This document shows, in pieces, positions 1 to 46,398 of a stretch of 46,398 nucleotides of DNA (within the stretch, counting starts at the first letter, position 1; the number at the start of each line of letters is the position of its first letter). A program made the translations under genes and the position numbers. The notes below the pieces were generated by a model. That model worked only from the letters and a program-made list of their open reading frames with translations, had not been told where the DNA came from and made no database searches. Source of the stretch: an uncultured Thioclava sp. (lineage in GTDB: Bacteria; Pseudomonadota; Alphaproteobacteria; Rhodobacterales; Rhodobacteraceae); the NCBI RefSeq assembly GCF_913064665.1, contig NZ_CAJYBT010000028.1, forward strand, positions 1 to 46,398. Reading direction: 5' to 3'.

Positions 1-2
1 CA

Positions 3-1244
3 GGCGACAAAAGCGGCACCCCCAAAGAGCTAAGCGATCAGGCGAGCCGCGCCGAGCCTGCGAACTTCCTGCGCCATGTCGCCTCGCTGTCGATGACCAA
101 ACTGGCCGATGGGCTGATCGACCCGAAGCTGGTGCTAAGCTGGCTGATGCAGGCGGTTGGCGCGCCCGCCTCGCTGGTGTCTTGGTTGGTGCCGATCCGA
201 GAGGCCGGCTCGCTGCTGCCCCAACTGTTCACCGCACCGCGTATCCGCCGGATGCCGCAGCGCAAATGGGCTTGGGCGGCGGGCAGTCTGTTTCAGGGGC
301 TGGCGGCGGCGGCCATCGTGGGCATCGCGATCACGATGCAGGGCATGGGCGCGGGTCTGGCGATACTGGCGGCGCTGGCTGTGCTGGCGATAGCGCGCTC
401 GATCTCATCGGTGAGCTATAAGGACGTGCTGGGCAAGACGGTGGATCGCACGCGTCGCGGCACCACGACCGGGATCGCCACGACGATTTCCGCAGCGGGG
501 GTGATCCTGTTTGCGGTGATCTTGATCACCGGCATTTTGGGGCGGATGAACCTTGTGATCGGGGCGATTTCTTTTGCAGCGCTGCTTTGGGGCGCGGCGG
601 CAGCGGTGTTCTCGACCTTGCGAGAAGAGGACCAGCCGGGCGAGCCGGGAAAAGGCGTGGGCTGGCACGAATTGGCGCTGTTGTGGCAGGACCGTGATCT
701 GGGGAAATTCGTGATTGCGCGCACGCTGTTGCTGCCCACAGCGCTTGCCCCGCCCTATATCGTGCTGCTCGCCGCGCAGGCGGGCGATAATCGTTTTGGC
801 GCGCTCGGGGCGATGGTGCTGGCATCGGCGCTGGCCTCGCTGACGAGCTCCTATATTTGGGGGCGGTTGGCGGATCGGTCTTCACGCAAAGTGCTGATTT
901 TCACCGGGATGGTCGCGGCGGTGTTTCTGGCGCTGGGGATCGGGCTGGATCAGGCCGATCTGATGAGCACGATTTGGGCTGCGCCGATCACGCTGTTTGG
1001 GCTGATGATTGGCTATCAAGGTGTGCGGCTGGGGCGGTCCACCTATCTGGTTGATATGGCCCCCAAGGACAATCGCGCCGCCTATACGGCGGTGTCCAAC
1101 ACGACGGTGGGTGTGATGCTGCTGGGGTTTGGCGCGGTCAGTTCCGCTGTGGCGATGATGGGGCCAGAGGCGGTGCTGATCGCGTATGCGGTGATCTGCA
1201 TGATCGCCTCGAGGGTGGCGTTCACGATGAAAGAGGCGGGCTAG
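3..1244 (+). CDS. MFS transporter, 5' end outside the window
   Basis: This is an integral membrane protein of the major facilitator type. The reading frame is open from the first bases of the window, so the true start lies upstream and the ATG at 93 is internal. The visible 413 residues contain about ten hydrophobic segments. Between two of them sits the short Arg-rich loop GRLADRSSRK, which matches the conserved MFS loop motif. A hydrophilic stretch around the middle (REEDQPGEPGKG) fits the central cytoplasmic loop. The substrate cannot be inferred. The gene faces valS with an 18-bp gap, and its stop codon lies in the loop of a terminator hairpin. I am confident of the family and not of the function. 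Confidence 0.8.
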   Translation, partial: GDKSGTPKELSDQASRAEPANFLRHVASLSMTKLADGLIDPKLVLSWLMQAVGAPASLVSWLVPIREAGSLLPQLFTAPRIRRMPQRKWAWAAGSLFQGLAAAAIVGIAITMQGMGAGLAILAALAVLAIARSISSVSYKDVLGKTVDRTRRGTTTGIATTISAAGVILFAVILITGILGRMNLVIGAISFAALLWGAAAAVFSTLREEDQPGEPGKGVGWHELALLWQDRDLGKFVIARTLLLPTALAPPYIVLLAAQAGDNRFGALGAMVLASALASLTSSYIWGRLADRSSRKVLIFTGMVAAVFLALGIGLDQADLMSTIWAAPITLFGLMIGYQGVRLGRSTYLVDMAPKDNRAAYTAVSNTTVGVMLLGFGAVSSAVAMMGPEAVLIAYAVICMIASRVAFTMKEAG

Positions 1245-1263
1245 GCGCCCGCCCCGTTTTGTT
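1235..1263 (+). terminator. Terminator spanning the MFS stop codon
   Basis: GGCGGGC (1235-1241) pairs with GCCCGCC (1247-1253) across a 5-nt loop that contains the TAG stop. CC and then GTTTTGTTT follow. This is a plausible intrinsic terminator for the transporter. Confidence 0.55.
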
Positions 1264-4200
1264 TAGCCAAGCTCTGCAAGGCGGGTGACAGCGCCGCGCA
1301 CTTTGTCGGCCTCTTCCTCGGCCCGCGCGAGGTTCTCGCGGGTCTCGACCACGACCTCGGGGTCGGCATTCTCGATGAATTTCGGATTGTTCAGCCGGCC
1401 TTTCAACCCGCCGATATCCTTTTCCATCTTGCCCAAAGCCTTTTCCAGACGGGCCTTTTCCGCGCCGATGTCGATCACCCCTTCCAGCGGCAGGCCGAAC
1501 AACGCGCCCTGAGCCGGGATCGAGATCGCCCCTTTCGGGATCGCGGCCTCGGTGATGCTGTCGACCCGCGCGATGCGGAAAATCAGCGCCTCGTTATTGG
1601 CCAGCGCTGCGCGTGCGGCGTCATCCGCCTGCGCCAGAACCATCGGCAGTTTCAGCCCCACCGGAACCCCCATCTGCGTGCGCGAAGACCGGATTGCCTC
1701 GATCAGATCGATCACCCAGTTCATCTCGCGATCCGCAGCCGGATCAACCAGATCGGCGGCGGTATAGGTGGGCCAATCGGCATGCACTAGCATCTTGGCA
1801 CGATCACCCTGCGGCGCGGTCAAATCCCACAGCTCTTCGGTGATGAAGGGCATAATCGGGTGCAACTGGATGTAGCACTGATCGAGTACCCAACGCATCG
1901 TTTCGCGCGTTTCCTCGGCATATTCGCCATCAAACAGCGGCTTGGCAAACTCGACATACCAGTCGCACACCTTGCCCCAGACAAAGCCATAGAGCCCCAG
2001 CGCCGCATCGTTAAAGCGATAGTTGGCAAAGGAGTCATCGACCAACTCGCGCACTTTCGCAGTTTCGCCGATGATCCAGCGGTTCACGGTATGCTTTGGC
2101 TGCGGGATCGCGCTGACAACCGGGCCCTCAAAGACGCCGTTCATCTCGGCAAAGCGGGTGGCGTTCCAGATCTTGGTGCCAAAGTTGCGATAGCCTTTGA
2201 TGCGCTCTTCGCTGAGTTTCAGCACGCCGCCAAGCGCCGCCATCGCGGTATTGGTAAAGCGCAGCGCATCCGCACCGTACGCGTCGATGATCTCCAGCGG
2301 GTCAATCACATTGCCCGTGGTCTTGGACATCTTCTTGCCCTTCTCGTCGCGCACGAGCTGGTGCAGATAGACCGTGTGGAACGGCACCTGATCGGTCACG
2401 GCAAGCTGCATCATCATCATCCGGGCGACCCAGAAGAACAGGATGTCAAAGCCGGTGACCAACACGTCGGTCGGGAAATACTTCGCCAATTCGGGCGTCT
2501 CTTCCGGCCATCCCAAAGTGCCGATCGGCCACAGCCCCGAGCTGAACCAGGTATCGAGCACATCCGCGTCGCGCCAGATCGGGTAGATCAGCTGCGTCGG
2601 GTCCTCGGACATCTCGTAATTGGCAAGGCTCGCGGCCAGCGCCTCAACAGCGGCGTGACGGTCGGCCACTTCGATCACGCGCGCAGCGTTGAGCGGCGTG
2701 GGTAGACCCGCGATGCCCGCCTTGAACTGCGCAACGACCCCGCCGAATTCGGGCGCGCAGTGATGCACATCGCCCTGATGGACCATCTTGGTTTCTACCA
2801 GCAGCCGACCCATTTCGACCAGATCAAGGGTGCCATCGCCCTCGTCATCGCGGAAATCGGGCGCTTCAAGGTCAAGGCCATACCAGACCGGGATTTGATG
2901 CCCCCACCACAGCTGGCGCGAAATGCACCACGGCTCAATGTTTTCCAGCCAGTGGTAATAGGTCTTCTCGCCCGCCTCGGGCAGGATCACCGTGTCGCCA
3001 TTACGCACCGCATCCAGCGCGCGCCCGACGATCTTTTCGGCATCCACGAACCACTGATCGGTCAGCATCGGCTCGATCACGACTTTCGAGCGATCGCCGA
3101 AAGGCTGCATGATCGGCTTGGCCTCGACCAGCGGCACCATGCCGCCATCAAAGCAAACCTTACCATCGGAATCGTCAGGCTCGCCGGGGATCATCACCGC
3201 CAGCCCCTCATCGGTGATCTGCGCGATCACGGCTTTGCGGGCCTCAAAACGATCAAGGCCGCGCAAGGCGTCGGGCACAAGGTTGAGGCTGTCGATCTCG
3301 GTCTCGGTGAAATCCGCGCCTTTCGAGATCTCCATCGCACGCGCGGCGCAGTCTTCGTAAGGCAACCCATCATCGCGCATCGCGCCTTTGGTATCCATCA
3401 GGCGATACATCGGGATGCCATTGCGCTTGGCGACCTGGTAGTCGTTGAAATCATGCGCGCCGGTGATTTTCACCGCACCCGATCCGAAATCCTTGTCCGG
3501 ATATTGATCGGTGATGATCGGAATCAGGCGACGGTGTTCCTTGGGGCCGACCGGAATTTCACACAGCTTGCCCACGATCGGCGCATAGCGCGTATCTGAG
3601 GGATGCACCGCCACCGCGCCATCGCCCAGCATGGTTTCGGGGCGCGTGGTCGCGATGGAAATATAATCGCGCTCTTCCTGCACGACGATATTCCCGTGCT
3701 CGTCTTTCTCGACGTAAGTGTAGGTCTCACCGCCAGCGAGCGGATATTTGAAGTGCCACATATGGCCCGCAACTTCGATATTCTCGACCTCAAGATCGGA
3801 GATCGCGGTTTCGAAATGAGGGTCCCAGTTGACCAGCCGCTTGCCGCGATAGATCAGGCCCTTTTCATACATATCCACGAAGACCTTGATGACGGCATCA
3901 TGGAAATTGGGGCTGTTCTCATGGCCGGTGCGCGGATCGCCCGGCGCGCCTGCCATCGTGAACGCGTTGCGCGACCAATCCGCGCTAGAGCCCAGCCGCT
4001 TAAGCTGGTTAACGATGGTCGAGCCGTATTGGCCTTTCCAATCCCAGACCTTCTCGAGGAATTTTTCACGCCCCAGTTCGGTGCGCTTGGGCTGCTGGGT
4101 CTTGGCAAGTTCTTTTTCAACCATCAGCTGGGTCGCGATGCCCGCATGGTCCTGACCCGGCTGCCAGAGCGTGTCGAAGCCGCGCATCCGGTGCCAGCGC

Positions 4201-4397
4201 ACGAGGATGTCCTGCACCGTGTTGTTAAAGGCGTGCCCGACATGAAGCGCCCCGGTGACATTGGGCGGCGGGATCATCACGCAGAATGTTTCCTCGCGCG
4301 AGGCGTTTGCGCCCGCTTTGAACGCCCCCATCTCTTCCCATTTCGCATAGATCCGCGGCTCGGCGGCGGCGGCGTCAAAAGTTTTGTCCATTGTCAT
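1263..4397 (-). CDS. valS: Valyl-tRNA synthetase
   Basis: This cytoplasmic class I aminoacyl-tRNA synthetase charges tRNA-Val. The 1044-residue protein has the HIGH-type signature HVGH at about residues 52-55 (within [14 protein letters not shown]). The KMSKT signature is near residue 688. A large editing (CP1) insertion lies between them. The C-terminus is a charged coiled coil ([19 protein letters not shown]), the tRNA-binding arm typical of ValS. I chose the ATG at 4397 because AAGGA (4408-4412) lies 10 nt upstream; a second in-frame ATG is at 4391. The frame stays open to 4448, but that extension is Arg-rich and lacks a better ribosome site. Length and motifs are normal. It is monocistronic and flanked by repeat elements. 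Confidence 0.97.
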
Positions 4398-4486
4398 GTC
4401 ATGGCATCCTTGCTGGCTTGAGCGTTGTGTAGCGCGCGCGCGCGGCAAGGAAAACCCTTCGCAGTTTGCAAGGGCGGCCCGAAGGG

Positions 4487-4550
4487 GGCGCTGCCCCCGC
4501 CTGCTGCGCAGGCTCCCCCGGGATATTTCAGGAATTTGGAAGCTGGTAAC
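4487..4550 (+). repeat. Modular hairpin repeat, copy 1
   Basis: The order is a GGGGGC..GCCCCC hairpin (about 4484-4498), a second hairpin GCCTGC-TGC-GCAGGC (4499-4513), then CTCCCCCGGGATATTT (from 4512) and GAATTTGGAA. The same order recurs inverted at about 4673-4745 and directly at about 27540-27612. The first hairpin and the CCCCCGGGATATTT core are conserved, while the middle hairpin differs in sequence and keeps its symmetry. Confidence 0.7.
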
Positions 4551-4613
4551 GCACCCTTAACCAGAATCGGGCCAATCAGGTTATGCGGGACAGGCGGGGA
4601 CGCCGATGGCCGC

Positions 4614-4684
4614 GAATTTGGAAAGCGCCCGGCTTACCCGCCCCTCTGCGGTTCGAGTCGGGCGCGCCTTTCCTTTCCAAATTC
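4614..4684. repeat. Long inverted repeat between two repeat copies
   Basis: GAATTTGGAAAG (4614-4625) is the perfect reverse complement of CTTTCCAAATTC (4673-4684). Inside it GCGCCCG (4625-4631) pairs with CGGGCGC (4659-4665). The element could fold as a roughly 70-nt hairpin whose ends are the AATTTGGA tail of the neighbouring repeat family. I found no gene between 4449 and 4755. Confidence 0.55.
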
Positions 4685-4745
4685 TGGAAATATCCCGGGG
4701 GACTGACAAAGACTTGGCTTTGTCAGTTGGGGCAGAGCCCCCTCA
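4673..4745 (-). repeat. Modular hairpin repeat, copy 2 (inverted)
   Basis: Read on the minus strand it gives GGGGC..GCCCC, a hairpin with 10-bp arms (ACTGACAAAG 4702-4711 / CTTTGTCAGT 4718-4727), then CCCCCGGGATATTT and AGAATTTGGA. The core and layout match the copies at about 4487 and 27540. Confidence 0.7.
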
Positions 4746-4755
4746 GGGCGGCGTC

Positions 4756-5187
4756 CTAGACGGCGCGGTCGAGTTTCGTCGTCAGATGGATCAAGCTTTC
4801 GGAGTCTTTGACGCCCGGAATCTCGCCGATCACGTCAAGCACTTTATCAAGCTGAGGTGTCGAGTTCGCCGCGATTTGCAGCATCAGGTCGATGCGCCCG
4901 GACGAGGTGACGATCCGTTCGATCTCGGGCAGGGTGCGCAGTTTTTGCAAAATCGCGGCCTGAACCCGCAAATCGATTTCAAGCAAGACAGTCGCGCGCA
5001 GGCGTGCGGCTTTGGCTTCCTCACCCAGTTTGACCGTGTAGCCTGCAATCATCCCGTTGGTTTCCAGCCGCTCCAGCCGCGTCTGCACCGTCGAGCGCGC
5101 GACCCGTAGCCGGCGCGCCATCGTTGCGAGGGAGATCCTGGCATCGGCTGAAAGCAGGCCGAGAATCTTCTGATCGAGCTCATCCAT
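4756..5187 (-). CDS. Lrp/AsnC family transcriptional regulator
   Basis: This 143-residue protein has the full Lrp architecture. The N-terminal winged helix-turn-helix (MDELDQKILGLLSADARISL, then MARRLRVARSTVQTRLERLE) is followed by the alpha/beta ligand-binding and oligomerisation domain. That domain contains DLMLQIAANS, which corresponds to the usual 'DYLLxV' strand. The gene is divergent from a type III amino-acid decarboxylase, so regulation of that gene in response to an amino acid is the natural inference. A TTACAAT/ATTGTAA dyad in the shared intergenic region is a candidate operator. The effector is unknown. Confidence 0.9.
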   Translation of the reverse strand: MDELDQKILGLLSADARISLATMARRLRVARSTVQTRLERLETNGMIAGYTVKLGEEAKAARLRATVLLEIDLRVQAAILQKLRTLPEIERIVTSSGRIDLMLQIAANSTPQLDKVLDVIGEIPGVKDSESLIHLTTKLDRAV

Positions 5188-5196
5188 GGCATCACC

Positions 5197-5228
5197 TTAC
5201 AATTTGACCGGCACTTTCGTCATTGTAA
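5197..5228. promoter_or_regulatory. Dyad between the Lrp gene and the decarboxylase gene
   Basis: TTACAAT (5197-5203) and ATTGTAA (5222-5228) are perfect 7-bp inverted arms 18 bp apart, 10 bp upstream of the lrp start. AT-rich dyads of this kind suit Lrp-type proteins. The assignment is by position and symmetry only. Confidence 0.45.
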
Positions 5229-5413
5229 CGGAGTTTCGCAACTAATTTGTTCTTTTAACTGGTGAAAACGTGCCGCATATCGCGGACTATAGACGGACAG
5301 GAAAAGGGCGGCTCATACGTACCTTGCCTGCGGACTGGTTGAAACGCGTAAGCGCTCTCCCAACCCGCTCGGGGCAAGAGGTGGCTGCCACTCATTTGGC
5401 AAGGAGCAAGCCG

Positions 5414-6559
5414 ATGGGACTGTCGAAGACAATCTGGGCAAACCCCGTAGAAGTTATTCGCACCAAGCTGCCGGATCATCCGGTGCTGGTGTTTGCACCG
5501 ACCGTGCTGCAAGCGACCGCGCGGCGGTTTCTGGGCGGCTTTCCGGGTCTGGTGACCTATGCCGTGAAATCGAATCCCGACGAGATGGTGATCGAGAATC
5601 TGGTTGCAGCGGGTATCCGCGGCTTTGATGTCGCCAGCCCCGCCGAGATCGCGATGATCCGTCGCCTCGCACCGACCGCAGCGCTGCATTACCACAACCC
5701 CGTGCGCGGGCGGGACGAGATCGCCTTTGCCGTGAAGATGAATGTGAAAACCTGGTCGGTGGATTCGATCTCGGAACTGGAAAAACTGATCGAGATGGTC
5801 CCTGCCGAGGGCTGCGAGATTTCCGTGCGCTTCAAGCTGCCGGTCTCGGGTGCTGCGTATAATTTCGGGGCGAAATTCGGCGCGACCGCAGAGCTGGCTG
5901 CTGTGCTGCTCTCACGTGCTGCGGCGGCCGGGTTCATTCCCTCGCTGACCTTCCACCCGGGCACGCAATGCACCGATCCGAAGGCATGGGATGCCTATAT
6001 CCGCGCCGCCGCCGAGATCGCTGGCAATGCGGGCGTTCAAATTGCGCGTCTCAATGTGGGGGGCGGGTTCCCGAACCACCGCTTGCAAGGGCCGGCACCG
6101 GTTCTCGAAGAAATCTTCGCGTTGATTGCACGGGTGCGCGACGAGGCCTTTGGGGCGGTGCGTCCGGCACTTGTCTGTGAGCCCGGTCGTGGCCTGGTGG
6201 GCGATGCCTTTGTGCATGTCACGCGCGTCAAAGCGGTGCGCGACGGGGCGCATGTGTTTCTTAATGATGGCGTGTATGGCGGATTGGCGGAGCTGCCGCT
6301 GATCGGGATCATCGACCGCGTGCAGGTGATCTCGCCCGAGGGGCAGTTCCGGCGCGAGGCGGGGCAGCCGCGTGTGGTGTTTGGCCCGACCTGTGACTCG
6401 GTGGACCGGCTGCCCGGCGAAATGGCGTTGCCGATGGATCTGGCAGAGGGCGATTTCGTCGTCTTCCAAGGCATGGGCGCGTATTCGAGCGCGACCAACA
6501 CCCGCTTTAACGGCTTTGGTCAGCTTGAAGTGGTGACGGCGCTGAGCCTCAATTTCTAA
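5414..6559 (+). CDS. Type III PLP-dependent decarboxylase (ornithine/lysine decarboxylase-like)
   Basis: This enzyme has the alanine-racemase-like fold and probably decarboxylates ornithine or lysine to putrescine or cadaverine. YAVKSNP carries the PLP-binding lysine (K52). HPGTQC and the glycine loop NVGGGFP bind the phosphate region, and CEPGRG is the conserved 'EPGR' strand. GPTCDSVD near residue 325 contains the cysteine contributed across the dimer interface in eukaryotic-type ornithine decarboxylases. The start at 5414 is set by AAGGAG (5401-5406) with 7-nt spacing, although the frame is open from 5270. The 381-residue length is normal for the compact bacterial group. A terminator follows at about 6602. 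The divergent Lrp gene probably controls it. Substrate preference cannot be decided from the sequence. Confidence 0.88.
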   Translation: MGLSKTIWANPVEVIRTKLPDHPVLVFAPTVLQATARRFLGGFPGLVTYAVKSNPDEMVIENLVAAGIRGFDVASPAEIAMIRRLAPTAALHYHNPVRGRDEIAFAVKMNVKTWSVDSISELEKLIEMVPAEGCEISVRFKLPVSGAAYNFGAKFGATAELAAVLLSRAAAAGFIPSLTFHPGTQCTDPKAWDAYIRAAAEIAGNAGVQIARLNVGGGFPNHRLQGPAPVLEEIFALIARVRDEAFGAVRPALVCEPGRGLVGDAFVHVTRVKAVRDGAHVFLNDGVYGGLAELPLIGIIDRVQVISPEGQFRREAGQPRVVFGPTCDSVDRLPGEMALPMDLAEGDFVVFQGMGAYSSATNTRFNGFGQLEVVTALSLNF

Positions 6560-6601
6560 GCGATCACGCAAGCGCCCTGACAAAGGCAATGAAAATTAAC
6601 C

Positions 6602-6637
6602 AACCTTGCCTTACACTCTGTGGGGCAAGGTTTTTCG
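6602..6637 (+). terminator. Terminator of the decarboxylase gene
   Basis: AACCTTGCC (6602-6610) pairs with GGCAAGGTT (6624-6632) across a 13-nt loop, and the downstream arm runs into TTTTT. A GTG at 6620 that could extend the next gene lies in the loop, which argues against its use as a start. Confidence 0.65.
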
Positions 6638-6682
6638 TTTGTCTTCGGGGAGGGCGATTTGCGCGGGTTGTTTGACAGGTTG

Positions 6683-7852
6683 ATGTCGGTTTTCCGACGT
6701 CACGACCGGGCCAGCCCCGAGGCGCGCTCAGCCATGCGGGGGCGCGCGCCGGTCGATCATGTTGTGCTGCTGGATGGCACCTTGGGCAGCTTGCGGTCGG
6801 ATCGGTTGACGTCGATCGGAATTATCTATCGGTTTTTGCGCCGCGCCGCGCCCAAAGCGTCGGTCTATTACGGGCGTGGGCTGCAATGGCGCGAATGGCA
6901 TGACACATCAGATGTGTGGTTCGGTTGGGGCGTGAACCGCCAGATTCTGCGCGCCTATGGCTGGCTGGCGATGCGCTATCATCCCGGCGATCGGATTTTC
7001 CTGATCGGCTATTCGCGCGGGGCTTTTGCGGCGCGCTCGCTGGCGGGAATGATTGAACGTGTCGGGCTGTTGCGCGCCGAGGCCGCGATTGAACGCAATA
7101 CGCAGATGGCGTGGCGTCACTATGAGGGGGCAACGCCTGCGCCAATCCTGCATGGTTTTCGCGATGGGCTGTGTCACCCCTCGGTGCGGCTGGAAATGGT
7201 GGGTGCGTTTGACACCGTCAGTGCGCTGGGCGTGCGCTTGCCGTTTTTCTGGATTTGGAACGAGCGGCGCGCGCAGTTTCATGACCATTTACTGGGGCAA
7301 AGCGTGCATCATGGCTATCAGGCGTTGGCGCTGGACGAAACGCGGTCCGTGCTCGAGCCGCTGATCTGGGACAGTGAGGGCACCGGGGCTTCGCGGATCG
7401 AACAGGTGTGGTTTCGCGGCTGTCATGGCGATATCGGCGGCCAGCTTGGCCATTATGAAGACTCGCGGCCTTTGGCCAATATCCCGCTGGTCTGGATGCT
7501 GGAGAAGGCCGAGGCGCTGGGGCTCTCGCTGCCGTCCGATTGGCAAGACGACTTTCCCCGCGATGCCAATGCCGCCTCGGTTGGTTCTTGGCGCGGTTGG
7601 GGGAAATATTCGTTGCTACGTGCACCGCGCGTCGTGGGTCGTGATCCAAGTGAGAGCTTGCACGAATCGGTGCCGCTTGCGCCGCCGGGGGGATGGCGCG
7701 CGATCTTGCGCCCGCGTCTGCTGTACCCCAAACCGGCCGTGCCACCCGCGTCGTCAGCCTCCGGGGGTCATCACGAAACAGGTGGCGGAGCCCGTAGCGT
7801 AGAGCCGCCCATCCTGAGCGCCCCGAATCTCGCCGCGCGCGACTCCGGTTGA
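6683..7852 (+). CDS. DUF2235 domain protein (Tle1-like alpha/beta hydrolase family)
   Basis: This 389-residue protein has the DUF2235 signature motifs in order. VVLLDGT is near the N-terminus (usually 'xxDGTWN'). GYSRGAFAAR, near residue 108, carries the nucleophilic-elbow serine G-x-S-x-G. VGAFDTVSALG comes next, then ALDETR, then WFRGCHGDIGG (usually 'WFxGxHxDVGG'). Some members are type VI secreted phospholipases, but no secretion genes are nearby, so a housekeeping or self-contained hydrolase is as likely. The start is uncertain. ATG 6683 is preferred because upstream codons (TTG 6659, GTG 6620) lie at or inside the preceding terminator. The last 99 bp overlap the thioesterase gene on the other strand, so the Gly/Ser-rich tail is antisense to that gene. 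Confidence 0.8.
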   Translation: MSVFRRHDRASPEARSAMRGRAPVDHVVLLDGTLGSLRSDRLTSIGIIYRFLRRAAPKASVYYGRGLQWREWHDTSDVWFGWGVNRQILRAYGWLAMRYHPGDRIFLIGYSRGAFAARSLAGMIERVGLLRAEAAIERNTQMAWRHYEGATPAPILHGFRDGLCHPSVRLEMVGAFDTVSALGVRLPFFWIWNERRAQFHDHLLGQSVHHGYQALALDETRSVLEPLIWDSEGTGASRIEQVWFRGCHGDIGGQLGHYEDSRPLANIPLVWMLEKAEALGLSLPSDWQDDFPRDANAASVGSWRGWGKYSLLRAPRVVGRDPSESLHESVPLAPPGGWRAILRPRLLYPKPAVPPASSASGGHHETGGGARSVEPPILSAPNLAARDSG

Positions 7853-8245
7853 GCGCCCGATGTGATCAAGCGTGCCCGTCGCGACCACCTCGGTGCCCGG
7901 CTTGATCGCCCCAATCAGATTGACTTTGAATTCCAGCGTGGTCTGGGTCTGGCCCAGTTTCAGCCCGGTGATCACTGCGCAGGTCATCGCGGTGTCGAGC
8001 ACCATTGCATACCAGCCGCCATGAATGCCGCCATAGCCATTTGTTTGCGGATGCCCGGGCGTGCCACGCAGCTCGACGCGGCCTTCTTCGACCTGCGTGA
8101 TCTTATAGGCCATCAGTTTCTGCACGGTGGGTGAGGGCACTTCGCCCGCCGCCATCTTACGGATGTAGTCGAGCCCCGATATGCTCAGAACCTCGTCAAG
8201 AGCGAGGAAATCCTCGGGGCCGTCGGCATATTTGGGATCGGGCAT
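7754..8245 (-). CDS. PaaI-family hotdog thioesterase
   Basis: This 163-residue hotdog-fold protein probably hydrolyses an acyl- or aryl-CoA. NGYGGIHGGWYAMVLDTAM contains the HGG turn and the Asp on the long helix, the usual catalytic layout of the PaaI/4HBT group. The central strands read TTLEFKVNLIGAIKPG and VARGEIRGAQDGRLYATGSA. The gene is monocistronic. Its 3' end overlaps the convergent DUF2235 gene by 99 bp. The physiological substrate is unknown. Confidence 0.88.
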   Translation of the reverse strand: MPDPKYADGPEDFLALDEVLSISGLDYIRKMAAGEVPSPTVQKLMAYKITQVEEGRVELRGTPGHPQTNGYGGIHGGWYAMVLDTAMTCAVITGLKLGQTQTTLEFKVNLIGAIKPGTEVVATGTLDHIGRSTGVARGEIRGAQDGRLYATGSATCFVMTPGG

Positions 8246-8341
8246 TGGCGTCTCCTGTTAGATGCGCCACAGGCTAGCGTCCGTTTTGGCAATGCCAAGG
8301 ACATGCGTGACTTTCCTAGCGTCACAAGGCGCGCGCGCATG

Positions 8342-8366
8342 AAAAAAGGGGGCGCTTGGCCCCCCG
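8342..8366 (-). terminator. Terminator of metF
   Basis: GGGGGC (8348-8353) and GCCCCC (8359-8364) form a hairpin with a 5-nt loop. On the minus strand it is followed by six T (8347-8342). It lies 24 bp past the metF stop. The 8246-8389 gap otherwise shows no gene. Confidence 0.75.
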
Positions 8367-8389
8367 TTTTGGTTTTCGCCGAAGGTCCT

Positions 8390-9256
8390 TCAGGCGACGT
8401 TTTCCAGAACCGTTTCGGGCGTCACGCCCAAAGCATGGCACACATCGCGCGTCAGCGTGGGGCGGTTGAGCGTGTAGAAATGCAGATCCTCGACGCCGCC
8501 CTCGATCAGCTTGTCGCAAAGCTCGGTGCACAGCGCGGTTGCCAAAAGCTGTTCGCGATCATCGCGCGTCGCGGCTTCAAACGCCTCTTCGACCCAAGCC
8601 GGGATCGAGGTGCCACAGCTTTGGGCGAATTTCTTAGCCCCTTTCCACGACTGGATCGGCAGGATGCCGGGGATGATCTTGGCCTCGATCCCCTCTTTCT
8701 CGCAGGCATCGCGAAAGCGGAAAAACGTGTCTGCTTCAAAGAAGAACTGCGTGATGGCGCTGGTGGCCCCCGCCTCGACCTTGCGCTTGAGCCAGCGCAC
8801 ATCGGCCAGCGAATCCGTGGCCTCGGGGTGGGGTTCGGGATAGGCGCCCGCGCGGATCGTAAAGCGACCATCTTCGGCCAGTGCCTCGATCAGCTCGACC
8901 GACGAGGCAAATCCATCGGGGTGCGGCGTGAAGCCGTTCGACCCTTTGGGCGGGTCGCCACGAAGGGCGACGATTTCCGTGACGCCAACCTCGGCATAGG
9001 CGTTCACGATCTCCATCGTTTCGGCTTTCGTTGCCTCAACGCAGGTCAAGTGCGCGGCCACATTCAGCCCGTAATTCTTGTGAATCGCGCCCACGGCCTC
9101 ATGGGTCAATTTGCGCGTCGTGCCGCCCGCACCATAGGTGACCGAGACGAATTCAGGCTGCAGCGGCGCCAGAAGCTGCGCCGTTTCCCACAGCCGAAAG
9201 GACGCATCCAGCGTCTGCGGTGGGAAGAACTCAAAGCTGATTTTCGGCGTGGTCAT
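8390..9256 (-). CDS. metF: 5,10-methylenetetrahydrofolate reductase
   Basis: MetF is a FAD-dependent TIM-barrel enzyme that reduces 5,10-methylene-THF to 5-methyl-THF, the methyl donor for methionine synthesis. The 288-residue protein begins with the family signature SFEFFPPQT. It continues with VSVTYGAGG, AHLTCVEATK, VALRGDPPKG, and AITQFFFEADTFFRFRD, all conserved around the flavin and folate sites. The length is that of the bacterial single-domain type. The gene is divergent from metR, which indicates MetR control. A clear terminator follows. Confidence 0.96.
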   Translation of the reverse strand: MTTPKISFEFFPPQTLDASFRLWETAQLLAPLQPEFVSVTYGAGGTTRKLTHEAVGAIHKNYGLNVAAHLTCVEATKAETMEIVNAYAEVGVTEIVALRGDPPKGSNGFTPHPDGFASSVELIEALAEDGRFTIRAGAYPEPHPEATDSLADVRWLKRKVEAGATSAITQFFFEADTFFRFRDACEKEGIEAKIIPGILPIQSWKGAKKFAQSCGTSIPAWVEEAFEAATRDDREQLLATALCTELCDKLIEGGVEDLHFYTLNRPTLTRDVCHALGVTPETVLENVA

Positions 9257-9295
9257 GGCGGCGTTCCTTTTCGTTGGGTCTCTTGTGCCAGATCA

Positions 9296-9337
9296 CTCAT
9301 TGTGAGACAAACTCATAATATTCAAAATTGTTATGAG
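9296..9337. promoter_or_regulatory. Dyad array between metF and metR
   Basis: The shared region has CTCA-TTG-TGAG (9296-9306), followed by the perfect 7-bp arms CTCATAA (9312-9318) and TTATGAG (9331-9337) separated by 12 bp. Several CTCAT/ATGAG half-sites in a row just upstream of metR suggest LysR-type binding that serves both genes. The protein-site match is inferred from position. Confidence 0.5.
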
Positions 9338-9349
9338 CCTGACAACAAG

Positions 9350-10255
9350 ATGCACATCGAGTTCCGTCACCTGCGCACGATCAAGGCAATTCACGATGCG
9401 GGCGGACTCGCGCGGGCGGCGGACCAGTTGCACATAACACAAAGTGCGCTGTCTCACCAAATCAAGGGGCTGGAGGATCAAACCGGGGTCGAACTATTCG
9501 TGCGCCGCTCCAAGCCGCTGAAATTGTCGGCGGCGGGTATGAAGCTGCTGCGATTGGCCGAGCGCATCCTGCCCGAGATCGCCGCAACCGAGGCCGAGTT
9601 CGACGCGCTGCGGTCGGGCCGCGCGGGCCGCTTGCACATTGCGATTGAATGTCACGCCTGTTTCGACTGGCTCTTTCCGGTGCTGGAGCAGTTTCGCCAT
9701 GCCTGGCCCGAAATCGACGTCGATATCCGCCCCGGTCTTGCCTTTAACGCCTTGCCTGCACTGGCGCGCGAAGAGGTCGATCTGGTGATCTCATCTGATC
9801 CCGAAACGATCCCCGGCGTGCAGTTCAACCCGCTGTTTGATTACGCGCCCACGCTGGTGGCCCCGGCCAATAGCCCCTTGGCGGCAAAGCCCTTTGTCGA
9901 GGCCGAAGATTTCGCCGATCAGACGCTGATCACCTACCCGGTGGATCGCGCGCGCATCGACATTTTCACGCAATTGCTGACGCCCGCGCATGTCGAACCC
10001 AAGGCGCATCGCAAGGTCGAGTTGACGGCGGTGATCTTGATGCTGGTGGCCTCGGGGCGCGGGGTGTCGGTGCTGCCCGACTGGGTGCTGCGCGAGGTGA
10101 AGTATCAGCCCGACTACATCACCCGCCCGGTTACCGCGAAAGGGCTGACCAAACGCCTTTATGCTGCGACGCGGGTCGAGGACGCGACGCAGCCTTTCAT
10201 GTCTCATTTCCTGCGCTTGGCACGCTCAGAGCCGGTGAAATTGCAACGCGCATGA
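9350..10255 (+). CDS. metR: LysR-family regulator MetR
   Basis: This 301-residue LysR-type activator has an N-terminal winged HTH (LARAADQLHITQSALSHQIKGLE) and a periplasmic-binding-like effector domain. The stretch RLHIAIECHACFDWLFPVLE and the following NPLFDYAPTLV closely follow the E. coli MetR pattern as I remember it (RLRIAIECHSCxxWL, SPMFDYEVRLV). That pattern and the divergent metF identify it as MetR, which senses homocysteine in enterobacteria. The start is the ATG at 9350. The frame is open back to 8303 only because it runs antisense through metF. It is likely autoregulated through the dyads in the 93-bp intergenic gap. Confidence 0.92.
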   Translation: MHIEFRHLRTIKAIHDAGGLARAADQLHITQSALSHQIKGLEDQTGVELFVRRSKPLKLSAAGMKLLRLAERILPEIAATEAEFDALRSGRAGRLHIAIECHACFDWLFPVLEQFRHAWPEIDVDIRPGLAFNALPALAREEVDLVISSDPETIPGVQFNPLFDYAPTLVAPANSPLAAKPFVEAEDFADQTLITYPVDRARIDIFTQLLTPAHVEPKAHRKVELTAVILMLVASGRGVSVLPDWVLREVKYQPDYITRPVTAKGLTKRLYAATRVEDATQPFMSHFLRLARSEPVKLQRA

Positions 10256-10334
10256 CCGGGGGCGGTGCGCGGGCTCTTGGATTCCGTGCGCAACCCTTGT
10301 AAGGCAGCCGCTTGAAACGCAAGGAGCTCTTCGG

Positions 10335-11126
10335 ATGCAAGGCAGCGCAAACCTCAACCTGATGATCAAGGCCGCCCGCAAGGCAGGCCGCTCGCTGGTC
10401 AAGGACTTCCGTGAGGTAGAGAACCTTCAGGTCTCATCCAAAGGGCCGGGCGACTTCGTGTCCAAAGCCGATCGTGAGGCCGAAGCGATCATCAAGGAAG
10501 ACCTGCGCGCGGCGCGTCCGTCCTATGGCTGGGTTGGCGAAGAAACCGGCGAAGAAGAGGGCGAAGACCCGACCCGTCGCTGGATTGTCGACCCGCTTGA
10601 TGGCACCACGAATTTTCTGCACGGCTTGCCCCATTGGGCCATTTCGATCGCGCTGGAGCATAAGGGCGAAGTGATTGCGGGCGTGGTGTTTGATGCTGCG
10701 AAAGACGAGATGTATTACGCCGAAAAAGGGCTTGGTGCGTTCATGAACGAGACGCGCTTGCGCGTTTCGGGGCGTCACAAAATGATCGAGTCGATCTTTG
10801 CGACCGGCGTTCCTTTTGGCGGCAAAGCGACCCTGCCTGCCACCTTGCAAGACCTTGCGCGTCTGATGCCGCAATGTGCCGGTGTGCGGCGTTGGGGGGC
10901 AGCGGCGCTGGATTTGGCCTATGTCGCCTCGGGGCGCTATGAGGGCTATTGGGAGCGTGGGCTGAATTCCTGGGATATCGCCGCTGGGCTGATTCTGGTG
11001 AAAGAGGCGGGCGGCTTTGTGTCGTCCCTGCGCGAGGGCCGCACGATCTTTGAATCGGGCTCGGTGGTTGCGGCGAATAACGCAATGTTCGACCCGCTGA
11101 AAAAAGTTCTGACGGAAAAAGCCTAG
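10335..11126 (+). CDS. suhB: Inositol-1-monophosphatase family protein SuhB
   Basis: This is a Mg-dependent, lithium-sensitive-type phosphatase of 263 residues. The metal-site motifs are WVGEE (about 66-70) and WIVDPLDGTTNFLHG (DPLDGTT 86-92). The third is LNSWDIAAG in the C-terminal half, preceded by GAAALDLAYVASGRYEGYWE. SuhB homologues hydrolyse inositol monophosphate in vitro and in some bacteria also act on rRNA maturation and antitermination. Which role applies here is open. AAGGAGC (10320-10326) supports the start. It is separated from metR by about 80 bp with no evident terminator. Confidence 0.93.
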   Translation: MQGSANLNLMIKAARKAGRSLVKDFREVENLQVSSKGPGDFVSKADREAEAIIKEDLRAARPSYGWVGEETGEEEGEDPTRRWIVDPLDGTTNFLHGLPHWAISIALEHKGEVIAGVVFDAAKDEMYYAEKGLGAFMNETRLRVSGRHKMIESIFATGVPFGGKATLPATLQDLARLMPQCAGVRRWGAAALDLAYVASGRYEGYWERGLNSWDIAAGLILVKEAGGFVSSLREGRTIFESGSVVAANNAMFDPLKKVLTEKA

Positions 11127-11170
11127 TATTTTAGACGTTCAATCGTCTCTAGGTTGATTTCTGGCGCTTT

Positions 11171-11185
11171 GTTCACTTCTTGTTC
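11171..11185 (+). promoter_or_regulatory. LexA-type box (GTTC-N7-GTTC) upstream of an unknown gene
   Basis: GTTC (11171-11174), seven bases, then GTTC (11182-11185) matches exactly the direct-repeat operator reported for Rhodobacter-type LexA. It lies 47 bp upstream of the next start codon and in the same orientation relative to its gene as the imuA site at 41850-41864. Eight fixed bases are expected about once by chance in a window of this size, so this one is a candidate. Confidence 0.45.
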
Positions 11186-11194
11186 ACCGTCCCG

Positions 11195-11216
11195 TGGCAG
11201 CGTGCAAATGCTGCCA
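11195..11216 (+). promoter_or_regulatory. 5'-leader hairpin
   Basis: TGGCAGC (11195-11201) and GCTGCCA (11210-11216) are perfect 7-bp arms around an 8-nt loop. The hairpin ends 1 nt before the AGGAGG ribosome site (11218-11223) of the following gene, so it could affect initiation. Confidence 0.4.
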
Positions 11217-11232
11217 TAGGAGGGACGCTGCC

Positions 11233-11871
11233 ATGTTCCAAGATCTTTATTGGGCCGATGCTGGCCCACACCAGTCGCGTGCAGAATTCGGTGGGGCCTA
11301 CCCGATCGAAGCGGCGCTGGATGAGTTGCGCCTTGCTGCGCGCGACCTTGCTTTCGCCGAAACCGCTGAGATGATTGCGCAAAACCGCATCACTGTGATG
11401 GACGGAATGATTGCCGCCTGTGAAAAGGATGCCACGCAATCCGCCACGTCTGAGGCGGTGGCGTTGCGGGATGCGGCGGCAAATCTGCGCGAAGAGCGGG
11501 CGTCACTGGTGGCGACCTTGCCGTTGGAATGTGACTTTCGGGCCGATCAACGGGATCTCGCGCGCGCCCGGATTGCGGCGGTGCATGCGCGGCTTAGGGC
11601 GTGGCTTGAAAACCCGGATGCGGTTGAGGCTGCGTTCAATCCCAATATCGCCCAAGATGAGGCCGTTGATCTGGTGCACGAAGGGTTGGCTTGCTCGCCC
11701 GATGACATCGCGATGACCGCGCGTGCGCAAGCGCGTGCACGCCTCTATGAGGTCTCTGCCGGAGAGGCGCTGGATATTTCGCCCGTCGCGCCCATGCCGG
11801 CCACGCATTGTGCTGCTTGGCTTGCTGGCCGGTTGGTGGCGCGGGCGCGGGCTCGGCGCATTCGCAGCTAA
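11233..11871 (+). CDS. Hypothetical protein, possible SOS gene
   Basis: This 212-residue protein belongs to no family I recognise. It has no signal peptide or membrane segment. It is mostly alpha-helical by eye and rich in Ala, Arg and Asp/Glu. It has two helical blocks (about residues 25-95 and 100-140) and a short basic C-terminus (RLVARARARRIRS). The start is well supported by AGGAGG (11218-11223). Upstream are a GTTC-N7-GTTC element and a hairpin adjacent to the ribosome site. LexA control would make it a DNA-damage-inducible gene, but nothing in the protein itself shows a function. It converges on a GST gene 49 bp away. Confidence 0.7.
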   Translation: MFQDLYWADAGPHQSRAEFGGAYPIEAALDELRLAARDLAFAETAEMIAQNRITVMDGMIAACEKDATQSATSEAVALRDAAANLREERASLVATLPLECDFRADQRDLARARIAAVHARLRAWLENPDAVEAAFNPNIAQDEAVDLVHEGLACSPDDIAMTARAQARARLYEVSAGEALDISPVAPMPATHCAAWLAGRLVARARARRIRS

Positions 11872-11920
11872 GATGCGGTACCGAGGATTGGCGCGCGGTC
11901 CTAGTCGCGTGCCGGAATCG

Positions 11921-12595
11921 TCAATCCGCGCTGCACTGCGGGCGCTCAAGAAAGCGATCCAGATAGGCGGGGACATGGCGCAGCGCGTCCCACCCGGTCA
12001 TGGCACCCACTTTGTAAAAGTCGCGCAAGGTGCGCAGCCAAGGGGCGATCGCGATATCGGCAATCGTGTAGTCCCCCGCAATCCAGTCGCGCCCCGCGAG
12101 CGCCCCGTCAAGCACGCCCAGTAGGCGGGCGGCCTCTTCGCGGTAGTGCTCTTTGGGGCGCGGATCGTCGATGTCTTTGCCCGTGCTGACGTGGAAATAG
12201 CCAAGCTGGCCAAACATCGGGCCGATACCACCCATCTGAAACATCAGCCATTGCAGCACTTCATAACGCCGCGCCTGTGGCAAAAGCTGCCCCGTTTTCT
12301 CGGCCAGATAAATCAGGATCGCGCCGCTTTCAAACAGCGCCAATGGCGTGCCGCCCGGCCCGTTTGGATCAATGATGGCAGGGATTTTGTTATTGGGATT
12401 GAGCGAGAGAAACTCGGGGCTCATTTGATCTGAGGTGGCGAATTTCACCAGATGCGGCTCGTAGGGAAGGCCGATCTCTTCAAGCATGATCGAAACCTTC
12501 ACCCCATTGGGTGTGGGAAACGAATATAGCTGGAGCACCTGCGGATTGCTGGCAGGCCAACGCCGGGTAATCGGGAATTTTGACAGGTCAGACAC
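11921..12595 (-). CDS. Glutathione S-transferase family protein (YghU/YfcG-like)
   Basis: This 224-residue cytosolic protein has a thioredoxin-fold N-terminal domain: LQLYSFPTPNGVKVSIMLEE, then NPNNKIPAIID with the cis-Pro, then FESGAILIYLAEK with the glutathione-binding Glu-Ser. An all-helical C-terminal domain follows, containing DYTIADIAIAPWLR. The 'TPNG' active-site loop and the Asn-Asn-Lys-Ile-Pro stretch resemble the nu-class disulfide-bond reductases YghU and YfcG more than classical conjugating GSTs. The native substrate is unknown. gshA is elsewhere in the window. Confidence 0.88.
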   Translation of the reverse strand: MSDLSKFPITRRWPASNPQVLQLYSFPTPNGVKVSIMLEEIGLPYEPHLVKFATSDQMSPEFLSLNPNNKIPAIIDPNGPGGTPLALFESGAILIYLAEKTGQLLPQARRYEVLQWLMFQMGGIGPMFGQLGYFHVSTGKDIDDPRPKEHYREEAARLLGVLDGALAGRDWIAGDYTIADIAIAPWLRTLRDFYKVGAMTGWDALRHVPAYLDRFLERPQCSAD

Positions 12596-12709
12596 GACGT
12601 GCAGGACTCCTATTGTTTACGCTGGGCGCGACATCTCGCCACACGAGGTTAAACTATGTTAGTATCCCCGCACCCGAAAGTCGTTCGGGCTATCTCTAAG
12701 GGGCAGAGA

Positions 12710-13138
12710 ATGATTCAAGAGTTCAAGGATTTCATCGCCAAAGGCAATGTCATGGACATGGCGGTTGGTATTATCGTTGGCGCCGCGTTTACTGCGATCG
12801 TCACATCTTTGGTTGGCGATCTGATCAATCCGATTATCGGGTTGTTCACAGGCGGCATCGATTTCTCCAACAAATACGTCGTGCTGGCAGGGGACGTTCC
12901 CGCCGGGTCCGCTTTGGCGGCGGCACGCGAGGCTGGCGCATCGGTCTTCGCCTATGGTTCGTTTATCATGGCGATCATCAATTTCCTGATTATCGCCTTT
13001 GTGGTGTTCCTGTTGGTGAAGCTGGTGAACCGCGTTAAATCTGCCGCGGAAAAGCCCGACGACGTTGCACCCGAAGTGCCGACGGGACCGAGCGAACTGG
13101 ACGTGTTGCTTGAAATTCGTGACGCATTGAAAAAATAA
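12710..13138 (+). CDS. mscL: Large-conductance mechanosensitive channel
   Basis: MscL is a homopentameric inner-membrane channel that opens on membrane tension and releases solutes on hypo-osmotic shock. The 142-residue protein starts with the amphipathic helix [22 protein letters not shown]1 is [20 protein letters not shown], followed by a periplasmic loop, TM2 [20 protein letters not shown]-like, and the C-terminal helical bundle segment [15 protein letters not shown]. The start at 12710 is set by AAGGGG and the family N-terminus, although the frame is open to 12656. A strong bidirectional terminator follows. Confidence 0.96.
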
Positions 13139-13160
13139 GCCTACTTTGCGCGGCTTGCAA

Positions 13161-13188
13161 AAAAGGCCCGGGGTGACCCGGGCCTTTT
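13161..13188. terminator. Bidirectional terminator between mscL and ald
   Basis: AAAAGGCCCGGG (13161-13172), loop GTGA and CCCGGGCCTTTT (13177-13188) form a perfect 12-bp stem with A and T runs. It serves mscL and the convergent ald. Confidence 0.9.
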
Positions 13189-13204
13189 CGTATCGCGATA
13201 GCGC

Positions 13205-14320
13205 TTAAGCCAGCAGGGACTCTGTCGTGGTCAATGGCAGGCCAAGCGCCTCGGCCACCGCCGCATAGGTGATCTGTCCCTCATGTACGTTCAGACCGTT
13301 CGCAAGGTGGGAATCGTCCGTGCAGGCCTTCTGCCAGCCCTTGTTGGCCAGTGCCAACATGAAGGGCTGCGTCGCGTTTGACAGCGCCAAGGTCGCCGTG
13401 CGCGCAACGGCACCGGGCATATTGGCCACGCAGTAATGCATCACACCCTCGACCTCATAGATCGGATCGTCATGGGTCGTGGCATGCGAGGTTTCCACGC
13501 AACCGCCCTGATCAATCGCCACATCGACAATCGCAGCCCCCGGTTTCATCGTTTTCAGCATGTCGCGCGTCACCAGTTTGGGCGCAGCCGCCCCCGGAAT
13601 CAGCACCGCGCCGATCACCAGATCGGCCGCTGCGACCAATGCAGCGGTCTCGGCTTTTGACGAATAGGCGGTGCGGAAAACCCCGGCGAAGGTGTCATCG
13701 AGATAGCGCAGGCGCGGCAACGAGCGGTCCAGCACCGTGACATCCGCGCCCATTCCCGCCGCCACACGCGCAGCCTGCGTGCCAACCACGCCACCGCCGA
13801 TCACGACAACTTTGGCGGGGGCCACGCCGGGAACGCCACCCAGCAAAACGCCGCGCCCGCCATTGGCCTTTTGCAAGGTCCAAGCGCCCACTTGCGGTGC
13901 AAGACGCCCCGCCACTTCCGACATCGGTGCGAGCAGGGGCAACGTGCCGTCCTTGGCCGTCACGGTTTCATAGGCGATGCAGGTCGCGCCCGATTGCATC
14001 AATTCGCGCGCCTGTGCCTCATCGGCGGCGAGATGCAGATAGGTAAACAGAATCTGGCCCTTGCGCAGCATCGCGCGCTCGGACGTCTGGGGCTCTTTGA
14101 CCTTCACGATCATGTCGGCCGCCTCAAAGACCGCCTTGGCGCTGGGCGCAATCTTGGCACCCGCTGCCTCATAATCGGCATCGCTAAAGCCCGCACCCAC
14201 GCCTGCGCCGGCCTCGACGAGAACCGCGTGGCCATGTGCCACCGCCTCATGCGCTGCAGCCGGCGTCAGCCCGACCCGGTATTCCTGTGACTTGATCTCG
14301 CGCACGGTTCCGATTTTCAT
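13205..14320 (-). CDS. ald: Alanine dehydrogenase
   Basis: The enzyme catalyses NAD-dependent reversible oxidative deamination of L-alanine to pyruvate and ammonia. The 371-residue protein begins MKIGTVREIKSQEYRVGLTP, in which the Arg of the EYRVGL motif binds substrate. It has MIVKVKEP with the catalytic lysine region and ILFTYLHLA with the catalytic histidine. The dinucleotide fold is VVVIGGGVVGTQAARVAAGMG, and DVAIDQGG is conserved near the C-terminus. The ATG at 14320 has GGAGGAAA 6-14 nt upstream. The divergent Lrp-type gene is its likely regulator. Confidence 0.96.
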   Translation of the reverse strand: MKIGTVREIKSQEYRVGLTPAAAHEAVAHGHAVLVEAGAGVGAGFSDADYEAAGAKIAPSAKAVFEAADMIVKVKEPQTSERAMLRKGQILFTYLHLAADEAQARELMQSGATCIAYETVTAKDGTLPLLAPMSEVAGRLAPQVGAWTLQKANGGRGVLLGGVPGVAPAKVVVIGGGVVGTQAARVAAGMGADVTVLDRSLPRLRYLDDTFAGVFRTAYSSKAETAALVAAADLVIGAVLIPGAAAPKLVTRDMLKTMKPGAAIVDVAIDQGGCVETSHATTHDDPIYEVEGVMHYCVANMPGAVARTATLALSNATQPFMLALANKGWQKACTDDSHLANGLNVHEGQITYAAVAEALGLPLTTTESLLA

Positions 14321-14368
14321 TGCGTTTCCTCCTCCAATGGTCCTGTCGCGTCCTGACCTTACTATGGG

Positions 14369-14384
14369 TTTTCTTGCGCGAAAT
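14369..14384. promoter_or_regulatory. Lrp-like half-sites between ald and its regulator
   Basis: TTTTC (14369-14373), six bases, then GAAAT (14380-14384) resembles the TTTTCT-N-AGAAAA symmetry of Lrp sites. It lies about 50 bp upstream of ald. The dyad is short, so it is a weak candidate. Confidence 0.3.
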
Positions 14385-14464
14385 CGGTTTGCCAATATGT
14401 GATTGTGACATCGCTAAAGCGCCGGTATCTTCGGTGAAAGCGGGTCAAGGCAGCAGGAACTTGC

Positions 14465-14929
14465 ATGGATGGTAAATTGGACGCGACAGATCGTCGACTT
14501 TTGACGGTGTTACAAAAGCTTGGGCGAATCTCTAATGCCGATCTGAGCGAGCGGGTGAACCTCTCTCCCTCGGCCTGTCACAGGCGTGTCCAGCGGCTGG
14601 AGGAAGAGGGCTATATTCGCGATTACGTGGCGCTTTTAGATGCGCGCAAGATGGGGCGCACGACGGTGATCTATGTCGAGATCAAGCTGTCGGGGCAGGC
14701 CGATGAAATCCTTGCCGCATTTGAGAACGAGGTGCAAAAAGTGCCCGAAGTGCTTGAGTGTCACCTGATGGCGGGGGCTGCGGATTATCTTTTGAAGGTC
14801 GTGGCCAAAGATACCGAAGATTTTGCGCGCCTGCATCGTGCCAAACTGGCCTGTCTACCCGGGGTAATGCAAATTCAGTCAAGTTTCTCGTTGAAATGCG
14901 TGCAATGGACGACGGCGTTGCCGGTGTGA
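14465..14929 (+). CDS. Lrp/AsnC family regulator, AldR-like
   Basis: This 154-residue protein has an N-terminal HTH (LDATDRRLLTVLQKLGRISN, then LSERVNLSPSACHRRVQRLEEEG) and the C-terminal Lrp sensor domain (CHLMAGAADYLLKVVAKDTE). The DYLLKV strand and the Gly-Ala-x-Asp turn are the family hallmarks. It is transcribed away from ald across a 144-bp gap. The same pairing (aldR-aldA) is known in rhizobia, where the regulator activates alanine dehydrogenase, so the assignment as AldR-like rests on context. It converges on trkH with an 11-bp gap and no visible terminator. Confidence 0.9.
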   Translation: MDGKLDATDRRLLTVLQKLGRISNADLSERVNLSPSACHRRVQRLEEEGYIRDYVALLDARKMGRTTVIYVEIKLSGQADEILAAFENEVQKVPEVLECHLMAGAADYLLKVVAKDTEDFARLHRAKLACLPGVMQIQSSFSLKCVQWTTALPV

Positions 14930-14940
14930 CGTCAATCTGA

Positions 14941-16389
14941 CTAGTCGCGCCAGAATTTGGGCAGGAACAGCACAAGGATCGCCAGCATCCCGATACGCCC
15001 CAACAGCATCGCCAGCGTCATCAACCAGATCGCAGTGGTCGAAAACGCGGCCATTGTGCCGCTGCTGGCAGTCAGCGGCCCGATCGCATAGCCGATATTT
15101 CCCAGCGCCCCCCACGTCGCGAATAGCGCCGAGATGAAATCGGCTCCGGTCATCGAAATGCCGACCGAAATCACCCCAAGCGCCAGAATATAGCCGGTGA
15201 AATAGAGGATCAGCGAGGACAGCACGTCCTCTTCGAGAACCTTGCCGCCAAGCCGGGGCAAGATGACGCGATGGGGCGCGTGCAACCGGCGCACCGAGGT
15301 GCGGATCACTGCCGCCAGCGCTTGCCAGCGAAAGACCGAAAGCGCGCCCGAACTGGAGCCCGTGCAACCGCCGATCAGCCCGACCCAATAGACCAGAACC
15401 ACGCCAAAACTGCCCCAATGGGTCACATCCGAGGTGCCAAACCCGGTGCCCGTGATGATCGAGGACAGGTTGAAACTGCTATCGCGCAGGATGTCCTCGA
15501 AAGAGCCTTGGCGATGCAGGTAGCGCCAGATCAGCAAGGCTCCCAGGGCGATTGCGAACCAGCGCAGAAACGCGCGCACCTGCGGGTCTGCCCAAAAGGG
15601 GCGCAGGTCGCCATGGCCCAGTTGCACATAGCGGATAAAGGGCAGCGCCGAGGCCAGCATGAAGAGTGTCCCGGCATATTGGGCGGCAGGGGGGAAGCCT
15701 GCAAAGCTGGAATCATGGGTGCCAAAACCGCCCGTCGCAAGCGTCGCCATCGCGTAGCAAATCGCGTCGAACGGTGTCATCCCCGTCGCGCTATAGCTGA
15801 CCGCGCAAATAACGGTGAGGGAGCCATAGACCCAAAGCAGCGATTTCGCGATATCGCGCGCGCGCGGCATCACCTTGCCCAGCGTATCAAAGCCTTCGGT
15901 CTGGAAATAGCGCATCCCGCCAATGCGCAGTACGGGCAGAAAGATCATCGCGACAAAGGCGATACCAAGCCCGCCGAACCAGTTCAGCATTGCACGCCAC
16001 AGCAGGACCGAACGGGGCAGCTCATCAAGATCGGTGAAGACCGTGTAACCAGTCGTCGTGATGCCTGAGGATGCCTCGAAATAGGCATTGGTGAAGGACA
16101 CATGCGGCGCTCCCTCAATAAAGGGCAGCGCGGCAAAACAGGGCACGGTGAGCCAGATCGCGGCGGTCAGCAAATAGGCCTGCCGGGTGGTCAGCCCATC
16201 ATCGCTTTCGCTATGGGAAGCCATTGCAAGAAGGCTGCCCACCAGCATCGTCTCGATCGCGGCTTCGAGGAATTCTTGCCAGTTCAAGTTGGCGTCGTGC
16301 AGGTCGATCATCATCGGCACCAGCATCGACGCACCCAGCGCCGCAAGGATCAGACCAAGCAAATGTGTAACGGGCCGGACATCGGACAT
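14941..16389 (-). CDS. trkH: TrkH family potassium uptake protein
   Basis: This is the K+-translocating membrane subunit of a Trk-type system, 482 residues with four membrane-pore-membrane repeats. The four filter loops are recognisable as SSGITTTGYTV, ATLATGGFGTHD, ITGTGFGTSDV and IGGCTGSSSG, each with the conserved glycine. No TrkA regulatory subunit gene is present in the window. A perfect 11-bp inverted repeat lies 55 bp upstream of the start and could be a control element. The length matches the family. Confidence 0.94.
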   Translation of the reverse strand: MSDVRPVTHLLGLILAALGASMLVPMMIDLHDANLNWQEFLEAAIETMLVGSLLAMASHSESDDGLTTRQAYLLTAAIWLTVPCFAALPFIEGAPHVSFTNAYFEASSGITTTGYTVFTDLDELPRSVLLWRAMLNWFGGLGIAFVAMIFLPVLRIGGMRYFQTEGFDTLGKVMPRARDIAKSLLWVYGSLTVICAVSYSATGMTPFDAICYAMATLATGGFGTHDSSFAGFPPAAQYAGTLFMLASALPFIRYVQLGHGDLRPFWADPQVRAFLRWFAIALGALLIWRYLHRQGSFEDILRDSSFNLSSIITGTGFGTSDVTHWGSFGVVLVYWVGLIGGCTGSSSGALSVFRWQALAAVIRTSVRRLHAPHRVILPRLGGKVLEEDVLSSLILYFTGYILALGVISVGISMTGADFISALFATWGALGNIGYAIGPLTASSGTMAAFSTTAIWLMTLAMLLGRIGMLAILVLFLPKFWRD

Positions 16390-16443
16390 GTTTGAAAGCG
16401 GTTCCAGCCTTGAGTGCCAATGCGTCGCGAAAGGGTAGGCGCT

Positions 16444-16473
16444 GCGACGATTTAGGCAAGGTTAAATCGTCGC
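16444..16473. promoter_or_regulatory. Perfect 11-bp inverted repeat upstream of trkH
   Basis: GCGACGATTTA (16444-16454) and TAAATCGTCGC (16463-16473) flank an 8-nt loop. There is no T-run on either side, so it looks like an operator or leader hairpin and not a terminator. It sits 55-84 bp upstream of the trkH start. Confidence 0.5.
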
Positions 16474-16489
16474 GCCGCATTTAGAAAAC

Positions 16490-16520
16490 CAAAAACCCCC
16501 GACGGCGAGGCCACGGGGGT
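16490..16520 (-). terminator. Terminator of rpsU
   Basis: ACCCCCG (16495-16501) pairs with CGGGGGT (16514-16520). On the minus strand the stem is followed by TTTTT (16494-16490). Confidence 0.75.
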
Positions 16521-16576
16521 CATCAGCGCGGGCAAGCCCGCCAGCATTTTCAGACGCTTCAAGCGGCGTAGAGCGC

Positions 16577-16783
16577 TTAGAGCGCGCCTTCGCGCTGGGC
16601 CTTCTTGCGTGCCAATTTCCGGGCACGGCGAATAGCCTCGGCTTTTTCGCGCGCTTTTTTGACGGAGGGCTTCTCGAAATGTTGCTTGAGCTTCATTTCA
16701 CGAAACACACCTTCGCGCTGAAGTTTTTTCTTCAGAGCACGAAGCGCCTGTTCGACGTTGTTGTCGCGAACGCTGACCTGCAT
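16577..16783 (-). CDS. rpsU: 30S ribosomal protein S21
   Basis: This small basic protein of the 30S platform has 68 residues. It opens with [20 protein letters not shown] and continues [20 protein letters not shown], then an Arg/Lys-rich helical tail ([15 protein letters not shown]). Length and sequence pattern are those of alphaproteobacterial S21. GGAAGGTGGTG lies just upstream. A well-formed promoter on the minus strand precedes it and a terminator follows, so it is a single-gene unit. It is divergent from the COQ9 operon. Confidence 0.95.
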
Positions 16784-16835
16784 GTGGTGTCACCACCTTC
16801 CTAAGTTAAAGTTGCAGTTACTTGCAGGAACGCCC

Positions 16836-16864
16836 CATATAGAAGGGAAAAGGTAGCTTGTCTA
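16836..16864 (-). promoter_or_regulatory. Candidate sigma-70 promoter of rpsU
   Basis: On the minus strand the -35 element is TAGACA (16864-16859), followed by a 17-bp spacer and the -10 element TATATG (16841-16836). The predicted start leaves a leader of about 45 nt before rpsU. Confidence 0.6.
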
Positions 16865-16887
16865 CCGCCGCCAACAGAGGAAACGCG

Positions 16888-17556
16888 ATGAAAAACGATC
16901 ATATTGATATGGATCGCGCCCGGGCCGAGCTTTTGGCTGCGATCAAGCCGCATGTGCCCTTTGATGGCTGGTCTGAACCTGCTTTTCAGACCGCAATCGT
17001 CGATTTGGGACTCGATTCGGCTTTGGCGCGTGTGATCTGTCCGCGCGGGGCTGTGGATCTGGCTGTGCAATACCACCGTGAGGGCGATGCGCTGATGCTG
17101 GAAAGGTTGGCTGAAACCGATCTGTCGGGGATGAAATTTCGCGACCGGATCGCCACTGCGGTGCGTTTGCGCCTTGAGGTGAGCGATCCCGAGCTTGTGC
17201 GCCGGGGGGCTGCGGTGTTTGCCCTGCCGCAAAACGCAGCGACGGGGTCGAAACTTGTCTGGGAGACCTGTGACAAGATCTGGCGCGCGCTGGGCGATCA
17301 GAGTGAGGATTACAATTGGTATTCCAAGCGGCTGACCCTGTCGGGCGTCTATTCCTCGACCGTGCTCTATTGGATGGGCGATACCAGCGCCGATCACGCC
17401 GAGAGCTGGGAGTTTCTCGATCGCCGCATCGAGGGCGTGATGCAATTCGAAAAAGTGAAGGGCAAGCTGTTGAAATTGCCCTTCGCGACGCAGATCCTTG
17501 GCTCGATCCGGGCGCCTAAGCCGCCCACGGACATGCCAGGAAAGGAGGCGCGCTGA
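16888..17556 (+). CDS. COQ9 family ubiquinone biosynthesis protein
   Basis: COQ9 proteins bind lipid and assist the hydroxylation steps of ubiquinone synthesis. This 222-residue protein has a TetR-like helical N-terminal half (ARAELLAAIKPHVPFDGWSE) and the conserved COQ9 core. The core comprises VWETCDKIWRALGDQSEDYNW, then YSKRLTLSGVYSSTVLYWMGD, which form the lipid-binding helices. The start at 16888 follows GAGGAAA (16877-16883); the frame is open to 16858. It overlaps the next start as TGATG, so it is translationally coupled to a quinone oxidoreductase-like gene. Confidence 0.9.
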   Translation: MKNDHIDMDRARAELLAAIKPHVPFDGWSEPAFQTAIVDLGLDSALARVICPRGAVDLAVQYHREGDALMLERLAETDLSGMKFRDRIATAVRLRLEVSDPELVRRGAAVFALPQNAATGSKLVWETCDKIWRALGDQSEDYNWYSKRLTLSGVYSSTVLYWMGDTSADHAESWEFLDRRIEGVMQFEKVKGKLLKLPFATQILGSIRAPKPPTDMPGKEAR

Positions 17557-18548
17557 TGAGCTTGCCCGAACAGATGCGCTGCGTCGAAATCACCGAAGCT
17601 GGCGGGCCGGATGTTTTGGTGCAAACCTCGCGAGCGGTGCCGGTGCCAGAGCATGGCGAAATCCTGATCGAGGTGGCCTATGCCGGGGTCAATCGCCCCG
17701 ATGCGCTGCAACGGGCAGGGGCCTATCGCGCGCCCCCCGGTGCGTCCGATTTACCGGGGCTGGAATGTTCCGGACGGGTGGCGGCGCTTGGGTCGGGTGT
17801 CACGCAATGGGCGGTGGGCGATGCGGTCTGTGCGCTGTTGCCCGGCGGTGGCTATGCTGATTACGCAACCTGTCCGGCTGAACATGCGCTGCCTGTGCCC
17901 GTTGGTCTTGATCTGAAATCGGCGGCCTGCCTGCCCGAGACATGCTTCACCGTCTGGTCCAACGTGGTGATGCGCGGCGGGCTGAAGGCGGGGGAGCGGT
18001 TCTTGGTGCATGGCGGCTCCAGCGGCATCGGCACGACCGCGATCCAGATCGCTCGGGCGTTGGGCGCGCGGGTGTTCACCACGGCGGGAAGCCCGGAAAA
18101 ATGCGCCGCCTGCGAGGAGCTCGGCGCGACCGCGATCAACTACAAGACGGGCGATTTCGTCGATGTGCTGCGGGCCGATGGTGGCGCCGATCTGATCCTC
18201 GATATGGTCGGTGGTAGCTATATTGCACGCAATATCAAGGCGATGGCGGATGATGGCCGGATGGTGATGATCGCCTTCCTCGAAGGCCCCAAGGCCGAGA
18301 TCAATTTCGCGCAGGTCATGATGCGCCGCCTGACGATCACCGGATCGACCCTGCGCCCGCAATCGGTTGCGGCCAAGGCAGCGATCGCGGGGCAGTTGCG
18401 CGAGCATGTCTGGCCGATGATCAGCGCGGGCAAGTTGCGGGTGATCCATGACAGCACCTATCCGCTGGCGCAGGCCGCGATGGCGCATGCCCGCATGGAA
18501 TCAAGCCAGCATATCGGCAAGATCGTGCTGGAAGTAACGGGCGGCTGA
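17556..18548 (+). CDS. NAD(P)H-quinone oxidoreductase (zinc-independent MDR family)
   Basis: This 330-residue medium-chain dehydrogenase/reductase belongs to the quinone oxidoreductase/PIG3 group. The N-terminal GroES-like domain contains VAYAGVNRPDALQRAG and PGLECSGRVAALG. The NADPH fold carries VHGGSSGIGTTAIQIARALG, the AxxGxxG-type signature. The structural-zinc cysteine cluster of alcohol dehydrogenases is absent. The start codon overlaps the COQ9 stop as TGATG. Linkage with COQ9 suggests a link to quinone metabolism, but members of this family also reduce other carbonyls. Confidence 0.9.
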   Translation: MSLPEQMRCVEITEAGGPDVLVQTSRAVPVPEHGEILIEVAYAGVNRPDALQRAGAYRAPPGASDLPGLECSGRVAALGSGVTQWAVGDAVCALLPGGGYADYATCPAEHALPVPVGLDLKSAACLPETCFTVWSNVVMRGGLKAGERFLVHGGSSGIGTTAIQIARALGARVFTTAGSPEKCAACEELGATAINYKTGDFVDVLRADGGADLILDMVGGSYIARNIKAMADDGRMVMIAFLEGPKAEINFAQVMMRRLTITGSTLRPQSVAAKAAIAGQLREHVWPMISAGKLRVIHDSTYPLAQAAMAHARMESSQHIGKIVLEVTGG

Positions 18549-18569
18549 CCCCGCCAATGGAGGTGAATG

Positions 18570-18941
18570 ATGAGCGATGGATTCAAAATTCTCGACGGAT
18601 TTCCCGACACGGTTCTGGCCGTTGAAGCGGCGGGAAAGGTCGACGCGCAAGCCTATGAAACGGTGCTGATCCCGGCGATCGAAGACAAGCTCTCGGCGCT
18701 CGGCAAGATCAAGCTGCTCTATATCATCGGCGAAAGCTTTGACGGGTTCACGCTGGGCGCGGCTTGGGATGACACCAAAGTCGGGCTGACGCATCTGGGC
18801 GATTTTAGCAAGATTGCACTGGTGAGCGATGTCGAATGGATCCGGCTGGGGATGCGGGCTTTTGCCCCGATGATCCCCGGCGAGATGCGGTTGTTCTCAT
18901 TGGCCGAGCGTCAGCAGGCCGAGGATTGGATCTCGGCCTAG
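18570..18941 (+). CDS. SpoIIAA-like (STAS/SEC14-type) protein
   Basis: This 123-residue soluble protein has the SpoIIAA-like fold pattern. It has an N-terminal strand and Val/Ala-rich segment (FPDTVLAVEAAGKVDAQAYE), a helix (VLIPAIEDKLSALGKIKLLY), then GFTLGAAWDDTKVGLTHLGDFSKIALVSD and a final helix ending EDWISA. Family members are thought to bind lipids or small hydrophobic ligands. GGAGG (18559-18563) favours the ATG at 18570 over 18567. It is the third gene of the COQ9 operon. Its end overlaps the RNase T2 stop by 4 bp. Confidence 0.8.
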   Translation: MSDGFKILDGFPDTVLAVEAAGKVDAQAYETVLIPAIEDKLSALGKIKLLYIIGESFDGFTLGAAWDDTKVGLTHLGDFSKIALVSDVEWIRLGMRAFAPMIPGEMRLFSLAERQQAEDWISA

Positions 18942-19576
18942 CGCACCTTTTCCATCAACGCGCCGCTGAGGCTGCAATCGCGGATCGTGTCTGCGCCACA
19001 GCGGCGTGGGCTCAGATCTTTGCGCAGGCAGATGCGGACCTCTTGGATGCGGCCGCGTTTGCAGGTGATCGTGACCTCATCGGCGGACAGATCGGGATTG
19101 GATTCCAGAAACGCCTGCTCCACCACCTTGGCGGGCAGTTTCACATCACGGTTCAGATGGGCGAAAATCGGGGGAATCACCACGCTGTCATAGGCTTTGC
19201 GCGCGGTGTCGAAATACTGGCTGGCCGACAATCCCGCGCAGCGCCCGTGCTTTTTCCACTGATACCACGCCGTTCCCGGCGCGCCCATGATATCCTCCAT
19301 CGCCGCCGTTTGCGCCTTGGACGGGTCGCGCGCCACGGTGTGGCAATAGCTGGGCCAGCCCTGCTCATTTTGTGGCCAAAGCCCATGCAGAACGAACGAG
19401 AAATCGTTGCGCGCGTCACATTGCGGCGAGTGGCGCGCGTCCCCCGTGGTGGCGCACCACGTGGGCGACCAGCTGAGCGAGAGCACATAATAGTCGAAAT
19501 TTCCCGCCTTCTCGCCATCGGCATGGGCGAGCGTTGCGCTCAACATCAGGGTGACAGCTAGAACAAGGGCTTTCAT
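18938..19576 (-). CDS. Ribonuclease T2 family protein, secreted
   Basis: This 212-residue secreted endoribonuclease cleaves RNA through 2',3'-cyclic intermediates. Residues 1-20 form a signal peptide (MKALVLAVTLMLSATLAHAD). Both catalytic segments are intact: CAS I FVLHGLWPQ (His64) and CAS II WYQWKKHGRC (His110, with Lys108/109). Six or more cysteines fit the disulfide pattern. It probably acts in the periplasm, where RNase I-like enzymes scavenge RNA. The chosen start begins the signal peptide; the frame is open 8 codons further. It converges on the STAS gene. Confidence 0.93.
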   Translation of the reverse strand: MKALVLAVTLMLSATLAHADGEKAGNFDYYVLSLSWSPTWCATTGDARHSPQCDARNDFSFVLHGLWPQNEQGWPSYCHTVARDPSKAQTAAMEDIMGAPGTAWYQWKKHGRCAGLSASQYFDTARKAYDSVVIPPIFAHLNRDVKLPAKVVEQAFLESNPDLSADEVTITCKRGRIQEVRICLRKDLSPRRCGADTIRDCSLSGALMEKVR

Positions 19577-19708
19577 TTTCTCTTTTCTCCGGGCGCGCAA
19601 ACGACTATATGGGCCTCAATTCCCCTTCCAGAAATGGACCGCGGCAGGGAACGTCCTTCGCCGCAGCCGGTTTCTCGGCCCGGGAGAGATATGTAAAGGA
19701 TGGCCGCG

Positions 19709-20470
19709 ATGACGAACAAGCCCCTCATGGCAAAGGCCACCGCCGTGTGGCTGGTGGACAATACAACGCTCACCTTCAAACAGGTCGCTGATTTCTGCGG
19801 TATGCACGAGCTTGAGGTGCAAGGCATCGCGGATGGCGATGTGGCTGTCGGTGTGAAAGGACAAGACCCGGTTGGCGCGAACCAGCTTGATCAGGCCGAG
19901 ATCGACAAGGCCGAGGCGGACCCGCTGTATAAGCTGAAGTTGAAATTCAACGCTGCTGCCGTGGGCGAAGATAAACGTCGTGGCCCGCGCTACACCCCGC
20001 TCTCCAAGCGTCAGGATCGCCCGAACGCGATTTTGTGGCTGGTGAAATTCCACCCCGAGCTGGCAGATGCGCAGATCGCGCGTCTCGTGGGCACCACCAA
20101 GCCGACGATCCAGACGATCCGCGAGCGCACGCATTGGAATATCCAAAGCATGACGCCGATTGATCCGGTCGCGTTGGGCCTGTGCCGTCAGACCGAATTG
20201 GATGGCGAAGTGCAGAAAGCTGCCAAGAAATCCTCGGCCGAAGGTGTGATGAGCGATGACGAGCGGCGCAAACTGGTCTCGACCGAGCAGTCCTTGGGGA
20301 TGCCCGACGAGCCGCGTTTGCCGACCGCGATTGCGGGGCTGGAAAACTTCACCTCGTCCGATCTTCGCGATGACAGCGAAGATGATAAGAAAGACTTCTC
20401 GAACGCAGACAGCTTCTTCAATCTGCCCGAGGATGATGACGAAGATGACGAGGATGACGACAAGAAATAA
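19709..20470 (+). CDS. trcR: Cell cycle transcriptional regulator TrcR (DUF1013)
   Basis: This 253-residue protein matches the alphaproteobacterial DUF1013/TrcR family. It opens MTNKPLMAKATAVWLVDNTT, with an HTH-like segment (LTFKQVADFCGMHELEVQGI). A conserved block follows, RRGPRYTPLSKRQDRPNAIL, and then a second HTH-like segment with AQIARLVGTTKPTIQTIRER. The C-terminus is an extreme acidic tail (EDDDEDDEDDDKK). TrcR was described in Caulobacter as associated with cell-cycle transcription. AAAGGA at 19695-19700 with 8-nt spacing supports the ATG at 19709 over 19700. A terminator follows. Confidence 0.88.
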   Translation: MTNKPLMAKATAVWLVDNTTLTFKQVADFCGMHELEVQGIADGDVAVGVKGQDPVGANQLDQAEIDKAEADPLYKLKLKFNAAAVGEDKRRGPRYTPLSKRQDRPNAILWLVKFHPELADAQIARLVGTTKPTIQTIRERTHWNIQSMTPIDPVALGLCRQTELDGEVQKAAKKSSAEGVMSDDERRKLVSTEQSLGMPDEPRLPTAIAGLENFTSSDLRDDSEDDKKDFSNADSFFNLPEDDDEDDEDDDKK

Positions 20471-20496
20471 GTCGTGCCATGTCGTTGACAGGATTG

Positions 20497-20523
20497 AGGC
20501 CGCTCCATCAGGGGCGGCCTTTT
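20497..20523 (+). terminator. Terminator of trcR
   Basis: AGGCCGCTCC (20497-20506) pairs with GGGGCGGCCT (20511-20520, one G-T wobble) around ATCA, followed by TTT. Confidence 0.75.
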
Positions 20524-20587
20524 ACATGCTCTGGACAAGTTTGCCTGCAAGGCGACACTCTGGGGCGAGCCTTTGCAGGAGTGTGCC

Positions 20588-21340
20588 ATGCCCGATTTTG
20601 CGATCTATCCAAGCCTGACAGGCAAGCGTGTCTATGTGACGGGGGGCGCGTCAGGGATCGGGGCGCTGATCGTCGAGGCTTTTGCCGCTCAAGGCGCGCA
20701 GGTCGGGTTTCTGGATCGCGACCGCGAGGCCAGCGAGGCGCTGTGCGCACGTCTTGAGGGCGTGTCCCACGTGCTGTGCGATCTGCGCGACATCAGCGCG
20801 ATGCAGCTTGCCTTGGCCGAATTGCGCGCCAAGATTGGCCCGGCCGATGTGCTGGTGAACAATGCCGCGCGCGATGACCGCCATGATTGGCGCAAGATTG
20901 ATGCCGCCTATTGGGATGAACGCCAGCACACCAATCTGCGCCATATGTTCTTTGCGATTCAATCGGTTGCGCCAGATATGATCGAAACTGGTGGCGGCTC
21001 GATCATCAATATGGGCTCAAACAGTTGGTGGGAGGCGGGCAGCGGTTTTCCCGCCTATGCCACGGCCAAGGCCGCCGTGCACGGCTTGACCCGCACGATG
21101 GCGCGCGAATTGGGAGGTCATCGCATTCGGGTCAATACAGTGGTGCCCGGCTGGATCATGACCGACCGTCAAAAGACGCTATGGGCAACGCCCGAGGCGC
21201 TGGAAAGTCACCGCAACCGGCAATGCTTGCCCGACCTGATCCAGCCCGAATATGTCGCGCGGATGGTGCTGTTTCTGGCGTCTGACGATGCCGCGATGTG
21301 CACGGCGAGCAATTATATGGTCGAGGCGGGCTCGATCTGA
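20588..21340 (+). CDS. SDR family oxidoreductase
   Basis: This 250-residue classical short-chain dehydrogenase has the nucleotide motif VYVTGGASGIG, the structural NNAA (VLVNNAARDD), a catalytic Ser in NMGSNSWW and the YATAKAA (YxxxK) pair. VNTVVPGWIMTDRQ follows, as in bacterial sugar- and polyol-type SDRs. An Asp after the second strand (GFLDRDRE) suggests NAD over NADP. The substrate cannot be named. The start at 20588 follows AGGAG (20577-20581). It converges on the coiled-coil protein gene 16 bp away. Confidence 0.9.
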   Translation: MPDFAIYPSLTGKRVYVTGGASGIGALIVEAFAAQGAQVGFLDRDREASEALCARLEGVSHVLCDLRDISAMQLALAELRAKIGPADVLVNNAARDDRHDWRKIDAAYWDERQHTNLRHMFFAIQSVAPDMIETGGGSIINMGSNSWWEAGSGFPAYATAKAAVHGLTRTMARELGGHRIRVNTVVPGWIMTDRQKTLWATPEALESHRNRQCLPDLIQPEYVARMVLFLASDDAAMCTASNYMVEAGSI

Positions 21341-21356
21341 CATCCGCCGCGCGCCC

Positions 21357-21683
21357 TCAGGCCTGTTGCAGCCGCTCGATATAGGTGCGCAGCTCTTCGG
21401 CTTCGTGGCGGGCATCGCGCAGACCGTCCATCGCGGCGCGCAGCTCGGCCTCGGATTGATTGAGCTGGGTGCTGAGTTCGGCCTCACGCTGTTCAAAATA
21501 GGCCAGCGTCTGATCGCGGTTTTCCTCGGCCTCATGGAGCGCCTGCGCCATCTGCTCCAGCTCGCCCATATCGGCGCGGCTGACGCGGGTCAGACGGTGG
21601 ATCAGCCATGAGGCGAACCAGCCAAGTGCGAAGGCAATAAAGAGGATGATTGCGGTGGCGATGACGAATTCGGTTCTGTTCAT
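21357..21683 (-). CDS. Membrane-anchored coiled-coil protein
   Basis: This 108-residue protein has one N-terminal transmembrane helix (about residues 6-29). A short basic stretch (RLTRVSRADM) and a long Glu/Gln/Arg-rich coiled coil to the C-terminus follow. It is encoded 12 bp downstream of the OmpA-family gene on the same strand, so the two are likely co-transcribed. I recognise no enzyme motif. A structural or scaffolding role next to the envelope protein is an inference from context only. Confidence 0.75.
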   Translation of the reverse strand: MNRTEFVIATAIILFIAFALGWFASWLIHRLTRVSRADMGELEQMAQALHEAEENRDQTLAYFEQREAELSTQLNQSEAELRAAMDGLRDARHEAEELRTYIERLQQA

Positions 21684-21695
21684 ATCCCTGTCCTC

Positions 21696-23732
21696 TTAAC
21701 CCTTCTTGTCCAAAGCCGCCGGGCGGCTTTTTGGGCGTGGCGTATTGGTGTCCGGCGTTTCGACCGGGACCGGATCGGTGCTGTCCGCAGCAGGCTGCGA
21801 TGATTGCGCGGCGGGTGCGCCATCATCGCTGGGTGGCGCGCCCGCATCATCGGTGATCGCGCCATTCCATTGCGGCTCGGCCGTGTCGCTGCCCTGCGCG
21901 CTGGCATCAAGGCCATTGTCGACTGGCGTTTCATCCAGCAGCACAAATTCGATCCGACGGTTCTTTTCGCGCCCGGCTTCGGTATCATTTGGCGCGATCG
22001 GCTGGGCCTCGCCATAGCCTTTGGCAACCAGATTGCCGGTCAAAACACCCCGATCAAGCAACCCGTGCAGCACCGCTTGGGCGCGTTCCTGCGAGAGTTG
22101 CAGATTCATGTCCGAGCCGCCCTGATTGTCGGTGTAGCCATCCACCTCCATCCGAAACTCGGTGCAGTTTTTCATCGCTTTGGCCAGCGTATCAAGGGAT
22201 TTCAGGCTATCCGCCGAGACCTGAGCCGAGCCCGGATCAAAATTGATCTTGGCTTTGGCGAGCGAGTCATTCAGACGGCTGACGCATTCTTTGCCATTGG
22301 GCAGCGCAAGCGAGGCGTCCAACCGCTTGTCGTATTTTACCTGCAGATCCATCTGCACATCCTCGCCCAGCTGTCCGGTCAGAAGGCGCGCGATTTTGTC
22401 AGACGCTTGCGCATCGCCCGTGGTGCCCTTGAGCGCAATCTTCTTGGCCGTCACACTCAGCGTGCCGTCATGCAGCATCGTGAGCGCCTCAAGCCCGGCC
22501 AATGTGCGTACCGGCCAGCCAGCGGGCAAAGTCGCATCGACCCGCGTCGCCCCATGGACCTGATCATGTCCGAACTGGGCGCGGGCATAGTTTTCGACCG
22601 CCTCACGTTGGCGCGCATCCAGAACGCGGCCCTTCAGGGTTACGCTGCCTTTGCCATCGCGAATCGCCGTGAATTGCGCTTCGTCGGCTTTGGCTTTGGC
22701 GCTGGGTTCAAGCGTGGCCTTTAGCGAAAACACCGCCGGCAGGTTTGATTCCAGCTCGCCCACCACATCGTCAAAGGTTTTCTGGCTGACCGTGGAACTG
22801 GCATCCAACACGATATCGGCATCCGAGAAGGTGACGGTTCCCGCACCAAGCTCGCCCAGCGATTTGATCGCCATGCTCGCAGCGGTCGCCCATTGGGTAG
22901 AGGGCACGCCCATCCCGATGGTGCAGCTCAACGTGCCTTTCGCACCCGCCGCGCGCGCCGCTTTCAAAATCTGATCGCGCGCCTTTTCGGTATCCGCCGA
23001 GCAGGCATCGAAATGCGGGCCATCCGCGTCAATCAGAAACCGCAGCGTGAACGGGGTGATCACCGGGCGGGGCGCGGAAATGTCGAAACTAAGCTTGAGA
23101 TCGGCGGGGCGGCGGCGCGCCAACGATGTCTCGACCCGGCCTTTTTCGACCGGGCTGTCGGTGATCGCCTGCACCGAGACCTTGCCCGCCTGCACTGAAA
23201 CCTTTGAGCGTGGCAGCGTCTCAAGCGTGCTGAGCCCGTATTTCATCGCCATATCCCAACCCGCCGGGACCGCGTAATCTGCCGTTTCCAGCAGGTCGGT
23301 GACGGGTTCATCGCCCACCACTTTTTTCAGATCGTCCACGATCGCCTTGCGATCAACAGAGGCTGGCACCAGCCCGATCAGCGAAATCCCGTTTTCATTG
23401 CGCAGCATCTGCATCGAGAAGGGAGGCGGGCTGAGCGCCTCGGTATTCTCGACATCGGTGTTGTCCACCACGCGCGAGCTATCGACATATTTATCCGCCA
23501 AAGAGACCGCGCGGAACCGCTCGGCCTCGGTGGGGGCGGTGCCGTTGAGGATCACTTGCAATCCATCGGTTTGGACCTGAACCCAGCTGTGATCCTGGGT
23601 TTCCATCGCAAGGCGCACCTCGGATTTCGTCCGTTTTTCGATGACGGTGGCAGAACCGCCTGCGATCACCATCGACAAAATCAAGGCGATGACGAAAGCG
23701 GCGATGGTCAAGAGCGTGCTGCGCGAGCGCAT
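21696..23732 (-). CDS. OmpA family protein with BON-like repeats
   Basis: This 678-residue envelope protein has an N-terminal membrane anchor or signal (about residues 8-27, IAAFVIALILSMVIAGG). The long middle part has BON-like modules, for example LQVILNGTAPTEAERFRAV and GSVTLKGRVLDARQREAVEN. The C-terminal OmpA/MotB peptidoglycan-binding domain (about 480-615) contains VDGYTDNQGGSDMNLQLSQ and AKGYGEAQPIAPNDTEAGRE. It ends in a Pro/Asp/Ser-rich tail of some 60 residues with a basic end (PRPKSRPAALDKKG). It probably tethers the inner membrane to peptidoglycan. GGGGGAGGA lies before the start. Confidence 0.9.
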   Translation of the reverse strand: MRSRSTLLTIAAFVIALILSMVIAGGSATVIEKRTKSEVRLAMETQDHSWVQVQTDGLQVILNGTAPTEAERFRAVSLADKYVDSSRVVDNTDVENTEALSPPPFSMQMLRNENGISLIGLVPASVDRKAIVDDLKKVVGDEPVTDLLETADYAVPAGWDMAMKYGLSTLETLPRSKVSVQAGKVSVQAITDSPVEKGRVETSLARRRPADLKLSFDISAPRPVITPFTLRFLIDADGPHFDACSADTEKARDQILKAARAAGAKGTLSCTIGMGVPSTQWATAASMAIKSLGELGAGTVTFSDADIVLDASSTVSQKTFDDVVGELESNLPAVFSLKATLEPSAKAKADEAQFTAIRDGKGSVTLKGRVLDARQREAVENYARAQFGHDQVHGATRVDATLPAGWPVRTLAGLEALTMLHDGTLSVTAKKIALKGTTGDAQASDKIARLLTGQLGEDVQMDLQVKYDKRLDASLALPNGKECVSRLNDSLAKAKINFDPGSAQVSADSLKSLDTLAKAMKNCTEFRMEVDGYTDNQGGSDMNLQLSQERAQAVLHGLLDRGVLTGNLVAKGYGEAQPIAPNDTEAGREKNRRIEFVLLDETPVDNGLDASAQGSDTAEPQWNGAITDDAGAPPSDDGAPAAQSSQPAADSTDPVPVETPDTNTPRPKSRPAALDKKG

Positions 23733-23809
23733 CTGTCAGGTATCCTCCCCCGGGGACTCGGTCGCACATGCTTTAAGGTGCGCAGGACCGGGGATCAATC
23801 ATAAGGGCT

Positions 23810-24778
23810 CTACACGATTGCGCCAATGGCAAGAAACAGCGCGCCCAGCAGTCCGGTATCGCGATTGGAGCGAAACAGATCGAGGCAAATATCTGGATTG
23901 TCGATGTCGAGTTTGCGCATCTGCCACAGCATATGCCAGCCCATCGCCCAAGGTGCACACAGCGACAGCGTCAGGCGCAGCGGCGAGGCATCGGGCAGCA
24001 GCGCCATCAGCACTGCGATGCTCATCATCGCAACCGAGGCGATCAGAAACCCGCCCAGCCATTTCGCGCTGTCATTGCCAAACAGCCGTGCGGTGGATTT
24101 CACCCCGATCAGCGCGTCATCCTCTTTATCCTGATGGGCGTAGATCGTGTCGTAAAACAGCGTCCAGATCAGCCCGGAAAGATACAAGATCACCGGCGGC
24201 CAAGACAGCGATCCGGTATGCGCCACCCAAGCCAGCAGCGCGCCCCAGTTGAACGCAATGCCCAAAAACACCTGCGGCCACCACGTAAAGCGTTTGGCAA
24301 AGGGATAGATCGCAACCGGCGCAAGCGAGACGATCCCCAGCAGGATCGCCGGGGTGTTGAAGGTCAAAAGGATCGCAAATGAGATCAGCGCCTGAATGAT
24401 CAGCCAGACCAAGGCCTGCCGGACGCTGACCTGCCCCGAGGGGATTGGGCGCGAGCGGGTGCGCGCGACGCCTGCGTCGATTTTGCGGTCGGTGATGTCG
24501 TTCCAGGTGCAGCCCGCCCCGCGCATCAAAAACGCCCCCAGCGCACAGCCCAAAGCCAGCCACAGATCGCGCCAGACAAACCCGCCGGTATGGGCAGCGG
24601 CCAGGGCGATCCCCCACCAGCAGGGCAGCAATAACAACCATGTCCCGATCGGACGATCTGCGCGGCTGAGTCGCAGGTAGGGGCGCGAGAAAGGCGGGGC
24701 GATCCGGTCCACCCAATTGCCCCGATAGGCATCGGCAACCGTGCCCGCCACCTCTGGTGTTTCGCTTTTTGTGCTCAT
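23810..24778 (-). CDS. ubiA: 4-hydroxybenzoate octaprenyltransferase
   Basis: UbiA prenylates 4-hydroxybenzoate in ubiquinone synthesis at the inner membrane. This 322-residue protein has about eight hydrophobic helices. It carries the Asp-rich diphosphate/Mg motif NDITDRKID near residue 94, inside RGAGCTWNDITD, and a second Asp cluster DTIYAHQDKEDD near residue 217. YLRLSRADRPIGTWLLLLPCWWG is typical of the UbiA N-terminus. The start at 24778 has GGCGGAG just upstream. It lies only 12 bp from the start of divergent rsmE. Confidence 0.94.
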   Translation of the reverse strand: MSTKSETPEVAGTVADAYRGNWVDRIAPPFSRPYLRLSRADRPIGTWLLLLPCWWGIALAAAHTGGFVWRDLWLALGCALGAFLMRGAGCTWNDITDRKIDAGVARTRSRPIPSGQVSVRQALVWLIIQALISFAILLTFNTPAILLGIVSLAPVAIYPFAKRFTWWPQVFLGIAFNWGALLAWVAHTGSLSWPPVILYLSGLIWTLFYDTIYAHQDKEDDALIGVKSTARLFGNDSAKWLGGFLIASVAMMSIAVLMALLPDASPLRLTLSLCAPWAMGWHMLWQMRKLDIDNPDICLDLFRSNRDTGLLGALFLAIGAIV

Positions 24779-24790
24779 AAACTCCGCCTC

Positions 24791-25516
24791 ATGGAACGTG
24801 CCAAGATCAGGCTCTGTGTAGAGCACCCGCTAGGCGCGGGGCAAGCCGTGCCGCTTGACCCCGATCAGGCGCATTACCTGTTTGCGGTGATGCGCCTTGA
24901 GGTTGGCGCGCGCGTCGCGCTGTTTAACGGGCGCGATGGCGAATGGACGGCCGAGGTCGCCGAGGCCCATAAAAAGCGCGGTATCCTCGTCTGTGTCGCG
25001 CAGGCCGCGCCGCAGCTTGACCCGCCCGATCTGTGGCTGATCTTTGCGCCGATCAAGAAAGAGCGCACCGATTTCATCGTCGAAAAGGCGACCGAACTGG
25101 GCTGTTCGCGTATTCTGCCAGTGCAGACCGACTTCACCAATTCCGCGCGCATCCGCCAAGATCGCCTGCAGGCCCATGCCCGTGAGGCCGCCGAGCAATG
25201 CCTTGGCACCTTCGTGCCCCCCGTCGCGGATTTGCAGCCGCTCTCCAAACTGCTGAGCGGCTGGGACTCATCGCGCCGTCTCCTGTGGGCGGATGAGGCG
25301 CTGGTGGGGCCGGCGGAAACGCTTGCCAGTTTGCCGCCCGGCCCTTGGGCGATCCTGATCGGGCCAGAGGGCGGGTTTTCCCCGGCTGAACGCGCCAAGC
25401 TGGCCGATTTGCCTTTCGTTACCCCGATCAGCCTTGGCCCGCGCATTTTGCGCGCGGATACGGCGGTCTGTGCCGCGATCACCCTTTGGCAAGTGGGGAT
25501 CGGGGATTGGCGGTGA
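24791..25516 (+). CDS. rsmE: 16S rRNA (uracil-1498-N3)-methyltransferase
   Basis: RsmE is a SPOUT-class methyltransferase that makes m3U1498 in the 30S decoding region. The 241-residue protein has an N-terminal PUA-like domain (HYLFAVMRLEVGARVALFNG). The trefoil-knot motifs are EKATELGCSRILPVQT, ILIGPEGGFSPAE and SLGPRILRADTAVCAA. The ATG at 24791 lacks a clear Shine-Dalgarno sequence and is 12 bp from the divergent ubiA start, so leaderless or weak initiation is possible. It overlaps the next gene by 4 bp. Confidence 0.94.
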   Translation: MERAKIRLCVEHPLGAGQAVPLDPDQAHYLFAVMRLEVGARVALFNGRDGEWTAEVAEAHKKRGILVCVAQAAPQLDPPDLWLIFAPIKKERTDFIVEKATELGCSRILPVQTDFTNSARIRQDRLQAHAREAAEQCLGTFVPPVADLQPLSKLLSGWDSSRRLLWADEALVGPAETLASLPPGPWAILIGPEGGFSPAERAKLADLPFVTPISLGPRILRADTAVCAAITLWQVGIGDWR

Positions 25517-26046
25517 TCCGTCCCGAAGTTGCGCAAGGCGTGCAGCGCTGGCGTGAGGTGATCGCCGCCGCTTGCGTGATTGCCTTTGGCGGCTGGTTGA
25601 TCTGGCTGGGTGGCTGGTTCTTGATCCCTTTGGGGGCGGTCTTTGGGGCCATCGGGCTGGGCTGGGCGGTGATCGGCTGGCGCCGCCTGCGCTTTGAACG
25701 TGCGATTGGCGCGCCGGGGTTGGTCGAGGTCGTCGAAGGACGCATTTCCTATTTCGCGGCTTCGCGTGCGCGCGCCCTGCCAAGCCCCGACAGCACCACG
25801 TTGCACGGGCTGGGCGGAGAGTTGGCGCTGCGCGAACTGGCCGAGATCCGGCTATTGCAGCTTTCTGGCCGCCATTATTGGCGTTTGCGCACGATTGGCG
25901 GCGAGGCGGTGCTGATCCCGCTTGATGCGGCGGGGGCGGAGGCGCTTTATGATGCCTTCGCCAGCTTGCCCGGCATTGATATGGGCGCGCTGTCGGCGGC
26001 ACTTGACCGCCCGTTGGCCGCACAGAGCCTGTGGACTCGGAAATAG
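25513..26046 (+). CDS. Small membrane protein of unknown function
   Basis: This 177-residue protein has two adjacent hydrophobic helices near the N-terminus (about 15-32 and 34-53). They are followed by a soluble, beta-rich domain with GLVEVVEGRISYFAA and LIPLDAAGAEALYDAF, whose pattern recalls PH-like membrane domains. I read the start as the GTG at 25513, which overlaps the rsmE stop as GTGA; a TTG at 25486 is the alternative. It is coupled between rsmE and gshA. I do not recognise the family. Confidence 0.75.
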   Translation: MIRPEVAQGVQRWREVIAAACVIAFGGWLIWLGGWFLIPLGAVFGAIGLGWAVIGWRRLRFERAIGAPGLVEVVEGRISYFAASRARALPSPDSTTLHGLGGELALRELAEIRLLQLSGRHYWRLRTIGGEAVLIPLDAAGAEALYDAFASLPGIDMGALSAALDRPLAAQSLWTRK

Positions 26047-26114
26047 GTTTCGCGCTTGACTTGAGGGCTTGCGCGCGCCACCTGTTCCCTCCTGAAATCA
26101 AGCGCGAGGCTCCG

Positions 26115-27485
26115 ATGTCCATTCCGCAAGAGGGCGGCGGCCCGATCGAAAGATACGAGCAGTTGGCCGAATATCTGGCCTCTGGCGAAAAGCCGCGCGA
26201 CGATTGGCGCATCGGCACCGAGCATGAGAAATTTGGCTATTGCGCCAAGAAACAACTGCCGCTGCCCTACGAGGGGCCGTGCTCGATTCAAGCGATGCTT
26301 GAAGGGCTGCGCGACCGCTTTGGCTGGAAGCCGGTGGAAGAGCAGGGCAAGCTGATCGGACTGGAACAGAACGGTGCGAATGTCAGCCTTGAACCCGGTG
26401 GCCAGTTGGAACTGTCGGGCGCGCCGCTTGAGACGATCCATCAGACCTGCGACGAGGTGAACGTCCATTTGCGCGAAGTGCATGAGGTCGCGGACGCGAT
26501 TGGTGCGCGCTTTATCGGGCTGGGGGCGGCCCCGATCTGGAGTCAGGATCAGATGCCGATGATGCCCAAAGGGCGCTACCGGCTGATGACGGATTACATG
26601 GATGACGTCGGCACGCTGGGCAAGCAGATGATGTATCGCACCTGCACCGTTCAGGTGAATCTCGATTTCTCGTCCGAGGCCGATATGGTGAAAAAAATGC
26701 GCGTGGCGCTGGCGTTGCAGCCAGTTGCGACGGCGCTGTTTGCCAACTCGCCCTTCCTGGATGGCAAGCCCAATGGCATGAAATCTTGGCGCAGCCATAT
26801 TTGGCAGAACCTTGATGATGCGCGCACCGGCATGTTGCCCTTCATGTTTGAACAGAGCGCAGGGTACGACGCCTATGTCGAATATGTCCTCGATGTGCCG
26901 ATGTATTTCGTCTACCGGAATGGAAAATATATCAACGCGTTGGGGCAATCCTTCCGCGATTTCCTGAAGGGCGAATTGCCTGCGCTGCCGGGAGAAAAAC
27001 CCACGCTCAGCGATTGGGCCGATCACCTGACCACCGTCTTCCCCGAGGCGCGCGCCAAGAAATATATCGAAATGCGCGGCGCCGATGGCGGCCCGTGGCG
27101 GCGTTTATGTGCGCTGCCCGCCTTCTGGGTTGGGCTGCTTTACAACCAAAGCGCGCTCGATGCGGCTTGGGATTTGGTGAAAGACTGGGATCACGAGACT
27201 CGCGAGGGCCTGCGTAAGGTGGCGGCTATCGATGCGCTGCAAGGCGAATTTGGCGGCGTCAAGCTGCACGATCTGGCGCGCGAAACCGTGGCGATTGCAA
27301 AATCCGGTCTGGCAGCGCGGGCCTGTCCGGGCGCTGGTGGCATGATTCAAGATGAGACCCATTTCCTCAACGCGCTTGAGGAATCGGTGGAAACCGGTCG
27401 CGTGCCAGCCGATGAGCTGTTGGAGAAGTACCACGGCGAATGGAATGGCGATCTTAGCCGGATCTATTCCGAATATAGCTACTGA
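26115..27485 (+). CDS. gshA: Glutamate-cysteine ligase, plant/alphaproteobacterial type
   Basis: This enzyme joins Glu and Cys in an ATP-dependent step, the first of glutathione synthesis. The 456-residue protein matches the GCS2/plant-type form: DDWRIGTEHEKFGY near the N-terminus, NVSLEPGGQLELSGAP, MYRTCTVQVNLDFSSE and KKYIEMRGADGGPW. These conserved Glu, Gln and Arg residues line the substrate and metal sites. The ATG at 26115 begins the conserved region; the frame is open to 26031 in the tail of the preceding gene. A repeat element lies just downstream. Confidence 0.95.
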   Translation: MSIPQEGGGPIERYEQLAEYLASGEKPRDDWRIGTEHEKFGYCAKKQLPLPYEGPCSIQAMLEGLRDRFGWKPVEEQGKLIGLEQNGANVSLEPGGQLELSGAPLETIHQTCDEVNVHLREVHEVADAIGARFIGLGAAPIWSQDQMPMMPKGRYRLMTDYMDDVGTLGKQMMYRTCTVQVNLDFSSEADMVKKMRVALALQPVATALFANSPFLDGKPNGMKSWRSHIWQNLDDARTGMLPFMFEQSAGYDAYVEYVLDVPMYFVYRNGKYINALGQSFRDFLKGELPALPGEKPTLSDWADHLTTVFPEARAKKYIEMRGADGGPWRRLCALPAFWVGLLYNQSALDAAWDLVKDWDHETREGLRKVAAIDALQGEFGGVKLHDLARETVAIAKSGLAARACPGAGGMIQDETHFLNALEESVETGRVPADELLEKYHGEWNGDLSRIYSEYSY

Positions 27486-27490
27486 GCCGG

Positions 27491-27612
27491 GGAAGGGGGC
27501 GCCGCCCCCGTCGCTGAATGGCGACAATCAAAGGATAAGAAGGGGGCGCTGCCCCCATCTGCCAAAGCCAAGGCTTTGGCAGACTCCCCCGGGATATTTT
27601 TAGAATTTGGAT
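27491..27612 (+). repeat. Modular hairpin repeat, copy 3
   Basis: Two GGGGGCG..GCCCCC hairpins (about 27495-27509 and 27542-27556) flank GTCGC..GCGAC. Then come a perfect 12-bp hairpin (TCTGCCAAAGCC 27558-27569 / GGCTTTGGCAGA 27572-27583), CTCCCCCGGGATATTT (27585-27600) and AGAATTTGGA. It shares core and layout with the copies near 4.5-4.7 kb and fills the gshA-engB gap. It may also terminate gshA, although no T-run follows the stems directly. Confidence 0.75.
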
Positions 27613-27627
27613 CCAGAGAGGCGTTGG

Positions 27628-28278
27628 CTATTCAAGCGCCGCGATGATTGCGCGCAGGGTTTCAATCCCGTCGCCTTTTTCCGATGAGGTCAGCACGATC
27701 TCGGGATAGGCGGCGGGATGGCTGGTCAGGGCTTTGCGCACTTGGGCGATTGTTTTCTCACGATCGCTTGCGCCGACCTTGTCGGCCTTGGTCATCACGA
27801 CCTGAAACGGAACCGCCGCGCGATCGAGCAGGCTGAGGATTTCTTCATCCACGGCTTTGACGCCGTGGCGCGTGTCGATCAGCACAAACGCACGACGCAA
27901 AGTGGCGCGCCCCGAAAGGTAACTTTTGAGCAGCGCTTGCCACTTGGCGACCACTGCAACAGGGGCTTGGGCAAAGCCATAGCCGGGCAGGTCGACCAGA
28001 TAGGGGCCGTCTTGGGTGGTGAAATAGTTGATTTCCTGCGTGCGACCGGGTGTGTTTGACGCGCGTGCAAGGTTCTTGCGGTTGGTCAGCGCGTTGATCA
28101 GGCTGGATTTGCCGACGTTCGAACGCCCCGCAAAGCAGACCTCGATCCGATCTGCGGGCGGCAGCCCTGACATCGCGACCACGCCTTTGAGAAACTCGAC
28201 GGGAAAGGCAAACATCTTGCGCCCCGCCTCCCGGCTGAAGTCGTCAGGCTCTTGCGCCAAGGGGAAGTGCAGTTCCAT
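27628..28278 (-). CDS. engB: Ribosome biogenesis GTPase YihA/YsxC
   Basis: This TRAFAC-class GTPase is needed for 50S assembly. The 216-residue protein has G1 GRSNVGKSSL (51-60), the switch stretch NTPGRTQEINYF, G3 DLPGYGFA, G4 TKADK and a G5-like TSSEKG. A 20-residue N-terminal extension precedes the domain. Its ATG overlaps the stop of the MOSC gene as TGATG. It is the last gene of the yidC-MOSC-engB set seen here. Confidence 0.95.
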   Translation of the reverse strand: MELHFPLAQEPDDFSREAGRKMFAFPVEFLKGVVAMSGLPPADRIEVCFAGRSNVGKSSLINALTNRKNLARASNTPGRTQEINYFTTQDGPYLVDLPGYGFAQAPVAVVAKWQALLKSYLSGRATLRRAFVLIDTRHGVKAVDEEILSLLDRAAVPFQVVMTKADKVGASDREKTIAQVRKALTSHPAAYPEIVLTSSEKGDGIETLRAIIAALE

Positions 28279-29048
28279 CAGATCACCTCTACTCGATCGC
28301 CCTTGGCAATCGCACCGCCCTCGATCACGGCGCAGAACACGCCCAGATCCGTATGGCCATAATGTTGCGTCAACGCCTGCAGCATGTCGATATCGCGCAG
28401 GCCGGTTTCGGGGTTGGCATCGGTGGCGCGACAGCGACCAACGCGTTTTTGAACCTTAAGTAGCGTGTCGCCAATGCGAATCTGACGCCCGATCAGATCG
28501 AATTCCGCGAAAGATGCCCAGCCTTCAATCCAAAGATTCGCGCGAAAACGGGCCCTCGCAAGCGGCTGGCTCAGCTTTGCGCTGAGAGCGTCGAGAGAGG
28601 ATTGCCCGATCAGTGATAGCACCGGTGTGTTTTGATCGCTGAGCGGCTGATCGTCGGGAGCGCGCAAAACGGCAGTTGGTTGGGGCGCATCGGCGGGCCA
28701 AATCGGGCGGAGCCATTCGAAAAGCTTGGCGTGATCTGCGGCGCGGGTCAGATCGATCTCGACATGCCAAAGATCGGGATGTTGCAGCAAGATGCGCCCA
28801 TCTTCCAGGGAGCGTGCCGTGACCGCCATCAACGCAGCGCTGGCGCGACCGGTCAGAAAATTTGCCTTTTGGCCCCAGCTTTCCGCGCGTCCCTCAGCAT
28901 CGCCCATGACCTTGGAATGCGTATGCGCGATCGCCCACACCCGGTCCAAAGGCAGAGCGCGCCCCTGCGAGAGGGACGCGCTTGCGATTTCTTCCAGCCC
29001 GATTGATTTGATCGGATGGCGATAGATATGGCTGAGATGCCCGGTCAT
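28278..29048 (-). CDS. MOSC domain protein
   Basis: This 256-residue protein has a beta-barrel N-terminal MOSC_N domain (LSHIYRHPIKSIG, then LPLDRVWAIAH). The MOSC domain contains VGRCRATDANPETG, with the conserved cysteine near residue 200 that binds sulfur or molybdenum cofactor in related proteins. The protein could belong to the mARC/YiiM-like group, but the electron-transfer partner is unknown. It starts 4 bp inside the end of yidC (ATGA) and overlaps engB, so translation is coupled. Confidence 0.9.
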   Translation of the reverse strand: MTGHLSHIYRHPIKSIGLEEIASASLSQGRALPLDRVWAIAHTHSKVMGDAEGRAESWGQKANFLTGRASAALMAVTARSLEDGRILLQHPDLWHVEIDLTRAADHAKLFEWLRPIWPADAPQPTAVLRAPDDQPLSDQNTPVLSLIGQSSLDALSAKLSQPLARARFRANLWIEGWASFAEFDLIGRQIRIGDTLLKVQKRVGRCRATDANPETGLRDIDMLQALTQHYGHTDLGVFCAVIEGGAIAKGDRVEVI

Positions 29049-30889
29049 TTTTCCTCGGCTGCGGCCTTCTTGCGTTTGAAGCCCGACTTGATGTTGCCAA
29101 ACAGATCAGGCCGTTTCCCGTGCATCGACATGATCGTGTACTGCTGCAGGAAGGTGATCGTGTTGTTGGTGATCCAGTAAAGCACGAGCCCGCTGGCAAA
29201 GCTGCCCAGCATGAACATGAACACCCAGGGCATCCAGGCAAAGATCATTGCCTGCGTTGCATCGGTGGGGGCGGGGTTCAGCTTTTGCTGGAACCACATC
29301 GACACGCCAAGCAGGATCGGCAGGATGCCCAGAGAAATAATGAACAGCGGCGAGCCCGGGTCCGGTGTGTGGATCGGCAACAGGCCAAACAGGTTCAAGA
29401 TCGAGCTGGGATCGGGCGCAGAGAGGTCGTGAATCCAACCCAGCCACGGCGCGTGATACAATTCGATCGTGACGTAGATCACCTTGTAGAGCGAGAAGAA
29501 GATCGGAATCTGGATCAGCAAGGGCAGACAGCCGGCAGCCGGGTTCACCTTGTGCTTCTTATACAGCTCCATCATGCCTTGCTGCATCTTCTGACGGTCG
29601 CCCTCGGCTGCTTCTTTCATCTTCTCCATCTCGGGTTGCAGTTCTTTCATGCGCGCCATCGAGATGTAGGATTTGCGTGCCAACGGGAAGACCAGCAGCT
29701 TGATGATGAAGGTCAGTGCGATGATCGCCCAGCCCATATTGCCGATTGCCCCATGCAGGAAGTGCAACAGGCGGAACATCGGCTTGGTCAGGAAGTAGAA
29801 CCAGCCCCAGTCAATCGAATCGACAAAGTTCTGGATCGGCACGTTGTCTTGGTAATCGCGCAGCGTCTCCCATTCCTTTGCTCCTGCAAACAGATGGGTC
29901 TGCGCATCGCCGGTCGCGCCGGGCGCAACTTCGATCACGGGCAGGCGGGTCTCGGTCTGATAGATGTCGGATTTTTCGCCGGAATATTTCACCACAGAGG
30001 TGAAGGGCCCTGAAATCGGCGCCAAAACGGTCTGCCAATACTTGTCGGTGAACCCGGTCCAGCCCGTCGTTTGGGCCTGCAGAACCTCGGCTTGGCCTTC
30101 GGCGCCGCTTTGGTCGAGCTTGGTGATATTCTTGTATTTAATCTCTTCGAGCTTGCCATCGGTCATCCGCACGGCGCCCTCATGGAGGACGTAAACGCGG
30201 CGCTCTTCGGGAATGCCGTGGCGCGCGATGATGCCGTAGGGGGCCAGTTTCACCGGCGCGCTTGTGGCGTTTTGAACCGATTGGGTGATGGTGAAGAGAT
30301 ATCTGTCATCAACCGAAATCTTGCGTTGGAAGGTCAGGCCGTTGCCGTTGTTCCATTGCAGCGTGATCGGGGTGGAGGGGGTCAACCCACCGGTGCCAAC
30401 CTGGCTCCAGATGGTGTTGGGGCCGGGCACCTGATCGGCGGGCAAGCCGCCTGCTGGCATCCAGCCATAGACGACATAATATGGCTTGGTCGCATCTGTG
30501 CCATCGCCGCCCACCGGGGATAGCAGCCGGACATCGGGCGAATCCTTGGCCAGTGTTTCTTTGTATTTCTTGAGCGACAGGTTGTCCAAGCGCCCACCTA
30601 GCAACGAGATCGAGCCAACCACTTCGGGCGTTTCGATCTTGATACGCGGTGTGTCTTTCACGGCGGCCTGCGTCGCTTTGGACATCATGTCCGCGTCGAC
30701 CGTCTGACTGTCGAGCGCCGAGGGCGTGGGTTTAACGTCGGGCGCCGCAGGAGAGGCGACCTGATCAGAGCCATTCTCGCCCTGAGGGGGAACGGCCGAT
30801 TGCTCGGGGGGGAAAAAGAAAGTCCAGACCGCGATCACAAGCGCCGAAAGCACCAACGTTAGAAGAAGGTTCTTATTCTGATTGTCCAT
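29045..30889 (-). CDS. yidC: Membrane protein insertase YidC
   Basis: This inner-membrane insertase, alone or with SecYEG, has 614 residues. The N-terminal anchor is NLLLTLVLSALVIAVWTFFF. A large periplasmic beta-sandwich domain (about 60-350) follows. The five-helix core has GWAIIALTFIIKLLVFPLAR with the conserved Arg of the hydrophilic groove, then KMKEAAEGDRQKMQQGMMEL and INPAAGCLPLLIQIPIFFSL-like segments. The C-terminus is basic (KSGFKRKKAAAEEK). I take ATG 30889 as start because it begins the family MDNQNKN N-terminus. A TTGACC/TTGAAC promoter lies about 40-70 bp upstream. Confidence 0.96.
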   Translation of the reverse strand: MDNQNKNLLLTLVLSALVIAVWTFFFPPEQSAVPPQGENGSDQVASPAAPDVKPTPSALDSQTVDADMMSKATQAAVKDTPRIKIETPEVVGSISLLGGRLDNLSLKKYKETLAKDSPDVRLLSPVGGDGTDATKPYYVVYGWMPAGGLPADQVPGPNTIWSQVGTGGLTPSTPITLQWNNGNGLTFQRKISVDDRYLFTITQSVQNATSAPVKLAPYGIIARHGIPEERRVYVLHEGAVRMTDGKLEEIKYKNITKLDQSGAEGQAEVLQAQTTGWTGFTDKYWQTVLAPISGPFTSVVKYSGEKSDIYQTETRLPVIEVAPGATGDAQTHLFAGAKEWETLRDYQDNVPIQNFVDSIDWGWFYFLTKPMFRLLHFLHGAIGNMGWAIIALTFIIKLLVFPLARKSYISMARMKELQPEMEKMKEAAEGDRQKMQQGMMELYKKHKVNPAAGCLPLLIQIPIFFSLYKVIYVTIELYHAPWLGWIHDLSAPDPSSILNLFGLLPIHTPDPGSPLFIISLGILPILLGVSMWFQQKLNPAPTDATQAMIFAWMPWVFMFMLGSFASGLVLYWITNNTITFLQQYTIMSMHGKRPDLFGNIKSGFKRKKAAAEEK

Positions 30890-30927
30890 GTAGACGGAAT
30901 CCACCAACCTGCCCAAAGATTGGGGAG

Positions 30928-30956
30928 GTTCAACAGAAGGGGCAGGCAAAGGTCAA
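30928..30956 (-). promoter_or_regulatory. Candidate promoter of yidC
   Basis: On the minus strand the -35 element is TTGACC (30956-30951), followed by a 17-bp spacer and TTGAAC (30933-30928). It would give a leader of about 30 nt before ATG 30889. The 30890-31078 gap holds no gene that I can see. Confidence 0.5.
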
Positions 30957-31078
30957 GCCATTTCCCGGTCAATTCTTGAAACGAGGCGGGTTTCACGGGA
31001 ATGACTGGGTATTTTGCGCAAAGAAATCTGGCCGCGCCACCAAAGTGACACGGCCGATCCGCCAATTTGCGTTTTCGC

Positions 31079-32647
31079 CTATGTGCCCCGGTGCTTGTCG
31101 ATCCGAGGCGTCGCTGCGCGTTTTGCGCGGTGCCGACGCACCCATTCGCCCAATTCGTCAAGCGGCATGGGGGGCGCGATTGCGTTACCCTGAACGATGG
31201 CGCAGCCCAGTTGCCCCAACATCGCGTGCTCGCCGATGGAGGTGGCACCGTCTGCCAGCGTCTCAAGCCCGAGCCCTTCACACAGCGAAATCATCGCGGC
31301 AACGACGCGCTGTTGTTCGGGGTCGTGGTCGATTTTGGTCACGAAGGATCGGTGGATTCGCATCCGATGCGTCGCCGTGCGCTTGATCGTTGTGACCGAG
31401 ACCGGACCGTTGCCAAAGCCCGCCAGTTCGATGCGGCACCCGAGCTTGGCGATCTGGGACATATTATGGGCGACGATCTCTTGGTTGAGCTGTTCTGTCT
31501 CCTCCTGGCAAAGCGTCAGGCAGATCCGTTCAGGGGCGACCTCGAAGCGATCAAACTCCCATTTCATGCGCTCCAGCAATTTCGGATTGCGCAGCATCTC
31601 CCCGGAAATCGGCAACGACAATGTACCATAATCCGCACCGCGCGCGTCAAAGTCGCGCAAGGCACCAAAGGCTTGATACAACATGATCTCTGCAAAGCGG
31701 CGCTGAAGTCCTGCCGCTTCGATTGCGGCCTGGATGTCTTTTTCGCCAAGGATGCCACGTTTGCGATGAAGCCAGCGCGGGACCACCTGAAGGCCAACGA
31801 CATCGCCCGTGTCGGTGGAGATTTGCGGTTGATAAAAGGGCCGAATCTGCCCGGATTCCAATGCCTCTGCGGCGTCGTTGCTGAGCGTCGAGCGCGACTG
31901 AGCTGATTTCTCCACCTCGCGAGAGTAGCCCCGGATGGCACTTGGGCCATGACGCGCCGCTTCGTCTGCGGCAATTTCAGCGGCAGACAAAAGCGACTCT
32001 CCGGTGGCTGCGGGTGCCCGCCCCATCAGACAAAAGCCGATATGGCAGGTTGCATGGATCGCGCGCGCGCCGACGGATACCGGCGTCTCGACAGCGGATT
32101 GCAGCCGTGCCGATAGCTGGATGAGGCTTTCAAGATCGGGGCGCGGTGTGGGGCGCAGCATGATCGCAAAGCGCGTGCCATTCACCTGCGCCAGCGTGTC
32201 AACCTCGCGCAGCGCACCTGAAATGCGTTCCGAGATGCGGCGCATGAATTCACCGAGTTCCTCACGGTGCATTTGACGCGCCAGCATATTCGGCTCGTCA
32301 AAGCCCAACACGATACAGGCCGTTCCGCGCGCAGCGGCCTGCGCCTCGACGATGAAATCAGACATGATCGCCACAGCTTCATCGCGCAGCGGCAGTCCGG
32401 TTGCGCCATCGCGCGGCAGATCGCTGTCTTCGGGCGGGATCGGCAAGGGGCGGGTCATCCACCCCACAAGCAGCGCCGTCATCCCCAATAAAAACATTCC
32501 CTCAAGGCCAAACCACAGGCCGGCCAGTGCGACGGCGGGCAGAAAGACCACCATGTCGCGGCGCAGAAGGATCGGGCCTGCCTTACGCTTGTTGCGGGCG
32601 CGCAGCTGCGACAGTCGCGCCAACCCGGTTCCCCCATTCATCGCCAT
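31079..32647 (-). CDS. Degenerate GGDEF/EAL protein
   Basis: This 522-residue membrane protein has two N-terminal hydrophobic segments (about 31-63), a GGDEF-like domain and an EAL-like domain. The diguanylate cyclase signature is replaced by GTRFAIML. In the EAL domain the EAL motif reads LQV (GLQVVPRW, near residue 284). The metal-binding ExTE stretch is ICLTLCQEE, DDFG is LAGFG, and the late Glu is LETLADG. The catalytic residues are therefore missing from both halves, and it should be unable to make or cleave c-di-GMP; ligand binding or protein interaction may remain. It is inserted between ttcA and yidC on the same strand. GAGGTGG precedes the start. Confidence 0.88.
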   Translation of the reverse strand: MAMNGGTGLARLSQLRARNKRKAGPILLRRDMVVFLPAVALAGLWFGLEGMFLLGMTALLVGWMTRPLPIPPEDSDLPRDGATGLPLRDEAVAIMSDFIVEAQAAARGTACIVLGFDEPNMLARQMHREELGEFMRRISERISGALREVDTLAQVNGTRFAIMLRPTPRPDLESLIQLSARLQSAVETPVSVGARAIHATCHIGFCLMGRAPAATGESLLSAAEIAADEAARHGPSAIRGYSREVEKSAQSRSTLSNDAAEALESGQIRPFYQPQISTDTGDVVGLQVVPRWLHRKRGILGEKDIQAAIEAAGLQRRFAEIMLYQAFGALRDFDARGADYGTLSLPISGEMLRNPKLLERMKWEFDRFEVAPERICLTLCQEETEQLNQEIVAHNMSQIAKLGCRIELAGFGNGPVSVTTIKRTATHRMRIHRSFVTKIDHDPEQQRVVAAMISLCEGLGLETLADGATSIGEHAMLGQLGCAIVQGNAIAPPMPLDELGEWVRRHRAKRAATPRIDKHRGT

Positions 32648-32721
32648 TCTACCACCTCGCCAATCCCACTGCCCTTCAGGTCATTCGCAGGTCAGGCTAA
32701 GATGAATTGGTCAGTGAGCGG

Positions 32722-33603
32722 TTAATTGGTGGGGCCCAAATCGGGAAGATTTTGGCTAAAATCCGTCTCATCACCGGATTTTAGTTCCAGCCCGGCAAAA
32801 TCGAAAATGCCGGGATCGCACAGATGCGAGGGGCGCGCATTCATCAGCGCGCGAAACATCACCTGACGACGACCGGGGGCGTTTTTTTCCCATCCATCTA
32901 GGATTTGTTTGACCTGTTGGCGCTGTAGCCCGTCCTGGGAGCCACACAGATCACAGGGGATGATCGGGTAGTTCATCGCGCGGGAAAATTTCTCGCAATC
33001 GGCCTCTGCCACGAAAGACAGCGGGCGATAGAGGAACAGATCGCCCTCTTCATTGACCAGTTTCGGCGGCATCGTTGCCAGCCGCCCGCCATGAAACAGG
33101 TTCATCATGAAGGTTTCGAGAATGTCGTCGCGATGATGGCCCAGCACCACGGCGGAACAGCCCTCTTCGCGCGCGATCCGATAGAGATTGCCACGCCGCA
33201 GACGCGAGCATAGCGCGCAATAGGTGCGCCCGGCGGGCACTTTGTCCATCACGATGGAATAGGTGTCTTGATACTCGATGCGATGGGGCACGCCCATCTT
33301 TTCCAGAAATTCCGGCAGGACGGTGGCGGGAAAGCCGGGCTGCCCCTGATCGAGATTGCAGGCCAGCAATTCGACTGGCAGCAAGCCGCGCCATTTCAGT
33401 TCGTGCAGCACCGCCAGCAGCGTGTAGCTATCCTTGCCGCCCGACAGGCAGACCAGCCATTTCGCGCCGCGCTCGATCATGCCGTATTTTTCAATCGCGT
33501 CGCGGGTTTCGCGCACGATGCGCTTGCGCAGCTTCTTGAACTCGGTGCTCGAGGGGGCACCGGCAAACAGCGGGTGGATCGGGCTATCTTCGTCGTCAAG
33601 CAT
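32722..33603 (-). CDS. ttcA: tRNA 2-thiocytidine(32) synthetase TtcA
   Basis: TtcA thiolates C32 of certain tRNAs using an Fe-S cluster. This 293-residue protein has the PP-loop [10 protein letters not shown] (54-63) and the CxxC pair in [15 protein letters not shown] third cluster-type motif, [15 protein letters not shown], and the conserved [11 protein letters not shown] are also present. The ATG at 33603 overlaps the last codons of yidD; the frame is open to 33684 but antisense-like there. Its targets include tRNA-Arg species in enterobacteria, and tRNA-Arg(ACG) is encoded 3 kb away. Confidence 0.95.
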
Positions 33604-33880
33604 CGGGATCGTCCTTGCTGGGATGGGCGCAGCGGTGATGGGCGTCAAATTCGGGATCGGCGCCGGGCACCGGATCATAGCCATGCCCGCCCCATGGATG
33701 GCAACTCAGAATGCGCTTGGCCCCGAGATAGCCCCCCTTGAGTGCGCCGTGGCGCTGCAGCGCCTCCAGCGTATAGACCGAGCAGGTGGGCTGATAGCGG
33801 CAGCCATGCCCGATCCAGGGGCTCAGCAGCAGGCGATAGGCGCGCACCGGCAGCGCAAAGAGATGGGCAAGCGGGCTCAT
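33596..33880 (-). CDS. yidD: Membrane protein insertion efficiency factor YidD
   Basis: This 94-residue protein of the YidD/DUF37 family assists YidC-dependent insertion. It has the amphipathic N-terminal helix [18 protein letters not shown] and the conserved cysteine block [35 protein letters not shown] and GGHGYDPVP follow. It overlaps rnpA by 4 bp (ATGA) and ttcA by 8 bp. Confidence 0.95.
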
Positions 33881-34311
33881 GCCTTGGCCTTGGGCTTTTT
33901 GCCCTTGGAGCGGGGGCGATAGGGCAGGATGGGCAGATCGTGAATCACCGCCAGCGCCGCCTCAAGATCGGCGCGCAGATCGGCGAAATTCCGGTTGGCC
34001 GTGACTTCGGGGCGACCGACAAGCACATAGTCCCAGCCCGGACGGCCTGCAGCGGGCACAACGGCCCGCGCGATGTCGCGCAAGCGACGTTTGGCGCGAT
34101 TGCGCGCAACCGCATTGCCAAGCTTCTTCGAGCAGGTAAACCCGACCCGGATCAGATCGACGGGGGCGGGATCAGCATCGCCGCGCGCGCGCGCCTGTAG
34201 CAGAAATCCCGGCATGCTTTTGCGTTGCGCACTGGCGGCGCGCAGGTAATCCGGGCGCTGGCGCAGGGTCGCTACGGGGCGGGCAGGGTCATCTGATCGG
34301 ATCGCGGCCAT
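33877..34311 (-). CDS. rnpA: Ribonuclease P protein component
   Basis: This protein subunit of RNase P matures tRNA 5' ends. The 144-residue basic protein has the signature [18 protein letters not shown] (RNR motif) and the preceding strand [11 protein letters not shown], with the usual C-terminal Lys/Arg-rich tail ([13 protein letters not shown]). An upstream ATG at 34347 is possible, but GAGGG precedes the ATG at 34311 better. It is encoded downstream of rpmH as in most bacteria. Confidence 0.93.
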
Positions 34312-34455
34312 GGGCGGGGCCCTCAGGGACAAGACAGGAAACGTCATGCACCAGACAAACGCAAACCGCCGGTGTGCAACCCATGAGCCAACCCATCGGG
34401 TCGGTCAGGGGTGCCTCCGGCGGCGTCATCAAGCCAGATGCAGAGTGTCGAGGCC

Positions 34456-34590
34456 TTAAGCCGAGAGACTCTTGCGGCCCTTAGCGCGACGGGCGTTGAG
34501 AACTTTGCGGCCGGCCTTGGTCGCCATACGGGAACGGAACCCGTGACGGCGGGCGCGAACGAGGTTCGACGGCTGGAACGTGCGTTTCAT
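34456..34590 (-). CDS. rpmH: 50S ribosomal protein L34
   Basis: This 44-residue, strongly basic protein matches L34 throughout: [20 protein letters not shown], then [22 protein letters not shown]. The frame is open to 34644, but the conserved N-terminus fixes the start at 34590. It is the first gene of the rpmH-rnpA-yidD-ttcA block and is preceded by a good promoter. Confidence 0.97.
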
Positions 34591-34655
34591 CCTGGTCACT
34601 CCGGTTGCGGCCTCTGAACATCGAGATTCGAGGCCTGCTTTCATTCGAAGCCCGG

Positions 34656-34684
34656 TCTCTAGCGACCCGATCCCACCAAGTCAA
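34656..34684 (-). promoter_or_regulatory. Candidate promoter of the rpmH operon
   Basis: On the minus strand the -35 element is TTGACT (34684-34679), followed by a 17-bp spacer and TAGAGA (34661-34656). It would give a leader of about 55 nt before rpmH. Confidence 0.5.
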
Positions 34685-34873
34685 TTCGGATGAGACCAAT
34701 TTTTTGCCTTTTTCCGCGCTCTGGTAAGAAACGTGACCGATCACAGGGTTTTGCCTTTTGCGCGCCCCGTCTATCTTTAGGGGAAATCGCTTGTGGTTGC
34801 ACCGTAGGTTGGGGCAGGCGTAAAGAAGTAGCAGTAGGCAGTCCGGCGACGGGCTGTGGCAAATGATAGGCGG

Positions 34874-36298
34874 ATGGCAGTGAACACTCTTTCGGGGCGG
34901 TTTCTGATCCTGACGACGGTTTTCGTCGTGCTGGCCGAAGCGCTCATCCTGCTGCCCGGCCTTGCCAACTTTCGCGAGGATTATCTGCTTACACGATTGG
35001 AGCGCGCGCAGATCGCTTCGCTTGCCCTGCTGACGACCGATACCACCATCAATCCCGATCTGGAAAAAGAGCTGCTGTCGAATGCCGGGGTGTTCAACGT
35101 GGTGCTGCGGCGCAATGCAGTGCGTCAATTGGTGCTGTCCTCGCCGATTCCCTCGCCAGTGACCGAAACCTACGACCTGCGTGATTCGACGGAATGGACG
35201 CGGATTCGCGATGCGGTTCACTCGCTGTTTGATTTCGACAATAAGGTGGTCCGGGTTCTGGGTGAGCCGGTGCAGCAGGGCGGTATCGTGATCGAGGTGA
35301 CGCTGGCCACCGAACCGATGCGCATCGCGATGGTCGAATACGGGCTGCGTCTGTTGTCGATCTCGGCGGTGTTTTCGGTGATTACGGCGGTGTTGCTATT
35401 CTTCTTGGTGCGCCGGTTGATGGTGGTGCCGATCAAGCGATTGGTGGCGCATATGGCGTCTTACGCTGAGGCTCCCGAAGATGCGCGGCGCATCATCTCG
35501 CCCGAGGCGAGTGTCGAAGAACTGCGCGTCGCCGAAGAGGCTTTGGCCTCGATGCAAAAACAGCTCACCGCATCGTTGCGCCAGAAAGAACGTCTTGCCC
35601 AACTGGGTCAGGCGGTGGCCAAGATCAGCCACGATCTGCGCAATATCCTGACCACGGCGCAGCTGTTTGCCGATCGCATGGAAAGCTCGGATGATCCCGG
35701 CGTGAAACGCGCCGCGCCCAAGTTGACCGGCTCGATCGAGCGCGCGATCAACCTGTGCGAGACGACCTTGGCCTTTGGGAAGGCCGAAGAGCCGCCACCC
35801 TCGTTGTCGCGCTTCATGCTGGCGGAATTGGCCCATGAGGTGCTTGAGAACGAGGACCATCCAAGCGAGGCAACGGTCGTTGAATTTCTCATGGATGTGC
35901 CGCCCAATCTGGTGATTCGGGCGGATCGCGAGCAGCTTTATCGTGTGCTCAACAATCTGGTGCGCAACGCGCGTCAGGCCATCGAGGCCACCAACACGCC
36001 CGGCACGATCGAGATTGGCGCAGGCGAAAATGCCGATGGCTGGTGGATTCGCGTGCAAGATAGCGGCCCCGGCCTGCCCGAACGCGCGCGCGAGCATCTG
36101 TTCCAGCCGTTCACCGGGGGCGCGCGGCGCGGGGGCAGCGGGTTGGGTCTGGCGATCGCGGCCGAGCTGATCCGTGGGCATGGCGGGCGCCTTGATCTGG
36201 TGCGCACCGATGAAACCGGGACCGAGTTTCGGCTGTTTCTGCCCTCAAGCGAGGGGCTCAACTGCGCCACCGACAAACGCGCGGGTGCCGAGGCGTGA
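34874..36298 (+). CDS. Orphan sensor histidine kinase
   Basis: This 474-residue membrane kinase has TM1 (about 10-29), a periplasmic sensor of roughly 130 residues with FNVVLRRNAVRQLVLSSPIP, and TM2 (LLSISAVFSVITAVLLFFLV). A HAMP-like linker follows (VVPIKRLVAHMASYAEAPED). The H-box is AKISHDLRNILTT (His near 253), with N-box NNLVRNARQAIE, G1 DSGPGLP and G2 GGSGLGLAIA. The atypical H-box (HDLRN) and N-box (NARQA) are of the HPK4/NtrB-like sort. No response regulator adjoins it. The start is uncertain (ATG 34874, or GTG 34856). Confidence 0.9.
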   Translation: MAVNTLSGRFLILTTVFVVLAEALILLPGLANFREDYLLTRLERAQIASLALLTTDTTINPDLEKELLSNAGVFNVVLRRNAVRQLVLSSPIPSPVTETYDLRDSTEWTRIRDAVHSLFDFDNKVVRVLGEPVQQGGIVIEVTLATEPMRIAMVEYGLRLLSISAVFSVITAVLLFFLVRRLMVVPIKRLVAHMASYAEAPEDARRIISPEASVEELRVAEEALASMQKQLTASLRQKERLAQLGQAVAKISHDLRNILTTAQLFADRMESSDDPGVKRAAPKLTGSIERAINLCETTLAFGKAEEPPPSLSRFMLAELAHEVLENEDHPSEATVVEFLMDVPPNLVIRADREQLYRVLNNLVRNARQAIEATNTPGTIEIGAGENADGWWIRVQDSGPGLPERAREHLFQPFTGGARRGGSGLGLAIAAELIRGHGGRLDLVRTDETGTEFRLFLPSSEGLNCATDKRAGAEA

Positions 36299-36357
36299 GC
36301 TTATAAGGGGCAAAGCGGCTTTCTCGGAGAAATTCAGAATTCGGGCGCGTTTTGTCC

Positions 36358-36386
36358 TTGCAATGGTCTGCCGCGGGGGCTAAATC
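36358..36386 (+). promoter_or_regulatory. Candidate promoter of tRNA-Arg
   Basis: TTGCAA (36358-36363), a 17-bp spacer and TAAATC (36381-36386) place the start about 3 nt before the tRNA 5' end. Confidence 0.5.
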
Positions 36387-36395
36387 GCCCCCCAC

Positions 36396-36472
36396 GGACC
36401 CGTAGCTCAGCTGGATAGAGCACTTGACTACGAATCAAGGGGTCGGGCGTTCGAATCGCTCCGGGTCCACCA
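36396..36472 (+). tRNA. tRNA-Arg (anticodon ACG)
   Basis: This is a complete 77-nt cloverleaf. The acceptor GGACCCG pairs with CGGGTCC (36462-36468), followed by discriminator A and encoded CCA. The anticodon stem CTTGA/TCAAG encloses CTACGAA with ACG at 36430-36432. The T arm GGGCG-TTCGAAT-CGCTC has one G-T pair. A34 is expected to be deaminated to inosine and to read CGU/CGC/CGA. No integrase or attachment-site duplication is visible nearby. Confidence 0.97.
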
Positions 36473-36533
36473 CTTTCCCTTGAAATGACTGAATGTTTTG
36501 GCGTCATCGCGATTTTGCGAGGCCCTTGGCCTC

Positions 36534-39500
36534 TCAATGAAAATCGCGGCTGGGGAACAGCTTTTTGGCTTGTTCGCGGGGATGGCGCGCGCTGACTTGC
36601 GGGCGCGCTACGCGCGGGGCGTCATCGGCTTGGGGCTGGGTGATACCAACCGCGTCGTCCATCGGATGACCCAGATCGGCAAGGCGATGCGAGAGATCCT
36701 CGATCTGCTCGGCGATCAGATGGGTGACGATGCCCTCGCGTTGCAAGGTGCCGCGCACCCGCACCAACCGCCCGCCCATCACGGCACGGCGAAACCGATC
36801 ATAGATCTTGGGCCAGACCACAACATTGCAGACGCCGGTTTCATCCTCCAGTGTCAGAAATACCACGCCCGAGGCGGTGCCGGGGCGTTGTCGGGTGATC
36901 ACCAGCCCGCACACGCTCAGACGCCTGAGCGCAACCTTTGGCAATTGATCATTCGGAGTCAGCCCGGCGATGGCGGGGCGCAGCAGTTCCATCGGATGGG
37001 CGCGCAGGCTTAAACGCATCGCGATGTAATCCTCGACCACCTCTTCGCCCAAGTTCATCGCGGGCAGATTGACCAGTGGCTCGTGCAGCCCCTCGCCATC
37101 CAGCGGATCGGCAAATAGCGGCAAGGGGGCGGGGGCCCGAATCGCGCGCACGGCCCAAAGCGCATCACGCCGCGTCAGTCCCATGCCCGAGAACGCATCG
37201 GCCTCGGCCAGCCGTTCCAGCGTTGCCGGCATCAGCCCCGCGCGCAGCCACAGGCTTTCGATATCGGGATAGCCATTGCCACGCGCGGCCATGATCCACT
37301 CGGCATCCTGTGCGCGCAGCCCCTTGATCTGGCGAAACCCCAGCCGCAGCGCCAGCGTGCCATCCGCGCGCCGCTCTAGCTGGTTGTCCCAAGCGCTGTG
37401 ATTGACGCAGATCGGGCGCACCTCATGCCCGTGATCGCGCAGATCGCGCACGATCTGAGCGGGAGCGTAAAACCCCATCGGTTGAGAGTTCAGCAGCGCA
37501 CAGGCAAACACCGCCGGGTGATGGCATTTCAGCCACGAGGACACATAGGTCAGCATCGCAAAGGCCGCCGCGTGGCTTTCGGGAAAGCCGTAATCGGCAA
37601 AGCCCTCGATCTGCGAGAAGCATTGCTCGGCGATCTCGGCGCGATAGCCATTGGCGAGCATGCCGTTGACGAAGCGTTCCCGATGCGCGCCGATCGTGCC
37701 CATCCGGCGAAACGAGGCCAACGAGCGGCGCAGGTGATCGGCCTCTTCGGCGCTATAGCCCGCGCCGACCACCGCGATCTGCATGGCCTGCTCCTGAAAC
37801 AGCGGCACGCCCAGCGTCTTGCGCGTCACCGCCTCTAGGGCGGGGCCGAAAGGTTCGGGCATCTCGCGCCCCTGACGGCGTCGGATATAGGGCTGCACCA
37901 TGCCGCCCTGAATGGGGCCGGGGCGCACGATGGCGACTTCGATCACCAGATCATAAAAGGTGCGCGGGCGCATTCGGGGCAAAAAGTTCATCTGCGCCCG
38001 GCTTTCGACCTGAAACACCCCCACCGCATCGGCCACGCACAGCATGTCATAGGTCGCCGCGTCTTCCTGTGGGACGCTGGCAAGGCTGTGATGGATGTTT
38101 TCATGCTGGGCCAGAAGCGCAAAGGATTTGCGGATACAGCTCAGCATTCCAAGGCTGAGAATGTCGATCTTGAGGATGCCGAGCGCATCGATATCGTCCT
38201 TGTCCCATTCGATCAGCGTGCGATCCTCCATCGCGGCATTCTCGATTGGGCAGAGGTCATCCAGCCGCCCGCGGGTGATGATAAAGCCGCCGACATGCTG
38301 GCTGAGATGGCGAGGAAAGCCGATGATCTCGCCAATCAGCGCGATGGTCTGGGCCAGCCGCCGGTCGCTTGGATCAAGGCCCAACTCGCGAATGCGGGCG
38401 GGGTCTGCGCCGCCATTGGACTGGCCCCAGATCTGCCCGGATAGACTGGCGGTCACGTCCTGGCTTAGGCCCATCACGCGGCCCACCTCGCGGATCGCGG
38501 CGCGGGTGCGAAAATGAATGACCGTGGCACACAGCCCCGCGCGCTCGCGGCCATAGGTCGCATAAATCCACTGGATGATCTCTTCGCGCCGTTCATGTTC
38601 GAAATCGACGTCAATATCGGGCGGTTCGCCGCGATGGCGCGAGATGAAGCGTTCGAACACCATGGCGATCTGATCGGGGGCAACATCGGTGATGCCCAGC
38701 GCCCAGCAGATGATCGAGTTGGCCGCCGAGCCGCGCCCCTGACACAAGATGCCACGCGTGCGGGCCTCTTGAACGATGTCATGCACGGTCAGGAAATAGG
38801 CCGCATAGCCAAGCTCACCCACAAGGCGCAGCTCCTTTTGCGCCAAGGCGTGGTAATGGGCGGGGATCGCATCGGGGCAGCGCCGCTCCAGCCCCTGCGC
38901 GGTCAGCCGTTCCAGCCGCGCTTGCGGGGGTTCGCCATTGGCGATCTCATCGGGATATTCATAGCTGAGCTCGGACAGATCAAAGCTGCAGCGCGCCGCG
39001 ATCTCCAATGTGCGGCGCAGAGCGGCGGGATGGTGGCGATAGAGCCGCGCCATATCGGGTGCCCCCTTGAGGCGGCGCTCGCCATTGGCCAGCGCGCGGG
39101 TGCCGATCTGGTCGATGGTGATGCGCTCGCGGATGCAGGTCAGCACATCGGCCAATTGGCGGCGCGCCGCGCGATGCATCAACACATCCCCCAACGCCAC
39201 CATCGGTGCAGAGGTGCGCAGCGCAAGATGGGCGCAGGCGTTCAGATGCGCCTGATCCGAGCCGTCATAGCGCGGCGCGGCCCCCAGAAAGACCTGCCCC
39301 GGATAGCGGCGTTGCAACTGCTGGATCGGGGTGGCGGCTTGGGTCAGATCGGGGGGCGGCAGGGCGATCAGGATCATGCCCGCACAGCCCTCGCGCAGAT
39401 CGCCCAGATCCAGCAGGCAGTCGCCTTTTTCCGCGCGCCGCTTGCCCAGCGTCAGCAGGCGCGAGAGCCGCTCATAGGCGGCACGATCCGTGGGCAAGGC

Positions 39501-39851
39501 AACCCATTGCACGGGGCTATCGCGCAGCACCAGCCGCGCCCCCACGATCAGCCGGGGCAGTTTCGGCCCGTCGCACAGGACCGGGCGCGCCAGATCCTGC
39601 GGCTGACCGGTTTCCTGACGCGAACAGGGGTCGATCTGATGGCTCGAGCGGATGCGAAGGGTTTCGGCCGCCTCGGCCTTCAGCGTCTTGAGCGCGCTAT
39701 AGGCCCGCACCACCCCGGCCAGCGAATTGCGGTCGGTGATGGCGATCGCCTCCAGCCCCAGTTCGGCGGCGCGCAGCACCAGTTCCTCGGGGTGTGAGGC
39801 CCCGGTAAGGAAGGTGAAATTCGAGGTTACGCATAGCTCGGCATAGCTCAT
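36534..39851 (-). CDS. dnaE2: Error-prone DNA polymerase DnaE2
   Basis: This C-family translesion polymerase is the catalytic member of the ImuA-ImuB-DnaE2 mutasome. The 1105-residue protein begins [20 protein letters not shown] with the PHP domain. The palm has [10 protein letters not shown] and [16 protein letters not shown] with the catalytic aspartates. The helix-hairpin-helix and OB domains follow ([20 protein letters not shown]). The ATG at 39851 overlaps the imuB stop as ATGA. Length and motifs are normal. Transcription converges on tRNA-Arg. Regulation is expected from the LexA box upstream of imuA. Confidence 0.96.
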
Positions 39852-41341
39852 GCGAATTCCCCCTGCACGAACCAGCCGGGCGTTTGTGGGGTGTAAAACA
39901 TCCACAGGCGGCGACCCTCGCGGGTTTCGACATGCCAGTAATCGCGCACCCCCGAGCGCCAGCTATCATCTTCGAGCCACCATTCCGGCGCGATCCGTTC
40001 CGGCCCCGTGGTGCGCGCCAGCGTGAAGCCCATGCGCCGCCAGCGAAACCGCGCAGCCGGGCGCGGGGTGGTGCCCGCAATCGGCTCGGGGGGGAACAGG
40101 CGCAGCGGGCGTGGGCGGGGCGCGTGCCAGCAAGATTTGGGCCAGCCGGATTTAGGCTGGCTATAGGCGGCGGGCGCAATCAGAAAGCTGCGCTCGGGGA
40201 TGTGGCTGTCGGCGGGCAGAAAGCGCTGGATATTCTCCAGCCCGATACGGGTGCCGATGCGCGTGATCAGATCGTTCAGCCGATCCGGGGCGGGCTGCGT
40301 TTTCGGGCCGATCTGCTGGGCGGGCAGGGGTTCGACCACGCTGGCCTCAAGACGCATCTGGTCGATGCCAAAGCCCGCATCGACCGTGCTGATCCCGCGC
40401 TCGAACAGCGCCAGAATGCGGGCAGGGTCGCGCATGGCGCTGGCCAGCCGCAGCTCGACCTGCTGGCTGGCGCGATCCACGCGCTGCAAGGTCAGGCACA
40501 ACACCCGCGCGCCCGCCTCATCGGCCTTGAGCGTGTCACAGAGCCGCTTTAGCAGCCGCCCCGTGCCCGCCATCACATCCGCGCTCAACCCGATCGGCTC
40601 GGGCAGCGTCAGGCGGGTGGCGTAATGGGGCGGCTCGCGCTCGGGGGTGATTGCCTCGGGGGTGCGCCCCAGCGCCTGATCGAGACGCAGCATCAGTTCG
40701 GGGCCGAAGCGGCGCGCCAGCGGGCCGCGCGGGCTTTGCGCCAGATCGCCAATCGTGCGCAGGCCCAGCCGTTGCAGCCCGGTCGCCTGCGCGCCCTCCA
40801 GCCGCAGCGCCGCGACCGGCAGTGATTGCAACGCGCACAGCCCCTGTCCGGGGGGCGCGATTCCCTCGTGGTAATGCGCCAGCGCCCAAGCCGCGCCGCC
40901 CGTATCGCCCAACCCCAGACGCCGGCTGAGCCCGGCGGCCGCCGCCCGCGCACCCCTATCGCCCAGCAGCTCCGCCCCTCCGCCCCACAGATGGGACGCG
41001 GCGGTGATAGCGAGCACGAGCCCATCGGCCCCCTCAGGCCCGACCCACGGACAATGGTGCGGCGCCCAGCGGGGCAGGGCGGCCAGAAAGCGCGCATCCT
41101 GATCGGGCCGTGCGGGCGCACTCAGCAGATCGGGGCAAAACGCATGCGCATCGGCAAAGCTCATGGCGCGGTGCAGCCCCTGCGCCTCGGCCTGCGCGTT
41201 GAGGCAATAAAGACGCTGGGTGTTCTGCTCGGTGATAGTCAGGGCAAAGGGCGCGTCAACCGGGCGCGTGCGAAGAACCCGGTCGCTCGCCAACCGGGGA
41301 AACCACATCGAGACGATGCGCCGTGTGATCCCATCGAACAT
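39848..41341 (-). CDS. imuB: Y-family polymerase-like protein ImuB
   Basis: ImuB is the non-catalytic Y-family homologue that bridges DnaE2 to the sliding clamp. The 497-residue protein starts near MWFPRLASDRVLR, where active polymerases have the first catalytic Asp. The second acidic site reads LAITAASHLWGG and also lacks the acid. The finger, thumb and little-finger regions are followed by the C-terminal block RDYWHVETREGRRLWMFYTP, typical of ImuB. I take ATG 41341 as start; a TTG at 41353 is possible. It overlaps imuA by 86 bp and dnaE2 by 4 bp, so the three are translationally coupled. Confidence 0.94.
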   Translation of the reverse strand: MFDGITRRIVSMWFPRLASDRVLRTRPVDAPFALTITEQNTQRLYCLNAQAEAQGLHRAMSFADAHAFCPDLLSAPARPDQDARFLAALPRWAPHHCPWVGPEGADGLVLAITAASHLWGGGAELLGDRGARAAAAGLSRRLGLGDTGGAAWALAHYHEGIAPPGQGLCALQSLPVAALRLEGAQATGLQRLGLRTIGDLAQSPRGPLARRFGPELMLRLDQALGRTPEAITPEREPPHYATRLTLPEPIGLSADVMAGTGRLLKRLCDTLKADEAGARVLCLTLQRVDRASQQVELRLASAMRDPARILALFERGISTVDAGFGIDQMRLEASVVEPLPAQQIGPKTQPAPDRLNDLITRIGTRIGLENIQRFLPADSHIPERSFLIAPAAYSQPKSGWPKSCWHAPRPRPLRLFPPEPIAGTTPRPAARFRWRRMGFTLARTTGPERIAPEWWLEDDSWRSGVRDYWHVETREGRRLWMFYTPQTPGWFVQGEFA

Positions 41342-41855
41342 CCCAAACCCCAAGAGTTCCTGATTTGTTCTTTATAATTTCCCACCGCATCAGAGTCGAG
41401 TCTTCGCCCCGCGGCGGTGGGTGGGACTCATGGATCGGGGTGGCGTTCCAGCGGGTCTCGGCGGCGTTGGAGCCCATGCCTTCAGGGATCAGGCACAACC
41501 CGGTCGCAGCGCCCGCCTTGGCCGCCAGTTGCAACCGCCGCCCTTCGCGCAGATTGAGCGGGCGGGTGAGTTCAAGCACGACCAAAGACACAGCGCCGTC
41601 CTTCAGCGCGGTCTCTGCTACCGCCAAACTGTCTGTCTGTTCTTTGGTCTGCGCGATCAACAGATGGCTGGGATCAAAGAAGGCCGACAGGCCGGTGGGG
41701 TTCAACCGCTCAGACAGCCATGCCTCGCGAATCCACAGCACATCGGTTTGAACGCGCGCGCAGACCACCGCAGCAAAGCCAAACGCACCCGCCCCGCAAA
41801 CTTCGTGGACGCGGGCGGGGCGTAGGGGGAAAACGGTGTTGAGCGGCGTGAACAT
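41256..41855 (-). CDS. imuA: ImuA, RecA-like mutasome protein
   Basis: This 199-residue protein is related to RecA/SulA and is the first gene of the SOS mutagenesis operon. Recognisable parts are VHEVCGAGAFGFAAVVCARV, VLWIREAWLSERLNPTGLSA, LLIAQTKEQTDSLAVAETAL and TRWNATPIHES. The conserved Walker-type lysine of RecA is not evident. The ATG at 41855 lies inside a GTTC-N7-GTTC LexA box. It overlaps imuB by 86 bp. Function is known from Caulobacter and mycobacterial homologues, where it is required with ImuB and DnaE2. Confidence 0.9.
   Translation of the reverse strand: MFTPLNTVFPLRPARVHEVCGAGAFGFAAVVCARVQTDVLWIREAWLSERLNPTGLSAFFDPSHLLIAQTKEQTDSLAVAETALKDGAVSLVVLELTRPLNLREGRRLQLAAKAGAATGLCLIPEGMGSNAAETRWNATPIHESHPPPRGEDSTLMRWEIIKNKSGTLGVWDVRWDHTAHRLDVVSPVGERPGSSHAPG
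41356..41370 (+). promoter_or_regulatory. Second GTTC-N7-GTTC element, before imuB
   Basis: GTTC (41356-41359) and GTTC (41367-41370) with 7-bp spacing lie within imuA, 15 bp upstream of the imuB ATG. Relative to the operon the orientation is opposite to the imuA site. It could be a second LexA site or chance. Confidence 0.25.
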
Positions 41856-41864
41856 TGCAAGAAC
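41850..41864 (-). promoter_or_regulatory. LexA box overlapping the imuA start codon
   Basis: On the minus strand it reads GTTC-TTGCAAT-GTTC, the exact GTTC-N7-GTTC operator known for LexA in Rhodobacter-type alphaproteobacteria. The imuA ATG (41855-41853) lies inside it. It is the expected repressor site for the imuA-imuB-dnaE2 operon. Confidence 0.85.
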
Positions 41865-42122
41865 TTACACCGGGCGCGGGGAAAGATAAATTGTGTCTGG
41901 CGACGAATCACGGCGATTGGCGCGCCCTGCCGCGTTTCGCGCGTTGGCAGTGTGCGCCCAAGCGGCCCGCCAGCCGACATTGTCGCACTATCGCAGATCG
42001 GCACACAAACGCCGCGTGAATGCCACGATGGTTGCGTGCCCGTGCCACCCATTTGCCGCATTTCGCGCCGAAAACAGGATCAGACCAGAGCAAAATCAGA
42101 CCCAGACCGAGAGGAGCCGCAG

Positions 42123-42275
42123 ATGGCCCGCACCTTAGCTTCGATCTTCACGCTGTTTCGCGCCCGCCCCGACACCATCCTCGAGGCCCGTTTCGATGCG
42201 CTGCGCGCGATGCCCGAACTGCGCCGCAATCGTCGGCTTGCTTCGCCTTTCGACGTCATGCCGCGCACGATCTAA
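42123..42275 (+). CDS. 50-residue conserved-looking small protein
   Basis: This small basic protein begins MARTLASIFTLFRARPDTIL and ends FDVMPRTI, with an amphipathic helix in the middle (EARFDALRAMPELRRNRRL). GAGGAG (42111-42116) lies 6 nt before the ATG and a strong terminator follows 22 bp after the stop, so it forms a complete transcription unit. I recognise no family. It is divergent from imuA across 267 bp (41856-42122). In that gap I see no further gene. Confidence 0.6.
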   Translation: MARTLASIFTLFRARPDTILEARFDALRAMPELRRNRRLASPFDVMPRTI

Positions 42276-42297
42276 GCGCCCCTCCAAACCGATACGA

Positions 42298-42329
42298 AAA
42301 ACGCCCGGTCGCGATGCCGGGCGTTTTTT
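42298..42329. terminator. Bidirectional terminator between the small protein gene and mipZ
   Basis: CGCCCGG (42302-42308) and CCGGGCG (42317-42323) form the stem, with A-run before and TTTTTT (42324-42329) after. It serves the small gene and the convergent mipZ. Confidence 0.9.
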
Positions 42330-42346
42330 GCTGTCCAGTGGCGCGA

Positions 42347-43156
42347 TCAAAAATCGATCGTCACGCCCGGCAATTCCAGCTCTTTGAGCAGATCGCGCAA
42401 TTCCTGACGCGCGGCCACATTCGAGATGTTGAGATTGTCGATGCCCAGATCTTTCAGATCCAAAAGCGTCAGCCCGCGCGGGAACAGCTCGCGGAAGATC
42501 ACCCGCTCTGCAAAGCCGGGGGCGACGCGAAACCCGATCCGCTTGGACAGTTGATCCAACGCGGCACCGACTTTGCGCTTGTTATGCATCTGTTGCGCAC
42601 CCACCCGGTTGCGCAGCACGATCCAGTCGATCGGCTTGAGCCCGGCCTTGGCGCGCAATTGCCGCGCGGACCAAACCATTTCTGAATAGATCGAGGGGCC
42701 GATCACTTTCGATGTCACCGGGTCGATCCGTGCCAGCAAGTCAAAGTCGATAAAGCTGTCATTGAGCGGCGTGACCAGCGTATCGGCCAGCGAATGCGCG
42801 ACCTGGCTGAGGCGGGTATGCGAGCCGGGGCAGTCGATCAGGATGAAATCGCAGCTTTGCTCCATCTCGGCCACAGCCGTTGACAGGCGATGGTCATAAG
42901 GGTTCTCGCCGGGCGCAAGCGTGTCTGCATCGACCTCGGGCAATTCGCGGTAATCGGGGGTGGGCAGGTCCAAACCTTCACGGGCGCAAAATGCCAGCCG
43001 GTTCTCGATATAGCGCCCGAAACTGCGTTGCCGCAGATCAAGGTCAAGCGCGCCCACGCGCCAACCCATGCGGGCCAATGCGGTGGCCACATGCATCGAG
43101 GTGGTGGACTTACCCGAGCCACCCTTTTCATTGCCCATCACGATGATATGCGCCAC
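42347..43156 (-). CDS. mipZ: Division-plane positioning ATPase MipZ
   Basis: This ParA/MinD-like ATPase forms a gradient from ParB at the poles and limits FtsZ assembly to midcell in Caulobacter. The 269-residue protein has the deviant Walker A GNEKGGSGKST (8-18). The MipZ-typical LDLDLRQRSFGRYIENRLAF and DFILIDCPGSHTRLSQVAHS follow, then TPLNDSFIDFDLLARIDPVT. The C-terminal half has DWIVLRNRVGAQQMHNKRKV and FRELFPRGLTLLDL. These stretches match MipZ closely and set it apart from plasmid ParA. It has a good promoter and a shared terminator. Confidence 0.94.
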   Translation of the reverse strand: MAHIIVMGNEKGGSGKSTTSMHVATALARMGWRVGALDLDLRQRSFGRYIENRLAFCAREGLDLPTPDYRELPEVDADTLAPGENPYDHRLSTAVAEMEQSCDFILIDCPGSHTRLSQVAHSLADTLVTPLNDSFIDFDLLARIDPVTSKVIGPSIYSEMVWSARQLRAKAGLKPIDWIVLRNRVGAQQMHNKRKVGAALDQLSKRIGFRVAPGFAERVIFRELFPRGLTLLDLKDLGIDNLNISNVAARQELRDLLKELELPGVTIDF

Positions 43157-43201
43157 GTCTGCGATCCCCGCCCTGTCTTGTGTCTGGTTTCTTGAGGCAC
43201 A

Positions 43202-43207
43202 CTATAG
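43202..43207 (-). promoter_or_regulatory. -10 element of mipZ (candidate)
   Basis: TATAGT on the minus strand, 46 bp upstream of mipZ, is a 5/6 match to the -10 consensus. No convincing -35 lies at 17 bp. The same bases read TATAGA on the plus strand, so it could also serve the candidate RNA to the right. Confidence 0.4.
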
Positions 43208-43210
43208 ATG

Positions 43211-43384
43211 GTTGCATGGCACGGTGGAAGAGATTGCGCACGCCAACAAGGTGCGAGAGTTTGGAAACACTGTGTTTTGGCAACAGGGGGCGCTGCCTGA
43301 CCGTTGTTTGTCAAACGCGCACGCCTTTCTTGTAACGCTTTCTGCATTGCTGAAAGCCCGCCAGAAGTCTGGCGGGCTTTTGTG
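43211..43384 (+). ncRNA. Possible small RNA or short mRNA
   Basis: A plus-strand -10-like TATAGA (43203-43208) and a strong terminator (43353-43384) bound about 170 nt without a recognised gene. A 39-codon frame (ATG 43216, TAA at about 43333) lies inside, but it lacks a good ribosome site and its product resembles nothing I know. An untranslated RNA is as likely. The call rests on the promoter/terminator bracket alone. Confidence 0.3.
43353..43384 (+). terminator. Strong hairpin terminator
   Basis: AAAGCCCGCCAG (43353-43364), loop AAGT and CTGGCGGGCTTT (43369-43380) form a perfect 12-bp stem. With A and T ends it can also act on the minus strand, ending the transcript that crosses 43429-43857. 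Confidence 0.8.
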
Positions 43385-43428
43385 CTCCATGCGCGCGATC
43401 AACGGCGCCGGGAAGAAGTGATCGCCGA

Positions 43429-43857
43429 TCAGCTGTCCTTGCGATCTGCCGCACTCTCCTGAGGCTTCTCCAGAGGCGCCGGACAGAATTTCGAGGAAGG
43501 CTCCAACCTCGGCGCGCGGCGTCTTGTCGAGCCACTTCCCGAAAGCGTCGAGGACATAGCGCCGCCGATGCAGTTGCGCCCGATGCTCTTTTTCAGTTCT
43601 TTGTTCACGACTTCAACCGTCCGAATTTCGATTTGCGTGCCTGCGATGAAATGTTTGCGGAGGCTCGATGGGAGAGCTGCAAGCATCTTGGCGCGCAACT
43701 GGTTGAGGGCGGTTTCCATCTGCTCGACCGCAGCCAACCGTGCAGCGACAGCCTTCTCGACGTGTTGGGCTGCCCCTTGACGGAAGGCTCGATAAGCGCC
43801 GCCCAGACTGTTGCACGCGGATGACGCGCTATTGCGCCGCCGTGCGCGCGCTGTCAC
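43429..43857 (-). CDS. Doubtful hypothetical ORF, possibly a decayed gene
   Basis: This 142-codon frame has a GTG start 29 bp inside the end of the LuxR-type gene. Residues about 25-95 look protein-like, with a long amphipathic helix (VEKAVAARLAAVEQMETALN and onward to LPSSLRKHF). The following 45 residues are Ser/Arg/Pro-rich and unlike a fold. In the same stretch another minus-strand frame gives the more protein-like YVLDAFGKWLDKTPRAEVGA, so a frameshift near 43570 is possible. I recognise no family. It could be a remnant. Confidence 0.35.
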   Translation of the reverse strand: MTARARRRNSASSACNSLGGAYRAFRQGAAQHVEKAVAARLAAVEQMETALNQLRAKMLAALPSSLRKHFIAGTQIEIRTVEVVNKELKKSIGRNCIGGAMSSTLSGSGSTRRRAPRLEPSSKFCPAPLEKPQESAADRKDS

Positions 43858-44401
43858 TGCGCAACACGCCCGAGGTTGCGTGCAACTTCAAGCTCTCGTC
43901 ATCAATCATATCTTCGATGAACACGCTCAGTAGCGGACCGCGCCCATTGACCCCCGCCTTGCGGTAGATCGCGGCGGTCTGCGCCTTGACTGTTCCTTCC
44001 GAGGTCGCGCGCAGGCCTGCGATCTCGGCCGTGGACAGGCCCTTGATCGCGAAGATCGCAACATCGCGTTCCGCAGGCGTCAGCCGCCATTCCTCGAAGC
44101 GCATATCCAGAAGGTCCGCAAAATCAGAGGTTGCCCGGCCAAGCCGTTCGCGCACCCGGCGCGCCTCGCGCCGCGCAAACACCAGCGACACCGCCCCCAG
44201 CGCGATGCCCAGCAACAGCCCGACCGCGGCCCCGATCTCGATGATTTCGCGGGACCGCCAACTGATCGGTGCGACATAGATGCCAAAGACCGACAGCAAG
44301 ATATCCGAGACAAAAAACAGCGCACAGATGACCTGAACGCCAAACAGCAACGTCAACAAGACTGTAGTGCCCGACATTCGCATGCGCCTAGCCTCGCTCA
44401 A
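43829..44401 (-). CDS. Membrane-anchored LuxR-type HTH regulator
   Basis: This 190-residue protein has two N-terminal transmembrane helices (about 12-35 and 54-75). A charged linker (RREARRVRERLGRATS) and a LuxR/FixJ-type helix-turn-helix (about 107-163) follow. The HTH reads LTPAERDVAIFAIKGLSTAE, then TSEGTVKAQTAAIYRKAGV. There is no receiver or autoinducer-binding domain. The start overlaps the stop of the upstream PepSY-like gene as ATGA. The order places it as the cytoplasmic output of a unit whose other two products are exported. What it senses is unknown. Confidence 0.85.
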   Translation of the reverse strand: MSEARRMRMSGTTVLLTLLFGVQVICALFFVSDILLSVFGIYVAPISWRSREIIEIGAAVGLLLGIALGAVSLVFARREARRVRERLGRATSDFADLLDMRFEEWRLTPAERDVAIFAIKGLSTAEIAGLRATSEGTVKAQTAAIYRKAGVNGRGPLLSVFIEDMIDDESLKLHATSGVLRSDSARTAAQ

Positions 44402-44829
44402 TCATCATCGCCGCCATCACTGCTCCCGCTGTCGCCACCGTCATGGCCACCATCACTGCCACCGCTGTCGCTACTGTCATGGCCACCATCGTCGCCACCA
44501 TCGCTGCTGCTGTCGCCAGCCGCCCCGCTGCTACTGTCGCTGATCGAGCGGTTTGAGCCGCTGGTTTGACCGATAATGACCGTCCCGGCGTCGGTGCTCA
44601 GGTCGCGTAACACCTCACCGGTGCGCGGATCAATGACGATTTCGCGCCCGGTCTTGCCGCGCTCAGCGGTGATCCGCACCCGACCAAGCCAAGTGCGCGA
44701 AACTTTGATCTGGCCATAGCCAAAACCGCGCAACTGGCGCGATACGGCCTCGGCTGCGGTTTCTGCCTGTGCGGCCTGCGCACAAAAGACAGTCGCGCAA
44801 AGACCGGTCAGAAAGACCCGTCGGTCCAT
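44398..44829 (-). CDS. Secreted PepSY-like protein with Ser/Asp/Gly tail (second of pair)
   Basis: This 143-residue protein has a signal peptide (1-22, ending AQAAQA) and a compact PepSY-like domain (about 25-77). The domain contains VSRQLRGFGYGQIKVSRTWL and EIVIDPRTGEVLRDL. The tail (91-143) consists almost only of Ser, Asp, Gly and a few His, in repeated SDGGHDGGDS-type units. GGAGG lies 6 nt before the ATG at 44829; the frame is open to 44925. The acidic tail could bind metal ions or stay unstructured. It overlaps the LuxR gene by 4 bp and resembles the upstream gene in architecture. Confidence 0.78.
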   Translation of the reverse strand: MDRRVFLTGLCATVFCAQAAQAETAAEAVSRQLRGFGYGQIKVSRTWLGRVRITAERGKTGREIVIDPRTGEVLRDLSTDAGTVIIGQTSGSNRSISDSSSGAAGDSSSDGGDDGGHDSSDSGGSDGGHDGGDSGSSDGGDDD

Positions 44830-44936
44830 TTTCGTCCTCCCGGCCCAAGGCGTCATGCCGTTACAGGGCCCGATAATTGCAAGATGAACTATGCCCGGCG
44901 CAGGAGGCGCCGGGCAAGGGGGCAAACAGCTTGAGA

Positions 44937-45416
44937 TCAGTGATCGCTGGAATTGTCTCCGCTATCACCGGAGTCGCTTCCGCCATCATGCGACGAACCG
45001 CCATCACTATGCGAGTCGCTCTCGTGATCGGCCCCATCGTCGGAATGATCCGAGCCGCTGCCTTGCGATGCGCCCATGCCATGATCGTCGTCCGATCCGT
45101 CGTGCCCTTCCATGTCGTCGTCCGCCATGGTCTGAGTGGTCTCAGACACCTGCATGCGCTTGGTAGCGCGCACTTGGCTCATTTCCTGGTTCATGATTTT
45201 GCCGGTGACACGATCATAGGTCACCTCGATCTTGGAACCATTGTTCACGCCTTCCGCCTTGACCTGCGTAGCACCAACCTTCACCTCGACATTGGTGAAC
45301 CCATTGGCGGCCAGATTGTCGGCGATACCTTGGACCGAAACCTCTGCCTGCGCCGAGGCGACAAAACCCGATGCGACGACAACCATGGCGCTCAAAGTTG
45401 CAGATAAAAATTTCAT
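44937..45416 (-). CDS. Secreted PepSY-like protein with Asp/Ser/Gly/His tail (first of pair)
   Basis: This 159-residue protein has a signal peptide (1-24, ending ASAQA) and a PepSY-like domain (about 25-80). The domain contains IADNLAANGFTNVEVKVGAT and KIEVTYDRVTGKIMNQEM. A linker and a tail (98-159) of Asp, Ser, Gly and His follow. GGGAG (45423-45427) favours the second of two adjacent ATGs (45416; the other is 45419). It is the first gene of a three-gene unit ending in the membrane LuxR protein, with a 107-bp gap to the next gene. The function is unknown. Confidence 0.78.
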   Translation of the reverse strand: MKFLSATLSAMVVVASGFVASAQAEVSVQGIADNLAANGFTNVEVKVGATQVKAEGVNNGSKIEVTYDRVTGKIMNQEMSQVRATKRMQVSETTQTMADDDMEGHDGSDDDHGMGASQGSGSDHSDDGADHESDSHSDGGSSHDGGSDSGDSGDNSSDH

Positions 45417-45501
45417 CATACTCTCCCAAAACAAGCGCCCCGAATGAGCGCCAACACGGAAAAGATTGGGCGTTCACGGAACCGCGATCTATGGACCAGA
45501 A

Positions 45502-45554
45502 GGCTTAGATTGCGCCTTTATCCCTCTGGGCTAAGCCGCATAACCTCAGGGTTA
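45502..45554. promoter_or_regulatory. Inverted repeats upstream of the PepSY/LuxR unit
   Basis: GGCTTAG (45502-45508) and CTAAGCC (45531-45537) are 22 bp apart, and TAACC-TCAG-GGTTA (45541-45554) follows. They lie 85-140 bp upstream of the first gene. They may be regulator sites or remains of the trpB downstream region. The 45417-45583 gap shows no gene. Confidence 0.3.
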
Positions 45555-45583
45555 CGCCCGACTGATCAGACCTTCATCTCGAA

Positions 45584-45808
45584 TTACGGATGCTTGGCGA
45601 CGGCAAAGATGCCCTTGTCGCCCCGCCCGCACATGTTCATCACGATGATATGGTCGCGCGGCAGATCGGGCGCGATCTTGATCACATGGGCCAGCGCGGG
45701 AATGATCCATTCCAGACGGCACGAGAACTGGAATGCCTCCAGCGGCTCGGCGTCGGTGATATTCACATATTCCGTGCGGCCAGTGTCATGCAGCCAAGTG
45801 TGAGGCAT
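45584..45808 (-). pseudogene. trpB: 3' fragment of tryptophan synthase beta chain
   Basis: Seventy-four codons match the TrpB C-terminus: [31 protein letters not shown], then [20 protein letters not shown]. The usual EGIIPALEPSHALAHV stretch is shortened to [10 protein letters not shown], an in-frame loss of about six residues that removes the conserved Glu and Ser-His. The usual GDKDI is GDKGI. Homology begins abruptly at about 45800, next to IS5-like sequence. It is a non-functional remnant, and an intact trpB should lie elsewhere. Confidence 0.85.
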
Positions 45809-46398
45809 TATTGCAGAACTCGTCGTCGGGACGAGCTCCCGCCTTCCCCCGAGATCTTAGGCCACGCGTTCGATCTCGGCCCGGCCGAGGGCGTTGAAGC
45901 GGTTCATGAGGGCGATGCGGATGTGGATTTCTGCAGGCTGACGGTTGGGGTCTCGTGACGCGATCCTTTCTGCGAAGGATTTAAGGCCGCGCATCCGCTG
46001 CCCGGCAATTGTTTGCCTGCAAACCATGAGAGGGTTCGCCTCGACCCGACTTCGGATGTGGTAGCAGGATAACCCTCCTTCCAGAGGCGTCCGTTCTTGC
46101 GGATGGGTATGATGGCGGTGCCGCCGCGCGCGAGGATCGCGGTGTGGCCGCGACGGGGTGAAGGGCGTCTTGGAAACGATCCAGTGGATCGTTTCAGCCC
46201 TGAACGGGCGGAGCCCTGGGTCGAAGGCCCCATCCATCGCCCGAGAGGGCGCCATCGCCCAGGAACTTGATCCCCAGGCTGTCCACTAGCAGGTTCAGGG
46301 GCCCCGGCGCCCGGCGGCTCGAGATCCCGACGGTGATGTTCTTTGCCCGCAGCTCAGGGTGGAAAAGTCGGGAACCGGCCAATCCAGCTCTGCCATCT
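45803..46398 (-). mobile_element. IS5-family element, degraded, continues past the window
   Basis: The left boundary is taken at about 45803, where trpB homology stops. A hairpin CTCGTC/GACGAG (about 45819-45835) lies just inside. The right end is outside the window. The remains of an IS5-group transposase fill 45857-46398 on the minus strand. Confidence 0.65.
45857..46398 (-). pseudogene. IS5-family transposase, frameshifted and partial
   Basis: Fragments of an IS5-group DDE transposase appear in turn in different minus-strand frames. LDWPVPDFSTL lies at the window edge, then APGPLNLLVDSLGIKFLGDG (about 46230-46320), which contains the first catalytic Asp region. Next come HTAILARGGTAIIPIRKNGR (about 46080-46150) and finally YHIRSRVEANPLMVCRQTIA and AEIHIRIALMNRFNALGRAE (about 45870-46060), the C-terminal Glu region. 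At least two frameshifts separate them, so it is inactive. The N-terminal part lies outside the window. Confidence 0.8.

Follow-up and report, generated by a model that had tools for sequence, protein, structure and literature searches.

The window, which here means the whole stretch of DNA analysed (46,398 bp), is contig C28 of a 3.72 Mb genome. Its minus strand carries three neighbouring genes encoding two exported PepSY-like proteins and a membrane-tethered regulator, and a trpB remnant and a predicted operator were located upstream of them (Table 1).

Table 1. Features of the PepSY–regulator unit in the window
Feature	Coordinates	Strand	Remarks
pepsyA, distal exported PepSY-like protein	44937..45419	-	160 aa; ATG at 45419 or 45416
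pepsyB, proximal exported PepSY-like protein	44398..44829	-	143 aa
Membrane-tethered regulator gene	43829..44401	-	190 aa from TTG at 44401; alternative ATG at 44383/44377
trpB 3' remnant	45590..45802	-	in relatives, trpB is the conserved upstream neighbour of the unit
Predicted operator TAACCCTGAGGTTA	45541..45554	.	8/10 variant of the family's TAAACYNNRGTTTA

The pepsyB gene overlaps the TTG-started regulator gene by TTGA; the overlap of ATGA given in the initial annotation was wrong. By inspection, the two alternative ATG codons of the regulator gene match the orthologue starts better than the TTG, and the orthologues start just ahead of the first membrane helix. The predicted operator is flanked by the trpB remnant and pepsyA; it occupies -135 to -122, counted from the ATG at 45419. 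Beyond the trpB remnant there is a transposase remnant; with these two remnants beside it, the unit stands at a disrupted place of this genome. An intact trpB, followed by an ORF reading as superoxide dismutase, exists on another contig (C21) of the same genome, and therefore horizontal transfer of the window's copy of the unit was considered. We do not claim such a transfer, because the regulator is placed beside Thioclava orthologues in the regulator tree (93/69, not a starred branch) and the identity of the trpB remnant was 80% with the best copies from Thioclava and 79% with the intact trpB of its own genome.

The sole Pfam domain above cut-off in the regulator was GerE (PF00196; 24.7 bits versus a cut-off of 23.5), and this score together with the GerE fold places the protein in the GerE/LuxR type. 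No receiver, autoinducer or kinase domain was revealed among its Pfam matches. The protein is composed of a two-helix hairpin (residues ~13-76), a long helix and a GerE/LuxR helix-turn-helix (107-154). Hydropathy, with peaks at residues 13-32 and 58-76, and the AlphaFold model agree on two membrane helices, so the architecture proposed in the initial annotation, two membrane helices and a LuxR helix-turn-helix with neither receiver nor autoinducer domain, was upheld by hydropathy, AlphaFold and Pfam. The median numbers of Lys and Arg (2 before helix 1, 1 within the turn, 6 after helix 2) would put both ends of the protein in the cytoplasm, and the short periplasmic turn comprises about 15 residues. 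In the model, the second membrane helix extends without a break to residue 104, near the start of the DNA-binding domain. Foldseek placed StyR, VpsT, NarL and GerE at the top (probability 1.00, best E 3.6e-3), and VraR was a sequence match at 4.1e-5 in a search of solved structures.

A LuxR regulator of the quorum-sensing type would have the same GerE/LuxR-type DNA-binding domain. This alternative is extremely improbable, however: in the AlphaFold model, residues 1-104 form two membrane helices followed by a linker helix, an architecture which contradicts it, and no autoinducer-binding domain was present among the Pfam or NCBIfam matches.

The hairpin holds the most constant positions. Q23, P45, W48, E52, E55, L62 and G65 were found at 100% in 81 of 81 regulator sequences, with C26 at 90% and D33 at 93%, and Q23 and E55 were at least 90% conserved also among 29 family members. 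Small or helix-breaking residues (G57, G61, G65 and P45) are located in the same hairpin.

Neither of the two exported proteins of the window reached the gathering cut-off of PepSY (PF03413 / PF13670), their PepSY_2 matches being 19.9 and 17.4 bits versus 24.3. With the window included, 13 of 34 distal orthologues matched PepSY_2 at E<=0.01 (best 5.4e-11) and 5 of 35 proximal orthologues did so; these matches support the PepSY assignment of the distal protein, and that of the proximal protein less well. Profile comparison shows the two to be homologous (hhalign probability 99.5). The PepSY fold is a small helix plus a four-stranded sheet. AlphaFold predicted the proximal domain as a helix and four strands (pLDDT ~95), in agreement with a PepSY part, and its tail with low confidence and no secondary structure; but Foldseek of this model against the PDB did not confirm the fold, giving no match under 1e-3 (best E 0.2), perhaps because the model includes the long disordered tail. 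A sequence search of solved structures with either PepSY alignment gave no convincing match.

The tail was taken as the region past the domain edge as set by the analyst. In the window, pepsyA encodes a 78-residue acidic tail (net charge -18), and pepsyB a basic domain (+4) followed by a 63-residue acidic tail (-13). The Ser/Asp/Gly/His tails of 50-60 residues described initially were thus present, but they are longer and mainly acidic. Across the orthologues the median net charge of the tail was -22 for proximal (n=78) and -40 for distal proteins (n=49), and 74 of 78 proximal and all 49 distal tails stood at -5 or below; the other 4 of the 78 proximal tails are not acidic. Tails without any His numbered 41/78 and 11/49, respectively. 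Tail acidity is conserved across orthologues and His is optional, and the possibly metal-binding tail of the initial annotation is better named a polyanionic tail. Domain charge differs as well: proximal domains are mostly basic, with a median of +4 and a positive value in 69 of 78, and distal domains slightly acidic, with a median of -2 and a positive value in 5 of 49. The arginines R50 and R62 of PepSY are conserved. Neutral proximal tails rich in Gly and Pro occur in a few loci (e.g. L090, L112 and L114).

We searched the genome collection with a profile of 15 orthologues of the regulator. This gave at least 537 stretches with a relative, of which the best 80 were kept; nearly all of these carry the label of Rhodobacterales or of unplaced metagenome bins, two bins being labelled Devosia and Phyllobacteriaceae. 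The two PepSY domains of the window served as seeds for the profiles with which the ORFs of the 80 loci were scanned. In 78 of these best 80 of at least 537 loci, a PepSY gene was found directly upstream on the same strand (two genes in 48 loci, one in 29 and three in 1). The two loci without PepSY are at contig ends, where the upstream sequence stops after 227 and 10 bp. Elsewhere in the 80 stretches there are four PepSY matches, in three loci. The compared loci are related to one another, so they are not independent draws. Through this comparison the three-gene unit annotated initially was borne out, and regulator homologues that are never beside PepSY-tail genes, the finding which had been named as refuting it, did not occur. 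Nor did the other outcome named as refuting, a structure prediction in which neither exported protein has a PepSY fold. In the whole 3.7 Mb genome, the proximal-PepSY profile at E<=0.01 found only the two window genes; it misses the small divergent PepSY protein of a paralogous unit in the same genome.

Of the 66 loci with at least 3.5 kb of room, 59 carry trpB on the strand of the unit, beyond the PepSY genes in the upstream direction. What the window holds is therefore a conserved locus disturbed in this genome, and not an accessory gain; the placement of the unit in an accessory region by the initial annotation was mistaken.

We also compared the wider regulator family. Among 394 genomes of the window's family, 301 matched the regulator profile at E<=0.001, which is an upper figure because many weak matches are probably ordinary GerE proteins. 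From 58 stretches around selected family members, 57 together with the window gave 59 regulators above the score limit; the regulator of the remaining stretch (L048), which has no PepSY or cytochrome b561 partner, fell below the limit and was left out. Twenty-six of the 59 regulators lie behind PepSY genes, 19 behind a PepSY gene and a cytochrome b561 gene, three behind a b561 gene only and ten behind neither, and one had no room. An upstream PepSY gene thus accompanies 45 of 59 regulators when paralogues are included, with b561 in between in 19 of the 45, and these arrangements cluster in the regulator tree. The b561 gene of the paralogue in the window's own genome was confirmed by Pfam. Where a b561 gene has joined, the paralogous regulators keep a small PepSY gene and the long acidic tail is missing. 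By eye, b561 and two genes resembling cytochrome c were seen at L164 and L165.

Sixteen more distant homologues were taken from a phylum-wide sample (seven from the same class and nine from other classes; two are near-copies). No PepSY gene was detected near these 16 with the present profiles, and five of them had b561; PepSY is therefore not obligatory for the regulator family. As judged from the sampled genomes, partnership with PepSY characterises the regulators of Rhodobacterales and some neighbours and not every member of the family.

The frequency of trpB upstream (59 of 66 loci with room) could also mean that the PepSY genes and the regulator are fortuitous neighbours, which co-travel merely through linkage to trpB. 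This is very improbable, since the seven loci without trpB all retain PepSY, the palindrome described below is shared, and trpB was absent from 19 of 19 PepSY-b561-regulator stretches, so that the paralogues contradict it.

At the operon start we found a 7-2-7 palindrome, ATAAACY-NN-RGTTTAT, with an extended consensus of approximately GCMTAAACYNNRGTTTATGC. A 7-2-7 arrangement resembles the sites of NarL-type domains. All 5-mer palindromes were counted upstream of the first PepSY gene in 74 regions (73 loci plus the window): the exact TAAAC-N4-GTTTA occurred in 36 of 74, and any palindrome in 20 shuffles in at most 4. Matches of 9/10 or better to this palindrome were present in 41 of 73 loci versus 0.3% of shuffles and were lacking in 32, the window, counted apart, having 8/10. 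These 41 loci are related and do not represent 41 independent events, and in 5 of them the palindrome touches or falls inside the first PepSY ORF as drawn from the earliest start. Extra half-sites recur at +47 (15 of 41) and at +20/21 (9 and 7 of 41), as counts without a shuffle control.

The exact 14-mer was found in 14 of 37 genomes, and in 12 of these it sits shortly ahead of the unit. In the other two, G008 and G044 (the latter with two places), there is no unit within ~1.5 kb of it. Allowing at most one mismatch, the 16-mer occurred in six genomes only at the unit; at most two mismatches gave 29 matches in all in the six genomes versus 35 for a reversed control. The degenerate pattern of the window variant, TAAMCYNNRGKTTA, was located at one other place in the genome versus three for the reversed control, and this place is inside a 962-residue ORF resembling by eye a P-type ATPase. 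For the b561-type paralogues, nested palindromes were detected in at most 6 of 19 upstream regions versus at most 2 in shuffles; these could be the terminator of a neighbouring gene, and no operator is claimed there.

Autoregulation of the unit by its regulator is a well supported prediction from these comparisons. Conservation of the gene order (78 of 80 loci) and of the predicted operator gives strong comparative support to the view that the periplasmic PepSY proteins make up one signalling unit with the membrane-tethered LuxR-type factor.

A PepSY protein encoded beside a two-component system was recently reported to set the kinase activity (PMC12714742). DbfQ is a single-domain periplasmic PepSY protein, encoded beside or upstream of dbfRS, that binds the sensor domain of DbfS with a Kd of 30 nM; the predicted contact brings together basic residues of DbfQ and acidic ones of DbfS, a prediction backed by charge-swap mutants, and the Dbf pathway responds to membrane damage (PMC12714742). 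Modules of this type, such as DbfQ/DbfS/DbfR of Vibrio cholerae and PA2658/PA2659-BqsS of Pseudomonas aeruginosa, are described there as widespread, some with two PepSY genes, in a survey that counted kinase and response-regulator neighbours (PMC12714742). The present unit resembles them in its one or sometimes two small periplasmic PepSY proteins beside a membrane protein that would act as the sensor of transcription, and in feedback on the operon's own promoter, which is predicted here and reported there (PMC12714742). It differs in having no kinase and no receiver: the sensor and the DNA-binding domain would be united in one 190-residue membrane protein made of a hairpin and a GerE domain, and most of the PepSY partners bear a long polyanionic tail. 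Looking by eye through the listed neighbours of the unit for histidine kinase or response-regulator genes, we noticed one case, paralogue locus L034, where a response-regulator gene is located 2.7 kb upstream.

In the titles and abstract starts of the open-licence literature, we found no description of PepSY with a LuxR-type or membrane-tethered factor, which fits the remark of the initial annotation that the combination was unfamiliar as a described system. The unit is real and conserved, and as a unit it is apparently undescribed. PepSY-controlled transmembrane signalling and tethered one-component regulators are both known already, and the unit would be a variant combining the two.

The simplest reading is a one-component regulator, tethered to the membrane, whose main target is its own operon, the other products of which are the periplasmic PepSY proteins. 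The regulator would span the inner membrane with a two-helix hairpin whose periplasmic turn is short, and would carry its cytoplasmic GerE-type domain on the continuous long helix, and a dimer of it would bind the 7-2-7 palindrome ahead of the first PepSY gene. Its partners in the periplasm would be the exported PepSY proteins. Judging from DbfQ and DbfS, the proximal protein probably uses its basic domain to dock at the acidic turn of the hairpin with the invariant residues W48, E52 and E55; this docking would set the activity of the DNA-binding domain, and the polyanionic tail may sense or buffer cations or polycations of the envelope and modulate the docking. E52 and E55 facing a basic PepSY domain suggest a contact equivalent to that of DbfQ-DbfS, but the periplasmic turn is far smaller than a kinase sensor domain, which counts against docking. 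The transmembrane signalling proposed in the initial annotation accords with the gene order and the conserved predicted operator, whereas the contact, the dimer binding of the regulator, the direction of control and the signal are what we infer. To the whole explanation, an autoregulated one-component transmembrane signalling operon with PepSY partners, we give an even chance.

The PepSY proteins may instead be the output and not the sensor, that is, polyanions which buffer calcium, trace metals or cationic peptides in the periplasm, with the regulator controlling their dose while its hairpin senses membrane state, redox or lipid via the buried Q23/E55. We consider this somewhat unlikely. It agrees with the PepSY genes looking like the main regulon, as the only near-perfect operator in the tested genomes precedes them, and with the extreme negative charge of the tails (medians -22 and -40). 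Metal-binding PepSY proteins have been published, too: UipA for uranium (PMC8963506) and LanP for lanthanides (PMC11845868) are extracytoplasmic, with negatively charged metal-binding surfaces. Like them, the proteins of the unit lie outside the cytoplasm and bear negative charge; unlike them, they do not have two PepSY domains each, and neither a long acidic tail nor a tethered transcription factor is mentioned in the portions of these sources available to us. Against the output role, the paralogues keep a small PepSY protein without the long acidic tail, which suggests that the PepSY domain itself matters to the regulator.

Regulated proteolysis was considered as well. Some membrane-bound factors are released by intramembrane proteolysis, and PepSY was reportedly proposed early, by Yeats in 2004, as a protease regulator; here PepSY would block a periplasmic protease, or present it, and a cut of this protease in the hairpin would free the helix-turn-helix. 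The early proposal and the small, helix-breaking residues of the hairpin (G57, G61, G65 and P45) are in its favour. It is nevertheless improbable: no protease gene was noticed by eye among the neighbours listed, and the continuous TM2 helix that the model extends towards the DNA-binding domain would need no cut to signal.

Returning to the one-component operon with PepSY partners, we may speculate on a closed electrostatic feedback loop, in which the polyanionic PepSY proteins would be both the sensor and the only major product. Cations or polycations would neutralise the acidic tail and so free or mask the basic PepSY domain, which would bind the acidic turn of the LuxR-type factor and retune transcription from a single dedicated operator. 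This loop as a whole is quite unlikely; if true, transmembrane signalling without a kinase would gain a new class, with the PepSY-cytochrome b561-regulator paralogues as its redox version.

The same kind of PepSY partner recurs with a one-piece tethered transcription factor across Rhodobacterales, and PepSY may therefore be a general periplasmic control domain and not a kinase accessory. The system is small, with one promoter, one regulator and one or two small exported proteins, and essentially one near-perfect predicted operator per tested genome makes it unusually easy to test. The never-varying hairpin residues Q23, W48, E52 and E55 offer exact targets for studying how a signal would cross the membrane without a kinase.

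The regulator shares with CadC and ToxR the presence of a DNA-binding domain and a membrane anchor in one protein, and ToxR works with a periplasmic partner. In CadC and ToxR the DNA-binding domain is a winged helix of the OmpR type, combined with a single membrane helix and a periplasmic domain, whereas the present regulator is of the GerE type, with two helices and almost no periplasmic part. It is also similar in length to the LIC13292 family transcriptional regulator (NCBIfam NF047608, a model of 166 positions), with which its C-terminal half aligns at E 2.1e-16; it scored 60.5 bits versus the cut-off of 200, however, and the match covers residues 90-169 only.

Upstream of the first PepSY gene among the 80 best-matching regulator loci (L071-L150), half-sites additional to the predicted palindromic operator TAAAC-N4-GTTTA were recurrent, namely AAAC[CT] at +47 and +20 and, likewise, [AG]GTTT at +21. 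From these recurrent half-sites, it looks as if several dimers may line up on the upstream DNA. Through comparison with the paralogous loci L069, L156 and L157, we found that the palindrome is replaced there by TAAGC-N4-GCTTA upstream of the first PepSY gene, and the operator specificity of these loci has possibly changed.

An RRxFL-like motif, counted with a pattern looser than RRxFL, was found at loci L071-L150 in 45 of 78 leaders of the proximal PepSY protein (window 44829-44398), whose gene adjoins the regulator gene, but in only 5 of 49 distal leaders, hinting that Tat export may be limited to the proximal protein.

The order PepSY-cytochrome b561-regulator was found with 19 of the 59 regulators examined. 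The window's own genome also contains such a paralogous unit (L031, G000:C4:125500-136500), composed of a small PepSY gene, a cytochrome b561 gene and the regulator gene, the latter two overlapping. In the class-level relatives L164 and L165, a b561 gene and two cytochrome c-like genes lie upstream of the same regulator type, which suggests that the regulator family has a redox branch. At locus L172 (G332:C4), two regulators of this type are arranged end to end; they are encoded on opposite strands, and a separate PepSY gene accompanies each of them.

The trpB gene upstream of the unit is retained in most relatives, and in the window's genome (G000) an ORF reading as superoxide dismutase comes after the intact copy. 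The decayed transposase includes a PF13737-like fragment (46194-46397) scoring below the Pfam cut-off, and several further places in the genome hold DNA resembling this remnant.

Features beside the unit and elsewhere in genome G000
Feature	Position	Strand	Remark
trpB 3' remnant	window 45590-45802	-	adjoins unit
Decayed DDE transposase	window 45811-46398		contig end
trpB, intact copy	G000:C21:56556-57716		contig other than the window's
L031 regulator, two-helix LuxR-type	5139-5717 of the L031 stretch	-
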